Below, in pieces: positions 1-54,047 of a stretch of DNA of 54,047 nt (position 1 is the stretch's first letter; the number at the start of each line of letters is the position of its first letter). A program made the translations under genes and the position numbers. The notes beneath the pieces are model-generated. The model saw only the letters and a program-made list of their open reading frames with translations. It had not been told where the DNA came from and searched no databases. Source of the stretch: Oscillospiraceae bacterium (GTDB lineage: Bacteria > Bacillota > Clostridia > Oscillospirales > CAG-272); contig SVTW01000010.1 in assembly GCA_015063585.1 (NCBI GenBank), positions 1 through 54,047 of the forward strand, given 5' to 3'.

Positions 1-239
1 ACACCCGTTGGGGACGCCGCACGTCACAGCCCTTCGGACTTTCGCAATGGCTTCCCGCATGGCCCTGCGCCTTCCGACTTGAAAATCTCCGTTGGCACAA
101 GGATTGGAGCTTTTTTGATGAGGGGCTGACGGAAATTGAAGGAAAGATCCAATAACCCGTGAAAATTCTCGGATCCTGATCGGAGAAGACCGGGAAGGCG
201 GGTTGTGTACTTGATATGCAACGTTCCTTCTCCACCAAC
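1..239. other. intergenic DNA without supportable gene
   Basis: An open frame on the minus strand crosses this stretch but has no ribosome site, no recognisable domain and runs into the hairpins at 240-410. I see no promoter or RNA gene. It may be the decayed flank of a gene outside the window. Confidence 0.4.
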
Positions 240-279
240 AAAAAACGCACTTTTGTCTACCGACAAAGGTGCGTTTTTT
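240..279. terminator. long bidirectional terminator-like hairpin
   Basis: Arms 240-257 and 262-279 pair over 18 bp with one G-T wobble and a 4-nt loop. One side begins with six A and the other ends with six T, so either transcript direction gives a stem followed by a U-run. It has the form of an intrinsic terminator; which gene it serves is outside the window. Confidence 0.7.
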
Positions 280-280
280 G

Positions 281-410
281 AATGATGTTTGCCTACGGCA
301 AATGATGTTGGCTCCGCCAATGATGACGGCTTCGCCTAATGATGTGTGCCTGACGGCACATTGAGGCAAACATCGCATCATTGCGACCAACGGGAGCAAC
401 ATCATTTTGA
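281..410. repeat. array of small AATGATG-spaced hairpins
   Basis: Four short hairpins (TTGCCTACGGCAA, TTGGCTCCGCCAA, GGCTTCGCC, TGTGCCTGACGGCACA) follow each other, separated by ATGATG words. The right part (AGGCAAACATC...ATCATT, then AACATCATT) is the inverted copy of the left, so the whole block can also fold back on itself. It is non-coding. There are no constant-length spacers, so it is not CRISPR. Confidence 0.6.
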
Positions 411-426
411 GCGAAGCAAAAACGTC

Positions 427-468
427 GGGGGTGAGTACCAAATGCATTTTTGCATTTGACTCACCCCC
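427..468. repeat. 3'-end palindrome family, copy 1
   Basis: Outer arms GGGGGTGAGT (427-436) and ACTCACCCCC (459-468) and inner arms CAAATGCA/TGCATTTG pair around a TTTT loop, with an AC bulge on the left arm. It lies just past the 3' end of the minus-strand lipoprotein gene. T-rich sequence lies outside it in both directions, so it can act as a terminator. Other copies are at 10026, 15420, 18000 (variant), 21167, 24525, 42573, 47149 and 51430. Confidence 0.8.
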
Positions 469-482
469 TTGTTCTCTTTTCA

Positions 483-974
483 TTAAGTTCTACAACCTAT
501 ATAAACAATGTTTTCTTTGGGGTCAGTATCTGTTTTGTAGTTTTCTCCTAAAAACTGTAGTGCAACTGAAGCCCAAGGGACATTAAGCAGAATATCTTTT
601 TCAACTACTAAAAAAATTGCCTTTCCTCCCTCAATACCACAAAGATAATTATCTATACCGTGATCGCTACTCTTGTATCCTTCTTTGCGTAAGGATATAT
701 CCGCTAAATTTAAAAAGTATTTATCTTCGTTCTTCGTAACAACCGCGAAAGCATCTGTTAGCCATTCCACCTCATAGCCATATGCACGCAATACGGTAAC
801 GAATGGTACGCAAACCTCGTCATCGATTACTTGGATCTGTGTGGTTGGGATTTCTTGGTTCAAAACAACTAATTTCCACGGCTTGTTGTTTGGTGTGTTA
901 TTTTGGCAGGAATTGAATACAATCAAAAAGCTCAAAAGAGTCAAAAATATAACTATTATAAAATTTTTCTTCAT
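483..974 (-). CDS. small lipoprotein with copper-amine-oxidase-like N domain
   Basis: 163 residues from the ATG at 974, which has GGAGGT at 982-987; an earlier in-frame start has no better site. Residues 1-22 form a lipoprotein signal peptide with a hydrophobic core and lipobox ending at Cys (FNSC). The body carries NQEIPTT...VPFVTVLRAYGYEVEW...TKNEDKYFLN, the pattern of the copper amine oxidase N-terminal-like (stalk) domain common in Firmicutes surface proteins. It is the last of the AT-rich minus-strand cassettes and follows directly on a start-less protein tail (992-1075). By position it could be a secreted immunity protein; that is inference. The domain call is moderate. Confidence 0.65.
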   Translation of the reverse strand: MKKNFIIVIFLTLLSFLIVFNSCQNNTPNNKPWKLVVLNQEIPTTQIQVIDDEVCVPFVTVLRAYGYEVEWLTDAFAVVTKNEDKYFLNLADISLRKEGYKSSDHGIDNYLCGIEGGKAIFLVVEKDILLNVPWASVALQFLGENYKTDTDPKENIVYIGCRT

Positions 975-991
975 AACACTTACCTCCATTT

Positions 992-1075
992 TTAATGTTC
1001 AGGAACACAAATATAATCGAAATATACGTTTTGATCTCCGCCCGATTTCGGGCGAGGCAACGCTTTATTAACACA
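992..1075 (-). pseudogene. orphan C-terminal tail (SGGDQNVYFDYICVP type)
   Basis: Reading the minus strand in the frame that ends at 992 gives a start-less tail containing PRPKSGGDQNVYFDYICVP and a final EH. A near-identical tail occurs at 1685-1792, and both are followed by the same GTAAGTGTTATGAAG leader. That conservation in protein frame indicates a real coding remnant, the end of a longer protein whose front is lost. It overlaps the 3' end of the next gene upstream. I do not recognise the family; a toxin tail of a Rhs-type locus is the best contextual guess. Confidence 0.5.
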
Positions 1076-1640
1076 CGTGCCACGCGCCAAGCTTTTGTTT
1101 TTCCAAACGGAGATCATACTGCTCAATTCTTGTTTGGAATTTTTCAAAATCAAGCGGGAAAAACGATATGGATAACGGTGATAGGAGTTCCTTTATTGTG
1201 GTATAGTTTTTGGTGGTCACACGAATCACAATCTGTTTTTTCGTATGAAAGGTTAATGCCAAATGTTTTCCCTCTATCGGCTCTTTCGACAAAACAATAT
1301 AGTATGCACCTATATCGGCACCATAGTTGCGTGATTTTACAAAGCTGACATATTGAATGTCCTCATAAGATAACCTAAGGATTGTTTTTTTTACAAAAAC
1401 GCTCTCGATATAATTGTTTCTGTAAAATCGCACAACAAAAACGCCACGGTATGAAAGACAAAAAGTCAAAAAGATAATTAGAAAAATCCCACCCCAAGCA
1501 ATATAAAGAGTCCAATAATATGGAAATGGGGAAAAAATGTGATAGAAAATGATAACTCCCAAACCACAAACCAATATGCAAAACATAATAATGGTGTCTA
1601 TTAAATGCGGCGGTGAAACAGGAAATACATTTCTTCTCAT
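1068..1640 (-). CDS. membrane protein with two TM helices and PH-like domain
   Basis: 190 residues. The ATG at 1640 is chosen because GGAGGGGAGAAG lies just upstream (1645-1656); a longer TTG start would lie inside that site. Residues about 14-65 hold two hydrophobic helices (IIMFCILVCGLGVIIFY and YIAWGGIFLIIFLTF). The remainder (YRGVFVVRFYRNNYIESVFVKKTILRLSYEDIQYVSF) has the strand pattern of small bacterial PH-like domains. Ends with GAWHVC. It interrupts the tail-plus-lipoprotein unit repeated on either side, so it looks like a separately inserted cassette. A self-immunity role in a polymorphic-toxin locus is plausible but not shown. Confidence 0.6.
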   Translation of the reverse strand: MRRNVFPVSPPHLIDTIIMFCILVCGLGVIIFYHIFSPFPYYWTLYIAWGGIFLIIFLTFCLSYRGVFVVRFYRNNYIESVFVKKTILRLSYEDIQYVSFVKSRNYGADIGAYYIVLSKEPIEGKHLALTFHTKKQIVIRVTTKNYTTIKELLSPLSISFFPLDFEKFQTRIEQYDLRLEKQKLGAWHVC

Positions 1641-1684
1641 TTTACTTCTCCCCTCCAACTATTATAAAATTTTCTTCATAACAC

Positions 1685-1792
1685 TTACCTCTGTTTCGTC
1701 AAATAAGCCGGAACGCAAACATAGTCAAAATACACATTCTGATCCCCGCCCGAGGGCGGGGGCGCAGGGACACGGAAAACTGTCACCGATGT
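1685..1792 (-). pseudogene. orphan C-terminal tail with PPPSGG linker
   Basis: A 35-codon open stretch without start reads TVFRVPAPPPSGGDQNVYF and then DYVCVPAYLTKQR-stop. It is homologous to the tail at 992-1075, and its PPPSGG linker also matches the fragment at 2208-2470. After the stop comes a ribosome site and ATGAAGAAAATTTTATAA, a lipoprotein start that dies after five codons. So this is a broken second copy of the tail-plus-lipoprotein unit. Confidence 0.55.
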
Positions 1793-1818
1793 TCACAGAG
1801 AAAACCAGCACTCACGCT

Positions 1819-2193
1819 TTATTTCTTACGAAATAAATTATTACGTTCAGAAGCAATAAACACTGGAACACCAATCCCTATCAATTGGAGTCCAATAATT
1901 TCCGAACGATAAGAATCCAAAATATTCATTGCGTTAAAAACAAAAACACTAACAAATAAAAGGAAGTACAGAATAATGTTAACATAGTAAAACCAATATA
2001 GCATTTCCGACTTTGGAATCACATCAGAAAAGCGTCGATAGAAGAGCCAATCAACAAAACTTTGCCCCTTTTTTCTATCTTCTCTGTGCCGATTTTTTTT
2101 GATTTTTGAACAAATGTAAAGAGCTAATGCTCCTCGAATCAGAAAAAACAAAAGAAGAAACTGTAATGTAATTGCAAATATAGTAATTAGCAT
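1819..2193 (-). CDS. small integral membrane protein
   Basis: 124 residues from the ATG at 2193, preceded by GGGAGGGGG. It has an N-terminal hydrophobic helix (residues about 1-25), a basic loop (KIKKNRHREDRKKG), two further helices around residues 67-90 (YYVNIILYFLLFVSVFVF) and 98-112, and a basic tail. I do not recognise the family. It directly follows the orphan fragment ending at 2208 with 14 nt between them, the layout expected of a toxin tail and its immunity partner. AT-rich codon use differs from the mid-GC genes to the right. Confidence 0.6.
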   Translation of the reverse strand: MLITIFAITLQFLLLFFLIRGALALYICSKIKKNRHREDRKKGQSFVDWLFYRRFSDVIPKSEMLYWFYYVNIILYFLLFVSVFVFNAMNILDSYRSEIIGLQLIGIGVPVFIASERNNLFRKK

Positions 2194-2207
2194 GCAGAGC
2201 CCCCTCC

Positions 2208-2470
2208 CTAATTATAAATAGCATCATAAATAGCATCATTAACATCTGCGGCTGCGTCTGTAAATAGTGCCTTATAGTATATCGTTTTGGTTTGAGAATA
2301 ATAGTACTTTACTGCCTTTTTTAAAGACTTTCTACCAAGATTTTTGGTGAGTTGTCGCCCCAAGAACCAAGGCTGTAGGCAATTTACTGCAATCGGCTTG
2401 TCCGTGCGGTGTCCACCCCCACCCGAGGGCGGGGGCGAGGACACAGAGAAGTAACTGCCCTTTGTAATCT
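2208..2470 (-). pseudogene. orphan tail with SPPPSGGGG linker
   Basis: A start-less reading frame on the minus strand runs through FSVSSPPPSGGGGHRTDKPI and on to a C-terminal region ending DVNDAIYDAIYN. The linker matches that of the 1685-1792 fragment, but the sequence after it is unrelated, which is how exchanged C-terminal modules behave. The tail is basic (RKSLKKAVKYYYSQTK). It sits between two small membrane-protein genes. Function unknown. Confidence 0.5.
2409..2444. repeat. GC-rich palindrome in AT-rich island
   Basis: Arms GTGTCC/GGACAC enclose a second stem CCCCACCC-GAGG-GCGGGG. Related GC-rich palindromes lie at 1744-1761 and about 1038-1052. All three fall inside the protein linker SGG/PPPSGG, so the same DNA is both a hairpin and a conserved linker, a possible recombination point between cassettes. 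Confidence 0.6.
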
Positions 2471-2935
2471 TTAAAAAATTAGCAAAATAAGAAAAAGAAT
2501 AATCCAAAATCTTCTTTTCCAACTTTTATATGCAATCGCACGGGCATTTTCATAGAAACTCTCATCATTGTCTGGTGGAACTTCTCTCCAAGCATTGGAT
2601 GATAATATAAACGCATTTACAGCTCGAAGAAATAACCATGCAAAAAGGCAAACAGAAATCCAAACAAAAATCCCGACAATTTCTGTTTTTTTAGTCGGAA
2701 CAATATAAGCGCATAGTGCAGCCATATACCACGAAACCAAAGAAATCAAGAAATAATACATTGTCGGAACTTCGTGATATTTTTGTGGCACTTGAATTTT
2801 TCGTCCACAAACCGAACATTGTCCTATATCGGTTTTCTTATCATAAAGTGAGTGCATGCGAAAGAAAAAATCCCAAAAGCGTCCGAGTCGAGTAGTCTTT
2901 TTACTTGGAGTTTGAAATTCACAAATGTTTTGCAT
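2471..2935 (-). CDS. membrane protein with zinc-binding CxxC and TM helices
   Basis: 154 residues from the ATG at 2935, with AAGGAGGA just upstream. Residues about 39-46 carry a single CSVCGRK knuckle, as in half a zinc ribbon. Two helices follow (MYYFLISLVSWYMAALCAYIV and IVGIFVWISVCLFAWLFL), and a third hydrophobic stretch closes the protein (FWIILFLILLIF). Family not recognised. It follows the Rhs remnant and orphan tail at 2947-3326 by 11 nt, the position an immunity gene would take. Confidence 0.6.
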   Translation of the reverse strand: MQNICEFQTPSKKTTRLGRFWDFFFRMHSLYDKKTDIGQCSVCGRKIQVPQKYHEVPTMYYFLISLVSWYMAALCAYIVPTKKTEIVGIFVWISVCLFAWLFLRAVNAFILSSNAWREVPPDNDESFYENARAIAYKSWKRRFWIILFLILLIF

Positions 2936-2946
2936 ACGAATCCTCC

Positions 2947-3252
2947 TTAATAAAGCTGTTTTTCAACATATGTAGTAACATAGAACTCTGCATCATATTC
3001 TCGTAGCATCCAAAGCTCTTCTCCCCTTCTGACATCCCACCATATATAATAACTAGTGGTAGTATACTCTGTGCGCATACATATATCATCCGCCCTCTTC
3101 AATCGGTAAAAAGTTTCTGTCACTTTATACTGATCATAGTCTTTGGGAACAATAGGATACTTTTCATGAAAAATATTAGTCGAAATATCCCATATTTGAG
3201 TTGGTAAGTCGATTACATCTAAAATAATGCCTAAAGGAGTACAGGAAATGCA
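2947..3252 (-). pseudogene. start-less 101-codon fragment after Rhs remnant
   Basis: The frame is open from just after a stop at 3253-3255 to the stop at 2947 but has no initiation codon. It begins CISCTPLGIILDVIDLPTQI and ends VEKQLY. The first part resembles the Cys...IDLP segment of YceK/YidQ-like small lipoproteins; the rest is Tyr/Trp/Glu rich (TSYYIWWDVRRGEELWMLRE). Either a lipoprotein lost its signal peptide, or this is a toxin tail cut from the Rhs frame that ends at 3231. The open frame and coherent composition argue for former coding. Confidence 0.5.
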
Positions 3253-3326
3253 TTATAGGTGATATTGGATCCGTTAAATTGTGTAAGCTGATCGCCCCAA
3301 GAGCTGACCTCCACTGGCGACAGCTC
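3231..3326 (-). pseudogene. Rhs/YD-repeat protein remnant
   Basis: Thirty-one codons in a frame overlapping the preceding fragment read SSWGDQLTQFNGSNITYNA before a stop. WGDxLTxFNGxxITY is the recurrent repeat motif of Rhs/YD-repeat proteins (typically followed by D-x-x-GNP), so I take this as the surviving scrap of an Rhs core close to its variable C-terminus. The usual GNP continuation is missing and the frame shifts, so it is dead. It is the main evidence that the 480-4200 island was a polymorphic-toxin locus. Confidence 0.6.
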
Positions 3327-3365
3327 TTAGGGCTTGTGTGTTGGGTCTAGTATGGGAATGTGTAC

Positions 3366-3794
3366 TCAACGATCCTTTTTGCCAAAAGCAACAAACCCGA
3401 GCAACAATATGCAGTAAAATCCGCGAATCGCTAACCCGAGATGGTTCAGAGTAAATAAAGGATCATCGGAATACAGCATCCAAAAGCATACATAGATCGA
3501 AAAGGACAGGTCTGCTCCCGCGGTCACAAAAAACGGAACACTGGTTTTATTTTTTAGAAGAACAACAAACGAAGCAATCAGTGAAATCAGAATTACAACA
3601 AACCAAATAACAAATAGAATCTTTATGGTGGGGGACCCGATTAAATTTGCCAGAATCAGGGATTGTGTCAATGAGCTGATTCCCAAAAACGGATATGCAG
3701 GAATTTGAAAAAGCCAAAGGAAAGCACCTAAAAAAGTTAACGCAACGTAAAGTGCAAAAAAAGTTTTTATTTTCTTCAAAACAATTCTACCCAA
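3366..3794 (-). CDS. four-helix membrane protein, function unknown
   Basis: Up to 142 residues. Four hydrophobic segments lie at about 9-30, 38-50/57-80, 86-107 and 122-137. The start is uncertain: the first TTG (3794) overlaps an AGGAAAGG site too closely, while a TTG at 3779 is better spaced, so the true protein may be five residues shorter. No family recognised. It follows another membrane protein (3824-4183) in the same orientation, about 30 nt away. Confidence 0.5.
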   Translation of the reverse strand: MGRIVLKKIKTFFALYVALTFLGAFLWLFQIPAYPFLGISSLTQSLILANLIGSPTIKILFVIWFVVILISLIASFVVLLKNKTSVPFFVTAGADLSFSIYVCFWMLYSDDPLFTLNHLGLAIRGFYCILLLGFVAFGKKDR

Positions 3795-3823
3795 ACCTTT
3801 CCTAATTTTTTAATATAGTTACT

Positions 3824-4183
3824 TTAAAATTTTAAAAGAATCCATAACAAAAGGTTTAAAACAAAAATTACAACGTTCATCAAAAAGCCACCCATAAATG
3901 TTATGAATTTAGGTTTTATGTGCCTCTCTTTTATCAGAATTGAATAGTTGCAACAATACGCAATAATGGAAGCACCTAATAAAAGCAACGGTAAATACGT
4001 CATTAGATAATCAGCGGGACGGTCTATTTTTTTTGAATGTTCACCCAACCAACAAAAAATGTTAAAGAAGGTTCCCACCCCGCCGGCAAAAAGAAAATCC
4101 CAATATGCTTCCCTTAAAGTCCTTTTGAAAAAAAGCCTTGGTTGAGTCATTTCTCGTCTGTAATTAGTTGTTTTCAAACTCAT
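3824..4183 (-). CDS. three-helix membrane protein, function unknown
   Basis: 119 residues from the ATG at 4183, preceded by GGGGAGGA at good spacing. A basic N-terminus (RLFFKRTLREAYWDF) is followed by hydrophobic stretches at about 29-47, 61-83 and 95-117. No domain recognised. It is the first gene of the AT-rich minus-strand island next to the IS3 remnant. Its composition matches the island rather than the operon to its right. Confidence 0.6.
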   Translation of the reverse strand: MSLKTTNYRREMTQPRLFFKRTLREAYWDFLFAGGVGTFFNIFCWLGEHSKKIDRPADYLMTYLPLLLLGASIIAYCCNYSILIKERHIKPKFITFMGGFLMNVVIFVLNLLLWILLKF

Positions 4184-4319
4184 GTTGAATTTCCTCCCCT
4201 ATAAGATGGATTGGTTGAAAAAACATAAGATAGCAAAATGTCAACCATATGCATTAAACTATCCTGCATAGAAACATCCGAAATCGTAGGAAACGACGTC
4301 TATGCTTCGTCTTTTCTTA

Positions 4320-4370
4320 CGATTTTTCGGTTTGGAGGGGAGCGTAGCGGAACGGAAAACCGAAAAATCG
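4320..4370. repeat. 14-bp inverted repeat hairpin
   Basis: CGATTTTTCGGTTT at 4320-4333 is exactly complementary to 4357-4370, with a 23-nt loop. It lies in the gap between the membrane-protein island and the IS3 remnant. Possibly a terminator or an insertion-element end; neither can be decided from sequence alone. Confidence 0.55.
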
Positions 4371-4389
4371 CGCCGCCGCTTTGAGGGGC

Positions 4390-4560
4390 TTACTGCGAGT
4401 TTGCGTGACGGTATGCCACGGGACTCATATAACCCAAGGTACTATGCAGACGTTTTCTGTTATAGAAAAGCTCTATGTAGCGGTACAGATCCGTCTTTCC
4501 ATCTTCTATTGTAGCATGTTTTCTCCGAAATGTCAATTCTTTTTGAGCGTAGCAAAAAAG
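4390..4560 (-). mobile_element. IS3-family transposase OrfB remnant (3' end only)
   Basis: The minus strand encodes about 55 residues matching the end of IS3-family OrfB transposases: KELTFRRKHATIED, then RYIELFYNRKRLHSTLGYMS and a PVAYR end. The catalytic DDE core and terminal repeats are absent, and upstream sequence in the frame is unrelated. It is a dead fragment marking the edge of the Rhs-like island, and indicates past insertion or rearrangement there. Confidence 0.8.
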
Positions 4561-4598
4561 CTTTCCACGCAAGAATTTTTGAATCTTTGTTTTTGTAC

Positions 4599-4627
4599 TT
4601 GACATTGCTTGATCGGTGTAGTAAAAT
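4599..4627 (+). promoter_or_regulatory. sigma-A promoter of the TetR redox operon
   Basis: TTGACA (4599-4604), 17-bp spacer, TAAAAT (4622-4627), about 35 nt before the first start codon. It is the only strong promoter seen before the seven-gene operon ending at 9889. Confidence 0.8.
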
Positions 4628-4633
4628 ATTAAA

Positions 4634-4645
4634 TGAACAGGTTCA
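4634..4645 (+). promoter_or_regulatory. candidate TetR operator TGAACAGGTTCA
   Basis: TGAAC-AG-GTTCA is a dyad with exact 5-bp arms placed at the expected transcription start, 6 bp after the -10 box. The second gene of the operon encodes a TetR-type repressor, so negative autoregulation is a direct hypothesis. The match is short; confidence is moderate. Confidence 0.5.
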
Positions 4646-4663
4646 CAAACGGAGGGCTTGCGA

Positions 4664-5416
4664 TTGAAACGATTGAAACATAAAAAAATTATAATATGGA
4701 TCACGGCGGTCTCCTTGCTGTTGGCTTTGACCGTTGGCGGCTGCGCTTTCTACGTTTCGGATTATTACCGCGCGGATCTTGCCGCAATCGAAGCCTTTTC
4801 CGAGGGCGTCGATCCGGTTACAAAAACGCTCCTATCGGACGGAATGGTTGCATACGGCGAGCCGGATTTTGACGTTGGGTTCATCTTCTATCCCGGCGGA
4901 AAGGTGGAATACACGGCATACGAGCCCTTGATGCGTCAGCTTGCGGCGCGCGGGGTACTGTGCGTCTTAATTGAGATGCCATTCAACCTCGCCGTCCTGG
5001 ATATGAATGCCGCTGACGGCGTGTGCGCGCGATACCCTGACGTGGACAGATGGTATATCGGCGGGCACTCGCTCGGCGGCTCGATGGCGGCGTCCTATCT
5101 TGCCAAGCACGCCGAGGATTTCGACGGTATTGTTTTGCTCGGCGCGTATTCCACTGCCGATCTTTCCGCCAAGCCGCTTCGCGCGCTCTCGCTTTACGGG
5201 AGCGAGGATACGGTGATGAACCGAGAAAAATATGAGCGATATCGCAAAAATCTGCCGCTTGATTTGACCGAGGCGGAGATCGAGGGCGGCTGCCACGCGT
5301 ATTTCGGAATGTACGGCAAGCAGGCGGGCGACGGAACCCCTACGCTTACCGCTGCGGAACAGATCTGCCGGACGGCGGAATATATTTTACGTTTTGTTGC
5401 GAAAGGAGAGGACTAA
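4664..5416 (+). CDS. membrane-anchored alpha/beta hydrolase
   Basis: About 250 residues. The TTG at 4664 is 7 nt after GGAGGG (4651-4656); the TTG at 4658 is too close. A single N-terminal helix (IIIWITAVSLLLALTVGGC) anchors it, possibly as a lipoprotein through the Cys. The hydrolase body has GHSLGG with the nucleophile Ser near residue 136, an acid in GSEDTVMN near 182 and the His in GGCHAYFG near 211, giving a complete Ser-Asp-His triad of the alpha/beta hydrolase fold (family 5-like). First gene of the TetR operon. The next gene starts at the base after its stop. The substrate is unknown; an ester or lipid processed outside the membrane would fit the later redox genes. Confidence 0.8.
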   Translation: MKRLKHKKIIIWITAVSLLLALTVGGCAFYVSDYYRADLAAIEAFSEGVDPVTKTLLSDGMVAYGEPDFDVGFIFYPGGKVEYTAYEPLMRQLAARGVLCVLIEMPFNLAVLDMNAADGVCARYPDVDRWYIGGHSLGGSMAASYLAKHAEDFDGIVLLGAYSTADLSAKPLRALSLYGSEDTVMNREKYERYRKNLPLDLTEAEIEGGCHAYFGMYGKQAGDGTPTLTAAEQICRTAEYILRFVAKGED

Positions 5417-5923
5417 GTGCCGAAGATCATTGAAAACGTGCGCGAGCAATTATTGGCGGAAGCCAAAAAACAGATTTTGGAACGCGGTTATGCCGATACC
5501 ACGATCCGCTCGGTTTCGAGCGCGTGCGGTCTGGGGATCGGCACGGTATATAACTACTTCAAATCGAAGGAGCTTCTGATCGCAACGGTTGTATATGAGG
5601 ATTGGAAAAAATATTTGTACGAAATGCATCGTCTACCCTGTCATGAGCCCCGCGTGCTTTTGAAGGGGATTTATGACGCGCTGATTCGCTTTGCAGCGGA
5701 AAACGAAAAGCTCTTTTCCGACTCCGATGCGGCAAAGCACGCGTCGGTTGGCTCGTCCAAGCGTCACAAAATGCTGCGAGGGCAGATCGCGGGCTTTATC
5801 GTTCCCATTTGTGAGAGCACTTTTTGCGCGGAATTTGTTGCGGAATCGCTCATCTGTTGGTCAATGGAGAATGCCGATTTCGAAACCGTATACCCCCTGC
5901 TTGAAAAATTAATTCATAAATAA
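5417..5923 (+). CDS. TetR/AcrR family regulator
   Basis: 168 residues, GTG start directly after the stop of the hydrolase, with AAAGGAGAGG inside the end of that gene. Residues about 8-52 form the TetR helix-turn-helix: AKKQILERGYADTTIRSVSS followed by GLGIGTVYNYFKSKELL. The rest is a helical ligand-binding domain with scattered Cys residues. It probably represses its own operon through the dyad at 4634. The inducer is unknown but is likely a substrate of the downstream enzymes. Slightly shorter than the usual 190-200 residues. Confidence 0.9.
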   Translation: MPKIIENVREQLLAEAKKQILERGYADTTIRSVSSACGLGIGTVYNYFKSKELLIATVVYEDWKKYLYEMHRLPCHEPRVLLKGIYDALIRFAAENEKLFSDSDAAKHASVGSSKRHKMLRGQIAGFIVPICESTFCAEFVAESLICWSMENADFETVYPLLEKLIHK

Positions 5924-5951
5924 AATATAAAAATAAAAAGGAGAAAATCCA

Positions 5952-6878
5952 ATGAGCAGCTTTGAAAATCTTCGTGTCGTGGATAACTTCTATCAGACCT
6001 CTCTGTTTTTCCCGATGCCCACCGTTATCATCTCCACACTCTGTGAAGACGGTAAAACGAACCTTGGTCCCTATTCCTTGGTTCAGCCTTATTACGTAGC
6101 CGGAAAGGATTATTACGCAATGCTTCTGTGTTGCCGTAACTCGTCCAACACCGCGCAGAACATTCTTCGCAACGGCAAATGCACCCTCAACTTTATCGAC
6201 GATAAGCCCGCTACCTTTCAGGAAGCCGTTAAGCTTTCGTGGCCGGGCGACAAGCCGGAGGAAAAGATGCCCAAGTGCAAATTCAAGCTTGAGAAGAGCA
6301 TGATTGAGGAAGAAACGGGCGAGGCACGTCCCATGGTGCTCACCGATGCGATTGAGGCAATCGAATGCACGTGGATGCGCGAGCTGGACGGCGCGGACAA
6401 GGACGCGGCGGGTGAATTGAACGGGTATGAGCCTCCCTACCATGATTTCAATGGAATCACCTCCAAATTCGGCGCGCACTTTATCCTTCGCGTGGACAAG
6501 ATCCTCATGAAAAAGAAATACAGCGACGCGATCATCAACGGAGTCAGGGCAAAGGACTTCCCCGCGCTTCCCGTTGACTACGGCTACCGTGATTCCAAGA
6601 ACTTCTGGTTCCACAGAAAAACCAGAATGAGAGCCGAGCTTCTTCAAGTGCGTCAGGCGAGCCTTGCGTCTGTCCGCTATGCGGCAGACCGCGTGGACGA
6701 TACCGTAAAATTTACCGATGAGGCGCTGATGACCATTCTCGGCGTTCCGAGAATATTTCTTTCGGTCGTGCTCAAGGGCTGCGTGGCATGGGCAAAGGAA
6801 AACGGCGTAACGCTTGTTACCGCCGAGCATATGCAGATCATAAACGACAAGCGTTCCAAAGAAAAAAACAAAAAATAA
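5952..6878 (+). CDS. flavin-reductase-like protein with PCP_red-like C-terminus
   Basis: 308 residues, AAGGAG then ATG. Residues about 15-190 look like an FMN-binding split barrel of the flavin reductase/DIM6-NTAB kind (PMPTVIISTLCEDGKTNLGP, YAMLLCCRNSSNTAQNILRN). A charged linker leads to a last segment (about 253-300: FTDEALMTILGVPRIFLSVV, WAKENGVTLVTAEHM) that resembles the small helical domain found at the end of light-independent protochlorophyllide reductase B subunits and some other reductases. This domain pairing is unusual. Likely a flavoprotein reductase or oxygenase partner; substrate unknown. Third gene of the TetR operon, 28 nt from the next. Confidence 0.65.
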   Translation: MSSFENLRVVDNFYQTSLFFPMPTVIISTLCEDGKTNLGPYSLVQPYYVAGKDYYAMLLCCRNSSNTAQNILRNGKCTLNFIDDKPATFQEAVKLSWPGDKPEEKMPKCKFKLEKSMIEEETGEARPMVLTDAIEAIECTWMRELDGADKDAAGELNGYEPPYHDFNGITSKFGAHFILRVDKILMKKKYSDAIINGVRAKDFPALPVDYGYRDSKNFWFHRKTRMRAELLQVRQASLASVRYAADRVDDTVKFTDEALMTILGVPRIFLSVVLKGCVAWAKENGVTLVTAEHMQIINDKRSKEKNKK

Positions 6879-6906
6879 AACGACAAAAATAAAGGAGACA
6901 GAAAAA

Positions 6907-7773
6907 ATGAAAGTTGTACTTGCGGGTGCCTTTGGAAATCTCGGTGCCGAAATTTTGAAGTGCCTTTGCGCGGGCGGTCACGAGGTTGTTGCCGCGGATC
7001 TGCGCGAAACGGCTGTTGAGGGCTGCGAAGGAAAATACACCTTCCGAGCAATTGATGCAACCAATCCCGAAACGCTCAAGGGTCTGTGCGACGGCGCGGA
7101 CATCGTAATTACCACCGTTGGTCTTACGGGTGCCTCTACGAAAGTAACCTCTTATGACATCGACTACAAGGGTAATATGAACCTGTATGCCGAGGCAAAG
7201 GCGGCAGGGGTGCGGAAATTCAACTACGTGTCGGTCATTTCCTGCGATGAAAAGGGTGCGGAAAAGGTTCCCATGCTTCACGCAAAATACCTCGTTGAGG
7301 AGGAGATCAAAAAGCAGGAGATGGATTGGGTGATCTACCGCCCCACGGGCTACTTCTATGACATCGCAAAGGTGTTCAAGCCCTATGTTGACAAGGGAGA
7401 GATGCAGCTGCTCAAGGGATTTGGCGGTGTGAAGGCAAACGTGGTCGACTGCCCCGATTTCGCGCAGTTTATCGTAGAGCATATGAACGACACCAATGTC
7501 ACCTACAATGTGGGCGGCAAAGAGACCTATACCTATGAGGAAATGGCAAAGCTCTGCTTTGACGCGGCAGGAAAGCCGCTCGCGATCAAATGGGCGCCGA
7601 TCTGGCTCTTTGGCATTCTCGCAAACCTGCCGAAGATCAAAAAGGCGGGAAAGCACGATATCATTCTGTTCTCGAAGTGGACGCTCAGCCACGATCTGGT
7701 TGGTGACACCGTAGTGGGCGACAAGAGCTTTGGAGCATACATCCAATCCTACTTTGGAAAGGAGAACAACTGA
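6907..7773 (+). CDS. NAD(P)-binding epimerase/NmrA-like oxidoreductase
   Basis: 288 residues with AAAGGAGACA before the ATG. The N-terminal GAFGNLG (residues 7-13) is the glycine-rich nucleotide loop, and NYVSVISCDE and YRPTGYFYD follow the atypical short-chain dehydrogenase pattern of NAD-dependent epimerases and NmrA-like proteins. The classical YxxxK pair is not clear, so it may be a reductase or a redox sensor. The C-terminal half resembles other 'SDR family' proteins (YNVGGKETYTYEEMAKLCFD). It sits between the flavoprotein and a DUF1295 membrane protein, overlapping neither. Confidence 0.75.
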   Translation: MKVVLAGAFGNLGAEILKCLCAGGHEVVAADLRETAVEGCEGKYTFRAIDATNPETLKGLCDGADIVITTVGLTGASTKVTSYDIDYKGNMNLYAEAKAAGVRKFNYVSVISCDEKGAEKVPMLHAKYLVEEEIKKQEMDWVIYRPTGYFYDIAKVFKPYVDKGEMQLLKGFGGVKANVVDCPDFAQFIVEHMNDTNVTYNVGGKETYTYEEMAKLCFDAAGKPLAIKWAPIWLFGILANLPKIKKAGKHDIILFSKWTLSHDLVGDTVVGDKSFGAYIQSYFGKENN

Positions 7774-7774
7774 T

Positions 7775-8587
7775 ATGCCTTGGTCATTGCTTGGAATTCT
7801 GCTTGCGGTCTGTGCCGTTGCCTGTGCCGTCGGATTTTATAAGTTCGTCTATTTTCTTTCCATTGGATATGGCTTTGCCGTCGCCCTCGGTGGCATTGCC
7901 GTTCTCGTGATGTATCTGATCAACCCCACCGCAACGCCCCTTTGGATCGTCCTTGTCCAAACCGCGCTCTTTATCGCTTACGGCGCGCGCCTGTCGGGCT
8001 TCCTTCTGATTCGCGAGTTCAAAAACGCGACTTTCAAAAAGACCGACGTGGCAAAGGACACCCTGGCGAAAAACGGCGAGAAAAAGATGCCCGTTTTTGT
8101 TCTCGCAACCATTTGGGTAACCGTTTCCGTTTTGTACGTGGCGCAGGTCAGCCCCATGCTCTTCCGTTACAGCAACGCGGCGACCGATCGGATCGTTCCC
8201 GTTGCAGGCTTTGCGATCTCGGTGTTCGGCTTGATCCTCGAATCGATCGCGGATAAGCAAAAATCCGCGCAAAAAAAGGAACGCCCCGATATGGTGGCAA
8301 CCAAAGGACTTTACAAAATCTGCCGTTGCCCCAACTACCTCGGTGAAATTCTGTTCTGGACGGGTGTATTTGTCAGCGGCATCACCGCATACCAAACGGT
8401 TGGTCAGTGGATCACCGCAATTGTTGCATACATCTGCATTGTATTTATCATGTTCAACGGCGCACAGAGACTTGAAAAGCGTCAGATGGCGCGCTACGGT
8501 GCAAATGAGGAATACAATCGTTACGCAAACAAAACGCCCATCATCATTCCCCTGCTTCCCATCTACCACCTCAACAAGAAAAAATAA
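7775..8587 (+). CDS. DUF1295 / steroid-5-alpha-reductase-like membrane protein
   Basis: 270 residues. The ATG at 7775 has GGAGAAC upstream inside the previous gene and follows its stop by 1 nt. It has about six hydrophobic helices and the C-terminal signature KICRCPNYLGEILFWTGVF followed by a C-terminal Arg/Tyr-rich region, typical of the DUF1295 and steroid-5-alpha-reductase superfamily (NADPH-dependent C=C reduction in lipids or steroids, or methyltransfer in ICMT relatives). Coupled tightly to the NAD(P) epimerase-like gene, so reduction of a membrane-soluble substrate is a fair inference. Confidence 0.75.
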   Translation: MPWSLLGILLAVCAVACAVGFYKFVYFLSIGYGFAVALGGIAVLVMYLINPTATPLWIVLVQTALFIAYGARLSGFLLIREFKNATFKKTDVAKDTLAKNGEKKMPVFVLATIWVTVSVLYVAQVSPMLFRYSNAATDRIVPVAGFAISVFGLILESIADKQKSAQKKERPDMVATKGLYKICRCPNYLGEILFWTGVFVSGITAYQTVGQWITAIVAYICIVFIMFNGAQRLEKRQMARYGANEEYNRYANKTPIIIPLLPIYHLNKKK

Positions 8588-8607
8588 GGGCATAAGGAGA
8601 GATACGG

Positions 8608-9249
8608 ATGAACGACTTTTCGATTTCTATGGCGCTTGCGGACTATATCCCCGTGCTTTTCTTTGGGATTGCGGCGTGCATTCTTTTGCGTGACCTTTAC
8701 CAAAAAATGAGCAAGAGCGCTTTCGCGCTTTTCTCGGCAGGCATGATTGACGTTGCCATCGCGGGGGCACTCAAGGCGACCTGGAAGCTGCTTTATGCCG
8801 CGGGAGCGTGTAACTTTGAAGCACTTGACGCGATCTTCTTCCCCGTTCAATCCATCGGGTTTCTCTTCGCGGGCATCGGAATGCTCTTGATGCTTGTGCA
8901 AAAGCCGATGAAAAACGCGCTGGCAGCAGTCGCTCCGCCCGTTTTCTCGGGGACCTTTGTTTTCGTAGGGCTGATGGTTGCGGGGCTTGGCATTCTGGAC
9001 GTGGCTCTTTGCATTTTATCCGCCAAGTTGAAAAAGTCCCCACTCATTGCAATTTTTGTCCTTTCCTTCCTTTGCTCCCTCTGCATGGGCTATCTCTCCG
9101 CGCAGGATTTCGCGCAAGCCTCCATGAATTGGATCGCAGAAGGTGTGAACGTGGTTGGACAAGGTACGTTTTTGATCGGTACGATCCTGCTTCATAAGCA
9201 CGGTCTTACAAACCTGAAGCTTCATGGAGGTGTGCGGCATGACGGATAA
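8608..9249 (+). CDS. polytopic membrane protein, function unknown
   Basis: 213 residues from the ATG at 8608 (AAGGAGAG upstream). Six or seven hydrophobic helices span almost the whole length (YIPVLFFGIAACILL, SIGFLFAGIGMLLMLV, GTFVFVGLMVAGLGILDVAL and others), with a short hydrophilic C-terminus. No recognisable family motif. Its last 11 nt overlap the next gene, so the two are translationally coupled. Possibly the membrane partner of that cytosolic protein. Confidence 0.7.
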   Translation: MNDFSISMALADYIPVLFFGIAACILLRDLYQKMSKSAFALFSAGMIDVAIAGALKATWKLLYAAGACNFEALDAIFFPVQSIGFLFAGIGMLLMLVQKPMKNALAAVAPPVFSGTFVFVGLMVAGLGILDVALCILSAKLKKSPLIAIFVLSFLCSLCMGYLSAQDFAQASMNWIAEGVNVVGQGTFLIGTILLHKHGLTNLKLHGGVRHDG

Positions 9250-9889
9250 GCTTTTGAAGAGCCTTGGTGAAAAATATCCGCTGTCTGAGCTGGACGTTGG
9301 TGAATTTGCAACACTCAAGGCAAACGGAATGAAATTCTGTGTCAAAGCCTATCACGCCGAGGGGCTCGGGCACGTTTCGGTCATGCGCGCAAAGGGCTTT
9401 TTCGGTCTGATGAAAATGGACACGCTCATGATTGTTCCAAAAGAAAAGGATCTGCCGCTCTACTCCTATGACCGTATCTATGCCATGGGAAACGATACGC
9501 TGATCACCGAGCTCTACGACACCCTCACGGGGGATGCCGATCTATCGGAGCTGGATGCGGTAAAAGCAAAATTTTCTCATCTTCCCGAACGCGACCCCGG
9601 AGCGCATTGGTACGACTCTATCAAGCTCCCGCAGAGCATTTCGAAAAAAGGAAAAAAGGCTCAAACGTCCGATCTTGATGCTTTTACCATGGAGCACTTC
9701 AAGGCTTATCGGAACATTTCCGTTGCAAACGCTCCGGATAAAAGCAAAAAGGCAGAGCGTTCCGCCCTCTACGTAAACGGTCTCCTGGAGCAGGGGGGGC
9801 CATCGACCGATGTGTTCAAAAAAGCGCTTGGGGAAGAAAAGACTGCAAGGCTTTTCAAAAACGTGCTGTTTGGAACCGAAAGAAATTAA
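9239..9889 (+). CDS. uncharacterised cytosolic protein, end of TetR operon
   Basis: 216 residues. The ATG at 9239 follows GGAGG at 9226-9230 and overlaps the previous stop. Mixed alpha/beta composition without membrane segment. Notable stretches are KMDTLMIVPKEKDLPLYSYD, NDTLITELYDTL and ERDPGAHWYDSIKLP, then a Lys-rich linker (SKKGKKAQ) and a helical end. I do not recognise the family. Being last in the operon and coupled to a membrane protein, it may bind the operon's substrate or product. Followed at once by a terminator and a repeat element. Confidence 0.65.
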   Translation: MTDKLLKSLGEKYPLSELDVGEFATLKANGMKFCVKAYHAEGLGHVSVMRAKGFFGLMKMDTLMIVPKEKDLPLYSYDRIYAMGNDTLITELYDTLTGDADLSELDAVKAKFSHLPERDPGAHWYDSIKLPQSISKKGKKAQTSDLDAFTMEHFKAYRNISVANAPDKSKKAERSALYVNGLLEQGGPSTDVFKKALGEEKTARLFKNVLFGTERN

Positions 9890-9898
9890 ATATCACGG

Positions 9899-9951
9899 GG
9901 CTGCGTCATTGACGCAGCCTCTGCTCAAAAAAGCCGACGGTAGGCTTTTTT
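9899..9951 (+). terminator. double terminator hairpin after TetR operon
   Basis: GGCTGCGTCA/TGACGCAGCC (9899-9919) is followed by AAAAAAGCC-gacggta-GGCTTTTTT (9927-9951), which ends in six T. Both hairpins recur at 15319-15376 and, inverted, at 24630-24695. Confidence 0.8.
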
Positions 9952-10067
9952 GTAGCGCGGAATTTGCGGTTTTCGACTGCAAAGCAGTCGAAAATTGCGG
10001 TGTTTAGCCGCAAAGCAAAAACGTCAGGGGTCAGTACCAAATGCATTTTTGCATTTGACTCACCCCC
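9899..10067 (+). repeat. composite multi-hairpin element, copy A
   Basis: In order: GGCTGCGTCA hairpin, AAAAAAGCC hairpin, CGACTGC/GCAGTCG hairpin (9970-9994), a short GCGG...CCGC stem, the word CAAAAACGTC, and the family palindrome at 10026-10067 (here with AGGGGTCAGT in the left arm). The same order is seen at 15319-15461, which lacks the CGACTGC hairpin, and inverted at 24525-24695. No ORF. Confidence 0.8.
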
Positions 10068-10220
10068 GTTAATCTTTGTTTTCTGCGAATCAAGTTGAAT
10101 TGAACTTCCTTATGAGAAGGAGCCCTTTCCAACCGTTTTTTCGTTTGGCGGAAAAAACCGACACGGTCAAAAAACACGAACACAGAACCGATTCTGAAAA
10201 AATGACAGGAGGATTTCAGT
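10068..10220. other. leader region of the glycosidase-like gene
   Basis: No gene. A hairpin GTTTTTTC-gtttggcg-GAAAAAAC lies at 10135-10158. No convincing promoter was recognised. Confidence 0.4.
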
Positions 10221-12083
10221 ATGAAAAAAGCATTGCGGATCGGATTTCACCGCTATGATACCGACGAACATTTCGAGGAGCATTTGCGCTTTATCCAAAA
10301 AAATGCAGCGCATATCGACGAGATCACGCTTTTTGCAGAGTTCTCACATTACGGTTATTGGGATCTTGAAACGTCGGCGCAAAACGCGGCGCTCCTCAAG
10401 CACCGCATTGCCGATTATCGGGCAGCGGGGATCCCGCGTGTCGGAATCAACCTGCTCACCACGATCGGACATCTTGACGAGGGCTGGGGCGTTCTCCCCC
10501 CCGCGCCTTTTCCCTATCAGGTCCATGCCGACGGCAGCCCTTCCAAGGGTCAGCTTTGCTTTGCAAACGAGGCATTTTTAGAGCATACGGCGCGGCGTTA
10601 CACGCTTTACGCCAAAACCGGTGCCGATTTTATTTGGATGGACGATGATATCCGCGTGGAAGGATACGGCTGTCTTTGTGACGGCTGCATTCGATCTTTT
10701 AACGAGGAACAGCATGCCGCTTGGGATCGCGCCTCCCTTGTAAAGGCACTTCCGGAGAACGCCGCACTGTGCGACGCGTGGATGCGCCGCCAGAATGATG
10801 CGATCCAACGGGTGATCGCAACCGTGCGCAAAAGCGTACAGGCAGTCGATCCGCGTATTGCGATCGGTTACATGTCGATCAACGGAAACAAGAAACCGAA
10901 TTGGATCGAGGAGAGTCGCGCTGTCATGGGCCGCCCGGGTGGCGGATTTTACGACGAGCGTTCCCCTTGGCGTATTTTGGAAAAAGGCTTCCGCGTGCAG
11001 CAGCAGATTGCCGCGTATCCCGCCCGCATCACAGACATTCAATATGAATATGAAGCGTTCAACTACCAAACCCTCAACCGCTCGCGCCGTTTTACCGAGC
11101 TGGAAACCGCCCTTGCGCTGATGTCGGGCTGCACGGGTGTGCTCTACAACAACGACATCTTCCGCGACAGTCAAGCCCTGCTTGATATGCTCGCCGAACA
11201 CACAGCGGGCTGGTCGGCTTTGACCGAGCGAAACCGCGGCGCTCTTCCCACGGGTGTCTATTGCTGCGACTGCCGTTCCGCAAATACCTTGGCTGAGCTG
11301 GGACTCCCCGTAACGGCACACCTCTCTGCCGCCGTTGCCGCATTTGCAACCGGTAAGGAGCTTGCACGCTGTTCGGATGCCGAGCTGCGCGCATTGCTTG
11401 ACACGGGGCTTTTCACCGACGGCGCGGGACTGGGGCTGCTTTGTGACCGCGGATATGCGGAGCGTTGCGGCGGAACGATCGCAAAGGTGCATGAAAGCGG
11501 CATGGCAGAACGCTTTACCGATCACGCGGTCAACGGAAAATATCCGCGCTTTTACCGCGATGCCTTTATGAACTTTTCCTATTATATCGACAACACGGGG
11601 CCTGCCTACACCCTTGCGCCCGCAAAAGATGCCGCGATCATTTCCAATTTGGAAACCATTACGCACCAACCGATGGGTTGCAGCTGCTATCTCTATGAAG
11701 GCGCGGACGGAACATGCTTTGCGGCAGACGGCTATCTGTTCCCCAAATCGCTCAACTCACAGGAAAAACGCGAGCAGATCACCAATTTGATCGATCGCAT
11801 CGCGCATGGAAGACTCCCCGTGCGCACAGATGCCCCCGTAAAGCTGATGACAAGTGTAACACTTGGAGGCGACGGCGGCATGCAGATCCTGCTTGCAAAT
11901 CTCTCGCTTGATGACAGCGGCTCGTTCACCTGCAGAATACGCAGCCACGTAACCTGCTGTCGGATCACGCCGTCGGGTGCGCTTCTCCCCATGCCGCAAG
12001 CATACGCGGACGGCGAGACGCTTGTTCCCGTTGATCATCTGCGCCCGTTTGAATACCTGCTCCTGACCTGCACGCCCGTTTGA
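10221..12083 (+). CDS. glycosidase-like TIM-barrel protein with CxCxxC
   Basis: 620 residues, with ACAGGAGGATTTCAGT before the ATG. The N-terminal two thirds look like a TIM barrel (EITLFAEFSHYGYWD, RVGINLLTTIGHLDEGWG). WMDDDIR (139-145), followed by CLCDGC (151-156), matches the acidic-then-cysteine pattern of putative glycoside hydrolases related to GH42 and DUF4838-type enzymes. The C-terminal part (MQILLANLSLDDSGSFTC) looks like a beta-sandwich. There is no signal peptide, so it should act in the cytosol on imported oligosaccharide. The 690-residue protein at 47262 has the same layout. Monocistronic; catalytic residues not proven. Confidence 0.6.
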   Translation: MKKALRIGFHRYDTDEHFEEHLRFIQKNAAHIDEITLFAEFSHYGYWDLETSAQNAALLKHRIADYRAAGIPRVGINLLTTIGHLDEGWGVLPPAPFPYQVHADGSPSKGQLCFANEAFLEHTARRYTLYAKTGADFIWMDDDIRVEGYGCLCDGCIRSFNEEQHAAWDRASLVKALPENAALCDAWMRRQNDAIQRVIATVRKSVQAVDPRIAIGYMSINGNKKPNWIEESRAVMGRPGGGFYDERSPWRILEKGFRVQQQIAAYPARITDIQYEYEAFNYQTLNRSRRFTELETALALMSGCTGVLYNNDIFRDSQALLDMLAEHTAGWSALTERNRGALPTGVYCCDCRSANTLAELGLPVTAHLSAAVAAFATGKELARCSDAELRALLDTGLFTDGAGLGLLCDRGYAERCGGTIAKVHESGMAERFTDHAVNGKYPRFYRDAFMNFSYYIDNTGPAYTLAPAKDAAIISNLETITHQPMGCSCYLYEGADGTCFAADGYLFPKSLNSQEKREQITNLIDRIAHGRLPVRTDAPVKLMTSVTLGGDGGMQILLANLSLDDSGSFTCRIRSHVTCCRITPSGALLPMPQAYADGETLVPVDHLRPFEYLLLTCTPV

Positions 12084-12124
12084 CCGACAAGAGCTGCCTT
12101 TTTCGTTTCTCTCTGAAATTTCTA

Positions 12125-12153
12125 TTGACATTCCTCGAAAAGTATGATATCAT
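12125..12153 (+). promoter_or_regulatory. promoter of TM2-like gene
   Basis: TTGACA (12125-12130), 17-bp spacer, TATCAT (12148-12153), 33 nt before the ATG. Confidence 0.8.
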
Positions 12154-12185
12154 TTGTATATCATGCATGAAAGGAGGATATTTCA

Positions 12186-12413
12186 ATGGATACCAATAAT
12201 GTAGTTCGTTTTCTGCTGACATTTTTCCTTGGTTGGATCGGAAGCCTGATCATCAACCACACCTCGCTCAAGCCCGCAGGATTTAAGTCCAGAACGTTGG
12301 CGTACATTTTCCTGACGATGATCACCTTCGGAATCTACGGTCTCGTTGCATCGATCTGCAACCTTGTATTTGACCCCTCCAAGGCAAGAAACATCGGTTA
12401 CGTAAAAGAATAA
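12186..12413 (+). CDS. small two-helix membrane protein (TM2-like)
   Basis: 75 residues with AAAGGAGGATATTTCA before the ATG. Helix 1 (VVRFLLTFFLGWIGSLIIN) and helix 2 (RTLAYIFLTMITFGIYGLVASI) are joined by a polar turn; the G-W-x-G and F-G-I-Y-G spacing is that of TM2-domain proteins. Function unknown. It has its own promoter and is closed by a strong hairpin, so it is a monocistronic unit. Confidence 0.75.
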   Translation: MDTNNVVRFLLTFFLGWIGSLIINHTSLKPAGFKSRTLAYIFLTMITFGIYGLVASICNLVFDPSKARNIGYVKE

Positions 12414-12427
12414 TTCCCCCGATTCTG

Positions 12428-12475
12428 ACAAAACAGGATATCCCAAGTGCTTGCATGCGGGATATCCTGTTTTGT
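12428..12475. terminator. 17-bp perfect-stem terminator
   Basis: ACAAAACAGGATATCCC (12428-12444) pairs exactly with 12459-12475 around a 14-nt loop. The right arm ends in TTTTGT. It closes the TM2-like gene; the arms end in A4 and T4, so it could work in both directions. Confidence 0.75.
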
Positions 12476-12502
12476 GCCCCATGGATTTTTTCTGCAAGCA
12501 AC

Positions 12503-12531
12503 TTGCATAAACAGAGATCCTATGATATAAT
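12503..12531 (+). promoter_or_regulatory. upstream promoter with hairpin leader
   Basis: TTGCAT (12503-12508), 17 bp, TATAAT (12526-12531). Transcription from here would give a leader of about 145 nt with the hairpin AGAATCG-ACTG...CAGT-GC-CGATTCT (12561-12593) before the MerR gene. This could be a second MerR promoter or a small RNA start. Confidence 0.5.
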
Positions 12532-12626
12532 AACATAAAATAAGCATAGTGAAAGAAAGCAGAATCGACTGACCCAAAAACAGTGCCGATTCTATCAATC
12601 GTAGAGAAAAAACCACCGTTTGCGTC

Positions 12627-12657
12627 TTGCTCATAACGCGGCGTCATGTGATATAAT
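12627..12657 (+). promoter_or_regulatory. MerR-type promoter, 19-bp spacer with dyad
   Basis: TTGCTC (12627-12632) and TATAAT (12652-12657) are 19 bp apart, the over-long spacing used by MerR-activated promoters, and the spacer contains the dyad ACGC-G-GCGT (12636-12644). It lies 25 nt before the MerR start, so autoregulation is likely. Confidence 0.5.
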
Positions 12658-12682
12658 AAAGGAGAAAAAGGAGGTGCGTGCA

Positions 12683-13432
12683 ATGCCCGATCAAATGACC
12701 CCCCATACACAAACGTACACAACGGGAGATGTGGCTCGGCTCTGCGGCATTTCGGTGCGTACCGTGCAGTATTACGACACACGCGGTCTGCTTTGCCCAA
12801 GTACGCTCAGCGAGGGCGGCAGGCGGCTTTACTCTCGGGAGGACCTGCACCGCATGCGGATCGTTTGTTATCTGCGCGAGCTGGGGCTCTCGGTCGATGC
12901 CGTGCGCGATCTGATGCGCGAGGACAACGCCGCGCAGGTATTGGAGCTTTTGCTGGAGGAGCAGGAACATGCTCTGCTGGACGGGATCGCCGAAAAGCGT
13001 GCGCAATTGAACCGCATTGCCGCTCTGCGCCATGCCATGCAGGAGACCGATCCCTTTACGCTCGATTCGATCAGCGACGTTGCGCATATTGTGGAAGGAA
13101 AAAAGCAACTGCGGCGTCTGCACATCCTGCTGATCCTGTTCGGTCTTCCGATCACGGTGATGGAGTGGTCGGCGATCATTCTTTGGGTCACGGTTGGGAT
13201 ATGGTGGCCCTGCGTGCTCTACGCGGCCATTCTGATCCCGTTTGCGGTATGGATCTCCCACTTTTACTTTGCGCGTGTGAACTATATCTGCCCCAAATGC
13301 CACACGTGCTTCAAGCCCAATCTGCGCCAAGCATTTTGGGCAAATCACACGCCCACCACGCGAAAGCTGACCTGCCCTCATTGCGGACATCACGGCTTTT
13401 GTGTGGAAACCTATCATAAAAAAGGAGAATAA
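12683..13432 (+). CDS. membrane-anchored MerR regulator with zinc ribbon
   Basis: 249 residues. The ATG at 12683 follows AAGGAGGTGCGTGCA. Residues 11-80 are a MerR winged helix (YTTGDVARLCGISVRTVQYY, GGRRLYSREDLHRMR). A coiled coil follows (about 85-120), then two hydrophobic helices (about 147-172 and 175-193) and a C-terminal zinc ribbon with CPKC (203-206) and CPHC (231-234). A DNA-binding protein held in the membrane with an extra metal or redox knuckle is unusual. It heads an operon with a PLDc_N protein and an ABC pair and likely senses membrane or antimicrobial stress for them. Confidence 0.85.
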   Translation: MPDQMTPHTQTYTTGDVARLCGISVRTVQYYDTRGLLCPSTLSEGGRRLYSREDLHRMRIVCYLRELGLSVDAVRDLMREDNAAQVLELLLEEQEHALLDGIAEKRAQLNRIAALRHAMQETDPFTLDSISDVAHIVEGKKQLRRLHILLILFGLPITVMEWSAIILWVTVGIWWPCVLYAAILIPFAVWISHFYFARVNYICPKCHTCFKPNLRQAFWANHTPTTRKLTCPHCGHHGFCVETYHKKGE

Positions 13433-13434
13433 TC

Positions 13435-13638
13435 ATGGAACAAATCAAAGAGTTTTTGCCCTTTCTGCTCCCCCTCGTCATTGCGCAGTTCGCGCTTTTG
13501 GGATACACGCTCTATCACATTCTTACACATAAAACCTACAAAAGAGGCTCGCGCGCGCTTTGGCTCGTAGTCGTGCTCCTGCTGATGAATTACGTTGGCC
13601 CGATCCTCTATTTCGTGCTTGGAAAAGAGGACTCGTAA
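13435..13638 (+). CDS. PLDc_N-domain membrane protein (YxlE-like)
   Basis: 67 residues with AAAAGGAGAATAATC upstream. Two helices (FLPFLLPLVIAQFALLGYTL and ALWLVVVLLLMNYVGPILYF), the YHILTH basic loop and the final N-x-x-G-P-x-x-Y-F-x-x-G-K pattern identify the phospholipase D N-terminal (PLDc_N) family. In Bacillus subtilis the similar small protein YxlE precedes the ABC genes yxlFG in the sigY operon; the same order is kept here. Two nt separate it from the MerR gene and 1 nt from the ATPase gene. Confidence 0.85.
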   Translation: MEQIKEFLPFLLPLVIAQFALLGYTLYHILTHKTYKRGSRALWLVVVLLLMNYVGPILYFVLGKEDS

Positions 13639-13639
13639 G

Positions 13640-14539
13640 ATGGATATTCTTGCGATCCACGGTCTGCAAAAACGCTTTGGAGACCGGCAGGTCCTTTGCG
13701 GGCTCGATCTTTCGATCCCCTCGCAAAGCGTGTTCGGCTTCGTCGGAAAAAACGGTGCGGGAAAGACCACGACCATGAAAGCGATCCTGGGGCTTTTGCG
13801 AACCGACGGCGGTAAAATTGAGGTTTTGGGCGAGCCCGTCCGCTTTGGCGAGACGACAACCAACCGCCACGTTGGGTATCTGCCCGACGTGCCCGCCTTT
13901 TACCCCTTTCTGACAGCACGGGAATATCTTGCGCTCTGCGGCGAGCTCGCGTGCATGGACCGAAACGCGATCCGCACGCGAAGCGATGAACTGCTCACGC
14001 TTGTGGGTCTTGGCAAGGAAACGGCACGCATCGGCGGCTTTTCGCGCGGCATGAAGCAACGCCTCGGCATTGCGCAGGCACTGCTCGGCAGACCCAAACT
14101 CCTGATCTGCGACGAACCCACCTCGGCGCTCGATCCGATCGGCAGACGCGAGATCTTGGACATTCTGCTTGCCGTGCGCGAACAGACTACCGTCCTGTTC
14201 TCCACCCACATTCTTTCGGATATCGAGCGGATCTGCACCGACGTTGCCATTTTGGAGGGCGGCAGGATCGCGTTGCGCGGAACGGTGGAGGAGCTCCGCC
14301 GCGCGCACAGTACACACGAGCTGACCCTGACGCTCCGCGAGAATGCCGATGCCGAGCACCTGCTTGCGCATTTCCAAACGCTCACCCGTTGCGCGGACGG
14401 AGCCCTGCGCTTTTCGGGTGACGAAGCCGCCCGTGCAGCCCTTTTATCGCATATTGCCACGCACGGCATTGATTTTTTGTCCATTGAACATGCCGAGCCC
14501 TCGCTCGAAGCCCTGTTTATGGAGGTGATCGGACAATGA
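13640..14539 (+). CDS. ABC transporter ATP-binding protein (YxlF-like)
   Basis: 299 residues, ATG at 13640 just after the previous stop. Walker A is GKNGAGKTT (about 38-46), the ABC signature is degenerate (FSRGMKQRLGIAQAL), Walker B is LLICDEPTSALDP, and the H-loop is STHILSD. The C-terminal 80 residues form the extension seen in bacitracin/DrrA-type ATPases. It overlaps the permease gene by 4 nt (ATGA), so the two are made together and form an export or antibiotic-resistance ABC complex. Confidence 0.9.
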   Translation: MDILAIHGLQKRFGDRQVLCGLDLSIPSQSVFGFVGKNGAGKTTTMKAILGLLRTDGGKIEVLGEPVRFGETTTNRHVGYLPDVPAFYPFLTAREYLALCGELACMDRNAIRTRSDELLTLVGLGKETARIGGFSRGMKQRLGIAQALLGRPKLLICDEPTSALDPIGRREILDILLAVREQTTVLFSTHILSDIERICTDVAILEGGRIALRGTVEELRRAHSTHELTLTLRENADAEHLLAHFQTLTRCADGALRFSGDEAARAALLSHIATHGIDFLSIEHAEPSLEALFMEVIGQ

Positions 14540-15306
14540 GGACGTATTTCGCATTCCTTAAAAAAGAACTGCTTGCCTGCGCGCGCAACGGTCAGCTCCT
14601 GTTACTCTCGATCCTCTTTCTCGCGCTCGGCATTATGAACCCCGCCATTGCAAAGCTCACCCCTTGGCTGATGGAAACGCTCTCGGATTCGCTTGCCGAT
14701 ATGGGCATGAGCATTCAAAACGTCCGGGTTGACGCGCTCACGTCGTGGACGCAGTTTTTCAAAAATATTCCCTTAGGACTGATCGCGTATGTCCTGCTCC
14801 GCGGCGGCAGCTTTACGGGAGAATACGAATCGGGCACCCTGATCCTGCTGCTCACCAAAGGGCTCCCGCGCCGCCAGGTCCTGCTTGCAAAGGCAAGCGT
14901 CTCTCTCGGACTCTGGACGCTCGGCTATTGGCTCTGCTTTGCCGTCACCTATCTTTACAACGACTTCTTTTGGGAGAATGCCATCGCGGTTGGTCTGATG
15001 CCCGCCGCGCTTTTGTGGTGGCTCTTTAGCATTTGGGTGCTCTGCCTGCAAATTCTGTTTTCCACGCTCTCGCGGCAATACGCCGGCGTTCTGCTCGGCA
15101 CGGGTACCTGCGTTTTGGCGGTCTACCTGATCGGGCTGTTGCCCAAGGCGGCAACTTGGACGCCCACCGTGCTGATGGACAGCGCGTCGCTTCTCATCGG
15201 CGTGCGCACACCGCGCGATCTCATGGCGGCGATCCTGATCACCGTCGCCACGGCACTCGCATCTCTTCTGCTCGCACTTCCCATTCTCAATAAAAAACAG
15301 CTTTGA
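14536..15306 (+). CDS. ABC-2 type permease (YxlG-like)
   Basis: 256 residues with six hydrophobic helices. The region GGSFTGEYESGTLILLLTKG (about 90-109) carries the E-x-x-x-G-T-x-x-x-L-L-T motif of ABC-2 permeases, and PRRQVLLAKA follows. Starts inside the stop of the ATPase gene. Probably exports a peptide or lipid-like compound. Ends the MerR operon; a double hairpin and the repeat element follow at 15319. Confidence 0.9.
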   Translation: MRTYFAFLKKELLACARNGQLLLLSILFLALGIMNPAIAKLTPWLMETLSDSLADMGMSIQNVRVDALTSWTQFFKNIPLGLIAYVLLRGGSFTGEYESGTLILLLTKGLPRRQVLLAKASVSLGLWTLGYWLCFAVTYLYNDFFWENAIAVGLMPAALLWWLFSIWVLCLQILFSTLSRQYAGVLLGTGTCVLAVYLIGLLPKAATWTPTVLMDSASLLIGVRTPRDLMAAILITVATALASLLLALPILNKKQL

Positions 15307-15318
15307 CAGATCAAGAAA

Positions 15319-15461
15319 GCAGAGGCTGCGTCATTGGCGCAGCCTCTGCTCAAAAAAGCCGACGGTAGGCTTTTTTGTAGCGCGGAAATTGCGGTGTTTA
15401 GCCGCAAAGCAAAAACGTCGGGGGTGAGTACCAAATGCATTTTTGCATTTGACTCACCCCC
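15319..15461 (+). repeat. composite multi-hairpin element, copy B (terminator)
   Basis: GCAGAGGCTGCG/CGCAGCCTCTGC (15319-15349), then AAAAAAGCC/GGCTTTTTT (15352-15376), a GCGG...CCGC part, AAAAACGTC and the palindrome GGGGGTGAGT...ACTCACCCCC (15420-15461) followed by TTTTT. It lacks the CGACTGC hairpin of copy A. It separates convergent genes, so it probably terminates both. Confidence 0.85.
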
Positions 15462-15496
15462 TTTTTGGTTGTACGAATGTAGCGGAACGTTGCCCG

Positions 15497-16297
15497 TCAG
15501 CGCACCCCGAGCCGCTTCAGAATTGCGATCGCTTCGGCGGGGTCGTCGCTGGTGAACATATGGCACCCCATCTCCAACGCTTGCTTGTAAGCACTGTCGA
15601 CATCGGGCACAAGAATGCAGCAAAGCAGGTCGCGCTCCTTGGCAAAGGCATAGTCCTCGGCAAAGCCCGCCACGGCGTCCTCGGTCTTGTTCCAGATCAC
15701 CGACCAATCCAAAAAGCTTTCAAGCGGCTTTTGGGCAAAGTCCTTGGGCTTTTTATAATGCATGTATCCGTGGATCGCAAAGCGATGCGGCCATTTTGTG
15801 TCCACGTATTCGAGCAGAAGCTCGGAGTAAGAATTCATAATGCTCCGATCCGCCATGCCGTAACGGTCGATCAGCTCCACCAGCGCGTCCACGCAGGCAT
15901 AGGCGCGCTCACCCAGCTCCTTTGGATACTCCTTGAGCTCCCAATTGACGATCACATCGGTCTTGCTGACATAGGCGAGAAATTCTTCCACCGTGGGAAT
16001 CCGTGCGCCTGTAAAGGCAGGGGCCTTCCAAAAGCCCGCGTCGAGTGTGCGCAGCTCGGCAAGCGTCATCTGATCCACAAATCCGCTGGCGTTTGTGGTG
16101 CGTAGCACGTCGCGGTCATGGATCAGCACAAGCTGACCGTCCGCCGTCATGCGCACGTCGGTCTCGATCGCGTCACAGCCCATTTCCACTGCCGCGCGAA
16201 AGGCTTCCATCGTATTTTCGGGATAATGCTTGCGGTCGCCTCTATGTGCGCCGAGCAGTATGCGACTGCCGTCTAACTTCGGATTGTAAGTTCTCAT
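15497..16297 (-). CDS. glycerophosphodiester phosphodiesterase (GDPD)
   Basis: 266 residues from the ATG at 16297; the ribosome site is weak and a TTG 15 nt upstream is possible. The catalytic pattern is HRGDRKHYPENT (HRG...PENT), then AIETDVRMTADGQLVLIHD (E-x-D ... H-D), all conserved in GDPD enzymes, which cleave glycerophosphodiesters into glycerol-3-phosphate and alcohol with a divalent metal. No signal peptide, so cytosolic. It has its own promoter (16345-16373) and ends facing the ABC permease. Confidence 0.9.
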   Translation of the reverse strand: MRTYNPKLDGSRILLGAHRGDRKHYPENTMEAFRAAVEMGCDAIETDVRMTADGQLVLIHDRDVLRTTNASGFVDQMTLAELRTLDAGFWKAPAFTGARIPTVEEFLAYVSKTDVIVNWELKEYPKELGERAYACVDALVELIDRYGMADRSIMNSYSELLLEYVDTKWPHRFAIHGYMHYKKPKDFAQKPLESFLDWSVIWNKTEDAVAGFAEDYAFAKERDLLCCILVPDVDSAYKQALEMGCHMFTSDDPAEAIAILKRLGVR

Positions 16298-16344
16298 TTT
16301 GATACCGTCCAATGCAGAAAAATTGCCGTTTTTCAGGCGATATC

Positions 16345-16373
16345 ATTATAGCACAAAGAGAGGGAGAAGTCAA
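16345..16373 (-). promoter_or_regulatory. promoter of GDPD gene
   Basis: On the minus strand TTGACT (16368-16373), 17 bp, TATAAT (16345-16350). It lies 1 nt past the end of the YitT gene, so the GDPD gene can be transcribed independently. Confidence 0.8.
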
Positions 16374-16374
16374 G

Positions 16375-17295
16375 TCATTCGCGGGCTTTTCCCCACCCTT
16401 CTCCGTTGATCGCATGGGCGCGATGGACCGTGACAAACGCGGTGGGATCGGCCTCGCGTACGATCTGCATGAGATGCGCATACTGCCGCATGGAAAAGCT
16501 GACCGAAACCATGCGGCAGGGCTGACCGCTGTATCCGCCGATTGCCTCAAAGAGCGTGGTGGTGCGACCGAGATGCGCGATCACCCCCTGCGTGATCGCC
16601 TCCGCCTCCTTGGTAACGATCTCGGCTACGAGCCCCGCCGAACCGCCAAGAAAGAGCTTCTCGATCACAACGGCGGTCACCATAGCCGAAAAAATGCCCA
16701 GCATGGAGCGCAAGAGGTCGCCGATCGCAAACACGCCGAGCAGGATCACGGCAGCATCTATGACAAAGATCGCCCGCGCGCTTTTCAGGCGCGGGAAAAG
16801 ACGGCAAAGCGTAAAGGCGAGCACGTCGGTTCCGCCCGTGGACCCGCCGCCCAGAAAGGTGACGGCACAGCCCGCGCCGATTGCCGCTCCGCCCATGGTA
16901 GCCGATAAAATGAGCGCCAGCTCGGGATAGGTGCTCTCGCGCAGGTAGAAAAGACCGCCGGCTACGTCGGGCGAGGCGAGGCGGTGAAAGAGCGCGACCA
17001 GAGGCGGATAGGCGAGCGTGGAGAGCAGGGTCTTTATGGCAAAACTACGTCCGAGCACAAAAAAACCAAGCAAAAAAAGTGACCACGTCAGCACCATAAG
17101 GATCCGATCGACCGTAAGCACTTCCGCCGTGATCAGCGCGTCGATCACGATCGCCATGCCCGACACACCGCCCACGATCAGGTCAAACGGAAGAATAAAA
17201 ACGGCGGTTCCGAATGCGAGAAGCAGGGTTCCGAGCAGGGTCAGCCCCATGCCGTATAGCAGGCGCTTCCATTGCACGCCCTCTGTTTGTTTCAT
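16375..17295 (-). CDS. YitT family membrane protein (DUF161/DUF2179)
   Basis: 306 residues, GCGGAGGTGGCAT before the ATG. Five hydrophobic helices with FILPFDLIVGGVSGMAIVI, GAGCAVTFLGGGSTGGTDVLA and SLFLLGFFVLGRSFAIKTLL are typical of YitT proteins. The C-terminal cytosolic domain (about 220-290, ITQGVIAHLGRTTTLFEAIG) is DUF2179. The transported substrate of this family is not firmly known. Monocistronic-looking, 77 nt before the GDPD gene. Confidence 0.9.
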   Translation of the reverse strand: MKQTEGVQWKRLLYGMGLTLLGTLLLAFGTAVFILPFDLIVGGVSGMAIVIDALITAEVLTVDRILMVLTWSLFLLGFFVLGRSFAIKTLLSTLAYPPLVALFHRLASPDVAGGLFYLRESTYPELALILSATMGGAAIGAGCAVTFLGGGSTGGTDVLAFTLCRLFPRLKSARAIFVIDAAVILLGVFAIGDLLRSMLGIFSAMVTAVVIEKLFLGGSAGLVAEIVTKEAEAITQGVIAHLGRTTTLFEAIGGYSGQPCRMVSVSFSMRQYAHLMQIVREADPTAFVTVHRAHAINGEGWGKARE

Positions 17296-17387
17296 ATGCC
17301 ACCTCCGCGGATGCGTTGCCTTTTACCTCTATTGTACCGCTACGCGCGTGAAAAAATCCCTTTGATGCGAAAAATAAAAAGTACGCG

Positions 17388-17416
17388 TTGACTTTTTTCG
17401 CATCTTGTGATATACT
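17388..17416 (+). promoter_or_regulatory. promoter of Nudix gene
   Basis: TTGACT (17388-17393), 17-bp spacer, TATACT (17411-17416), 74 nt before the chosen start. Confidence 0.75.
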
Positions 17417-17489
17417 GCTTTGTAAGAGGGGAAGACAGCGGACAAAAGCGCTGTCCCAACAGAACGATAAGATCAAACGGAGGTTTGCC

Positions 17490-17954
17490 ATGAACCGAGA
17501 GGAAACCAATTGGGAGCAAAGCGTAGCAGGGGTGGTGATCCGAGACGGTTGCGTCCTGCTCGCGCGGCACACTTACGGCGCGGGGTTGGGAAAGCGGATC
17601 GTGCCGGGTGGATATGTCAACCGAGGCGAGACACCGCAGGAGGCGCTCAAGCGCGAATTTCTGGAGAAAACGGGCATTTCGGTAGAGCCGCGTGATCTGA
17701 TCGGAATACGCTTTAATATGCACGATTGGTACGCGGTTTTCCGTGCCGATTACGTTGCGGGCGAGGCGCGCTCCGACGGGGACGAAAACAGTGAGGTGGT
17801 CTGGCTGCCGATTCAGGACGCGCTCGCCGCCGATGACGTCCCCGATCTGACCAAAAAGCTGATCGAATCCGCGATCGCGGGGCGCGACGGTTTGCGCCGC
17901 CGCGACTACGTAGGAAGCACCCAATACGCGCCGCTCTCCTTTTACGGTGTCTGA
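17490..17954 (+). CDS. Nudix hydrolase with altered Nudix box
   Basis: 154 residues. The ATG at 17490 follows ACGGAGGTTTGCC; a longer in-frame extension has no site. The Nudix box begins GGYVNRGETPQEALKREFLE and ends KTGI. In the consensus REUxEExGU the second Glu of the EE pair is Lys here, which may weaken metal binding. Family members hydrolyse nucleoside diphosphate derivatives. Small cytosolic protein with its own promoter and terminator. Confidence 0.85.
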   Translation: MNREETNWEQSVAGVVIRDGCVLLARHTYGAGLGKRIVPGGYVNRGETPQEALKREFLEKTGISVEPRDLIGIRFNMHDWYAVFRADYVAGEARSDGDENSEVVWLPIQDALAADDVPDLTKKLIESAIAGRDGLRRRDYVGSTQYAPLSFYGV

Positions 17955-17999
17955 CGGTGTCTTTCCGCACTGCCAAAGTTGGAAAAGCAAAAGGCAAAA

Positions 18000-18045
18000 G
18001 GGGCTGTCGACCAAATGCACAGTGCATTTGGGACAGCCCCTTTTT
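18000..18045 (+). terminator. terminator with CAAATGCA core (family variant)
   Basis: GGGGCTGTC and CAAATGCAC pair with GTGCATTTG and GACAGCCCC (18000-18040), then TTTTT. It shares the inner CAAATGCA/TGCATTTG stem of the palindrome family but has different outer arms and loop, and lies between convergent genes. Confidence 0.85.
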
Positions 18046-18081
18046 CGACGCCTTTTGAGGGGAGTCGAAGTGCTCTTTCTT

Positions 18082-19146
18082 TTATTCGATCGATGCGATC
18101 TCAACGCGCGCGATGCCGAGTCGGCAAAGCGTGTTTCCGTCAACCGCGTCGCCGCGACAGTAGGCAAGAAGCAGATGCCCGTCGTTGGTTTGGAAAACAG
18201 ACGGATAGCAATATCCGCGCGTGGGATCGTCTTCCACGAGATTGACCGGTCCGTAGGTCTCGCCGCCATCGGTGCTCTTTCGGATCACGATGGGGGTGCG
18301 ATCCCAGGTTCCCTCCGCCGAAACGCGGCCGTTGTAGCGCGGTACGGGATTGTAGATCGCGTAGGTCACACCGTCAAAGCGCTTGACCTGCATGGGCGAT
18401 GGAGGCGAGGTGAATTGGCTCGCGTGCGGCGTGGTAAAACGGTTGACGTCGCCGTCGGATTCACATTCGTATTGGCAATAATAGTTGGTGCGCATCCAAA
18501 GGTAGAGCGAGCCGTCCTCCCGCTCCAGCACACCGGGCTCCTGTAAGCCATAGCGCATATTCTGTTTGTCGGTGGTGGTAAAATCAAAGTCCGCCTTGAA
18601 AAAGCTTGCACCGTCGTCCTCCGACACCAAAAGCGTGGTGATGTAGGGAACACGCATGTCAGACACCGCCTGCTCGGGCTCAACGTATGCCGCGGGCGCC
18701 AGAATGCGGCCGTCACGCAGACGGACAAGGCGGTCGTTGTTCACCACGTAATAATGGCGGGGAAAATCGGCACGGCAACGCTCGTTGCAAAAATGGATAC
18801 CGTCCGCGCTCACCGATCTGCCAAGCGTGGTGCTGCAATCGGTCTCCTTGATCAGATAATAAAAGGCGAGATCACCGTTTTTCTGCTCCAGTGCCGAAAC
18901 ACTCATGATATTTCCAACCCCGAATTCCGATGCGTACGCAATGATGCGCGGCTCGCTCCAGGTGTTTCCTTCGTCCCACGAAACCGTGAGTGCGATGTTG
19001 CAATTTGCGTGGTCGTGGTTGCTCTCGCCCTGATAGCGGCTGTAGGCGAACAGGATCTCTCCCTTCTTGCCGCGCAAAAAAGCCCCCTCGCTGTTTCGCG
19101 GGTTCTTCTCACCGGGTGCAAATTGTTGCGTCAGAGTTATATTCAT
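18082..19146 (-). CDS. sialidase-like BNR-repeat protein
   Basis: 354 residues, GAAGGAGAAATACAGTC before the ATG. Asp-box motifs of the sialidase beta-propeller are visible: SWDEGNTW (about 56-63), SEDDGASF, and STDGGETY. Other matches are GRSVSADG and REDGSLYLWMRTN. The classic FRIP motif is not clear, so substrate specificity is uncertain. No signal peptide: a cytosolic propeller acting on small sialosides or another amino-sugar derivative. It is divergent from nanA with regulatory DNA between them, which supports a sialic-acid link. Confidence 0.75.
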   Translation of the reverse strand: MNITLTQQFAPGEKNPRNSEGAFLRGKKGEILFAYSRYQGESNHDHANCNIALTVSWDEGNTWSEPRIIAYASEFGVGNIMSVSALEQKNGDLAFYYLIKETDCSTTLGRSVSADGIHFCNERCRADFPRHYYVVNNDRLVRLRDGRILAPAAYVEPEQAVSDMRVPYITTLLVSEDDGASFFKADFDFTTTDKQNMRYGLQEPGVLEREDGSLYLWMRTNYYCQYECESDGDVNRFTTPHASQFTSPPSPMQVKRFDGVTYAIYNPVPRYNGRVSAEGTWDRTPIVIRKSTDGGETYGPVNLVEDDPTRGYCYPSVFQTNDGHLLLAYCRGDAVDGNTLCRLGIARVEIASIE

Positions 19147-19197
19147 GACTGTATTTCTCCTTCATTCCGAAACTCCGATCCGATCGGTATTGTTCAT

Positions 19198-19226
19198 ATT
19201 ATAAATCTTTTTTTCGCTTATTACAA
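19198..19226 (-). promoter_or_regulatory. promoter of sialidase-like gene
   Basis: Minus strand: TTGTAA (19221-19226), 17 bp, TATAAT (19198-19203). Confidence 0.7.
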
Positions 19227-19237
19227 TATCTATCAGA

Positions 19238-19259
19238 GACATTTTTTCAAAAAAATGTC
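19238..19259. promoter_or_regulatory. palindrome between divergent promoters
   Basis: Arms GACATTTTTT and AAAAAATGTC (10 bp each, 2-nt centre) sit between the two divergent -35 boxes, the natural place for an operator that controls both sialidase-like and nanA transcription. The AraC protein at 20235 is a candidate ligand-responsive binder. Confidence 0.5.
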
Positions 19260-19270
19260 CGTTTTTTATA

Positions 19271-19299
19271 TTGAAATGGAGGAATATTTGTATTATAAT
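19271..19299 (+). promoter_or_regulatory. promoter of nanA
   Basis: TTGAAA (19271-19276), 17 bp, TATAAT (19294-19299), 42 nt before the ATG. Confidence 0.75.
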
Positions 19300-19340
19300 G
19301 TCCTTATAAACAATAAAACAAAGACAAAGGAGCTACTTAT

Positions 19341-20222
19341 ATGACACCGAAAGAAAAATTTGGCGGTATCTATCCCGCTCTGATTACCCCCTTTGATGAA
19401 AATGACCGTGTAAATACCGCGGCTCTTACACAGCTCGTGGAAAAGCTCATCGCCGATGGCGTGGACGGCTTTTACGTAAACGGAAGCACGGGCGAAGCCT
19501 TTTTGCTCGATGACGAGGAGCGCCGCCTGGTTTACAAAACCGTTGCCGACGCCAATCGCGGACGTGTGCGTCTGATCGCGCAGATCGGCGCGATCTCCAC
19601 CAAAAAAGCGATCGAATTTGCAAAATACGCCGAGGCTTGCGGCTACGATGCCATTTCCTCCCTCGCGCCCTTTTACTATAAGTTCTCGTTTGAACAGGTA
19701 AAGAAATACTATTTTGATATCGTGGACGCGGTCAACGTTCCCATGATCATTTATAACATTCCGCTTTATTCGGGTGTGAGCATGAGCGTGGATCAGATCG
19801 GTCAATTCCTCTCGGACGACCGCTTCATCGGAATCAAGCACACGGCAAACGATTATTTCGCGCTCCAGCAGTTCAAGCGCGTGTTCCCCGACAAGGTAAT
19901 GTACAACGGCTTTGACGAAATGTTCATCGCAGGTCTTTCAATGGGCGCTGACGGCGCGATCGGAAGCACCTATAACTTTATGGCGGGAAAGGTGATCGCC
20001 CTCCTCAAGGCATTCCGCGAGGATCGCATCGCCGAAGCGCAAAAGCTGCAGGGTGAGGTCAGCAACATCATCGCAAAAATGGTTAAGGTTGGCGTAATGG
20101 AAGCCATCAAAGAGACCCTGAACCAACAGGGAATCCCCGTTGGACGCGTGCGCGCGCCCTTCTCGGAGCTTACCGACGAGCAAAAAGCATACGTCAGAGA
20201 CGAAATTCTCCCCTTGCTCTGA
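19341..20222 (+). CDS. nanA: N-acetylneuraminate lyase
   Basis: 293 residues with AAAGGAGCTACTTAT upstream. Class I aldolase of the DapA/NanA family: GSTGE (48-52), MIIYNIPLYSG with Tyr near 138, and the Schiff-base Lys in GIKHTAN near 166. VNGSTGEAFLL and the NIP segment favour N-acetylneuraminate lyase (sialic acid to N-acetylmannosamine plus pyruvate) over dihydrodipicolinate synthase. It neighbours a sialidase-like gene, is 12 nt before an AraC regulator, and has its own promoter. No nanE/nanK is visible in the window, so the pathway must be completed elsewhere. Confidence 0.9.
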   Translation: MTPKEKFGGIYPALITPFDENDRVNTAALTQLVEKLIADGVDGFYVNGSTGEAFLLDDEERRLVYKTVADANRGRVRLIAQIGAISTKKAIEFAKYAEACGYDAISSLAPFYYKFSFEQVKKYYFDIVDAVNVPMIIYNIPLYSGVSMSVDQIGQFLSDDRFIGIKHTANDYFALQQFKRVFPDKVMYNGFDEMFIAGLSMGADGAIGSTYNFMAGKVIALLKAFREDRIAEAQKLQGEVSNIIAKMVKVGVMEAIKETLNQQGIPVGRVRAPFSELTDEQKAYVRDEILPLL

Positions 20223-20234
20223 TCGGTTGCCACC

Positions 20235-21149
20235 ATGCGTGAACTTCTATGTAAGCTTGATTTGGGCGAGGTCCGCCTAACTGCCGTCCTCTTTGACCAA
20301 GCCTTTTCCCTCAACGGAAAATACGGCTCGCGTTGGTCGATGGCACGGCTGGAAAGCGCGCATCAGCACTCTACCTATGAGCTTTTCATCGTCACGGGCG
20401 GTGAAATCAGCATCATGACCGAACAGGAAACGCTGGTTTGTCGGAACGAGCTCGTGGTGATCCCGCCCTTCATCAATCACTACACCGTGTTGGAGGGGGC
20501 GGAGGGCTGTTGTATGTATTTCTCCTTAGAACCGCCCGCAAAGCCGAGCGGCTCACGCTATGCCGTTTTGCAGGCTGCACTTTCGCGTGGGATCGTTACC
20601 CTGCCCCTGAACCATGACGAGCAGTTTTATACCTCCCACCTTTTTGAGTGCTTCCGCGAGGATATCCCCAAAGAAATCAACCACCACCTGCTCGCTCTGC
20701 TTTTCTATGAGCTGTTCTCCAGAATCGCTCCGCAAAAAGCCGAGAGTCGCGCCGTTTCCAAAAAATACGGCACCTACATCAATACGGTGGAGGCATATAT
20801 CTCAGAGCACTACAATGAGAATATTACGCTGAGTGACCTTTCCGAGCAGCTTTACCTCTGCACCAAGCAGATCTCACGCATTATTCGCCGCGCTTATAAT
20901 TGCTCGCTCTCCGAGCTTGTAAACCGTAAACGGTTGGCGGTGGCATGCATGCTGCTCAAATATACCAACCTGCCGATCAGCGAGATCTCGGCAAACGTGG
21001 GTTACGGACACGAAAACTATTTCTTTACGCTCTTTCGTCGTACATACGGCCGCTCACCTCGCGCCTACCGCAAGGAAATGACCGCCGCCCCCGAGCCCTC
21101 AAACAAACTCGACAATCCCATCACCAATCACACAAAACCGTCCAACTGA
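20235..21149 (+). CDS. AraC family regulator of the nan unit
   Basis: 304 residues, ATG at 20235 only 12 nt after nanA, so cotranscribed. The N-terminal half is a cupin-like sensor (YELFIVTGGEISIMTEQETL, VVIPPFINHYTVLEG). The last 100 residues hold two helix-turn-helix units: NITLSDLSEQLYLCTKQISR and LPISEISANVGYGHENYFFT followed by FRRTYGRSPRAYRK, the standard AraC signature. Probably an inducer-responsive activator of the nan genes. Followed by a family palindrome acting as terminator. Confidence 0.9.
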   Translation: MRELLCKLDLGEVRLTAVLFDQAFSLNGKYGSRWSMARLESAHQHSTYELFIVTGGEISIMTEQETLVCRNELVVIPPFINHYTVLEGAEGCCMYFSLEPPAKPSGSRYAVLQAALSRGIVTLPLNHDEQFYTSHLFECFREDIPKEINHHLLALLFYELFSRIAPQKAESRAVSKKYGTYINTVEAYISEHYNENITLSDLSEQLYLCTKQISRIIRRAYNCSLSELVNRKRLAVACMLLKYTNLPISEISANVGYGHENYFFTLFRRTYGRSPRAYRKEMTAAPEPSNKLDNPITNHTKPSN

Positions 21150-21166
21150 TACAGCAGGACGATTTC

Positions 21167-21204
21167 GGGGGGAGTCAAATGCATTTTTGCATTTGACTCC
21201 CCCC
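21167..21204 (+). terminator. palindrome family copy, perfect 17-bp stem
   Basis: GGGGGGAGTCAAATGCA (21167-21183) pairs exactly with 21188-21204 around TTTT. There is no AC bulge. T-rich DNA follows on the right. It ends the nan unit. Confidence 0.85.
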
Positions 21205-21205
21205 C

Positions 21206-22153
21206 TCTCTCTTTTTCGGCAGTGCCGGCAGGGTTGTTTATAACTCTGAATACAACCCCTTTTCCGGGTCATCCTGAGCGAAGGGGCGAAGCCCCGAGTC
21301 GAAGTTTTGCGTAGGTGAGGCATGCCGAACGGAGCAAAACCAACGAAAACAACCAAAGGTTGTTTGAGGCAGGGATCTACGAAAAATAACCATTGGCTTG
21401 CCGTATGAGAGTTGCTTTTTTGAAAAAGGCAAAACCTTTAAAAGAATGTTTCAAGATTCTTCGCACGCTTGCGCGGCTCAGAATGACTCGAATAAAGAAA
21501 ACGGTTTCGTATCGGCAGTGCCGGCAGGGTCTCCTTGTTCTGTGACAGGGTCCCCAAAGCCTTCCTCTGGGAGGAAGGTGGCACGACGAAGTCGTGACGG
21601 AAAGAGCATGCGTATGAGTGACTTCGTTCCCGTTTTTGGGAATTGTAAGGCACAGCCATCGCCGGCTCCTTCCGGCTTTTGCTACGCAAAACCCACCTCC
21701 CTCCCGGAGGGAGGCTGTGGAAAATCTCACTTTTTCGCGAGTGCCGGCAGGGTCTTGGTGGCGCCTGACGGCAATCGGCAGTACCTAAGTCCTGAGACGA
21801 CAGACACTCCATCACACTATAAAAATTGGTTCGGGAAAGTTCTTGAAAGGTGTCGGAAAACTTCTTTCAAGAAGTTTTCTGACAAAAAACTCGTCTCCCG
21901 TGTTGCTCTCGGTACTCCACAGCCGATTTTTCTTTGCAAGAAGGAGGCGCAAAGAAAAATCTATCAAAAAGAAACGCCGATAGAAGGATTTCGCGCTCTG
22001 CGGAGCGCGCCAAGGGCTACTCGCCCTTGACCTCGCAAGCTTTTGAAAAAGCTTGACCAAAACTTTTTCGAAAGAGCTTTCGGTTTTTCCGCGAGTGCCG
22101 ACGCGCACCCCATCACACTATAAAAATCGTGCGGAAAGGTGTAAGAAACGTAT
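21206..22153. other. 1-kb non-coding, hairpin-rich region
   Basis: No gene is supported here. The word AGTGCCGGCAGGGT occurs three times (about 21220, 21516 and 21743), with a diverged AGTGCCGACGCG at 22093, and CATCACACTATAAAAAT twice (21811, 22111). Hairpins include CCTTCCTC-tgg-GAGGAAGG (21560-21578), CACGACGAAGTCGTG, a CCTCCCT/AGGGAGG pair near 21701-21717, and AAGCTTTTGAAAAAGCTT (about 22037-22054). At 21840-21883 two stems exclude each other: TTCTTGAAAG/CTTTCAAGAA and GTCGGAAAACTT/AAGTTTTCTGAC. It separates convergent genes and looks like accumulated intergenic repeats. Confidence 0.6.
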
Positions 22154-23566
22154 TCAAGCGTTCCCCGCTAAAAACGAGTCGATTGCGCGAGCGGCGGTTT
22201 TGCCTGCACCCATCGCAGAGATCACAGTTGCGGCGCCTGTCACGGCATCGCCTCCCGCATAAACAGCGTTGCGCGAGGTCAGCCCGTCCTCATTGACGAT
22301 GATACCGCCACGCGAGTTGACCTCCAACCCCTCTGTGGTGCTCTTGATCAGGGGATTTGGCGAGGTGCCGATCGAGATCACAACGGTATCCACCTCCAAC
22401 TCAAATTCCGATCCGACGATCGGGATCGGGCGGCGTCGACCCTTGGCATCGGGCTCACCAAGCTCCATACGAATGCAACGCATGGCACGAACAAAGCCGT
22501 TTTTGGGATCGCGCGGGTCGTCCGGATTCTGATAGCCGAGGATCTCAACGGGATTGTTGAGCAAACGGAATTCGATTCCCTCCTCCTCGGCATGCTCAAC
22601 CTCCTCGCGGCGGGCGGGCAGCTCCTCCATGGAACGGCGATAGACGATATAGACCTTCTCCGCTCCCAAGCGCAGAGCCGTACGCGCGGCATCCATTGCC
22701 ACGTTTCCGCCGCCTACCACTGCCACACGTCCCCCCTTCATGATCGGAGTCTGCGGATCGGCGCGATATGCCTTCATCAAGTTGCTGCGCGTGAGAAATT
22801 CGTTTGCCGAATACACGCCCTTGAGCGATTCGCCCGGAATCCCCATGAATGCGGGCAATCCCGCACCCGAACCGATAAAGACCGCTTCAAAGCCCATTTC
22901 GAATAACTCGTCAACCGTTAAGGTTTTACCGATCACCACGTTGGTTTCGATCTGCACACCGAGCGCCCGAAGCGTCTCTACTTCTTTTGCCACGATCGCC
23001 TTGGGCAAGCGGAATTCGGGAATTCCGTATACCAACACACCGCCCGCGGTGTGCAAAGCCTCGTAAACCGTGACCTCGTAGCCCTTTTTCGCAAGATCGC
23101 CCGCGCAGGTAAGACCCGAAGGCCCCGACCCAACGACCGCAACGCGATGCCCGTTGGAGGTGGGCTTTTGCGGTGTCTCGGTGACGTTTGCGTTGTGCCA
23201 ATCGGCAACAAAACGCTCCAGCCTGCCAATGCCGACCGGTTCCATCTTGATTCCCAGCGTGCATCGGCTCTCGCATTGCGTTTCCTGCGGACAAACGCGT
23301 CCGCAAACGGCGGGCAAGGAGGAGGACAGCGTAATAATACGGTACGCCCCCTCGTAATCGCCTTCCTTGATTCTGCCGATAAAATCGGGGATCTGAATAT
23401 TTACGGGACACGCGCTCACACAGGGCTTGTTTTTACAGTTGAGACAACGCTCTGCCTCGGCACGCGCCACAGCTTCGGGATATCCCGTTGCCACCTCGTC
23501 AAAATTATGCGCGCGCACCTCGGGTGCCTGCGTTGGCATGCTGTTCTTTTTCGGATTGATTGCCAT
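22154..23566 (-). CDS. nfnB: NADPH-dependent glutamate synthase-like / NfnB subunit
   Basis: 470 residues. The ATG at 23566 has GGGAGAAACGATT upstream. N-terminal cysteine clusters for two [4Fe-4S] centres are CLNCKNKPCVSACPV and CGRVCPQETQCESRC. Two nucleotide-binding folds follow: VGSGPSGLTCAGDLAKKGYE (FAD) and VVGGGNVAMDAARTA (NADPH), and the end GGDAVTGAATVISAMGAGK is typical of GltA/NfnL. With the adjacent FAD/[2Fe-2S] subunit it should form the NfnAB bifurcating NADH-dependent ferredoxin:NADP oxidoreductase of anaerobes, which fits a PFOR-based metabolism. Confidence 0.9.
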   Translation of the reverse strand: MAINPKKNSMPTQAPEVRAHNFDEVATGYPEAVARAEAERCLNCKNKPCVSACPVNIQIPDFIGRIKEGDYEGAYRIITLSSSLPAVCGRVCPQETQCESRCTLGIKMEPVGIGRLERFVADWHNANVTETPQKPTSNGHRVAVVGSGPSGLTCAGDLAKKGYEVTVYEALHTAGGVLVYGIPEFRLPKAIVAKEVETLRALGVQIETNVVIGKTLTVDELFEMGFEAVFIGSGAGLPAFMGIPGESLKGVYSANEFLTRSNLMKAYRADPQTPIMKGGRVAVVGGGNVAMDAARTALRLGAEKVYIVYRRSMEELPARREEVEHAEEEGIEFRLLNNPVEILGYQNPDDPRDPKNGFVRAMRCIRMELGEPDAKGRRRPIPIVGSEFELEVDTVVISIGTSPNPLIKSTTEGLEVNSRGGIIVNEDGLTSRNAVYAGGDAVTGAATVISAMGAGKTAARAIDSFLAGNA

Positions 23567-23579
23567 AATCGTTTCTCCC

Positions 23580-24428
23580 TTACTGTTTGCGGAACAAATT
23601 GCAGCCCGCCTCGTAGGCGTGGCGCTCAAAATCGGCGTACATTCTGCCGCGTGACATCGCCTCATCAAAATCGACTTCGTAGCCGTTGAACTCGGGGCCG
23701 TCGACACAGGCGAATTTCGTGACCCGCTCTCCATCTCTGCAAAGCGTGAGACGGCAGCCGCCGCACATACCCGTACCGTCGATCATGACGGGATTCATGG
23801 AAACCGTAACGGGGATACCATAGGGCTTTGCGGTTGCAACCACGTATTTCATCATGACAAGCGGTCCGATCGCAATGATCTTATCAAATTTTTCACCGCG
23901 TGCAAGCATCTCACCGAGCGGCAAAGTAACGTTTCCCGCTCTGCCGTAGGAACCGTCATCGGTCATAACCGTGAGCGTATCCGAGCAGGCACGGAATTCC
24001 TCCTCCAAAATCAGAAGGTCGGAATTGCGGAAGCCGACGATTGCCGTAACGTGCGCACCCAAGCGGTGAAATTCCTCGGCAACGGGAAGCGCGATCGCAC
24101 ATCCGACACCGCCGCCCACAATGCACACGCGCTCGATACCATCGGTCGGGGTTGCCATGCCGAGCGGACCTACAAAATCGCAAATCGCGTCGCCTGCCTC
24201 CTTTTGACCGAGTGCCAGCGTTGTCGCGCCCACGATCTGAAAGATGATCTTGACCGTTCCGCGTTCCGCATCGCATCCCGCAACCGTCAAGGGGATCCGC
24301 TCCCCTTCCTCATCCACACGCAAAATGATGAATTGTCCGGGTTTTGCCTTTTTTGCAACCAACGGTGCCTCAATTTCCATCTGTGTGACCGTTGGGTTGA
24401 GAATTTTTTTCGTTACGATGCGATACAT
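23580..24428 (-). CDS. nfnA: ferredoxin-NADP reductase / NfnA subunit
   Basis: 282 residues, GCGGAGGCAGAT before the ATG. FAD domain with PGQFIILRVDEEGERIPLTV and NAD domain VCIVGGGVGCAIALPVAEEF, then a [2Fe-2S] site: DGTGMCGGCRLTL...FACVDGPEFNG, the signature of the sulfide/dihydroorotate dehydrogenase-like NfnA family. It is upstream of nfnB by 13 nt and has a clear promoter at 24470-24498. The pair couples NADH, ferredoxin and NADPH pools. Confidence 0.9.
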   Translation of the reverse strand: MYRIVTKKILNPTVTQMEIEAPLVAKKAKPGQFIILRVDEEGERIPLTVAGCDAERGTVKIIFQIVGATTLALGQKEAGDAICDFVGPLGMATPTDGIERVCIVGGGVGCAIALPVAEEFHRLGAHVTAIVGFRNSDLLILEEEFRACSDTLTVMTDDGSYGRAGNVTLPLGEMLARGEKFDKIIAIGPLVMMKYVVATAKPYGIPVTVSMNPVMIDGTGMCGGCRLTLCRDGERVTKFACVDGPEFNGYEVDFDEAMSRGRMYADFERHAYEAGCNLFRKQ

Positions 24429-24469
24429 ATCTGCCTCCGCGTAAAATCTAAAGAATAATGGATTTTAAT

Positions 24470-24498
24470 ATTATATCAAAAAAAATGCGTTCTGTCAA
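24470..24498 (-). promoter_or_regulatory. promoter of nfnAB
   Basis: Minus strand TTGACA (24493-24498), 17 bp, TATAAT (24470-24475). Confidence 0.85.
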
Positions 24499-24524
24499 TG
24501 CACGAATGAAGAAAACCGAAAAAA

Positions 24525-24695
24525 GGGGGTGAGTCAAATGCAAAAATGCATTTGGTACTCACCCCCGACGTTTTTGCTTTGCGGCGAAACGCCGCAATAT
24601 TCGATTGCCCTGCAGTCGAAAACCGCAAATTCCGCGCTCCAAAAAAGCCTACCGTCGGCTTTTTTGAGCAGAGGCTGCGCCAATGACGCAGCCTC
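24525..24695 (-). repeat. composite multi-hairpin element, copy C (inverted)
   Basis: Read on the minus strand: GAGGCTGCG/CGCAGCCTC hairpin, AAAAAAGCC/GGCTTTTTT, TCGACTGCAGGGCA with a decayed partner, a GCGG...CCGC hairpin, AAAAACGTC, then the palindrome GGGGGTGAGT...ACTCACCCCC (24525-24566). Same order as copy A and downstream of the minus-strand MBL gene, so again at a 3' end in the transcript sense. Confidence 0.85.
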
Positions 24696-24706
24696 CCGTT
24701 TTGTTC

Positions 24707-26275
24707 TTAACGGTTTTGAGAATGATAGACAGCAGCGTGTCGGTCGTGCGAGACAAGGATCGGCAGATCAGAGAGGAATCGCACCGAAAAGGCGGCGTTC
24801 TCGGGGATCCCCTGCTCCGCAAGAGAGAGCCAGTTGAAGGGGAGCGCATCGGAGTTCACCTCGTCTCCCACGATCGAGATGCGCCGCATCTTGAGCGGGG
24901 ACAGGTCTACCTTGATATGGCGTACCCACCTCGATCTATCCTCAAAAAACAGCTCGATCCAAACGGTTGTCGGAACGTGAGTGCTATTGAGCAGTGTGAA
25001 AACGAAGTCACTCGGCTCGGAGGTGCAGAGGCCGTCAAAAAACCACATTTTGGCACCGCAGTTGTCCTGCCCCGCGAGATAGCTGCGACGGAGTGCCTCC
25101 TTTGCGTAGGACGGCGGCGTGTACGGCAGCTCGATCGTCCGCGTGGGGGTTCCCGTGATCAGCTCGTCGATCGGTGCCTGTGTCATCAGATAGCGCGTTC
25201 CCTCTCGGTGCGCGCAAAACGCGGTGTAGGCATTGTAATCCGAAACAGGCAGAAAGCACACGCGCGGTTGGATCCGCTCGTATCCTCGGATCTCCCCCTC
25301 GGCAGTGCCCGATTGAAATCCGTGATGCGGGATCTGCAAAATATCCGCCTTGAGGTAGTCTCCATATTTTTCGGGAAGTCGCATAACACTCATCGGTGCG
25401 TCGGTTGCCCAGAAAATAACCTGACCGCCAAGCTCCATGCGGATCACAAGCGAAGCGGCGTTGATATTTTGGGTTGCGTGGAGGGTGTCGTCCATACAAC
25501 CGAGGATCTCGCAAACCGCGTCTCCGATGCGGTAGATCTGCCCCGTATGGGGACGGTAAATCGGCAAACCGAGTCGCTCGATGCGCTCGTGAAGCTTTCG
25601 AATATAGGTCGTCTCGGAGTTGTCGTAGTCAAATCGGGGATCGGACTTCTCCAGCTTTGGATAGTGCGCAAGATCATCCGCCTCGGGGAACAAAAAGAAC
25701 ATTTTCTCGATCACCACGTCCTCGGCATACTGATCGACAAAGCCGACGAACAGATGAAAATGATCGGCATGGGGATGTGAGAGGATCCATGCGGCAATGA
25801 TCGGCTTTTCATGCACGGAGGCGGCGCGGAGATGAAGAAAGAGATGTTCGCGGTCGATCGCAAAATCGCGTCCGCCGTCGATGACGATAAAGCGTCCGTC
25901 GGAGAGACGGATCACGTAGCTCATTCCAAAATCCGCAATCTCCATCTGGGTGATCTGCGGTATAACGGTGGCATCGGTGGGGTGGTCGGTATAAGTAAAA
26001 TAAGGAGAATCCGTCTCCACCACAAGGGTAAGCTCACGCACCGCACCGAAATAATTGAGAAAAATCGCCTCTGCATCCTTGACATACGCCGCATAAAGAT
26101 GTGTGTCTGTCCGCCGTTGCTCCATTTGGGTGTAACCCTGCTCGGCAAACAGGTCACAGTAGGCGGAAAACGCGTTGGCATCGACATTCGAGATCATATA
26201 CACGACCGAGCGGTCATTTTCGCGGTTCTCAAAGTATTCTGACTCGCCAAACGCGGGAATTTGCAGTTTTTTCAT
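24707..26275 (-). CDS. MBL-fold hydrolase, large, cytosolic
   Basis: 522 residues. The ATG at 26275 follows TATGGAGAAAACGACT. After an N-terminal domain of about 110 residues comes a metallo-beta-lactamase fold: FIVIDGG, then LSHPHADHFH (HxHxDH, about 166-173), later FWATDAPMS and QIPHHGFQSG, as in ComEC/Rec2-type MBL domains. The C-terminal 130 residues are a beta-rich extension. No signal peptide. The protein at 41368 shares the N-terminal pattern (EQGYT...TYVK...VLF), so they are paralogues. Substrate unknown; phosphodiester or lactone hydrolysis fits the fold. Confidence 0.8.
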   Translation of the reverse strand: MKKLQIPAFGESEYFENRENDRSVVYMISNVDANAFSAYCDLFAEQGYTQMEQRRTDTHLYAAYVKDAEAIFLNYFGAVRELTLVVETDSPYFTYTDHPTDATVIPQITQMEIADFGMSYVIRLSDGRFIVIDGGRDFAIDREHLFLHLRAASVHEKPIIAAWILSHPHADHFHLFVGFVDQYAEDVVIEKMFFLFPEADDLAHYPKLEKSDPRFDYDNSETTYIRKLHERIERLGLPIYRPHTGQIYRIGDAVCEILGCMDDTLHATQNINAASLVIRMELGGQVIFWATDAPMSVMRLPEKYGDYLKADILQIPHHGFQSGTAEGEIRGYERIQPRVCFLPVSDYNAYTAFCAHREGTRYLMTQAPIDELITGTPTRTIELPYTPPSYAKEALRRSYLAGQDNCGAKMWFFDGLCTSEPSDFVFTLLNSTHVPTTVWIELFFEDRSRWVRHIKVDLSPLKMRRISIVGDEVNSDALPFNWLSLAEQGIPENAAFSVRFLSDLPILVSHDRHAAVYHSQNR

Positions 26276-26308
26276 AGTCGTTTTCTCCATATCCAATGAA
26301 TTGATTAT

Positions 26309-26336
26309 ATTATAACACAGACGCTAAAAAAGTCAA
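26309..26336 (-). promoter_or_regulatory. promoter of MBL gene
   Basis: Minus strand TTGACT (26331-26336), 16 bp, TATAAT (26309-26314). Confidence 0.75.
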
Positions 26337-26385
26337 GCGGTGCGGCTCAATGAATCCTTGAAACCTCCACTTTTTGGAAAACCCA

Positions 26386-26413
26386 TTGACCTTCCCCACC
26401 GCCGCGTTATAAT
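26386..26413 (+). promoter_or_regulatory. promoter before MATE remnant
   Basis: TTGACC (26386-26391), 16 bp, TATAAT (26408-26413). It reads into the truncated transporter and antisense to the LRR gene's end, so it may now make an antisense RNA. Confidence 0.7.
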
Positions 26414-26447
26414 ATGCATAATGAAAAAACGGAGAGTTTGGCAATCT

Positions 26448-26591
26448 ATGCAACTGACAAGAGACAGAGGCTTTTATCAAAATTTCTTCTCGCTTTGCTC
26501 CATTCTGATCTTGAACAACGGGATCATCCTCGGCGTGAACCTTGCCGACAACATCATGCTCGGAAACTTCAGTGAGGCGGCACGCTCTTCT
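26448..26591 (+). pseudogene. truncated MATE-family efflux transporter (N-terminus only)
   Basis: The ATG at 26448 has ACGGAGAG upstream and a good promoter. The first 45 residues (FYQNFFSLCSILILNNGIIL, then GVNLADNIMLGNFSEAA) match the first helix and loop of MATE multidrug/Na+ antiporters. At about 26590 homology stops, exactly where the minus-strand LRR gene ends; beyond it the frame is only the antisense of the LRR gene. So the rest of a roughly 450-residue transporter was lost by deletion or replacement. Confidence 0.7.
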
Positions 26592-28100
26592 TTATTTGAC
26601 ACGAACCTTGCGTCCGCGCAGCTTTCGGCGGCATTGGCGGATCTCCTCCTCCAGCTCCTGCCGCTTCGCCCCATCCAGTCCGGGCTCGGCAAGCTCGGAA
26701 AGCAACAGGCCAAGTCGAAACTCTTCTCGGGTAACGATCTCCGCCGTATGCGGGACCGCCCATCGGTTTACGCGATAACGGATCGACCACGCCCGCGCGT
26801 CGGGAACTACCATCAGCTCCAACGCCTCGCATCCCGAAAACAGCAGATCCCCCGTTGTGACGCGTCGATTCGGGAAAAGAACGGTCTTCAACGCGGTGCA
26901 ATCGGCAAACGCGCCCGACCCGATCTGCTCCACGGCGGGGGGCAGACTGATCTCCTTCAGCGCCTCACACTCGGAAAAAGCATGCGCGCCAATTCTTTTT
27001 AGCTCACTCGACAGCCAAAGCTCGGAAAGCGCGATACAGCGCTGAAAAGCACCGTCACCGATTCGGATAACCGTGTCGGGAAGCTCCACTTCGGTCAAAG
27101 ACAGACAGCCGCGGAAGGTCTGCTCCTCAATTGCAAGAATACTCTCCGACAGTGTGATCGTCTTCAGTGCCGTGCAAAAGGCAAAGGCACGCTTACCGAT
27201 CTCACGCACGGTGTCGGGGATTTCGACTTTTTCAAGACGGGAGCAATTGAAAAACGCGGCGGGAGCAATGCGCTCCAGCTTGCGCGGCAATCGGATCTCG
27301 AATAAATTCTGGCAGGCGCAAAAAGCGTAAACGCCGATATAGGACACGCTGTCGGGTAGCTCCACCTGTTCCAGCTGATCGCAGCGCGAAAAGGCATAGT
27401 CACCCACAAAACGGACCCGCGGCGGCACGCGGAACTGACGCAGACTGCAACACTCCGAAAAAGCACCGCTACCGAGATAGACCACGCTATCGGGGAGCGT
27501 TACCTCGGTAAGCGACTCGCAGGAGCCGAAGCAATAGCGCCCGATCGTTCGCAGCTCGGCGGGAAAGGTCACGCGCGCAAGAGAGTGGCAGTTGAAAAAG
27601 GTGCCGCGGTGAAGGACCGACAGGGTGTCGGGGATCTCTACCTCCTCCAAGGACTCACAATCGCAGAACGCGAAAGAACCCAGCTCCTCAAGTCCCTCGG
27701 TCAGAACAAGGGTGGAAAGCGAGCGACAACCGCGAAACGCGCCGTTTCCGATCGACACGACCGCGCGCGGCAAAACAAAGGAGACCAGAGAACGGCAACC
27801 GCGAAAGGCATCCGCTCCGATAAAACGCAAAGACACGGGCGGTATGACCGACTTCAGTTCACTGCAATCACGGAACGCATTTGTCTGGATCGTTGTGACC
27901 TGCCGTCCCAAAACGACCTTTGTCAACACGTGATTTCCACGAAACGCGCCGTCGGCTATGGTTTTTACCGTGTCGGGAATCGTAACCTCGGTGTCCTTAC
28001 CAAGATACCGGATCAATTCTCCGTTTCGGATCTCAAAATTTCGCGCGAGCTGTTTTTTCTCGCGCGCAAGGTTTTCGTTCGCACCCTTCTCCCGTTTCAT
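26592..28100 (-). CDS. BspA-like leucine-rich repeat protein, 17 repeats
   Basis: 502 residues; the ATG at 28100 follows AAAGGAGATCCGAG. Seventeen tandem 23-residue LRR_5 (Treponema/BspA type) repeats with the form I-G-x-x-A-F-x-x-C-x-x-L, e.g. TIQTNAFRDCSEL, FIGADAFRGCRSL, YIGVYAFCACQNL. N-terminal Lys/Arg-rich segment, no signal peptide or anchor, so it should be cytosolic although most BspA-like proteins are surface-exposed. C-terminal 40 residues are a charged helix (EEEIRQCRRKLRGRK). Downstream of the flotillin gene, possibly in one transcript. Its 3' end cuts the MATE remnant. Confidence 0.85.
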   Translation of the reverse strand: MKREKGANENLAREKKQLARNFEIRNGELIRYLGKDTEVTIPDTVKTIADGAFRGNHVLTKVVLGRQVTTIQTNAFRDCSELKSVIPPVSLRFIGADAFRGCRSLVSFVLPRAVVSIGNGAFRGCRSLSTLVLTEGLEELGSFAFCDCESLEEVEIPDTLSVLHRGTFFNCHSLARVTFPAELRTIGRYCFGSCESLTEVTLPDSVVYLGSGAFSECCSLRQFRVPPRVRFVGDYAFSRCDQLEQVELPDSVSYIGVYAFCACQNLFEIRLPRKLERIAPAAFFNCSRLEKVEIPDTVREIGKRAFAFCTALKTITLSESILAIEEQTFRGCLSLTEVELPDTVIRIGDGAFQRCIALSELWLSSELKRIGAHAFSECEALKEISLPPAVEQIGSGAFADCTALKTVLFPNRRVTTGDLLFSGCEALELMVVPDARAWSIRYRVNRWAVPHTAEIVTREEFRLGLLLSELAEPGLDGAKRQELEEEIRQCRRKLRGRKVRVK

Positions 28101-28132
28101 CTCGGATCTCCTTTGTATCATACTTTGACTTT

Positions 28133-28160
28133 GGGGAAGAGGCTTTTTTGCCCCTTCCCC
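28133..28160. repeat. hairpin between flotillin and LRR genes
   Basis: GGGGAAG-a-GGC-tttttt-GCC-c-CTTCCCC. There is no T-run after it on the minus strand, so it may be an mRNA processing or stabilising stem rather than a terminator. Confidence 0.5.
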
Positions 28161-28198
28161 GAATCGGTTTTCAATTTGTATTATTTACGTTGTATTAT

Positions 28199-29635
28199 TT
28201 ATGCGTTTTCGTCGGAATTGCTCTCCGCCTCATGCACAACGGGTGCCGACGCGGGCGCCGCTGCGATCTTGCCTCCGACCACTCCTGCGAGAAGAGCCGC
28301 GAGATCGAGCCCCGTCGATTCCTTCATGCCCTCCATGATCTGGCTTGCACTGCTCATAACGTCCTTGACGATCTTCGTTGCATTTCCGTCGCCGTACATA
28401 ACGATGCGATCGGTCTGCGAGAGAGGCGAAGCGGCGTTCTTGACGACCTCGGGCAATGCGGTCAGGTACATTTCCAGCACCGATGCCTCACCCATCTTCT
28501 TCTGCGCCTCGGCTTTTTTCTCAATTGCCTCTGCCTCCGCAAGACCCTTGGCGCGGATACCCGCAGCCTCCTGCTCCATCATGTAGCGCAAAGCTTCCGC
28601 TTCGGCACGCTTTGCCTCTGCCGCCTGAATCGCGCGGTATTTTTCCGCCTCGGCTTCTTTTTGCTGCTTGATCAAAGCCGCCTCGGCTTCCTTTTCCATC
28701 TGATATTTCAGCGCATCGGCTTTCTTGCGAATGTCGGCGTCAAGCTGACGCTCCTTGAGGGCAATTTCCTTTTCGGCAAGCTCGGCTTCCTTTTCCTTGC
28801 GGGCAATGTCGGCATTTGCGCGCGTGACCTCGATGGTCTTACGCTGATTTTCCTGCTGGATCGAGTATGCCGCGTCCGCCTCCGCGCGCTTGGTCTCGGA
28901 CTTGACCTTCATATCCGCCTGCTGAACGGCAAGCTCCGCATCTTGCTCCGCAATCTTCTTCTCTGCCTCAACGCGCACAGCGTTTGCTTCCTGCTGCGCG
29001 TTTGCGGTTGCGATCGAAATATCTCTCTGGGCATTTGCCTTCGCGATCTGCGCGTTCTTGCGGATCTGCTCCACGTTATCAATACCCATGTTTTCAATCG
29101 TGCCCGCGCCGTCCTTAAAGTTCTGAATGTTGAAGTTTACCACCTCAATACCCAGCTTTTCCATATCGGGTACAACGTTTTCGGTGATCTTTTTCGCAAC
29201 ACCCTGACGGTCCTGCACCATTTCCTTCAGCCCCACCGAGCCAACGATCTCACGCATGTTACCCTCCAGCACCTGTGTGACAAGCGTAACAAGCTCTGCC
29301 TGACGCAGATTGAGCAATGCCTCGGACGCGCGCTCAAGCAGCTCGGGATCGGACGAGATCTTGATGTTGGCAACACCGTCTACCGTGACGTTGATGAATT
29401 CGTTGGTAGGCACTGCTTCGCTGGTCTTGACGTCCACCTGCATAACGCGCAGAGAAAGCTTATCCACACGCTCGAAGAACAGGATTCTCCACCCCGCTCT
29501 ACCGATCAGAATGCGCTTTTTCCCCAAGCCCGAAATGATGTAGGCGGTGTCGGGCGGTGCTTTGAGATAGCCACCCACGCCAAAGAGCAAGAGAATTCCT
29601 CCCACAACGGCAAGCAAAATCCATACGAGTTCCAT
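28199..29635 (-). CDS. flotillin-like SPFH protein
   Basis: 478 residues, TAGGAGGAACTTTTT before the ATG. N-terminal hydrophobic anchor (LVWILLAVVGGILLLFGVGG, about 3-22), SPFH/PHB domain (about 28-190, KRILIGRAGWRILFF ... VVPDMEKLGIEVVNFNIQNF), a long Ala/Glu/Lys coiled coil (about 195-395) and a C-terminal domain (ASVLEMYLTALPEVVKNAAS). This is the flotillin (FloT/YuaG) family, which scaffolds ordered membrane domains. Usually a partner NfeD-like gene lies next door; none is seen here. Confidence 0.9.
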   Translation of the reverse strand: MELVWILLAVVGGILLLFGVGGYLKAPPDTAYIISGLGKKRILIGRAGWRILFFERVDKLSLRVMQVDVKTSEAVPTNEFINVTVDGVANIKISSDPELLERASEALLNLRQAELVTLVTQVLEGNMREIVGSVGLKEMVQDRQGVAKKITENVVPDMEKLGIEVVNFNIQNFKDGAGTIENMGIDNVEQIRKNAQIAKANAQRDISIATANAQQEANAVRVEAEKKIAEQDAELAVQQADMKVKSETKRAEADAAYSIQQENQRKTIEVTRANADIARKEKEAELAEKEIALKERQLDADIRKKADALKYQMEKEAEAALIKQQKEAEAEKYRAIQAAEAKRAEAEALRYMMEQEAAGIRAKGLAEAEAIEKKAEAQKKMGEASVLEMYLTALPEVVKNAASPLSQTDRIVMYGDGNATKIVKDVMSSASQIMEGMKESTGLDLAALLAGVVGGKIAAAPASAPVVHEAESNSDENA

Positions 29636-29687
29636 AAAAAGTTCCTCCTAAAATATTTTTTCGACGCCGGTACCGCATCTTGATTAT

Positions 29688-29716
29688 ATTATATCACGCG
29701 GTCACGTGACTGTCAA
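29688..29716 (-). promoter_or_regulatory. flotillin promoter with GTCACGTGAC palindrome
   Basis: Minus strand TTGACA (29711-29716), 17 bp, TATAAT (29688-29693). The spacer holds the perfect 10-bp palindrome GTCACGTGAC (29701-29710), which could be a repressor site. Confidence 0.75.
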
Positions 29717-29769
29717 TAGCTTTCTTGAAATTTTTTAAAAAATTTTTTGATATTTTTTTGGTGAAGGAA

Positions 29770-30705
29770 TCATTCCTCAATGCCCATCTGCCGCATCAGC
29801 TTTTTGTTGAACTCCTCGGCTGTGTTATAGCCCATGCGCTTGAGGCGGTTATTCATGGCGGCGATCTCCAAAATGATGGCGAGATTTCGTCCGGGTCGAA
29901 CGGGAACGGTAATGGAAGGGATCTCGATGCCCAAAATATTAATGGTCTCCTCGTCCATGCCCATGCGGTCGTACATCTTGCCCTCCACCCAATTTTCAAG
30001 CTGGATCACAAGGTCAACGCGCTCGGTCTCCTTAACCGCGCCCATACCGAACAAACGGCGCACGTCCACGATACCGATGCCGCGCATTTCCACGTAGTGG
30101 CGAATGATCTCGGGAGCGGCGCCCACCAGCGTGCGGTCGGATACGCGCTTGATCTCCACGGCGTCGTCGGCGATCAGGCGGTGTCCGCGCTTGACAAGCT
30201 CGATCGCGGTCTCACTCTTACCGATGCCGCTGTCTCCCAAAAGGAGCAGACCCTCACCGTAAACCTCCACCAAGCCGCCGTGACGCGTGATACGCGGTGC
30301 AAGGTGTGTATTCAGATAAGAAATCAGCGCCGCCATAACCGGGCTGGTCTTGTTTTGCGTGCGCAGGATCGGCACCTGTTGCATACGCGCGCGCTCGATC
30401 ACAACGTCGTCGATCGGCAGTCCCGTGGTATAAAGGATCGCCACGGGCTTTGCCTCCACTAACTTTTGCAGCATCAGCCGTTTGGTACTTGGCTCAAGTG
30501 AATTCAGATAGCGTGTTTCGGCTTTTCCGATCAGTTGGATCCGATCTTCCTCAAAAACCTCGTAAAACCCCGCCAGCGCAAGCCCCGGGCGATTGACCTC
30601 GGGGGTATCGATCAGGGTCTCCTCGTAGCAATCGGGTCTGACCACGACCTCAAAATGCTGATCCTCCACAATTTTGGAGAGCGGAATGGTATAGATCTTT
30701 TTCAT
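29770..30705 (-). CDS. hprK: HPr kinase/phosphorylase
   Basis: 311 residues, normal length. Catalytic His in RHGG (near 142), Walker A GDSGIGKS (157-164) and the family signature MRGIGIVDVR (207-216), with the N-terminal HprK domain (1-125). It phosphorylates and dephosphorylates HPr at Ser46 and so sets catabolite control; this marks the genome as Firmicutes-like and suits the carbohydrate genes around it. GAAAGGAGCG lies about 14 nt before the ATG. No lgt or other usual partner gene follows. Confidence 0.97.
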   Translation of the reverse strand: MKKIYTIPLSKIVEDQHFEVVVRPDCYEETLIDTPEVNRPGLALAGFYEVFEEDRIQLIGKAETRYLNSLEPSTKRLMLQKLVEAKPVAILYTTGLPIDDVVIERARMQQVPILRTQNKTSPVMAALISYLNTHLAPRITRHGGLVEVYGEGLLLLGDSGIGKSETAIELVKRGHRLIADDAVEIKRVSDRTLVGAAPEIIRHYVEMRGIGIVDVRRLFGMGAVKETERVDLVIQLENWVEGKMYDRMGMDEETINILGIEIPSITVPVRPGRNLAIILEIAAMNNRLKRMGYNTAEEFNKKLMRQMGIEE

Positions 30706-30882
30706 AAAGGATTTTTTATCGCTCCTTTCGCGGTTCTTTTGCGTTACCTATATTTTAGCATAAAAAGTGCATAAAGAAAATACCTTTTTGAAAATTTCGT
30801 CGCTTTTTTTGAAAGTATTCATAAAAAAGACACATGTATCATGTATAATGTAAGAAAATATAAAACTCAGAGGGCTTCATTC

Positions 30883-31890
30883 ATGAAAAAAATCATTCGC
30901 TTGACCGCTTTGATCCTCTCGCTCGTCATGCTTTGCACGCTCTGCCTCGCCTGCTCATCGGCAAAAAAGCGTGAGCAAGCCGTGATCGGCACCTGCGCCG
31001 GCTTTGACGTGCTGTACGAGGAGCTTCGCTACGTAACGCTCACCTATAAGGATATTCTCGCCGCAAATTACGGTGCGGATATCTGGAGCGATCCCGAAAC
31101 CGCCGAACGCTACCGCGAGGAGCTGGAAACCGTGGTTTGGGATATGATGCTCAACAATTACGCCGTGCTTGCCACCTGTCTGGAAAACGGCATGACACGC
31201 GAATCGATGTACTCCGACGCGATCGACGACGCGATCGAGCGCCAGCTTGACGAGGCGATCGATGCCTATGGGGGCAAGAGTGCCTTCCGCGATGCGATGA
31301 AGGACATGTACATGACCGAAAATCTGATGCGTTTTTGCTTGCGCGTGGCATATCTTGAAAACGAGCTGAAATTTATTCTGACCAAGGACCTCGGCTTTAT
31401 CGAAACCGATCTGGAGGTCTTTCTGGATTGGCTGGAGGACGGAAACTCGGTTTACGTGCAGCATATTCTGATCCGCAACGACAAGGGGGATGACGTTGAC
31501 GCAAACCGCGCGCTGGCAGAAGAGATCCGCAGGCAGATCGCCAACGGAGAAGCCCGCATCGAGGATTTTGTAGGGGATAAGGTCAACGAGGAGCTGGAAA
31601 ATCTCGCGCCCTATTTCCTTGTGCGTGACGTTTACATCGAGGAGATCGAAAATGCCGCGTTTGCGCTTGCGGCATCGGGTGACGTGAGCGAGGTGGTCGA
31701 CACGGGCGACGGCTTCTATATCTTCGTGCGTCAGGACTATGCAGAGTCCGACCTGCTGCTTCAGGCAAATGATCTGCTCGATTCCTATCAGTGGGCGGTT
31801 GCCGAAAAGATCGCCATGTCCAAAAAAGCCGATCTTTCGATCGAGCTGAACGAGTACGGAAAAACGATCGACCTGCTCGCCATTACCTGA
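30883..31890 (+). CDS. PrsA/SurA-like lipoprotein foldase
   Basis: 335 residues from the ATG at 30883. Lipoprotein signal peptide ends with LCTLCLAC (Cys near 26). A SurA-like helical N domain (about 40-175) leads to a parvulin-type PPIase domain (VYVQHILIRNDKGDDVDANR...FFLV, about 195-300). Some parvulin catalytic residues look degenerate, so it may act as a chaperone. It is the first gene of a run with a TM protein and an ABC exporter, suggesting help in folding exported proteins. Confidence 0.8.
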   Translation: MKKIIRLTALILSLVMLCTLCLACSSAKKREQAVIGTCAGFDVLYEELRYVTLTYKDILAANYGADIWSDPETAERYREELETVVWDMMLNNYAVLATCLENGMTRESMYSDAIDDAIERQLDEAIDAYGGKSAFRDAMKDMYMTENLMRFCLRVAYLENELKFILTKDLGFIETDLEVFLDWLEDGNSVYVQHILIRNDKGDDVDANRALAEEIRRQIANGEARIEDFVGDKVNEELENLAPYFLVRDVYIEEIENAAFALAASGDVSEVVDTGDGFYIFVRQDYAESDLLLQANDLLDSYQWAVAEKIAMSKKADLSIELNEYGKTIDLLAIT

Positions 31891-31929
31891 TCGTTTCTTA
31901 TCATTCTTTTGAAGGGAGGTCCGCGCGCC

Positions 31930-32862
31930 GTGTTTTTGAACTTTCATAGCCGCCGTCATCGCACCCGCGTTGGAAAGCTGCACCCCGCAGCCATCGTTGC
32001 GATCACGCTTGCCGCGGCGATCCTTTTGACGCTTCTGATCGGAAACCTGCTGTATGATTGGCTGGACGACGAAACCTACCGCAAGCTCACCGACGGGGAG
32101 GACGAGACCGAACCGGCAAGCCCGATCATAAACGTGCCGTCCCGCAAGGTCAACGCCTATCCCTTCGCGCTCGGCGACGATCTCGGTGAGGTGCTCGGAA
32201 GCCCCGCGCTTTCGGTGGCAATCAACACCCCCGACGGCAAGGTTGCCTATACGTCCGCCGTGACCGCCTATCTCGGATTGCCCGACACGCCCGACGTCCC
32301 GCTGATCGAAACCATGGGCGAGCTTTGCTCCTACATTCCCCATGCCTCGGGCGTTTTTTACGCGCAGGCATTTTCGCAAACCGACCCCGACCTCTTTTAT
32401 GCCGCCGCGCTTGCCGATGCCGCTCTGCTGCGTGAATTCGCGAACGCGGGCGCGGACGAGCTCTTGCTCTGCGGTCTGCCGTGCGAGCCTGCCGCGCTTG
32501 ACCGCGTGATGCTCTACCTCCGCGCGATCAAAACCAACCTGCCCAAAATTGCGGTGGGGGTTGCCGTCCCGCTCGACGCCGCCGAAGCGGAGGGGAGCTG
32601 GGAGATCCTTTCTTCCATGCTCACGGTCTGCGACTTTTGCGCCCTGGACCTCTCGCGTGAGCCGATCGACAGCACAGACACCGCCGAGGGTGAGCTCTCC
32701 CCCTCTGCCGTGGCGTTGCTTTCCGAGGTCTCCTTTTATCTCGACGCATACGGAATGCGAATCCTGATCGCCGCCGATCAAGCCGCGCTTCTGACCGTGC
32801 TGGAATTGCAAATGTATCCCAATTATCAGGTTCTTCCCCCCATAAAACAGGACGAAATATAA
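31930..32862 (+). CDS. single-span extracytoplasmic protein, function unknown
   Basis: 310 residues. The GTG at 31930 lies after GGGAGGT (31913-31919) with good spacing. A basic N-terminus (RRHRTRVGKLHP) and one helix (AAIVAITLAAAILLTLLIGNLLYDWL, about 18-43) put the remaining 265 residues outside. The ectodomain alternates strands and helices (ALSVAINTPDGKVAYTS, KIAVGVAVPLDAAEAEGSWE, CALDLSREPID, YLDAYGMRILIAAD) like a TIM-barrel or hydrolase fold, but I cannot name a family. It follows the foldase by 39 nt. Confidence 0.65.
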   Translation: MFLNFHSRRHRTRVGKLHPAAIVAITLAAAILLTLLIGNLLYDWLDDETYRKLTDGEDETEPASPIINVPSRKVNAYPFALGDDLGEVLGSPALSVAINTPDGKVAYTSAVTAYLGLPDTPDVPLIETMGELCSYIPHASGVFYAQAFSQTDPDLFYAAALADAALLREFANAGADELLLCGLPCEPAALDRVMLYLRAIKTNLPKIAVGVAVPLDAAEAEGSWEILSSMLTVCDFCALDLSREPIDSTDTAEGELSPSAVALLSEVSFYLDAYGMRILIAADQAALLTVLELQMYPNYQVLPPIKQDEI

Positions 32863-32890
32863 TCTCAAAGAAAGCCAGGATACCAAAACG

Positions 32891-34609
32891 ATGCTCAAAC
32901 GCTTTTTAAGTTACTACAAGCCGCACAAAACACTCTTTGCGCTCGATATGCTCGCCTCTCTGGTCGTTGCCCTGATCGGCGTGGTCTACCCGATGGTCAC
33001 GCGCACCATGCTCAATGATCTGATCCCCAACCAGAATTACCGCATGATCGTGATCGCGGGGCTCGGGCTTCTCCTGCTCTATGCTGTGCGCATGATGCTC
33101 AACTTCTTCATTCAGTATCAAGGTCACGTGATGGGCGTGCGCATGCAGGCACAGATGCGCAGCGACCTGTTCAACCATCTGCAAAAGCTCCCCTTCAGCT
33201 TTTATGACAAGCATGAAACGGGTAAGATCATGTCGCGCCTGACAAACGACCTGTTTGAGGTTGTGGAGTTGGCGCATCACGGCCCCGAAAACCTGATCAT
33301 CTGCGGTATCTCGGTCATCATTTCCTTTGTCTATCTTTCCACCATTAATATCTATCTCTCGCTCATCATTTTCGCATGCGTGCCGCTTCTTGTTGCCGTC
33401 TCGCTTTTCACCCGTCGCCGCATGCAAAGTGCCTTTCAGGAGCGCCGCGTTTCCACTGCCGCCATCAATGCCTCGGTGGAGAGCAGTATTTCGGGTATCC
33501 GCGTGACAAAAGCCTTTACGAACGCCAAAAAGGAAGCCGAAAAATTTGAGGTTGGAAACGAGCAGTTCCAGGACGCCAGCAAAAAAGCTTACAAGGCGAT
33601 GGGGCAGTTCCACTCGGCAACCACCTTTGTCACCGACGTGTTCAACGTGGTGGTGCTGATCGCGGGCGGTCTCTTTCTCTACAACGGCAAGATCACCTTT
33701 GCCGACTACTCGGCATTTATCGTTTCGATCAATCTCTTCCTCGGCCCCGTCAATACGCTCATTCGCTTTGTGGAGCAATATCAGAACGGCGTTGCGGGCT
33801 TTGAACGCTTTGTTGAAATTATGGACGTGGAGCCCGAACCCGACGGCGCAAATGCCACCGACGTGGCGCGCCTGCGCGGGGAGATCGAATTTACCGACCT
33901 CTCCTACGGCTATGAGACCGACCGCGAGGTGCTCCGCAACATCAGCTTGAAAATTGAGGAGGGCAAAACCTTTGCGCTCGTTGGACCGAGCGGCGGCGGT
34001 AAAACCACGCTCTGCCACCTGATCCCGCATTTTTATGACGTGCGTTCGGGCAGTCTCCGCATCGACGGCATCGAGATCCACGACATCACGCTTGCCTCGC
34101 TCCGCCGCAACATCGGAATCGTACAGCAGGACATCTACCTTTTCAATGCCAGCATTCGCGACAACATTCTCTACGGACGGCTTGATGCCACCGAGGAGGA
34201 AGTGATCGAGGCGGCAAAGCGTGCCAATATCCACGACTACATCATGTCGCTCGACGAGGGCTACGACACCGTGATCGGCGAACGCGGCGTGCGTCTCTCG
34301 GGCGGTCAGAAGCAACGTCTCTGCATCGCGCGCGTATTCCTGAAAAATCCGCCGATCCTGATTCTCGACGAGGCAACGAGCGCGCTCGACAATGCCACGG
34401 AAATTCTGATCCAACAGGCACTTGACGAGCTCTGCCGCGGCAGAACCACGCTCGTGGTCGCGCACCGACTCTCCACCATTAAAAACGCCGACGAGATCGC
34501 CGTGGTTTCGGAAGGCAGGATCGTGGAGCGCGGCGACCACAACGCTCTGATCGAGCAAAACGGAATTTACGCAAGCCTCTACCGCCAACAGTTCCGTGAG
34601 GCAAACTGA
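32891..34609 (+). CDS. ABC exporter (fused permease-ATPase)
   Basis: 572 residues: six-helix ABC membrane domain (about 1-310, MLASLVVALIGVVYPMV..., KHETGKIMSRLTNDL) and ATPase with Walker A GPSGGGKTT, signature VRLSGGQKQRLCIARVF and Walker B ILILDEATSALD. Typical half-transporter of the MdlB/LmrA lipid-peptide-drug type, working as a homodimer. Weak ribosome site (CAGGATACC). Downstream of the foldase and TM protein, so the export substrate may depend on them. Confidence 0.9.
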   Translation: MLKRFLSYYKPHKTLFALDMLASLVVALIGVVYPMVTRTMLNDLIPNQNYRMIVIAGLGLLLLYAVRMMLNFFIQYQGHVMGVRMQAQMRSDLFNHLQKLPFSFYDKHETGKIMSRLTNDLFEVVELAHHGPENLIICGISVIISFVYLSTINIYLSLIIFACVPLLVAVSLFTRRRMQSAFQERRVSTAAINASVESSISGIRVTKAFTNAKKEAEKFEVGNEQFQDASKKAYKAMGQFHSATTFVTDVFNVVVLIAGGLFLYNGKITFADYSAFIVSINLFLGPVNTLIRFVEQYQNGVAGFERFVEIMDVEPEPDGANATDVARLRGEIEFTDLSYGYETDREVLRNISLKIEEGKTFALVGPSGGGKTTLCHLIPHFYDVRSGSLRIDGIEIHDITLASLRRNIGIVQQDIYLFNASIRDNILYGRLDATEEEVIEAAKRANIHDYIMSLDEGYDTVIGERGVRLSGGQKQRLCIARVFLKNPPILILDEATSALDNATEILIQQALDELCRGRTTLVVAHRLSTIKNADEIAVVSEGRIVERGDHNALIEQNGIYASLYRQQFREAN

Positions 34610-34636
34610 TACAAACGCACCAAGGAGGGATTTCTC

Positions 34637-35101
34637 TTGTCGATCCGCTTTGATCCGTCGCAACGGCACGACTTTGAATATGACGGCACCGTTATCACCC
34701 GATACTGCGGTGAGGGCGGCGACCTTGTGATCCCTGCGGGTGTCACCGACCTTTTCTTTGAGGTCTTCTCTGCCAATTCTCAACTCACGGGGGTGCAGAT
34801 TCCGGGAAGCATGCCCGCTGTCACCGCATTTGTGTTCGAGGGCTGCAAGAATCTCCACCGCGTGACGCTGGCAGAGGGTGTGCGCGAGATCTCCTGCGCC
34901 GCCTTTCGCGACTGCGCCGCGCTGACCGTGCTTGACCTGCCCCGCAGCCTGACCAAGCTCGATAAATTTGCATTTGCAGGTTGCTCCGCGCTGACCGCGA
35001 TCCGCTTCGGCGGCTCTCCCGCAGAGTGGGCGCGTGTGCAAAAATGCGAGGGTTGGGATGCCGACACGGGAAACTACACCCTGATCTGCAAGGAGACATA
35101 A
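34637..35101 (+). CDS. short BspA-like LRR protein
   Basis: 154 residues; TTG start eight nt after AAGGAGGG. Three LRR_5 repeats (AFVFEGCKNL, ISCAAFRDCAAL, LDKFAFAGCSAL) after an N-terminal 60 residues (FDPSQRHDFEYDGTVITRY) and a C-terminal region ending in WARVQKCEGWDADTGNYTL. No signal peptide. A smaller relative of the 17-repeat protein at 26592. Its location behind an ABC exporter is suggestive only. Confidence 0.8.
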   Translation: MSIRFDPSQRHDFEYDGTVITRYCGEGGDLVIPAGVTDLFFEVFSANSQLTGVQIPGSMPAVTAFVFEGCKNLHRVTLAEGVREISCAAFRDCAALTVLDLPRSLTKLDKFAFAGCSALTAIRFGGSPAEWARVQKCEGWDADTGNYTLICKET

Positions 35102-35138
35102 CCGGTCTACGGACCGCAACGACCAAAAGGAGCATACC

Positions 35139-36473
35139 ATGACAAACATTCAGCTGAATTTCAACCAAGGTGCGGGCAGGATCAAGCCGATGCACGCGGT
35201 CAACAACGGTCCCGTCGGCTCGCGCGTCCGACAGGGAAACAGTACGTTTGCTTACTTTGAGGAGGCGGGTATTCCCTACGCACGCAATCATGACGCGTCC
35301 TTCTGCGAAAGCTACGGCGGCGAATACACCGTGGACGTTCATCGCATCTTCCGCGATTTTGACGCCGATCCCGATGACCCCGCAAGCTATGATTTCGAAT
35401 GCACCGACCAATGCGTTGCCGATACGCTTTCGACGGGAACGCAGGTCTATTACCGTCTCGGCTCGCGCATTGAGCACGGCAAAAAGGTTGGCACCTTCCC
35501 GCCTAAGGATTTTACCAAATGGGCAAAGATCTGTGAGCACATCATTCGCCACTACAATGAGGGCTGGGCAAACGGCTTTACCTACGGCATTGCATATTGG
35601 GAGATCTGGAATGAGCCCGATTGCCGCAACGCCGACGGCTCCACCCCCTGCTGGCAAGGCACCCCTGCGGAATTTGTGGAGTTCTTCTGCACCGCGCAGA
35701 GCTACCTCAAGGAAAAATTCCCGCATCTCAAGATCGGCGGTCCCGCTTTTTGTACGCTGAACCTGACAAATCCCGAGCAGGAACGCTTTGTCAAGCTCTT
35801 TTTCAACACCCTGCGCGAGCGCAAGATCCCGCTCGATTTCTTCTCCTTTCACCGCTATACCAACGAGCCGCACAAAATGCGTGCGCGTATTGCGGACGCG
35901 CGTCGGCTCTGTGATGAATACGGATACAAAAATGCCGAGATCCATCTCAATGAATGGAACTACATCCGCAGCTTTCTGGGCGAGGATTGGACCTACAGCC
36001 TGCATGCGGAAAAGGGGCTCAAGGGGGCATCCTTCACAACGGGCTGCATGTGTGTGGGTCAGGACGCTCCGCTCGATATGCTTATGTATTATGACGCGCG
36101 CCCCTGCTCGATGAACGGCATGTTCGACACCGATTTTTATACGCCCCTCAAGGGCTACTACCCCTTCCGATTCTTCGGCGCGCTCTACCGCATGGGAGAA
36201 TACGTCAAGCCGAGCTACACAGAGGCACCGATCTACTGCGTCGCGGCAAAGGGAACCCGAAAAATGGGGGTTCTGCTCACGCATTTCACCGACGACGACA
36301 ACGCGCCTGCCGAGGCAGTAACACTCAACATGGAGGGCGTGGCAGGCAAAACCGCACGGATCTATCTGCTTGACCGCGATACCGATGCCGCGCAAGTGGA
36401 AACACGTACACTCGGCGACCGCCTCACACTTGAGCTCCCGCTGTATGCGGTGTATTATATCGAGATCGAATAA
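35139..36473 (+). CDS. GH39-like glycoside hydrolase
   Basis: 444 residues with AAAGGAGCATACC upstream. A (beta/alpha)8 barrel of clan GH-A: acid/base Glu in YWEIWNEPD (near 159) and nucleophile Glu in HLNEWNY (near 272), then a C-terminal beta-sandwich (KMGVLLTHFTDDD...). The pattern is that of GH39 xylosidase/iduronidase-like enzymes. No signal peptide, so it acts on imported saccharides. Last gene before the PFOR promoter; no terminator seen behind the LRR gene, so it may be in the same transcript. Confidence 0.8.
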   Translation: MTNIQLNFNQGAGRIKPMHAVNNGPVGSRVRQGNSTFAYFEEAGIPYARNHDASFCESYGGEYTVDVHRIFRDFDADPDDPASYDFECTDQCVADTLSTGTQVYYRLGSRIEHGKKVGTFPPKDFTKWAKICEHIIRHYNEGWANGFTYGIAYWEIWNEPDCRNADGSTPCWQGTPAEFVEFFCTAQSYLKEKFPHLKIGGPAFCTLNLTNPEQERFVKLFFNTLRERKIPLDFFSFHRYTNEPHKMRARIADARRLCDEYGYKNAEIHLNEWNYIRSFLGEDWTYSLHAEKGLKGASFTTGCMCVGQDAPLDMLMYYDARPCSMNGMFDTDFYTPLKGYYPFRFFGALYRMGEYVKPSYTEAPIYCVAAKGTRKMGVLLTHFTDDDNAPAEAVTLNMEGVAGKTARIYLLDRDTDAAQVETRTLGDRLTLELPLYAVYYIEIE

Positions 36474-36601
36474 GCGGCTCTGTCTCAGGCTTTTTCTGCA
36501 AGAATTTGCTCGTTTTTCTCGATATGGGGATTTTTTTCACCCTTCCTTTGGAAATTGACAAAAATTTCACATGCAAAGCCTTTGAAATTTTCAAAAAGCC
36601 C

Positions 36602-36630
36602 TTTACATTTTGAAAAAAATGTGGTATTAT
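36602..36630 (+). promoter_or_regulatory. promoter of PFOR
   Basis: TTTACA (36602-36607), 17 bp, TATTAT (36625-36630), in an AT-rich leader 57 nt before the ATG. Confidence 0.75.
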
Positions 36631-36686
36631 GTAAGTTGGTAAAGATAAATTCTATCTTCAATAAATCTCAGGAGGATTACACAAAC

Positions 36687-39600
36687 ATGGCTATTGAAAG
36701 AAAAAAGATTTCCATGGATGGTAACACCGCCGCGGCGCACGTGTCCTACGCGTTCACCGAGGTTGCTGCCATCTACCCGATCACTCCCTCGTCTCCGATG
36801 GCGGAAGTGACCGACACATGGGCTGCTACCGACAAGAACATTTTCGGTGAGCCGGCGAGAAACATTCTCGGCGACACCGTTAAGGTGATGGAGATGCAGT
36901 CCGAGGCAGGTGCCGCAGGTGCCGTTCACGGCTCTCTTGCTGCAGGTGCTCTTACCACGACCTACACCGCATCGCAGGGTCTGCTTCTGATGATCCCCAA
37001 CATGTACAAGATCGCGGGTGAGCTTCTCCCCTGCGTGATCCATGTTTCGGCTCGTTGCGTTGCTTCTCACGCGCTCAATATTTTCGGTGACCACTCCGAC
37101 GTTTACGCCTGCCGCCAGACCGGTTTCGCTATGATGGCTGAAACCAACCAGCAGGAGATCATGGACCTGGGTGCAGTTGCACACCTGGCAACCATTAAGA
37201 GCCGCGTTCCTTTCCTGAACTTCTTCGACGGCTTCCGTACCTCTCACGAGGTTCAGAAGATCGAGGCTTGGGATTACAAGGATCTGGCTGAAATGGTTGA
37301 TATGGACGCGCTCAAGGCATTCCGCTCCCGCGCACTCAACCCCGAGCATCCCGTACTCCGCGGCTCGGCTGAGAACGGAGACATCTTCTTCCAGCACAGA
37401 GAGGCTTGCAACCCCTACTATGAGGCACTTCCCGCAATTGTGGAAGAGTACATGGATAAGGTAAATGCAAAGCTCGGAACCGATTATAAGCTCTTCAACT
37501 ACTACGGTGCTCCCGATGCCGAAAAGGTAATCGTTGCTATGGGCTCTGTTTGCGACGTGATCGAAGAAGTGATCGACTACATGCTCGCAGCAGGCGAGAA
37601 GGTCGGTCTTGTAAAGGTTCGCCTCTACAGACCCTTCGTTGCTGAGAAGCTCGCTGAGGCTCTGCCCAAGACCGTGAAGAAGATCGCAGTTCTTGACAGA
37701 ACCAAGGAGCCCGGCGCTCTTGGCGAACCCCTCTACCTCGACGTGGTTGCAGCGCTCGCAGCTACCGGCGTGAACGCAAAGGTTGTTGGCGGCCGCTACG
37801 GTCTGGGTTCGAAGGACACCACTCCCGCATCGGTATTCGCTGTTTACACAAACCTTGATCAGGCTGAGCCCAAGAACGGCTTCACCATCGGAATCGTGGA
37901 CGACCTCACCGGTCACTCGCTCCCCGAGACCGTATCTGCCGACACCGCTCCCGCAGGCACCGTTGCATGCAAGTTCTGGGGTCTGGGCGGCGACGGAACG
38001 GTTGGCGCAAACAAGAACTCGATCAAGATCATCGGTGACTACACCGATAAGTTCATTCAGGCATACTATCAGTATGACTCCAAGAAGACCAACGGCGTTA
38101 CCATCTCGCACCTGCGTTTCGGTGACAAGGCTATCAAGTCTCCTTACTATATCACCAAGGCAGATTTCGTTGCCTGCCACGTTCCCGCCTACATTCTCAA
38201 GGGCTACAAGATCGTTCAGGACGTAAAGCCCGGCGGAACCTTCCTGCTCAACTGCCAGTGGACGGCGGATGAGTTGGACGCACACCTTCCCAACTCGGTT
38301 AAGAGCTACATCGCAAAGAACAACATTCAGTTCTACATCATCAACGCGATCGACAAGGCTCGTGAGATCGGTATGGGCAAGCGCACCAACACCATTCTTC
38401 AGTCCGCATTCTTCAAGCTGGCTAACATTATGCCCATCGAAGAGGCGGTTGACCACATGAAGTACATGGCTAAGAAGTCCTACCTCAAGAAGGGCGAAGC
38501 CATCGTTGAAATGAACTACAAGGCAATCGACGCCGGCGTTGACGCAACCGTTAAGGTTGACGTTCCCGCTGCTTGGGCAACCCTCGCGGACGAGGCTGCT
38601 GAGGCTCCCGCAACCGGCGCTCGCGCAGATCTTGTTGACTTCGTAAATAACATCGTTCGTCCCGTTAACGCAATGGGCGGCGACGCACTCCCCGTTTCGG
38701 CATTCAAGGATTGCGCAGACGGTACCTTCCCGCAGGGCTCCGCAGCTTATGAGAAGCGCGGCGTTGCAGTGGACGTTCCCGTTTGGTACGCGGAAAACTG
38801 CATCCAGTGTAACAACTGTGCATTCGTATGTCCTCATGCCGCTATCCGTCCCTTCGCTATGACCGAGGAAGAGGCTGCTGCAGCTCCCGCTTCCACGAAG
38901 TTTACCGCGAAGCCGGTGATCAAGACCACCTATAAGTTCACCATGGCAATCAGCCCGCTCGACTGTATGGGTTGTACCCTCTGCGTAAAGGCATGCCCTG
39001 TAACCGTAAAGGCTCTCAAGGACGGCAACCCCGAAAAGGCTGCTCTCGTGATGACCTCTCAGGCAAGCCAGCTCGATCAGCAGGATGCTTGGAACTACGC
39101 CGTTTCCAAGGTTTCCGAAAAGAAGGAACTCGTGAACTTCACCGTTAAGGGCAGCCAGTTCAAGCAGCCCCTGCTTGAGTTCTCGGGCTCCTGCGCAGGC
39201 TGTGCTGAGACCTCTTACGCACGCCTCGTAACCCAGCTCTTCGGTGAGAGAATGTATATCTCCAACGCAACCGGATGCTCCTCTATCTGGGGTGGTTCGG
39301 CTCCCGCAACTCCTTACACCGTAAACCGCGAATCTGGCTGCGGTCCCGCTTGGGGCAACTCACTCTTCGAGGACAACGCTGAGCACGGTCTCGGTATCGC
39401 TCTCGGTCAGAAGACCATTCGTCAGAGACTGATGGGCAAGGTAAAGGAAATGGCTGCTTCCGACAAGGCATCGGCTGAGTTCAAGGCAGCGGCAGACGCT
39501 TACTTTGCAACCGCTGAGGACGGCGAGAAGAACACCGAGGCTACCAAGGCTCTGATCGTTGAGCTCGAAAAGGCAGCAGCGGAAGGCTGTCCCACCGCTC

Positions 39601-40280
39601 CCGCAATCCTTGCAGAGCGTGAATACCTCTCCAAGAAGTCGGTATGGATCTTCGGTGGTGACGGTTGGGCATACGACATCGGCTTCGGCGGCTTGGACCA
39701 CGTACTCGCTTCGGGTGAGGATGTAAACGTATTCGTATTCGATACCGAGGTTTACTCCAACACCGGCGGACAGGCATCTAAGGCATCGAGCATCGGTCAG
39801 GTTGCTCAGTTCGCAGCAGCAGGTAAGGCAATCGGCAAGAAGAACCTTGCTGAGATCGCAATGTCCTACGGCTACGTTTACGTTGCACAGGTTGCTATGG
39901 GCGCAGATATGAACCAGCTCCTCAAGGCTCTCAAGGAAGCAGAAGCTTACCATGGTCCTTCGCTGATCATCGGTTACGCTCCTTGCGAAATGCACGGTCT
40001 GAAGGGCGGCATGCAGAACTGCCAGCTCGAAATGAAGAAGGCTGTGGAAGCAGGCTACTGGCAGATGTTCCGTTACAACCCGACTCTCGAGTCCAACAAG
40101 CTCAGCATCGACTCCAAGGAGCCCAGCGCTGACTACGTTGACTTCATCAAGACCGAGACTCGTTACGCTCGTCTGGCTCAGTCCTTCCCCGAAAGAGCTG
40201 CTGACCTCTTCGCAAAAGCAGACGCAAATGCAAAGGCGAAGTATCAGAGACTGCTCAAGATGGGCAAGCTTTACGAATAA
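36687..40280 (+). CDS. nifJ: pyruvate:ferredoxin (flavodoxin) oxidoreductase
   Basis: 1197 residues. The ATG at 36687 follows TCAGGAGGATTACACAAAC. Single-chain homodimer type: pyruvate-binding domains start with AAHVSYAFTEVAAIYPITPS; two [4Fe-4S] motifs CIQCNNCAFVCPHA (about 705) and CMGCTLCVKACPV (about 760); a third cluster region SGSCAGCAET; TPP site GDGWAYDIGFGG and NTGGQASKAS. It converts pyruvate plus CoA to acetyl-CoA, CO2 and reduced ferredoxin, the central step of fermentation here. Codons are strongly biased (GCT, GTT, AAG), unlike the neighbours, as expected for a highly expressed gene. Confidence 0.97.
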   Translation: MAIERKKISMDGNTAAAHVSYAFTEVAAIYPITPSSPMAEVTDTWAATDKNIFGEPARNILGDTVKVMEMQSEAGAAGAVHGSLAAGALTTTYTASQGLLLMIPNMYKIAGELLPCVIHVSARCVASHALNIFGDHSDVYACRQTGFAMMAETNQQEIMDLGAVAHLATIKSRVPFLNFFDGFRTSHEVQKIEAWDYKDLAEMVDMDALKAFRSRALNPEHPVLRGSAENGDIFFQHREACNPYYEALPAIVEEYMDKVNAKLGTDYKLFNYYGAPDAEKVIVAMGSVCDVIEEVIDYMLAAGEKVGLVKVRLYRPFVAEKLAEALPKTVKKIAVLDRTKEPGALGEPLYLDVVAALAATGVNAKVVGGRYGLGSKDTTPASVFAVYTNLDQAEPKNGFTIGIVDDLTGHSLPETVSADTAPAGTVACKFWGLGGDGTVGANKNSIKIIGDYTDKFIQAYYQYDSKKTNGVTISHLRFGDKAIKSPYYITKADFVACHVPAYILKGYKIVQDVKPGGTFLLNCQWTADELDAHLPNSVKSYIAKNNIQFYIINAIDKAREIGMGKRTNTILQSAFFKLANIMPIEEAVDHMKYMAKKSYLKKGEAIVEMNYKAIDAGVDATVKVDVPAAWATLADEAAEAPATGARADLVDFVNNIVRPVNAMGGDALPVSAFKDCADGTFPQGSAAYEKRGVAVDVPVWYAENCIQCNNCAFVCPHAAIRPFAMTEEEAAAAPASTKFTAKPVIKTTYKFTMAISPLDCMGCTLCVKACPVTVKALKDGNPEKAALVMTSQASQLDQQDAWNYAVSKVSEKKELVNFTVKGSQFKQPLLEFSGSCAGCAETSYARLVTQLFGERMYISNATGCSSIWGGSAPATPYTVNRESGCGPAWGNSLFEDNAEHGLGIALGQKTIRQRLMGKVKEMAASDKASAEFKAAADAYFATAEDGEKNTEATKALIVELEKAAAEGCPTAPAILAEREYLSKKSVWIFGGDGWAYDIGFGGLDHVLASGEDVNVFVFDTEVYSNTGGQASKASSIGQVAQFAAAGKAIGKKNLAEIAMSYGYVYVAQVAMGADMNQLLKALKEAEAYHGPSLIIGYAPCEMHGLKGGMQNCQLEMKKAVEAGYWQMFRYNPTLESNKLSIDSKEPSADYVDFIKTETRYARLAQSFPERAADLFAKADANAKAKYQRLLKMGKLYE

Positions 40281-40295
40281 TTCCAAAAAATAATT

Positions 40296-40323
40296 GGGGC
40301 AGTCTCAAATTTGAGACTGCCCC
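40296..40323 (+). terminator. PFOR terminator
   Basis: GGGGCAGTCTCAAA/TTTGAGACTGCCCC, a perfect 14-bp palindrome, 15 nt after the stop, followed by TTATT. It resembles the outer-stem plus CAAA style of the 3'-end family but lacks the TGCA core. Confidence 0.8.
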
Positions 40324-40425
40324 TTATTGGATCGACCAAACGAGCTCGATTTTGCGTGAGGGGGTTCATTCGCTTTTTCGTTTGACTGCACAGTCGAAAA
40401 ATGCATACCTCACAAATATCTTTTT

Positions 40426-40462
40426 ATTTTAGGTTGACAATATCCTAAAATTTAGGTATAAT
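40426..40462 (+). promoter_or_regulatory. phd-doc promoter with overlapping operators
   Basis: TTGACA (40434-40439), 17 bp, TATAAT (40457-40462). The spacer contains the palindrome CCTAAAATTTAGG (40444-40456), and ATTTTAGG just before the -35 is a further inverted half-site. This is the expected layout for autorepression by a Phd-type antitoxin. Confidence 0.8.
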
Positions 40463-40492
40463 ATAAGAGACAAGAACGGAAGGAGCGAAAAA

Positions 40493-40735
40493 ATGAACCT
40501 CAAAGCAAGTCAGATCGTTTCGATCTCCGAAGCAAATCAGAATTTTTCACGCGTGGCGCGTCTGGCGGATAAGCACGGCGAGCTTTACATCTTTAAAAAC
40601 AACAAGCCCAAATACCGATTGGTAGACCTTGAGAGCGATACCTCGATCGAAATGACCGACGACGAAAAGATCGACTTCGTGGCGGCACGCATTCTCCGGC
40701 TCTACCGTCCCGCCTTTGAAGAGCTTGCGAAATAA
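40493..40735 (+). CDS. phd: Phd/YefM-type antitoxin
   Basis: 80 residues, AACGGAAGGAGCGAAAAA before the ATG. The N-terminal half (ASQIVSISEANQNFSRVARL and then IFKNNKPKYRLVDLE) is the Phd/YefM DNA-binding fold; the acidic C-terminal half should wrap the toxin. Paired with the Doc gene 13 nt downstream. It binds the palindromes in its own promoter, by family rule. Confidence 0.85.
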   Translation: MNLKASQIVSISEANQNFSRVARLADKHGELYIFKNNKPKYRLVDLESDTSIEMTDDEKIDFVAARILRLYRPAFEELAK

Positions 40736-40748
40736 GGGGGGAATGAGA

Positions 40749-41123
40749 ATGATAAAGCTGAGCGAGGAAAAGGTCCTCTTACTGCATCGCTTGATCACGG
40801 CGGAAACGGGCGGCGATCCCAATATACGGGACGCGGCTCTGCTCAACAGCGCGCTTGAATCGGCGTTTGCGACCTTTGACGGACAGGAGCTCTACCCCAC
40901 AAGGCAGGAAAAAGGCGCGCGGCTCGGCTATGCGCTGATCTCCAACCACGCCTTTGTGGACGGCAACAAGCGGATCGGCATGTTTGTGATGCTCGTCTTT
41001 TTGGAATTAAACGGCATCAAGCTCCGACCTGCCAATGAGGAGGTTGCGCGCGTTGGGCTTGCGGTTGCCGCGGGCAAAATGAAATATCACGATTTGCTTC
41101 AATGGATTTTGGAAAATGAATGA
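40749..41123 (+). CDS. doc: Doc-type (Fic family) toxin
   Basis: 124 residues. The ATG at 40749 is better spaced from AAGGGGGG than the one at 40743. The motif NHAFVDGNKRIG (HxFxDGNKR) is that of Doc, which phosphorylates EF-Tu, rather than HPFxxGNGR of AMPylating Fic. The preceding helix (DPNIRDAALLNSALESAFAT) and the ending (KMKYHDLLQWI) match Doc length and pattern. Complete motif, so the toxin is probably active when the antitoxin decays. Confidence 0.9.
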   Translation: MIKLSEEKVLLLHRLITAETGGDPNIRDAALLNSALESAFATFDGQELYPTRQEKGARLGYALISNHAFVDGNKRIGMFVMLVFLELNGIKLRPANEEVARVGLAVAAGKMKYHDLLQWILENE

Positions 41124-41128
41124 GCAAT

Positions 41129-41168
41129 GGGGAGCACGCATGCGCCGATGTATGCGTCTCCCCTTTTT
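41129..41168 (+). terminator. terminator of phd-doc
   Basis: GGGGAG-c-ACGCAT pairs with ATGCGT-CTCCCC (41129-41163), followed by TTTTT. Confidence 0.8.
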
Positions 41169-41275
41169 CGTTTTGAGCGCCGATTCTATGGTTCACCGAT
41201 TTCCTGCCATGCCTCGAAATTGCAATGAAAAATTCGTCAGATTTTATTTCTTACGTTTGGAAAACGCAAAAAAAC

Positions 41276-41304
41276 TTGACAAAGCGGTAGGAGGCGGCTA
41301 TAAT
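41276..41304 (+). promoter_or_regulatory. promoter of second MBL gene
   Basis: TTGACA (41276-41281), 17 bp, TATAAT (41299-41304), 63 nt before the start. Confidence 0.85.
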
Positions 41305-41367
41305 GAGAGGTAGAAATGACGCGATCGCATACGCATCATTATACTGAAAATGAAAGGAATTACCGAC

Positions 41368-42540
41368 ATGACAAAAACACAGTTGAATCAAATTATCGGC
41401 TCCAAGCCCTGCGCACGCCATCTCTGCGGCGACGGTGCCGAAATGCTCCGCTTCAATTCGGTGATTGCCGATACTTATAAGGCACTTTGCGCGGCATACG
41501 AGGAGCAGGGATATACGCTCTACTGCGAGGATCCCCGCCTCGGCGGCTTTCTGCCGGAATCCCGAACCTACGTCAAGGGCGATGAATACGCTGTTCTGTT
41601 CTTCTTCCGTTGGGAATATCAGCTCCACGTCACGATCTCCAAGAAAGGCGCGAAGAAGCTGCCCGACCCGAACATGGTGGAGGGTGTTGCCGCAATCTGC
41701 CCCATGACCCTGACGCAGCCCAAGACCGAACAGCAGGGTATGTGCGAGATCTTCCGTCTCACCGACGGTTCCTTCCTGATCTTTGATGCCTGCAACTACG
41801 GCGCGCACCATACGATCTATCAAACGCTCTGCAAGCTGAATGGCTCTGCTGAGAACATTCGCGTTCGCGTTTGGATGATGACCCACGTTCACGGCGACCA
41901 CTACGGCGGATTTATTGATTTTGCAAAAACCTATGCCAATGCGATCACGCTTGACACCGTTCTCTACGCGCCTGTCAACCGCGATGTGATCGCAACCATC
42001 GCCTCCTATAAGAACTCCTGGGATTCGATCGACTATTTCTTCAACGACGGCTTTGCCGATTTTGTCAAGACGCACTTCCCGAACACCGTGCTTTGCGCGG
42101 TCCATGCGGGACAACGCTTCAAGCTTCCCGGCGCGGAGCTTCGTATTCTCTATACCCCCGAGCATCTGTATATTGAACGGATCCCCGTAAACATGAACCA
42201 CGGCACGATCGTAACGCAGGTGATCGGCGAGGAGGGCAAGGCGCTGATCATGGGTGACAGCGAGCATTGCTCGACCTATTGGGTGATCAAAACCCATCAG
42301 GACGCACTCAAGAGCGATATTTTCCAATACCCGCACCACGGAAGCGGACGCGTACCCGACCTGGTTACCACGGTCCTCTCGCATTCTCGCGCGGTCCTCA
42401 TTCCCTGCACCTCGGCTTATTACGAGCGCAACAGCAACCACCTGACGCATGCGGTGGAAAATTGGGAATGGACCGAGGCGCACTACGTCATGGGCGACGG
42501 AACCGTGACCCTGCGCATGAACGGCGAGCGGGTTGACTAA
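41368..42540 (+). CDS. MBL-fold hydrolase, paralogue of 24707-26275
   Basis: 390 residues. The ATG at 41368 follows GAAAGGAATTACCGAC. The N-terminal 120 residues repeat the pattern of the larger protein (CAAYEEQGYTLY, ESRTYVKGDEYAVLFFF). The MBL fold has FLIFDACNYG, MMTHVHGDHYGGF (HxHxDH), ALIMGDSEH and QYPHHGSGR. No signal peptide. It lacks the C-terminal beta extension of the other copy. Substrate unknown. Monocistronic with own promoter; the palindrome terminator follows at 42573. Confidence 0.8.
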   Translation: MTKTQLNQIIGSKPCARHLCGDGAEMLRFNSVIADTYKALCAAYEEQGYTLYCEDPRLGGFLPESRTYVKGDEYAVLFFFRWEYQLHVTISKKGAKKLPDPNMVEGVAAICPMTLTQPKTEQQGMCEIFRLTDGSFLIFDACNYGAHHTIYQTLCKLNGSAENIRVRVWMMTHVHGDHYGGFIDFAKTYANAITLDTVLYAPVNRDVIATIASYKNSWDSIDYFFNDGFADFVKTHFPNTVLCAVHAGQRFKLPGAELRILYTPEHLYIERIPVNMNHGTIVTQVIGEEGKALIMGDSEHCSTYWVIKTHQDALKSDIFQYPHHGSGRVPDLVTTVLSHSRAVLIPCTSAYYERNSNHLTHAVENWEWTEAHYVMGDGTVTLRMNGERVD

Positions 42541-42572
42541 AAACGGATTCCGCCAAACGACCAATCAAATGA

Positions 42573-42608
42573 GGGTGAGTCAAATGCATTTTTGCATTTG
42601 ACTCACCC
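42573..42608 (+). terminator. palindrome family copy with T-run
   Basis: GGGTGAGTCAAATGCA-tttt-TGCATTTGACTCACCC, perfect 16-bp stem, then CCTTTTT. Between convergent genes. No AC bulge. Confidence 0.85.
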
Positions 42609-42634
42609 CCTTTTTATTTCCGTTCACCAATCGG

Positions 42635-43753
42635 TCAATCCTCTGTTTTTTGATATTCGTTCTTGCGGATTCCCGGATATTTCTGATCCAGATATTCCTC
42701 GCGGTAAGGATTGACGCCGTCGGAAACCGTTTCGGGCGTATTGGAGAGCGTCCAGCTCTTTTTGCGGAAGAAGGGATTTTGAAATTTATTCTCGATCCGA
42801 TCGGCCTTTTCAAGCACGTTCATGCAGGCGCGGATACAGCCCTTCGCTCCGCAGATCGCGAAATATCCCGTATGGTTCAAGATGTAATCATAATATCCCA
42901 CAACCGCACTGTCGTCGGGCTTGCGGCCCCAGCTCCCCTTTGCAACGGTGTAAGACAGAATATACGCTTCCTCCTCGGTCATCTCGCTGTTGCGCACGTC
43001 GAACGCCATGTTTGGAAATTCCTTTTTCAGGAAGGGCGAGCATTCGTTATTCATGCCGTGGTGCGAGAGGGTGCAGCGTCCCATTCTCACGTCGCCGTAC
43101 CAAACCTCTTTCTCACCGTAATTGACGTAAAGACGCTTCTTTTCGTCCCCGACCGACGGGATCGCGTTTCCGGGGCACGCGCGCGCACAGGCACCGCAGT
43201 GTGTGCAAATGGTACCCGTATCAAGAATCGGATCGGGCTCCAGCTCACAGTCGGTAAAGATCAAGCCGAGTCTGACGCGCGGTCCGAACTTTTTTGTCAG
43301 AAAGACCTTGGAAAAGCCCACCTCGCCAAGTCCGCAGCCTGCCGCGATCAAACGGACGCTGCAAACTACGTCTGCCGGAACACGCCCCTCGGCAACAGGC
43401 TCGCGCGTGGTGCCGTTGCCCTCGGGAACGGCGGGATAGTGCGCAACCGCCTCCCAGCCGTGGTCCTCAATAAAGCAGCAGAGCTCATAAGAAAGGCGCG
43501 GACGGAACAGGCTGTTGAGCTTGTTGTAGGAATAAAAGGTATAATTATGCCAATGCGTACCCTCCTCTATGCCGCGGTAGGTTCCGCGCGGAATTCGCAT
43601 GGCAACGGCAATCACCGATTTCGCGTTTGGAAAATAGGTTTTGGGCGACATCAGAACAGGGGCATTCTCAAACCGCTCGATGTTGCCGATCGCAACGCAG
43701 TCGATCCCAAGCTCCGTCGCCTTGTCCTTGATCATTTGGGACGTTAATTTCAT
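42635..43753 (-). CDS. QueG-like 4Fe-4S reductase
   Basis: 372 residues; ATG at 43753 (GGAGGG upstream) overlaps the previous stop by one base. DUF1730-like N part (GIDCVAIGNIERFE...VIAVAMRIP), the AAGCGLGEVGFSKVFLTKKF segment typical of epoxyqueuosine-reductase and reductive-dehalogenase relatives, and one ferredoxin motif CTHCGACARACPG. The second cluster is CGAKGCIRACM. A cobalamin-type reductase is possible, but a queuosine role is doubtful because two divergent copies lie in tandem and the length and C-terminus differ. Confidence 0.75.
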   Translation of the reverse strand: MKLTSQMIKDKATELGIDCVAIGNIERFENAPVLMSPKTYFPNAKSVIAVAMRIPRGTYRGIEEGTHWHNYTFYSYNKLNSLFRPRLSYELCCFIEDHGWEAVAHYPAVPEGNGTTREPVAEGRVPADVVCSVRLIAAGCGLGEVGFSKVFLTKKFGPRVRLGLIFTDCELEPDPILDTGTICTHCGACARACPGNAIPSVGDEKKRLYVNYGEKEVWYGDVRMGRCTLSHHGMNNECSPFLKKEFPNMAFDVRNSEMTEEEAYILSYTVAKGSWGRKPDDSAVVGYYDYILNHTGYFAICGAKGCIRACMNVLEKADRIENKFQNPFFRKKSWTLSNTPETVSDGVNPYREEYLDQKYPGIRKNEYQKTED

Positions 43754-44679
43754 TAGCGTGCCCTCCTGTCTCCGTCCTTCGAAAAGCTTCCGCCAAGCAC
43801 GTTTGCGGCATCTGTATTTCTGCTTTCAGCGGGGCGGTTTTCACCGATGCTCCAGGCGTCGCGAGTTCGGAAGGGACGTTCAAATTGATTTGTGAGCGAC
43901 CCCATTTCGTCCAAATGGCACATGCAGCTGCGGTTGCAAAGAGCGGCAACTCTGTCGGGTCTTGCCGAGGCGTGCATACGGTTCACACACGCGCCGTTTT
44001 TGCAGACTTTGCAAAGATCGTAGTTGATCGAGGCAACCTGCATCACCTTTCCGCAAACGTGGATCTCCACGGGTCGGCTGAAGTCGATCGCGCCCAAGGG
44101 GCAGCTCTCAGCGCACTTTCCGCAACCGTCGCAGACACTGCCGCTGAACAGAGGCGTCTCCTCGATCTCGGCATCGGTGATGATCATATGGAATCTCTGG
44201 CGGGAACCAAACGCGGGGGTCAAAAACAAGCCGTTGCGTCCGATCTCCCCCAGCCCGCAGGCAACCGCGGCATAGTCAAAATCGGGATATACGTTCGGCT
44301 CGGGGCGCCCCTGCGCAACCGATACGCCCTGCGGTCCAAGCTCGGAGGGGTTGGGGAAAATGGGGCATGCCTCCCAACCGTTATCCTCGATCATTCTCAC
44401 AAGATCGTAGCACGCAAGCGAAAGGAACTCGTCCTCCAGCCAGTTTTTGCCGAAGAGCGCATAGTCGCCAAAGTTGGTTCCTTCCTCGATTCCGCGAAGC
44501 GCGCCGCGGCAAATGCGTTTTCCAACCATGATCACGGTTTTGCCCTCGGGAAAAATCGAAAAAGGATTGTGCTGTGCGTCAACCGAATCGAACCGCGATT
44601 TGGACGCAAAACCGATCAGATCAATGCCGATCTTCTTTGCGGCAGCGAGAATCTCCGCCTTAAAATTTTGATCACTCAT
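43753..44679 (-). CDS. QueG-like 4Fe-4S protein, tandem paralogue
   Basis: 308 residues, AAGGAGATAAAAC before the ATG. The layout matches its neighbour: GIDLIGFASKSRF, GKTVIMVGKRICRGALRG, VACGLGEIGRNGLFLTPAFG, then the ferredoxin motif CDGCGKCAESCPLGA and further Cys (CKVCKNGACVN, CNRSCMCHL). The one-base overlap with the downstream copy means strict coexpression, so the two may form a heteromer. No QueG partner genes nearby. Function unknown. Confidence 0.75.
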   Translation of the reverse strand: MSDQNFKAEILAAAKKIGIDLIGFASKSRFDSVDAQHNPFSIFPEGKTVIMVGKRICRGALRGIEEGTNFGDYALFGKNWLEDEFLSLACYDLVRMIEDNGWEACPIFPNPSELGPQGVSVAQGRPEPNVYPDFDYAAVACGLGEIGRNGLFLTPAFGSRQRFHMIITDAEIEETPLFSGSVCDGCGKCAESCPLGAIDFSRPVEIHVCGKVMQVASINYDLCKVCKNGACVNRMHASARPDRVAALCNRSCMCHLDEMGSLTNQFERPFRTRDAWSIGENRPAESRNTDAANVLGGSFSKDGDRRAR

Positions 44680-44763
44680 GTTTTATCTCCTTATAAATTA
44701 AAATATAGATCGTTCATAGCAAAAACGGTCATACCGTTTCAGAAAGGCAACGGAAAATACGGA

Positions 44764-46170
44764 TCACCAACGACAGCCCACCTCATATCTTCCCCAGCCT
44801 GCTCGCTCATAGTTTCCGTCAATCGGCATCACACGGCGCAAAAGCGCGGCGGAATAGGTGGCGGCTTTAATCCCCTTCATGTCGTGAATCTCTTCAAATC
44901 CACCCACGCCCATGAGCAAAATGATCGGAAAACCTTTGGAAAGCGTGTGCCACGTGGTGTGCATGTATCCCATAACCGCGCCGCTCTTTGCCGTGATAAG
45001 CGCGGTGTCGATCTGCGCGCGTCCTTCGTCCCACGGGCAGAACAGACAATCAAACCCTGCCTTTTTGAAAACCGAGACGGTTTCCACCGGTGCCTCGGGG
45101 GCGCGGTATTGCCAATCCGCCATTACAATCTGCCGATCCAGATGCCCCAGCAGGTACTGCTCCGCCTCACGTGTGGGCGCGTTGCAGGTATAGCGGTTGT
45201 TGGGATTGTAATGCTCGTAACGGTACAGGAACATGTCGCCCCACAGAATGGCACGGCGTCCCCGGGCAATCAGATCGCGGCTCGCCTCGTTGATGAAATC
45301 GCAGAGGAAATCCATATTCTCCTTGGTAAATTCAAAATTAAACGCCTCGTCACAGCCAATATGGAAATAGGTACCCTCGCCGCAAAGCTCGATCAACTCC
45401 TCTCGGATCTGACGGAGCAATGCCCGCACCTTGTTTTGGCGGATATCCCAGCACCAGCCGTCCTCACTGAAATAGCTTTGCAGAGCGGGATTTTGGTCGA
45501 GCACCACGTGCTTGCCGTGCATCACACGTCCCGCCGACGCGTGTCCCCAATGGTTGAACATCGGAATGACCTCAAGCCCCAGCGCGCGCGCCTCGGAAAG
45601 AATCGGTCGCACCTCCTCTTTGGTAAAACCGTGCGACCAGGACAGCTCCTGCATGCAGTCGTATTTCAGCATGCCCCAAAATTCCAACACGATATGGGTA
45701 TATTTGAGCGCACCGCAAAAGCGTACAAAGCGTTGCAGCTCCCAGAGTTCGGTCTCAGGAAAGATGCAGTAATGGATCATGCGGGTTTGAACCAGCGCCC
45801 GCTCCCGGATCTGACAGCATGCCACTTCAACCGCGGTTTCCCCGTTTTCGTCGATGGCATGGAAGCGGTCCAGCAGAGTCAAAAAGCCGTGGATCAGATC
45901 CCGCTCGTTCTCGGCATACACGCAAATACCGTTGGGCGTTACGTGGATGCTGTATGCGGCACCGTCGAGGGCAAGCCGCTCCGCGTCTCCAACAGAAAAA
46001 ACAAACTCGTTGCAGGTGCTGAGGGTGAGGCTTGACGATCGATAGGAAAAGTTGTGCCAAAACGTCTGTAGGATGGGTTTGTTCAGGCAGGTATGTGCCA
46101 GTGCCGACACGTGGGCGGGCAGAACGAAACGCTCCTCGGTTTGAATCCGGTTTTTCGGGTGGAAAATCAT
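44764..46170 (-). CDS. GH20-like beta-N-acetylhexosaminidase
   Basis: 468 residues; the ATG at 46170 has AAAGGAGCATTGCACT upstream. GH20-like barrel: MIHYCIFPETELWELQRFVR, LGLEVIPMFNHWGHAS, FHIGCDEAFN with the catalytic Asp-Glu pair. The usual HxGGDE reads HIGCDE, so one Gly is Cys. Ends with MGYMHTTWHT, the Trp-rich wall typical of GH20. No signal peptide: it would remove terminal GlcNAc/GalNAc from imported oligosaccharides. Divergent from an AraC gene that probably controls it. Confidence 0.75.
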   Translation of the reverse strand: MIFHPKNRIQTEERFVLPAHVSALAHTCLNKPILQTFWHNFSYRSSSLTLSTCNEFVFSVGDAERLALDGAAYSIHVTPNGICVYAENERDLIHGFLTLLDRFHAIDENGETAVEVACCQIRERALVQTRMIHYCIFPETELWELQRFVRFCGALKYTHIVLEFWGMLKYDCMQELSWSHGFTKEEVRPILSEARALGLEVIPMFNHWGHASAGRVMHGKHVVLDQNPALQSYFSEDGWCWDIRQNKVRALLRQIREELIELCGEGTYFHIGCDEAFNFEFTKENMDFLCDFINEASRDLIARGRRAILWGDMFLYRYEHYNPNNRYTCNAPTREAEQYLLGHLDRQIVMADWQYRAPEAPVETVSVFKKAGFDCLFCPWDEGRAQIDTALITAKSGAVMGYMHTTWHTLSKGFPIILLMGVGGFEEIHDMKGIKAATYSAALLRRVMPIDGNYERAGWGRYEVGCRW

Positions 46171-46250
46171 AGTGCAATGCTCCTTTTGGGAATTTTTTTC
46201 AGTATAGCACGCTGATAAACTTTTTGAAACCCCTTTTTTTGTCAAATGGG

Positions 46251-46279
46251 TGGACTTTTTTGTCATTTTGTGATAGAAT
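46251..46279 (+). promoter_or_regulatory. promoter of AraC gene
   Basis: TGGACT (46251-46256), 17 bp, TAGAAT (46274-46279). The divergent hexosaminidase promoter could not be fixed. Confidence 0.5.
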
Positions 46280-46308
46280 ATGAGAAAGAACTTTTTTAGG
46301 GGGAAAAC

Positions 46309-47055
46309 ATGCTCTACCATTTTGATGACCTTGCCTTTCAAATTCTGACAATTGACCGTTTTACACACAAGGAAGGCTTTTTTGATGTTGCGGAACGCCC
46401 ATATGCCGCGTTTTCCTTTCGTGTCAAGGGCTCGGGAATGTTTAAAATCGGAAACCGAAGTCTCCTTGTAAAGCAGGGTGACATTCTCTTTCTCCCTGCC
46501 GATACGCCCTATCAGGTGGAATATTCCTCAAGCGAGAGCATTGTGGCACACCTGCGGCATTGCAATTATTTCAATGCCGAAACATTCCGTCTCCAAAACC
46601 CGTCCGAGGCGTCCCTGCTCTTTACAAAGCTGGTAGAGGATTGGCAGACCAATCATTCGGTCAATCAGGCAAAGGCAGCGATCTACTCGATTCTGGACCG
46701 TATGGAAAAAGAAAAAACCGTGTCGATTGAAAACACGGCATTTGCAAGCTGTCTGCGCTATATCGAATCGCACTATTGCGAGCCCACCCTCCATATCGGC
46801 AACGTGTGCAAGGAGGGCTTTATCAGTGTTTCGGGACTTCACCGCGCATTCATGCAGCAGTTCGGTATGTCGCCCATGCAATACGTGATCAAGCTCCGCA
46901 TGGAAAAGGCATTGCACCTCTTGGCGGAAAACAACGATTCGGTGAAGGAGATCGCGTTCCGGTGCGGCTTTACCGACGAAAAATACTTCTCCAGAGCAAT
47001 CAAGCATCGATACGGTGTGCCGCCGTCGCAATTGCGGAATCATATTGCGGAATAA
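46309..47055 (+). CDS. AraC family regulator
   Basis: 248 residues, GGGGGAAAAC before the ATG. N-terminal cupin sensor (FFDVAERPYAAFSFRVKGSG, LVKQGDILFLPADTPYQVEY) and C-terminal double helix-turn-helix (LHIGNVCKEGFISVSGLHRA; SVKEIAFRCGFTDEKYFSRA followed by HRYGVPPSQLRNH). Divergent from the GH20-like gene, so it likely senses a related sugar and activates it. Confidence 0.9.
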   Translation: MLYHFDDLAFQILTIDRFTHKEGFFDVAERPYAAFSFRVKGSGMFKIGNRSLLVKQGDILFLPADTPYQVEYSSSESIVAHLRHCNYFNAETFRLQNPSEASLLFTKLVEDWQTNHSVNQAKAAIYSILDRMEKEKTVSIENTAFASCLRYIESHYCEPTLHIGNVCKEGFISVSGLHRAFMQQFGMSPMQYVIKLRMEKALHLLAENNDSVKEIAFRCGFTDEKYFSRAIKHRYGVPPSQLRNHIAE

Positions 47056-47148
47056 GGAAAAGGCGACCTGTTTTTTGCCGAAAGCCGTTCGGGATCATGC
47101 CGCCTACCGGTGGTCCGACGAAAATCTGCCGCCGCCTTTATGAAGCGA

Positions 47149-47190
47149 GGGGGTGAGTACCAAATGCATTTTTGCATTTGACTCACCCCC
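47149..47190 (+). terminator. palindrome family copy with shared right flank
   Basis: GGGGGTGAGTAC-CAAATGCA-tttt-TGCATTTG-ACTCACCCCC. The flank after it (CGCTTTCTGTTTTTGCAGGA, then a TCGGG/CCCGA hairpin up to about 47231) is shared with 51470-51510. Between convergent genes. Confidence 0.8.
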
Positions 47191-47261
47191 TACGCTTTCT
47201 GTTTTTGCAGGATCGGGAAGCCCGACCGGGGTTCGGTTGGTAAAGAGGATTGTTTTTTTCC

Positions 47262-49334
47262 TTATTTAGCGAATCTGAGAATGAGAAACGAGGTCTTCTC
47301 AGGCAGAGTGATCGTACATACGCCATTCGATTGCATAATACCGGAAGGGGCGTCGTTGAACGGTGTATATACGGTTGGAGAAGAAGCGGTTTTTAGCTGT
47401 ATCAAACGATTGACTCCGATGGGTTCAACGTGGTTTATGAAATTGACGCGGCTACGGTGGAACCGCATTTCATCCAGGCGGTGGTCGATATCGGTTTCAA
47501 AATCTTCGGCAAGCATTTGTACGATATAAGAATCCTCGGTTTCAAAAAAGGTAATCAAATACCCCTGTGCATCCAGAATCTCGATCGGCATGGGGCGTAT
47601 GTGTGCTTTCACGAGATCAAGCAGTGACTCGGTAATGCGGCCTTCGCTAATGCGGTCCGGGTTGTAGTAAAGACCTCTCCGCGCCTCACGCCACACGGGC
47701 TTCTCGTCGGAGAGCGGAAATTCGGTGAGACGCGTCCAATCGGCAGACTTGTGCCAAACACCGTTCGGAACACTGCTGAAAAAGTCGGTGGGATCGGTCA
47801 AGAGCGGTGCCGATGGCAAGCTCCGATTGCTCTCACAGCCCTCCAAAGCGGCGGGACCGAACACAACAGCAACGCCTCCGCGCGCGATGTAGGCATTTAG
47901 ATCTGCGCGCTCCGCATCTGTCATCGCGGCGGGCGACGGCACCAGTACCAGCGGATATTCTTCGGGACTCTTGGGGAATCGGATTACCGTGTGCGGACTG
48001 AGCCCCTCGCTAAAGAGCAGTTTCAGCGTTGTCGACCAATCGCGGTAATAGCCCCGATCTACATTACCGAAGAAGGTGCGCTTTCGGGTCTCATAGGAAA
48101 AATACACACCAAGCTGCGCGATCTGTTTCCCTTCAAAGAGTGCGGGGTGCTCTCGCTCAAAGCCAAACGCTCTGCCCACGATATCCCATTCATTGGGAAG
48201 CGTTTCCAAAATATGATCGGGTAGACCAAGCCGATCCTTGAGAGTGGAGAGCCAGCAATCACAACCGAGCATTTTATTGACCGCCCAAACGATATTGGCG
48301 GTCGTTTCGGTAAAGCCGAAGCCCGTGGAAAAGCATCGAACGCCCCGCTCGCGTGCCGCTGCTTGATGGAGCGAAGCGTTCACCAAGCGCGATGGAATAC
48401 TTGAATTTGCCGTGACGGGGTCGTGCTTGTAGGGCGGCGTATTGCCGCTCATCTCGAGATTGACATAGTTGCACCCCGAAAGAAAGGACGCAGCATCCGA
48501 GCCCTTTTCGTTGGCGGTGGGGCTTGCGCTATTGGAACCGCAGGTGGTGAGTCGGAAGCCTTCGGGGAGTGCAGCGGAGACACGCTCAAAGAACACGGAG
48601 GCAGAATCGAGACGAAGATCGATCCAATGATGCCATGCGGGGTTCTCCCAATTCCCCCAAAAGCTGCGATCGTCGATGGGGGGCAGATCGATCCCCGCGC
48701 GTGCTTTAAGTTCCGCACGGCAATAGGGGCAGGCGCAGGAATTGTAGTGCATATAGTGCACCGGATCGTCTGCCGAGAGCCCCGTGATACCGGTTTCACG
48801 TACCAGCCGTTTCACGTAGTCGACATATGCCTCCACAAATTCCGGATTGCGGTGACAAAAGCCCTCTGCCGCATATTGTGGATAATAGAGTACGTCACGC
48901 GTTTTGACATCGATCATTCGCCAATCGTTGAGGCGTTTTCCTTTGTACTCCCAGCATGCCGCCGCCTCGCGCGAGGGTGAAAAGGGCAAGTGCGGTCCGC
49001 TGTGGAGCATGACGTGGCGCATTTCTTCCTTGGTGCTGTATCGGTGAATAAGATTAACAGAATGATGATCCCAAAGCTCTACGCCGCATTTTCCAAGTTC
49101 CTCGGCAACGGTTGCCAAATAATCGTGAAGGAGAGTAAAATAGGGCAAATAGTCCCAACGAAAATGCGTTCCGAATATCATAGCTGTGGTTACGTTTGCT
49201 CTTGCCATAGATTCGGCACGTCTTTTTATCTTGTCAAGATTATCGCCGTTTGGCCAATTCAGGTCGTTCCAGCGGATCCACCAAGATGCAATGCGCTTTC
49301 TTTCCGTGACTGCAAGCGGTTGCTGATGCTTCAT
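47262..49334 (-). CDS. large glycosidase-like TIM-barrel protein in MurNAc operon
   Basis: 690 residues; the ATG at 49334 overlaps the murQ stop by 4 nt and has GTGGAG upstream. Barrel-like N-terminal half (RIASWWIRWNDLNWPNGDNL, GVELWDHHSVNLIHRY), acidic LSADDPVHY (186-194) and the CACPYC motif (200-205), the same order as in the protein at 10221. The second half looks like a GH42-style domain (VLVPSPAAMTDAERADLNAY) and a C-terminal beta-sandwich. No signal peptide. Coupled to murQ, so MurNAc-containing wall fragments are a reasonable substrate guess. Confidence 0.6.
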   Translation of the reverse strand: MKHQQPLAVTERKRIASWWIRWNDLNWPNGDNLDKIKRRAESMARANVTTAMIFGTHFRWDYLPYFTLLHDYLATVAEELGKCGVELWDHHSVNLIHRYSTKEEMRHVMLHSGPHLPFSPSREAAACWEYKGKRLNDWRMIDVKTRDVLYYPQYAAEGFCHRNPEFVEAYVDYVKRLVRETGITGLSADDPVHYMHYNSCACPYCRAELKARAGIDLPPIDDRSFWGNWENPAWHHWIDLRLDSASVFFERVSAALPEGFRLTTCGSNSASPTANEKGSDAASFLSGCNYVNLEMSGNTPPYKHDPVTANSSIPSRLVNASLHQAAARERGVRCFSTGFGFTETTANIVWAVNKMLGCDCWLSTLKDRLGLPDHILETLPNEWDIVGRAFGFEREHPALFEGKQIAQLGVYFSYETRKRTFFGNVDRGYYRDWSTTLKLLFSEGLSPHTVIRFPKSPEEYPLVLVPSPAAMTDAERADLNAYIARGGVAVVFGPAALEGCESNRSLPSAPLLTDPTDFFSSVPNGVWHKSADWTRLTEFPLSDEKPVWREARRGLYYNPDRISEGRITESLLDLVKAHIRPMPIEILDAQGYLITFFETEDSYIVQMLAEDFETDIDHRLDEMRFHRSRVNFINHVEPIGVNRLIQLKTASSPTVYTPFNDAPSGIMQSNGVCTITLPEKTSFLILRFAK

Positions 49335-50158
49335 GTCTCCACACCGTCCTCTCTCGCTTCCACCGCCGCACGGATATTCCATGCGTGGGCTTCCAACCGC
49401 GAAACCGCTTCGTCCTCGGAGCAATGCCGGATCTCCCGCACGATGCGAACCACACGTCGTTTTAATTTTTCGTTTGACGGGGAAAGATTGATCATCATAT
49501 TCTCATACACCTTACCCGTTTTTGCCATGGCACAGGTGGTCAGGGTGTTGAGAACGATCTTCTGTGCCGTCCCCGCTTTCAGTCGGGTAGAGCCCGTAAG
49601 CACCTCTGCGCCGGTGTCTGTAAATATCTGTATGTCCGCCGCGTTCAGTAGTTTCGTGTCGGGATTGCTGCTGATCCCTACGGTTACAGCGCCAAGTGAT
49701 TTGGCAGCTTCGATTGCGCCAACCACGTACGCCGCATTGCCCGCCGCCGATATTCCCACCACAACGTCCTTTGATGTAACGCCGTGTTCGGTGATCGCTT
49801 CACAGCCCTTCTCATAGTTATCCTCTTCGTTTTCTCCCGCGCGGAACATTCTTTCGTTCCCACCCGCAATAATACCCTGTACCTGATCATAGGGAACGCC
49901 AAACGTGGGAGGACACTCGGCGGCATCGAGTACACCGAGTCTCCCCGACGTTCCCGCGCCGATATAGAAAAGGCGTCCGCCTTTCTCAAAGGCATCTGCA
50001 ATAGCATCGACGGCTTTCGCAATCGGAGCTACGGCATCTTCAACCGCTTTTACAGCTTCATAGTTTGCCGTAATCACGAGGCGTGCCATTTCTTCGGAAC
50101 TCATTTGGTCCATATTCATACTGTACGGATTTCTTGCTTCTGTTTTTGAAATGTTCAC
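49331..50158 (-). CDS. murQ: N-acetylmuramic acid 6-phosphate etherase
   Basis: 275 residues, GTG start after GGAGGAATAAAGAC, overlapping the kinase gene by 4 nt. The family signature GAGTSGRLGVLDAAECPPTF (68-87) is intact, as is the SIS fold with ISAAGNAAYVVGAIEAAKSL and TGSTRLKAGTAQKIVLN. It cleaves the lactyl ether of MurNAc-6-P to GlcNAc-6-P plus D-lactate, the key step in peptidoglycan recycling. About 25 residues shorter than E. coli MurQ, mostly at the C-terminus. Confidence 0.95.
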   Translation of the reverse strand: MNISKTEARNPYSMNMDQMSSEEMARLVITANYEAVKAVEDAVAPIAKAVDAIADAFEKGGRLFYIGAGTSGRLGVLDAAECPPTFGVPYDQVQGIIAGGNERMFRAGENEEDNYEKGCEAITEHGVTSKDVVVGISAAGNAAYVVGAIEAAKSLGAVTVGISSNPDTKLLNAADIQIFTDTGAEVLTGSTRLKAGTAQKIVLNTLTTCAMAKTGKVYENMMINLSPSNEKLKRRVVRIVREIRHCSEDEAVSRLEAHAWNIRAAVEAREDGVET

Positions 50159-51297
50159 GTCTTTATTCCTCCATAGGTTTTTTTGAAGTTTTCGTAAAAT
50201 GCGTCAACAGGTTTACAACCTTCCATCCGACACGCACTTCTACAAGCGCCGTAAATGGGGGGCAGATCGCTCATTTTCAAATTCACATTGCTATATTTTC
50301 CAATATGTTCGGCTATAATATCTCCATTGTGTTCAAATAGGCCTCCGCTTGCAATTGCTAAGGCGGTCGCCCCGTAAAGCCTCACACCCGCATTGAGCAG
50401 TTCCGCCAATGCCTTTGCATTTTTGTCTATGATTTCCTTTGCCCTCGTGTCTCCTTGCTGATAGGCTTCAAAAACCACCGAGGCAAGACCTGCTATGTAC
50501 GGCTTTCCTCCGTTATAAACCGTATTTATATGATTCCATACGGTGTCCGTATTCAGTTTTTTGTATAGCATACGACTCATCCGGGAAGGACTTTCTTTCA
50601 TATCCTCTTGGCGCAATGCCTCCCTGAGCGCATCTCTGCCAATATCGTACGCACTTCCCGCGCCGTCAAGAAGATAGCCCCAGCCGCCAAGCCTTTTGTA
50701 GGAGTTTCCGTCTTTTACAAAAACGACCGAGCCCGTGCCACTGATAACCGCCATATCGGCTCTTTCATCCAGCGCAAACAAATTAAAGGAATCATTTTTT
50801 ATTTGTATGTTAATTTTGGGGTAACGTTTTTTCAATTCGTCCTGCAAGCGTTTGGCATTGTCCCCCGTGGAGATTCCCGCGATCCCACAAAAGACCGATT
50901 TTATCGATTGAAACTCCTTCAAAATATCTCCAATTCCATCTAAAATCAAGGAGCTCATTTTTGAGTATCCGATATCATTTGGATTACACCCGCTTTTTAA
51001 AAGGCGTTTTTGTACGTATCCATCGGCAGATACAAGTAGGAACTCGGTTTTTGTGCCACCTCCGTCAATCCCCAGAAAAAGATCCTCGTTTTGCGGACGC
51101 AAAAGATCGTCCACCAATATGCCAAAATATGTGGCGATATTGATTAAATTTTCAAGCTCGGGCGGGGCGATCCCTCGCTCCCAATTGGAGACTGCCTGAA
51201 AGCTCACATGAAGAGCATCGGCAAACGCAGTTTGCGTCAAACCTCTTTCTTTTCTTAACTCCTTGATCCGTCTTCCGATTAAACTTATATCAAGCAT
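50155..51297 (-). CDS. XRE-HTH/BadF-type sugar kinase fusion
   Basis: 380 residues, ATG at 51297 after GAGAGGTATATT. Residues 1-65 are an XRE helix-turn-helix (IKELRKERGLTQTAFADALH, FQAVSNWERG). From about 75 follows an ASKHA sugar-kinase fold of the BadF/NAGK/MurK type: LGIDGGGTKTEF phosphate loop, GIAGIST, VISGTGSV, GGWGYLLDGAGSAYDIGR and ASGGLFEHN. It most likely phosphorylates MurNAc/GlcNAc before MurQ and controls its own operon according to sugar. HTH-plus-kinase fusions are known in ROK proteins, but this kinase belongs to another branch. First gene of the operon. Confidence 0.85.
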   Translation of the reverse strand: MLDISLIGRRIKELRKERGLTQTAFADALHVSFQAVSNWERGIAPPELENLINIATYFGILVDDLLRPQNEDLFLGIDGGGTKTEFLLVSADGYVQKRLLKSGCNPNDIGYSKMSSLILDGIGDILKEFQSIKSVFCGIAGISTGDNAKRLQDELKKRYPKINIQIKNDSFNLFALDERADMAVISGTGSVVFVKDGNSYKRLGGWGYLLDGAGSAYDIGRDALREALRQEDMKESPSRMSRMLYKKLNTDTVWNHINTVYNGGKPYIAGLASVVFEAYQQGDTRAKEIIDKNAKALAELLNAGVRLYGATALAIASGGLFEHNGDIIAEHIGKYSNVNLKMSDLPPIYGACRSACRMEGCKPVDAFYENFKKTYGGIKT

Positions 51298-51327
51298 AAT
51301 ATACCTCTCAAACACGTTTGTATCTTA

Positions 51328-51356
51328 ATTATAACAATCCTTAATAGATAAGTCAA
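51328..51356 (-). promoter_or_regulatory. promoter of the kinase-murQ-glycosidase operon
   Basis: Minus strand TTGACT (51351-51356), 17 bp, TATAAT (51328-51333), 31 nt before the ATG. Confidence 0.8.
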
Positions 51357-51429
51357 TCGAATTGTAATTTATAATCGTCCTATTTTCAATTGATAATTGA
51401 AATATTGATGCGTATGCCAAACCAAAAGA

Positions 51430-51467
51430 GGGTGAGTCAAATGCAAAAATACATTTGTTACTCACCC
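51430..51467 (-). terminator. palindrome family copy, inverted within shared flank
   Basis: On the minus strand GGGTGAGTAACAAATGTA...TGCATTTGACTCACCC then TCTTTT. One pair in the core has changed (TGCA to TGTA). It terminates the AraC gene at 51546. The flank on its plus-strand right side matches that of the 47149 copy, although the palindrome has the opposite orientation. Confidence 0.8.
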
Positions 51468-51545
51468 CCTTCGCTTTCCGTTTTTGCAGGATCGGGCTGC
51501 CCGACAGGAGTGTGGTCAAGTAAGGACAACAAAAGTGAAAAGAAT

Positions 51546-52361
51546 TTATTTCACATTTTCATACTTTAATTGAATTTTTTTCGCATATTCCCGCGGAGCG
51601 GAACCGATTTTTTTCTTGAAAGCATAGCTGAAGTAGGATTGTGATGAAAATCCGCACTCGTAGGCAATCTGTGTAAGTGTCATATCGGTAGAAATCAGCA
51701 GATTGACAGATTTTTTGATTCGTTGATCTTCCACGTATTCGTGTAGCGTTTTTCCCGTGGAGGCTTTGAAAAGCTTGTGAAAATATATTGCATTGAAATT
51801 TGCCGCGCTTGCTAACCTTCCAAGTGTAAGATCGGCAGACAGGTTACGGTTGATATATTCCAGTGTCCTCTCTATTGTTTTGTGATTGTTACTTTTCGGA
51901 GTGGATTTTATGACAGCGGCAGAGTTTTCACTTAATATATATATGAGTTTAAGAATTAGGCTTTGAATCAGGACGTCATCGTTTGTAATTCCTGTATTAT
52001 AATGTTCGCACAGCGATATAAAGATCTCTTTGATCTGGTCTGTATTTGAAAAATCGATATAGTTCGGGAGAGTAGTAAGGATATCAGCAAGATACCCCTC
52101 GTTAACAATCATATGGATATAATAACATTTAAACGGTAATCGAGTATGGCGGATCTGCCCGGGCTTTGCGCAAATGACTGTATTATGCCGGATCGGGTGA
52201 GATTCATCATCGATATATGACTGCCCGCCGTTCCCAATGGGTAACTCAATCTCAAACATCGTCGTTTTTCTGTTTTTGGATATTGTACGGTTCTTTATTG
52301 CGATTTGGGCATTGTATATTCCAATCGCAACGATCTGCGGCAAAATGATTTCCTTTTTCAT
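51546..52361 (-). CDS. AraC family regulator
   Basis: 271 residues, TTTGAGGAGTT before the ATG. N-terminal sensing domain (TTMFEIELPIGNGGQSYIDD, HNTVICAKPGQIRHTRLPF) and C-terminal AraC pair (LTLGRLASAANFNAIYFHKL; MTLTQIAYECGFSSQSYFSY with FKKKIGSAPREYAKK). More AT-rich than its neighbours. Divergent from the UlaG-like gene and glycosidase at 52486 onward, which it probably regulates. Confidence 0.9.
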   Translation of the reverse strand: MKKEIILPQIVAIGIYNAQIAIKNRTISKNRKTTMFEIELPIGNGGQSYIDDESHPIRHNTVICAKPGQIRHTRLPFKCYYIHMIVNEGYLADILTTLPNYIDFSNTDQIKEIFISLCEHYNTGITNDDVLIQSLILKLIYILSENSAAVIKSTPKSNNHKTIERTLEYINRNLSADLTLGRLASAANFNAIYFHKLFKASTGKTLHEYVEDQRIKKSVNLLISTDMTLTQIAYECGFSSQSYFSYAFKKKIGSAPREYAKKIQLKYENVK

Positions 52362-52485
52362 AACTCCTCAAAAATAACAAGATATCTAATAAATACGAAA
52401 AGAAAAGTGTAGCATTCAAACAAGATATATTATATAATAAATGCAGAAAAATGTCAATGGAGATGCCAATAAAAAGGAGGTTTAT

Positions 52486-53166
52486 ATGAAAATAACATGG
52501 CTTGGGCAGGCCGGATTGCTTTTTGACAACGGAAAAGTAAAAATTATGGTGGATCCGTATTTATCAAACAGCGTGGAAAAGGTGGAGCCCCTCAATTACC
52601 GCAGAGTTTCTGTAAAAGAAGAATTTTTATCCGTTACTCCCGACGTTATGATATTTACACACGATCATCTTGATCATTACGATCCCGAAACGGCACCGAT
52701 TTTTTTAGAAAGAAAAGAAAAACGAATGACGGTTCTCTCACCCTCGTCCGTATGGCAAAAGGCGAGAGCGTTTAAGGCACACAACAACGTGCAGTTCAAC
52801 AGAGGAACGTCGTGGACGGAATACGGCTTTCGTTTTACCGCGGTCAAGGCAGAGCACAGTGATCCGTTTGCAATCGGTGTTATGATTGAGGATATTGAAG
52901 AAAAAAAGATCTATTACGTTACCGGGGATACGCTTTACAATAAAGAAATATTCAAGGACCTTCCAAAGCATATCGACGTGGTCTTTCTTCCCATAAACGG
53001 TGTAGGCAATAATATGAACGAAACAGATGCCGTAAGGTTTTTCCACGCTTGTGGCGCAAGACGGGCAGTTCCTTACCACGTAGGTATGTTTGACGAAAAA
53101 TCCCCTGAGATATTTAAAGCCGACAACAGAATCATTCTTGATATTTATAAAGAAACCGAGGTATAA
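52486..53166 (+). CDS. UlaG-like MBL-fold protein
   Basis: 226 residues; the ATG at 52486 follows AAAAAGGAGGTTTAT. Begins MKITWLGQAGLLFDNGKVKI like UlaG/YtkL-type metallo-hydrolases, with DPYLS, FTHDHLDHYDPE (HxHxDH), KAEHSDPFAIGVMIE, YVTGDTLYN and PYHVGMF. The family includes L-ascorbate-6-phosphate lactonase, but here the neighbours are a glycosidase and AraC, so a sugar lactone or phosphodiester is as likely. 26 nt before the glycosidase gene, hence one operon. Confidence 0.85.
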   Translation: MKITWLGQAGLLFDNGKVKIMVDPYLSNSVEKVEPLNYRRVSVKEEFLSVTPDVMIFTHDHLDHYDPETAPIFLERKEKRMTVLSPSSVWQKARAFKAHNNVQFNRGTSWTEYGFRFTAVKAEHSDPFAIGVMIEDIEEKKIYYVTGDTLYNKEIFKDLPKHIDVVFLPINGVGNNMNETDAVRFFHACGARRAVPYHVGMFDEKSPEIFKADNRIILDIYKETEV

Positions 53167-53192
53167 AAACCAATCGAAAAGGAGAGAATTCC

Positions 53193-54047
53193 ATGGAAAG
53201 ACTGAAATATGAAAAAAAATATCCCGTAGCGGGAGCATCCGAAATCGGATCCTCGCGTTTGGGCATTGGATTTGAAAAACTGGACCGCGGCGTGTTCGAT
53301 CCGGAAAAGGCATACGACAAGGTGGCGCACATCGGCGTCAAGAAGATCCGCATCCAATCGGGATGGGCAAGAACCGAGCGTGAGGAGGGTGTTTACGATT
53401 TTTTATGGATCGACTCAATTGTGGATAACCTAATCTCTCGCGGGCTGGAGCCCTGGATCTGTCTGTGCTACGGAAATCCGCTCTACACCGAGCTTGCGCG
53501 CCCCGTGTTCGGCGCGGTCGGCTGTCCCCCCATTGCAACGGAACGAGAGCTCTGCGCTTGGCTGGCTTACGTAAAGGCTACCGTCGCGCATTTTGCGGGT
53601 CGCGTTTCCCTGTTTGAGATATGGAATGAGCCCGATTGCAAGTATTCCTGGCGTCACTGCGAAAACGAAACCGTAGATCACCTCAAAAACGCGGAGGAAT
53701 ACGGTCACTTTGCGACCAAAACCGCCATTGCGATCAAGGAAGGCAATCCGGACGCACTTGTGATGGGCTTTGCCCTGGGGCACACCGAGGACCTGGAATA
53801 CGTTGATATTGCGCTCAACACGGGACTTTACAAGTATCTCGATCTGATCTCCTTTCATTGTTATTCACCAAACGAGCTGACCAGACGTGACCGCGCACAC
53901 AAGCTGCGTCTGCTCGTTGATCGCTTCGATCCACGCATCAAGCTTGTACAGGGAGAAACGGGCGCACAGTCCGACAGCAGAGGCAGCGGTGCGATGAAAG
54001 GCTTTGCCTGGACGCGGGAGAAGCAAACAAAGGCCCTGCTCCGCGGA
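53193..54047 (+). CDS. GH-A clan glycosidase (GH39-like), partial at window end
   Basis: The ATG at 53193 has AAAAGGAGAGAATTCC upstream and the frame is open to the window end: 285 codons, no stop. Barrel strands are visible (KIRIQSGWARTEREEGVYDF, GLEPWICLCYGNP), acid/base Glu in FEIWNEPD (near 147) and probable nucleophile Glu in LVQGETGAQ. Clan GH-A, similar to the GH39-like enzyme at 35139. No signal peptide. Cotranscribed with the UlaG-like gene. The C-terminal domain is missing from the window. Confidence 0.8.
   Translation, partial: MERLKYEKKYPVAGASEIGSSRLGIGFEKLDRGVFDPEKAYDKVAHIGVKKIRIQSGWARTEREEGVYDFLWIDSIVDNLISRGLEPWICLCYGNPLYTELARPVFGAVGCPPIATERELCAWLAYVKATVAHFAGRVSLFEIWNEPDCKYSWRHCENETVDHLKNAEEYGHFATKTAIAIKEGNPDALVMGFALGHTEDLEYVDIALNTGLYKYLDLISFHCYSPNELTRRDRAHKLRLLVDRFDPRIKLVQGETGAQSDSRGSGAMKGFAWTREKQTKALLRG

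Follow-up and report, generated by a model that had tools for sequence, protein, structure and literature searches.

The window, the whole 54,047-nucleotide stretch of DNA that was analysed, derives from an Oscillospiraceae gut bacterium and features three minus-strand genes in the order XRE-kinase fusion, murQ, and a gene for a 690-aa protein (Table 1). Neighbouring genes overlap by 4 nt each, the kinase gene and murQ at 50155–50158 and murQ and the 690-aa gene at 49331–49334; the coordinates and both overlaps reproduce the three-gene arrangement described in the first-pass annotation. A GH20-type gene, as judged by Pfam, lies near the operon, and no transporter was identified within it. No terminator-like sites are found in 51250–51560, and no Rfam match at gathering score points to a regulatory RNA in the window. 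The operon is flanked by a hairpin repeat at 47140–47240 and 51427–51511. This repeat was considered as an operon-specific border of a mobile cassette and rejected because it occurs genome-wide, with 82 matches in the bacterium's own assembly, most places being matched on both strands, which amounts to about 40 places.

Table 1. Coordinates of the operon genes, protein motifs, and upstream elements in the window
Feature	Position	Strand	Remarks
XRE-kinase fusion gene	50155..51297	(-)	ATG at 51297, 380 aa
murQ, N-acetylmuramic acid 6-phosphate etherase gene	49331..50158	(-)	GTG start at 50158, 275 aa
Gene of the 690-aa protein (predicted GH42-like), exchangeable third place	47262..49334	(-)	ATG at 49334
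D189-D190, end of predicted barrel strand 4	48765..48770	(-)	Invariant, 45/45 aligned sequences
CxCxxC motif (C200, C202, C205)	48720..48737	(-)	45/45 aligned sequences
Putative operator, perfect palindrome TTCAAT-N5-ATTGAA	51385..51401	(.)	Clade-specific in relatives, unique in assembly
Sigma-70-like promoter of the operon, TTGACT-17-TATAAT	51328..51356	(-)	11 of 12 consensus bases

The kinase–murQ core

The fusion protein features an N-terminal HTH domain of the Cro/C1 type at residues 11–64 (Pfam HTH_3, PF01381; 58.0 bits, cut-off 23) and a kinase domain of the BadF/NAGK/MurK type at residues 75–351 (BcrAD_BadFG, PF01869; 82.1 bits, cut-off 31.5). Both domains lie above their cut-offs, in agreement with the first-pass reading of an XRE domain fused to such a kinase. 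The second gene product scores 316.3 bits against a cut-off of 302 for the curated MurQ equivalog TIGR00274; the substrate of MurQ is MurNAc-6-phosphate. Among the 70 HTH-kinases whose surroundings were examined, murQ lies on the same strand within 3 kb downstream in 60 and directly downstream (gap <150 bp) in 58, and this pairing exceeds chance. The HTH is dispensable, since 15 of the 18 examined kinases without it likewise have murQ downstream. The fixed core of the system is the kinase together with murQ; the gene in the third place varies from one glycosidase family to another. As a whole, the three-gene operon probably salvages the cell-wall sugar MurNAc, a function that, at the level of sequence, would fit MurQ, the MurK-like kinase, and a NamZ gene in the third place of one related operon.

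The exchangeable third place

The families found as third gene are an unclassified GH42-like type of 560–600 aa, DUF4838, DUF6259, and the 690-aa family; NamZ, an exo-muramidase family, takes the place in a single locus (L207). Of the 60 HTH operons, 24 are without any of these slot families. On the kinase tree, the slot type requires at least 14 changes. In searches of the open-licence PMC literature, the single paper that mentions DUF4838 along with glycoside hydrolase, PMC9870897, concerns marine bacteria. In the bacterium's own assembly (86.5% complete), NamZ, GH3, and MupG give no match, a result that favours the proposed salvage operon.

The 690-aa protein reaches the cut-off of no Pfam or NCBIfam profile, including those of GH42 (PF02449 and PF08532; a relative scores 19.4 with PF08532, below the cut-off of 25.8) and of NamZ (GH171; PF07075 and PF20732). 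Its predicted model (pLDDT 88.6, pTM 0.91) has the GH42 structure 8ibs as best Foldseek match (E 4.9e-17, TM 0.59, rmsd 9.8), and the predicted GH42-like overall fold spans nearly the whole chain at about 12% identity. Among the 45 aligned sequences no Glu is invariant, and none is conserved at predicted strand 7; the 690-aa family appears to be without the catalytic Glu pair that is typical of GH42. The layout of two Asp residues followed by CxCxxC, pointed out in the first pass, is conserved throughout this alignment (Table 1). C160 is likewise kept in 45/45 sequences, and together with C200, C202, and C205 it possibly forms a metal site.

The third gene could also encode an unrelated glycosidase that merely shares the transcript and degrades host or plant glycans, with no role in MurNAc metabolism. 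This is a serious possibility, if a less than probable one, and it would account for the diversity of the slot families and for the alpha-L-rhamnosidase found in one operon without HTH (L204), which has no evident MurNAc link. It also draws on the 15 close orthologues of the 690-aa protein, which come from 12 genomes out of the 395 of the family. Of these orthologues, 6, the window included, stand beside murQ and 9 do not, two from the same genus among the latter. For the new wall hydrolase proposed in the first pass, the refuting condition named there, a 690-aa gene not conserved next to murQ in relatives, gives a split outcome. Against a merely shared transcript, however, speak the 4-nt overlap with murQ, NamZ in the same third place, and the pairing of the 690-aa family with murQ next to both kinase clades—clade A in the window and clade B in L152, L153, L155, and L158.

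The XRE-kinase and its upstream palindrome

The closest solved relative of the kinase is the PDB entry 8zo3 (E 5e-22), named as an N-acetylmuramic acid/N-acetylglucosamine kinase, and the phosphate motifs DGGGTKT and GTG are retained in the window kinase. The fusion reaches 74.3 bits with the NCBIfam equivalog of the GlcNAc kinase NagK_SO3507 (cut-off 370) and 18.3 bits with the Pfam ROK domain PF00480 (cut-off 22.9). The residue preceding the catalytic Asp is Asn in the window kinase, neither Ser nor Thr, and Ser or Thr in 31 of the 57 parsed HTH-kinases, as counted with a loose pattern that left 18 of 88 kinases unparsed. According to PMC10465942, Asn occupies this position in most related sugar kinases and Thr in MurK of T. 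forsythia, and MurNAc binding cannot be recognised from sequence. It is unlikely that the kinase acts mainly on GlcNAc or another amino sugar, as part of an operon for general amino-sugar recycling in which MurQ takes part of the flux. The naming of 8zo3 for both sugars, the Asn of the window kinase, and the nearby GH20-type gene would suit such an operon, but the constant neighbour of the kinases is murQ, with MurNAc-6-phosphate as substrate, and the Ser/Thr count likewise speaks against this reading.

Upstream of the operon, the palindrome TTCAAT-N5-ATTGAA is the sole perfect copy in the 2.24-Mb assembly, with seven one-mismatch sites elsewhere. Among relatives, TCAA-N7-TTGA stands upstream of 18/34 clade-A and 0/35 clade-B HTH-kinase genes, whereas ACTC-N11-GAGT stands upstream of 12/35 clade-B and 0/34 clade-A genes (69 of the 70 HTH-kinases, L127 being left out); the palindromes are absent upstream of 16/34 clade-A and 23/35 clade-B genes. 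TCAA-N7-TTGA occurs in 14 of 49 discovery loci (shuffles: mean 0.41, largest 3) and in 3 of 12 later-fetched loci (mean 0.09, largest 2), with six discovery and two later loci left out because of an unparsed HTH and one because of a short upstream stretch. By clade, the later-fetched loci carry it in 4/7 clade-A and 0/7 clade-B cases. A narrower 12-position motif taken from the window is not significant in 44 other loci combined (p 0.23; three loci perfect), 11 loci having no start assigned. The promoter scan yielded 4 promoter-like sites in 311 bases as compared with 0.9 in shuffles.

DNA binding had been expected at 51300–51360. Within this interval there is a promoter-like site; the palindrome is found a short way upstream, which moves the candidate binding site out of the expected interval. 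The clade-specific palindromes and the single perfect site in the assembly favour binding of the XRE-kinase to its own upstream palindrome, as far as sequence can indicate. The idea of a trigger enzyme is strengthened by the recurrence of the fusion, each HTH clade with its own palindrome, but not proven. That the HTH no longer controls the operon, being a relic or serving dimerisation or other promoters, is very unlikely: it would agree with the at least five HTH gains or losses forced by well-supported branches of the kinase tree and with the one-mismatch sites elsewhere, but the palindrome type tracks the HTH clade, and the perfect site stands upstream of the window operon.

Proposed mechanism and comparison with known systems

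The operon anatomy, the fusion and its recurrence, the clade-specific palindromes, the slot turnover, and the predicted fold, all obtained by computation, are joined here in an autoregulated MurNAc-salvage operon with XRE-kinase control, a core of kinase and MurQ, and an exchangeable glycosidase slot, which we regard as somewhat probable. We infer the DNA binding, the use of MurNAc by the kinase, the direction of the regulation, the glycosidic activity, and the cell location in this scheme. On the other side weigh the 690-aa orthologues away from murQ, the HTH operons lacking any slot family, the upstream regions lacking the palindromes, the non-significant 12-position motif, the dispensable HTH, the rhamnosidase of L204, the apparent lack of the GH42 Glu pair, the Asn of the window kinase, and the lack of an identified transporter gene. 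The XRE-kinase would use the palindrome to bind the promoter region of its own operon, and binding or phosphorylation of MurNAc, perhaps of GlcNAc too, would alter this DNA binding; one chain may both use MurNAc and switch its genes. The kinase would make MurNAc-6-phosphate, which MurQ would convert into GlcNAc-6-phosphate and lactate. The predicted GH42-like 690-aa protein would act inside the cell on a wall saccharide taken up from outside and free MurNAc from it, and different glycosidase families would replace one another in its slot.

A wider reading, tentative and on the whole doubtful, is a new class of salvage cassette in which the XRE-kinase senses MurNAc by phosphorylating it and governs its own operon via an operator that has changed with the HTH clade, and at least five glycosidase families (the 690-aa family, the GH42-like 560–600-aa type, DUF4838, DUF6259, and NamZ) perform one MurNAc-releasing job. 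If true, four families without a function named in the searches would become muramidases. The autoregulated operon, if right, would offer a functional lead for four glycosidase families, because the kinase and MurQ name the product to be delivered, and its MurNAc regulator would differ from MurR in uniting catalysis and control in a single chain. Neither an XRE-MurK fusion nor a repressor within the MurK-type kinase family was found in searches of the open-licence PMC literature.

Among known systems, the layout of HTH and sugar-kinase-like domain is shared with NagC and Mlc, ROK repressor-kinases in which these two parts are joined, and sugar-dependent control is the likely logic. However, NagC and Mlc belong to the ROK kinase family, whereas the window fusion fails PF00480 and its HTH is of the XRE type; despite this lack of a ROK-domain match, the XRE-kinase may work like a ROK repressor-kinase. 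In the MurR-murQ system of E. coli, MurNAc is catabolised via MurQ under a dedicated regulator, MurR, which is of the RpiR/SIS type and has no kinase activity. MurNAc catabolism through MurQ would be common to both systems, whereas regulator and kinase are one chain in the window. The exo-beta-N-acetylmuramidase NamZ takes the same third place in L207 but differs in Pfam family from the 690-aa protein. GH42 beta-galactosidases have the predicted fold in common with it; the identity is low, as given above, and the 690-aa protein features an invariant Asp-Asp and no conserved Glu at predicted strand 7. MurK, represented by the T. forsythia structures (PMC10465942) and by 8zo3, belongs to the same kinase superfamily as the fusion and works with MurQ, as proposed for the fusion kinase; the 306-aa chain of 8zo3 aligns only from fusion residue 74 on, the XRE domain being extra in the fusion.

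Operon Anatomy and Recurrence of the Fusion

The first-pass annotation had described a three-gene layout with 4-nt overlaps, which is present in the window, and its naming of the first two products agrees with the profiles. The kinase passes the cut-offs of both HTH_3 and BcrAD_BadFG, and among solved structures the closest sequence is that of 8zo3, which carries the name N-acetylmuramic acid/N-acetylglucosamine kinase—as proposed for a fusion of an XRE domain to a BadF/NAGK/MurK-type kinase. MurQ passes TIGR00274. The 690-aa protein reaches no curated family cut-off, and no signal peptide is evident in it by eye.

Features of the window, with coordinates
Feature	Position	Strand	Details
Three-gene operon	51297-47262	minus	380-aa XRE-kinase fusion, 275-aa MurQ, 690-aa protein; 4-nt overlaps
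Promoter	51356-51328		TTGACT-17-TATAAT
Putative operator	51385-51401		TTCAAT-N5-ATTGAA; 28 bp upstream of promoter
GH20-type gene	44764-46170	minus	PF00728 over cut-off
AraC regulator	46309-47055	plus	divergent from the GH20-type gene
AraC regulator	51546-52361	minus	upstream of the kinase gene
620-aa protein	10221-12083	plus	DDD...CxCxxC layout; no Pfam match over cut-off
Possible sialic acid locus	18082-21149		N-acetylneuraminate lyase (passes NF003164), BNR-repeat protein, and a gene of AraC type by sequence
Palindromic hairpin repeat	427-469, 15420-15462, 24524-24566, 47140-47240, 51427-51511		GGGTGAGT...ACTCACCC; about 40 places in own assembly

The fusion recurs within the family. A search profile built from 11 XRE-kinase fusions (A1) finds kinases in 130 of 395 family genomes at E 1e-30 or better, and at least 49 of the matches listed, in 48 genomes, span the HTH; at the order level, the profile reaches E 1e-80 in 22 of 394 genomes. 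Of the 395 family genomes, 125 have a murQ match at E 1e-40. Of the 88 kinase loci analyzed (duplicates L040, L076, and L079 excluded), 70 have the HTH; the 18 that lack it were chosen from a much larger number. A same-strand murQ follows within 3 kb at 60/70 HTH-kinases and 15/18 no-HTH kinases, with a gap below 150 bp at 58 and 13 loci, respectively. Two of the ten HTH loci without downstream murQ (L159 and L176) stop within 700 bp of a contig end, and another contig of the L159 genome carries a 690-aa gene as well as an incomplete murQ.

The third-position G+C of the window kinase gene (0.457) and its two upstream neighbors (0.430 and 0.446) is low compared with the mean of 0.665 (SD 0.055) over 18 other window genes, which hints at a foreign origin. 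The nearest kinases, with ~80% identity, are those of L149 and L151, two genomes from a different genus within the family, whose murQ genes are 87% and 83% identical to that of the window. Same-genus kinases of L035–L039 and L042 are placed in the clade opposite to the window's in the kinase-domain tree, and one, L033, is placed in the window's own clade. In L081, a 690-aa orthologue is divergent from a relative (48.6%) of the AraC regulator that the window has upstream of its kinase.

Clade-Specific Palindromes

The kinase-domain tree of 88 proteins (quick search) splits into clade A, 37 proteins including the window's, and clade B, 51 proteins, with an SH-aLRT of 100 each; the recognition-helix region is unlike between the two. 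The palindrome TTTCAATTATCAATTGAAA upstream of the window kinase has identical arms at L151, L160, and L163. TCAA-N7-TTGA occurs within 200 bp upstream at 14/49 discovery loci, against a mean of 0.41 and a maximum of 3 in shuffles, and at 3/12 later-fetched loci, against 0.09 and 2; of the spacers 5, 6, 8, and 9, only 8 exceeds the shuffles (4/49, largest 2). A scan of all 4-base arms with spacers of 3–14 and 60 shuffles ranks TCAA-N7 first in window-type regions (17/33, expected 0.28; largest any-arm count in shuffles 9) and ACTC-N11-GAGT first in the other type (12/28, expected 0.05; largest 7). Sorted by clade, TCAA-N7-TTGA is found in 18/34 clade-A and 0/35 clade-B regions, and ACTC-N11-GAGT in 0/34 and 12/35; the Fisher p values of 1.3e-7 and 1.6e-4 are too small because related rows are not independent. 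Among later-fetched loci, the former occurs in 4/7 clade-A and 0/7 clade-B regions; the latter occurs in 1/7 clade-B regions, which is no real held-out test. The sites lie mostly 90–140 bp ahead of the start. Against the link count an earlier, narrower motif test on 44 loci (p 0.23) and the absence of both palindromes from roughly half of the clade-A regions and two thirds of those in clade B.

The perfect putative-operator pattern matches a single place in the 2.24-Mb own assembly, the window site; the reversed control pattern has one match. Seven one-mismatch copies, all outside the window, could mark a wider regulon. At L173, the palindrome covers a −35-like TTGATT, which would favor repression; in the window, the putative site lies upstream of the promoter and may therefore act in activation. 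Altogether, the data favor control of the operon by its own XRE-kinase.

An Exchangeable Third Place

Genes of the third place were counted when adjoining the kinase–murQ pair on the same strand, mostly behind murQ; in L034, the gene lies ahead of the kinase, and in L204 (1860-6000) and L205, a DUF4838 gene sits between a no-HTH kinase and murQ. HTH loci carry an unclassified 560–600-aa type (17), DUF4838 (8), DUF6259 (6), or the 690-aa type (5), and 24/60 HTH operons carry none of the four; no-HTH loci carry the 560–600-aa type (3), DUF4838 (2), or the exo-muramidase NamZ (1; L207, PF07075 E 1.9e-64, PF20732 E 7.6e-42). The slot type requires at least 14 changes on the kinase tree. Across the 88 loci (945 genes called), 40/44 members of the four families lie within 600 bp of the kinase or murQ, a descriptive figure since the families were picked from this very place. 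In L204, an alpha-L-rhamnosidase follows the DUF4838/murQ set. GNAT acetyltransferases, which might act on amino sugars, lie directly behind murQ in L187 (5488-6639) and L168 (2895-3812), and L191 417-1571 appears similar by eye.

Kinases of both clades accompany the 690-aa type: one of clade A in the window, and clade-B ones at L152, L153, L155, and L158 (61–63% identity). In L163, the 600-aa type fills the slot, and a 690-aa gene is convergent with it. The expected conservation beside murQ holds in part: of 15 close orthologues in 12/395 genomes, six adjoin murQ (the window, G251, G330, G359, G397, and G432) and nine do not, including both same-genus ones (L067 and L068).

The 690-aa structure model (45 sequences, pLDDT 88.6, pTM 0.91) matches GH42 beta-galactosidases over almost the full chain (8ibs, E 4.9e-17, TM 0.59, rmsd 9.8). 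Cwp19 of Clostridioides difficile, a wall hydrolase, follows at ranks 44, 46, and 47, with a TM of about 0.6 by own length. H57, R59, H90, S92, C160, D189, D190, C200, C202, and C205 are kept in 45/45 sequences, which bears out the DD...CxCxxC layout noticed earlier. Going by predicted strand order, D189-D190 may stand at the position of the Asn-Glu acid/base pair of GH42, and the four cysteines may form a zinc site resembling that of GH42. No Glu is invariant among the 45 sequences, so the mechanism may differ from that of GH42. The 620-aa window protein aligns with the 690-aa family at 18% identity. The 560–600-aa family keeps E174 and E325 in 15/15 sequences and might be a retaining clan GH-A enzyme; one member passes PF02449 (21.4 bits, cut-off 21).

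Substrate and Relation to Known Systems

The computations establish the anatomy of the operon, the recurrence of the fusion, the clade-specific palindromes, and the turnover of the slot; release of MurNAc by the slot enzymes is an inference that they favor. NamZ, GH3, and MupG have no match in the own assembly (86.5% complete); across 14 genomes searched, GH3 occurs in 12, NamZ in one—there in the slot—and MupG in none. The GH20-type product could split GlcNAc-MurNAc, and relatives (42% and 40%) lie near the XRE-kinase-murQ operons of L038 and L042. The GH20–AraC pair also lies near these operons, which carry DUF4838.

According to PMC10465942, the lactyl group is accommodated in T. forsythia MurK by T94 and S133-P134-L135, and sequence does not allow MurNAc binding to be identified. 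The residue before the catalytic Asp is Ser/Thr in 31/57 HTH-kinases parsed with a loose pattern and Asn in the window kinase; this neither proves nor excludes MurNAc as substrate. The XRE-kinase is not a member of ROK and may work like a ROK repressor-kinase; the operon consists of known parts in a new combination.
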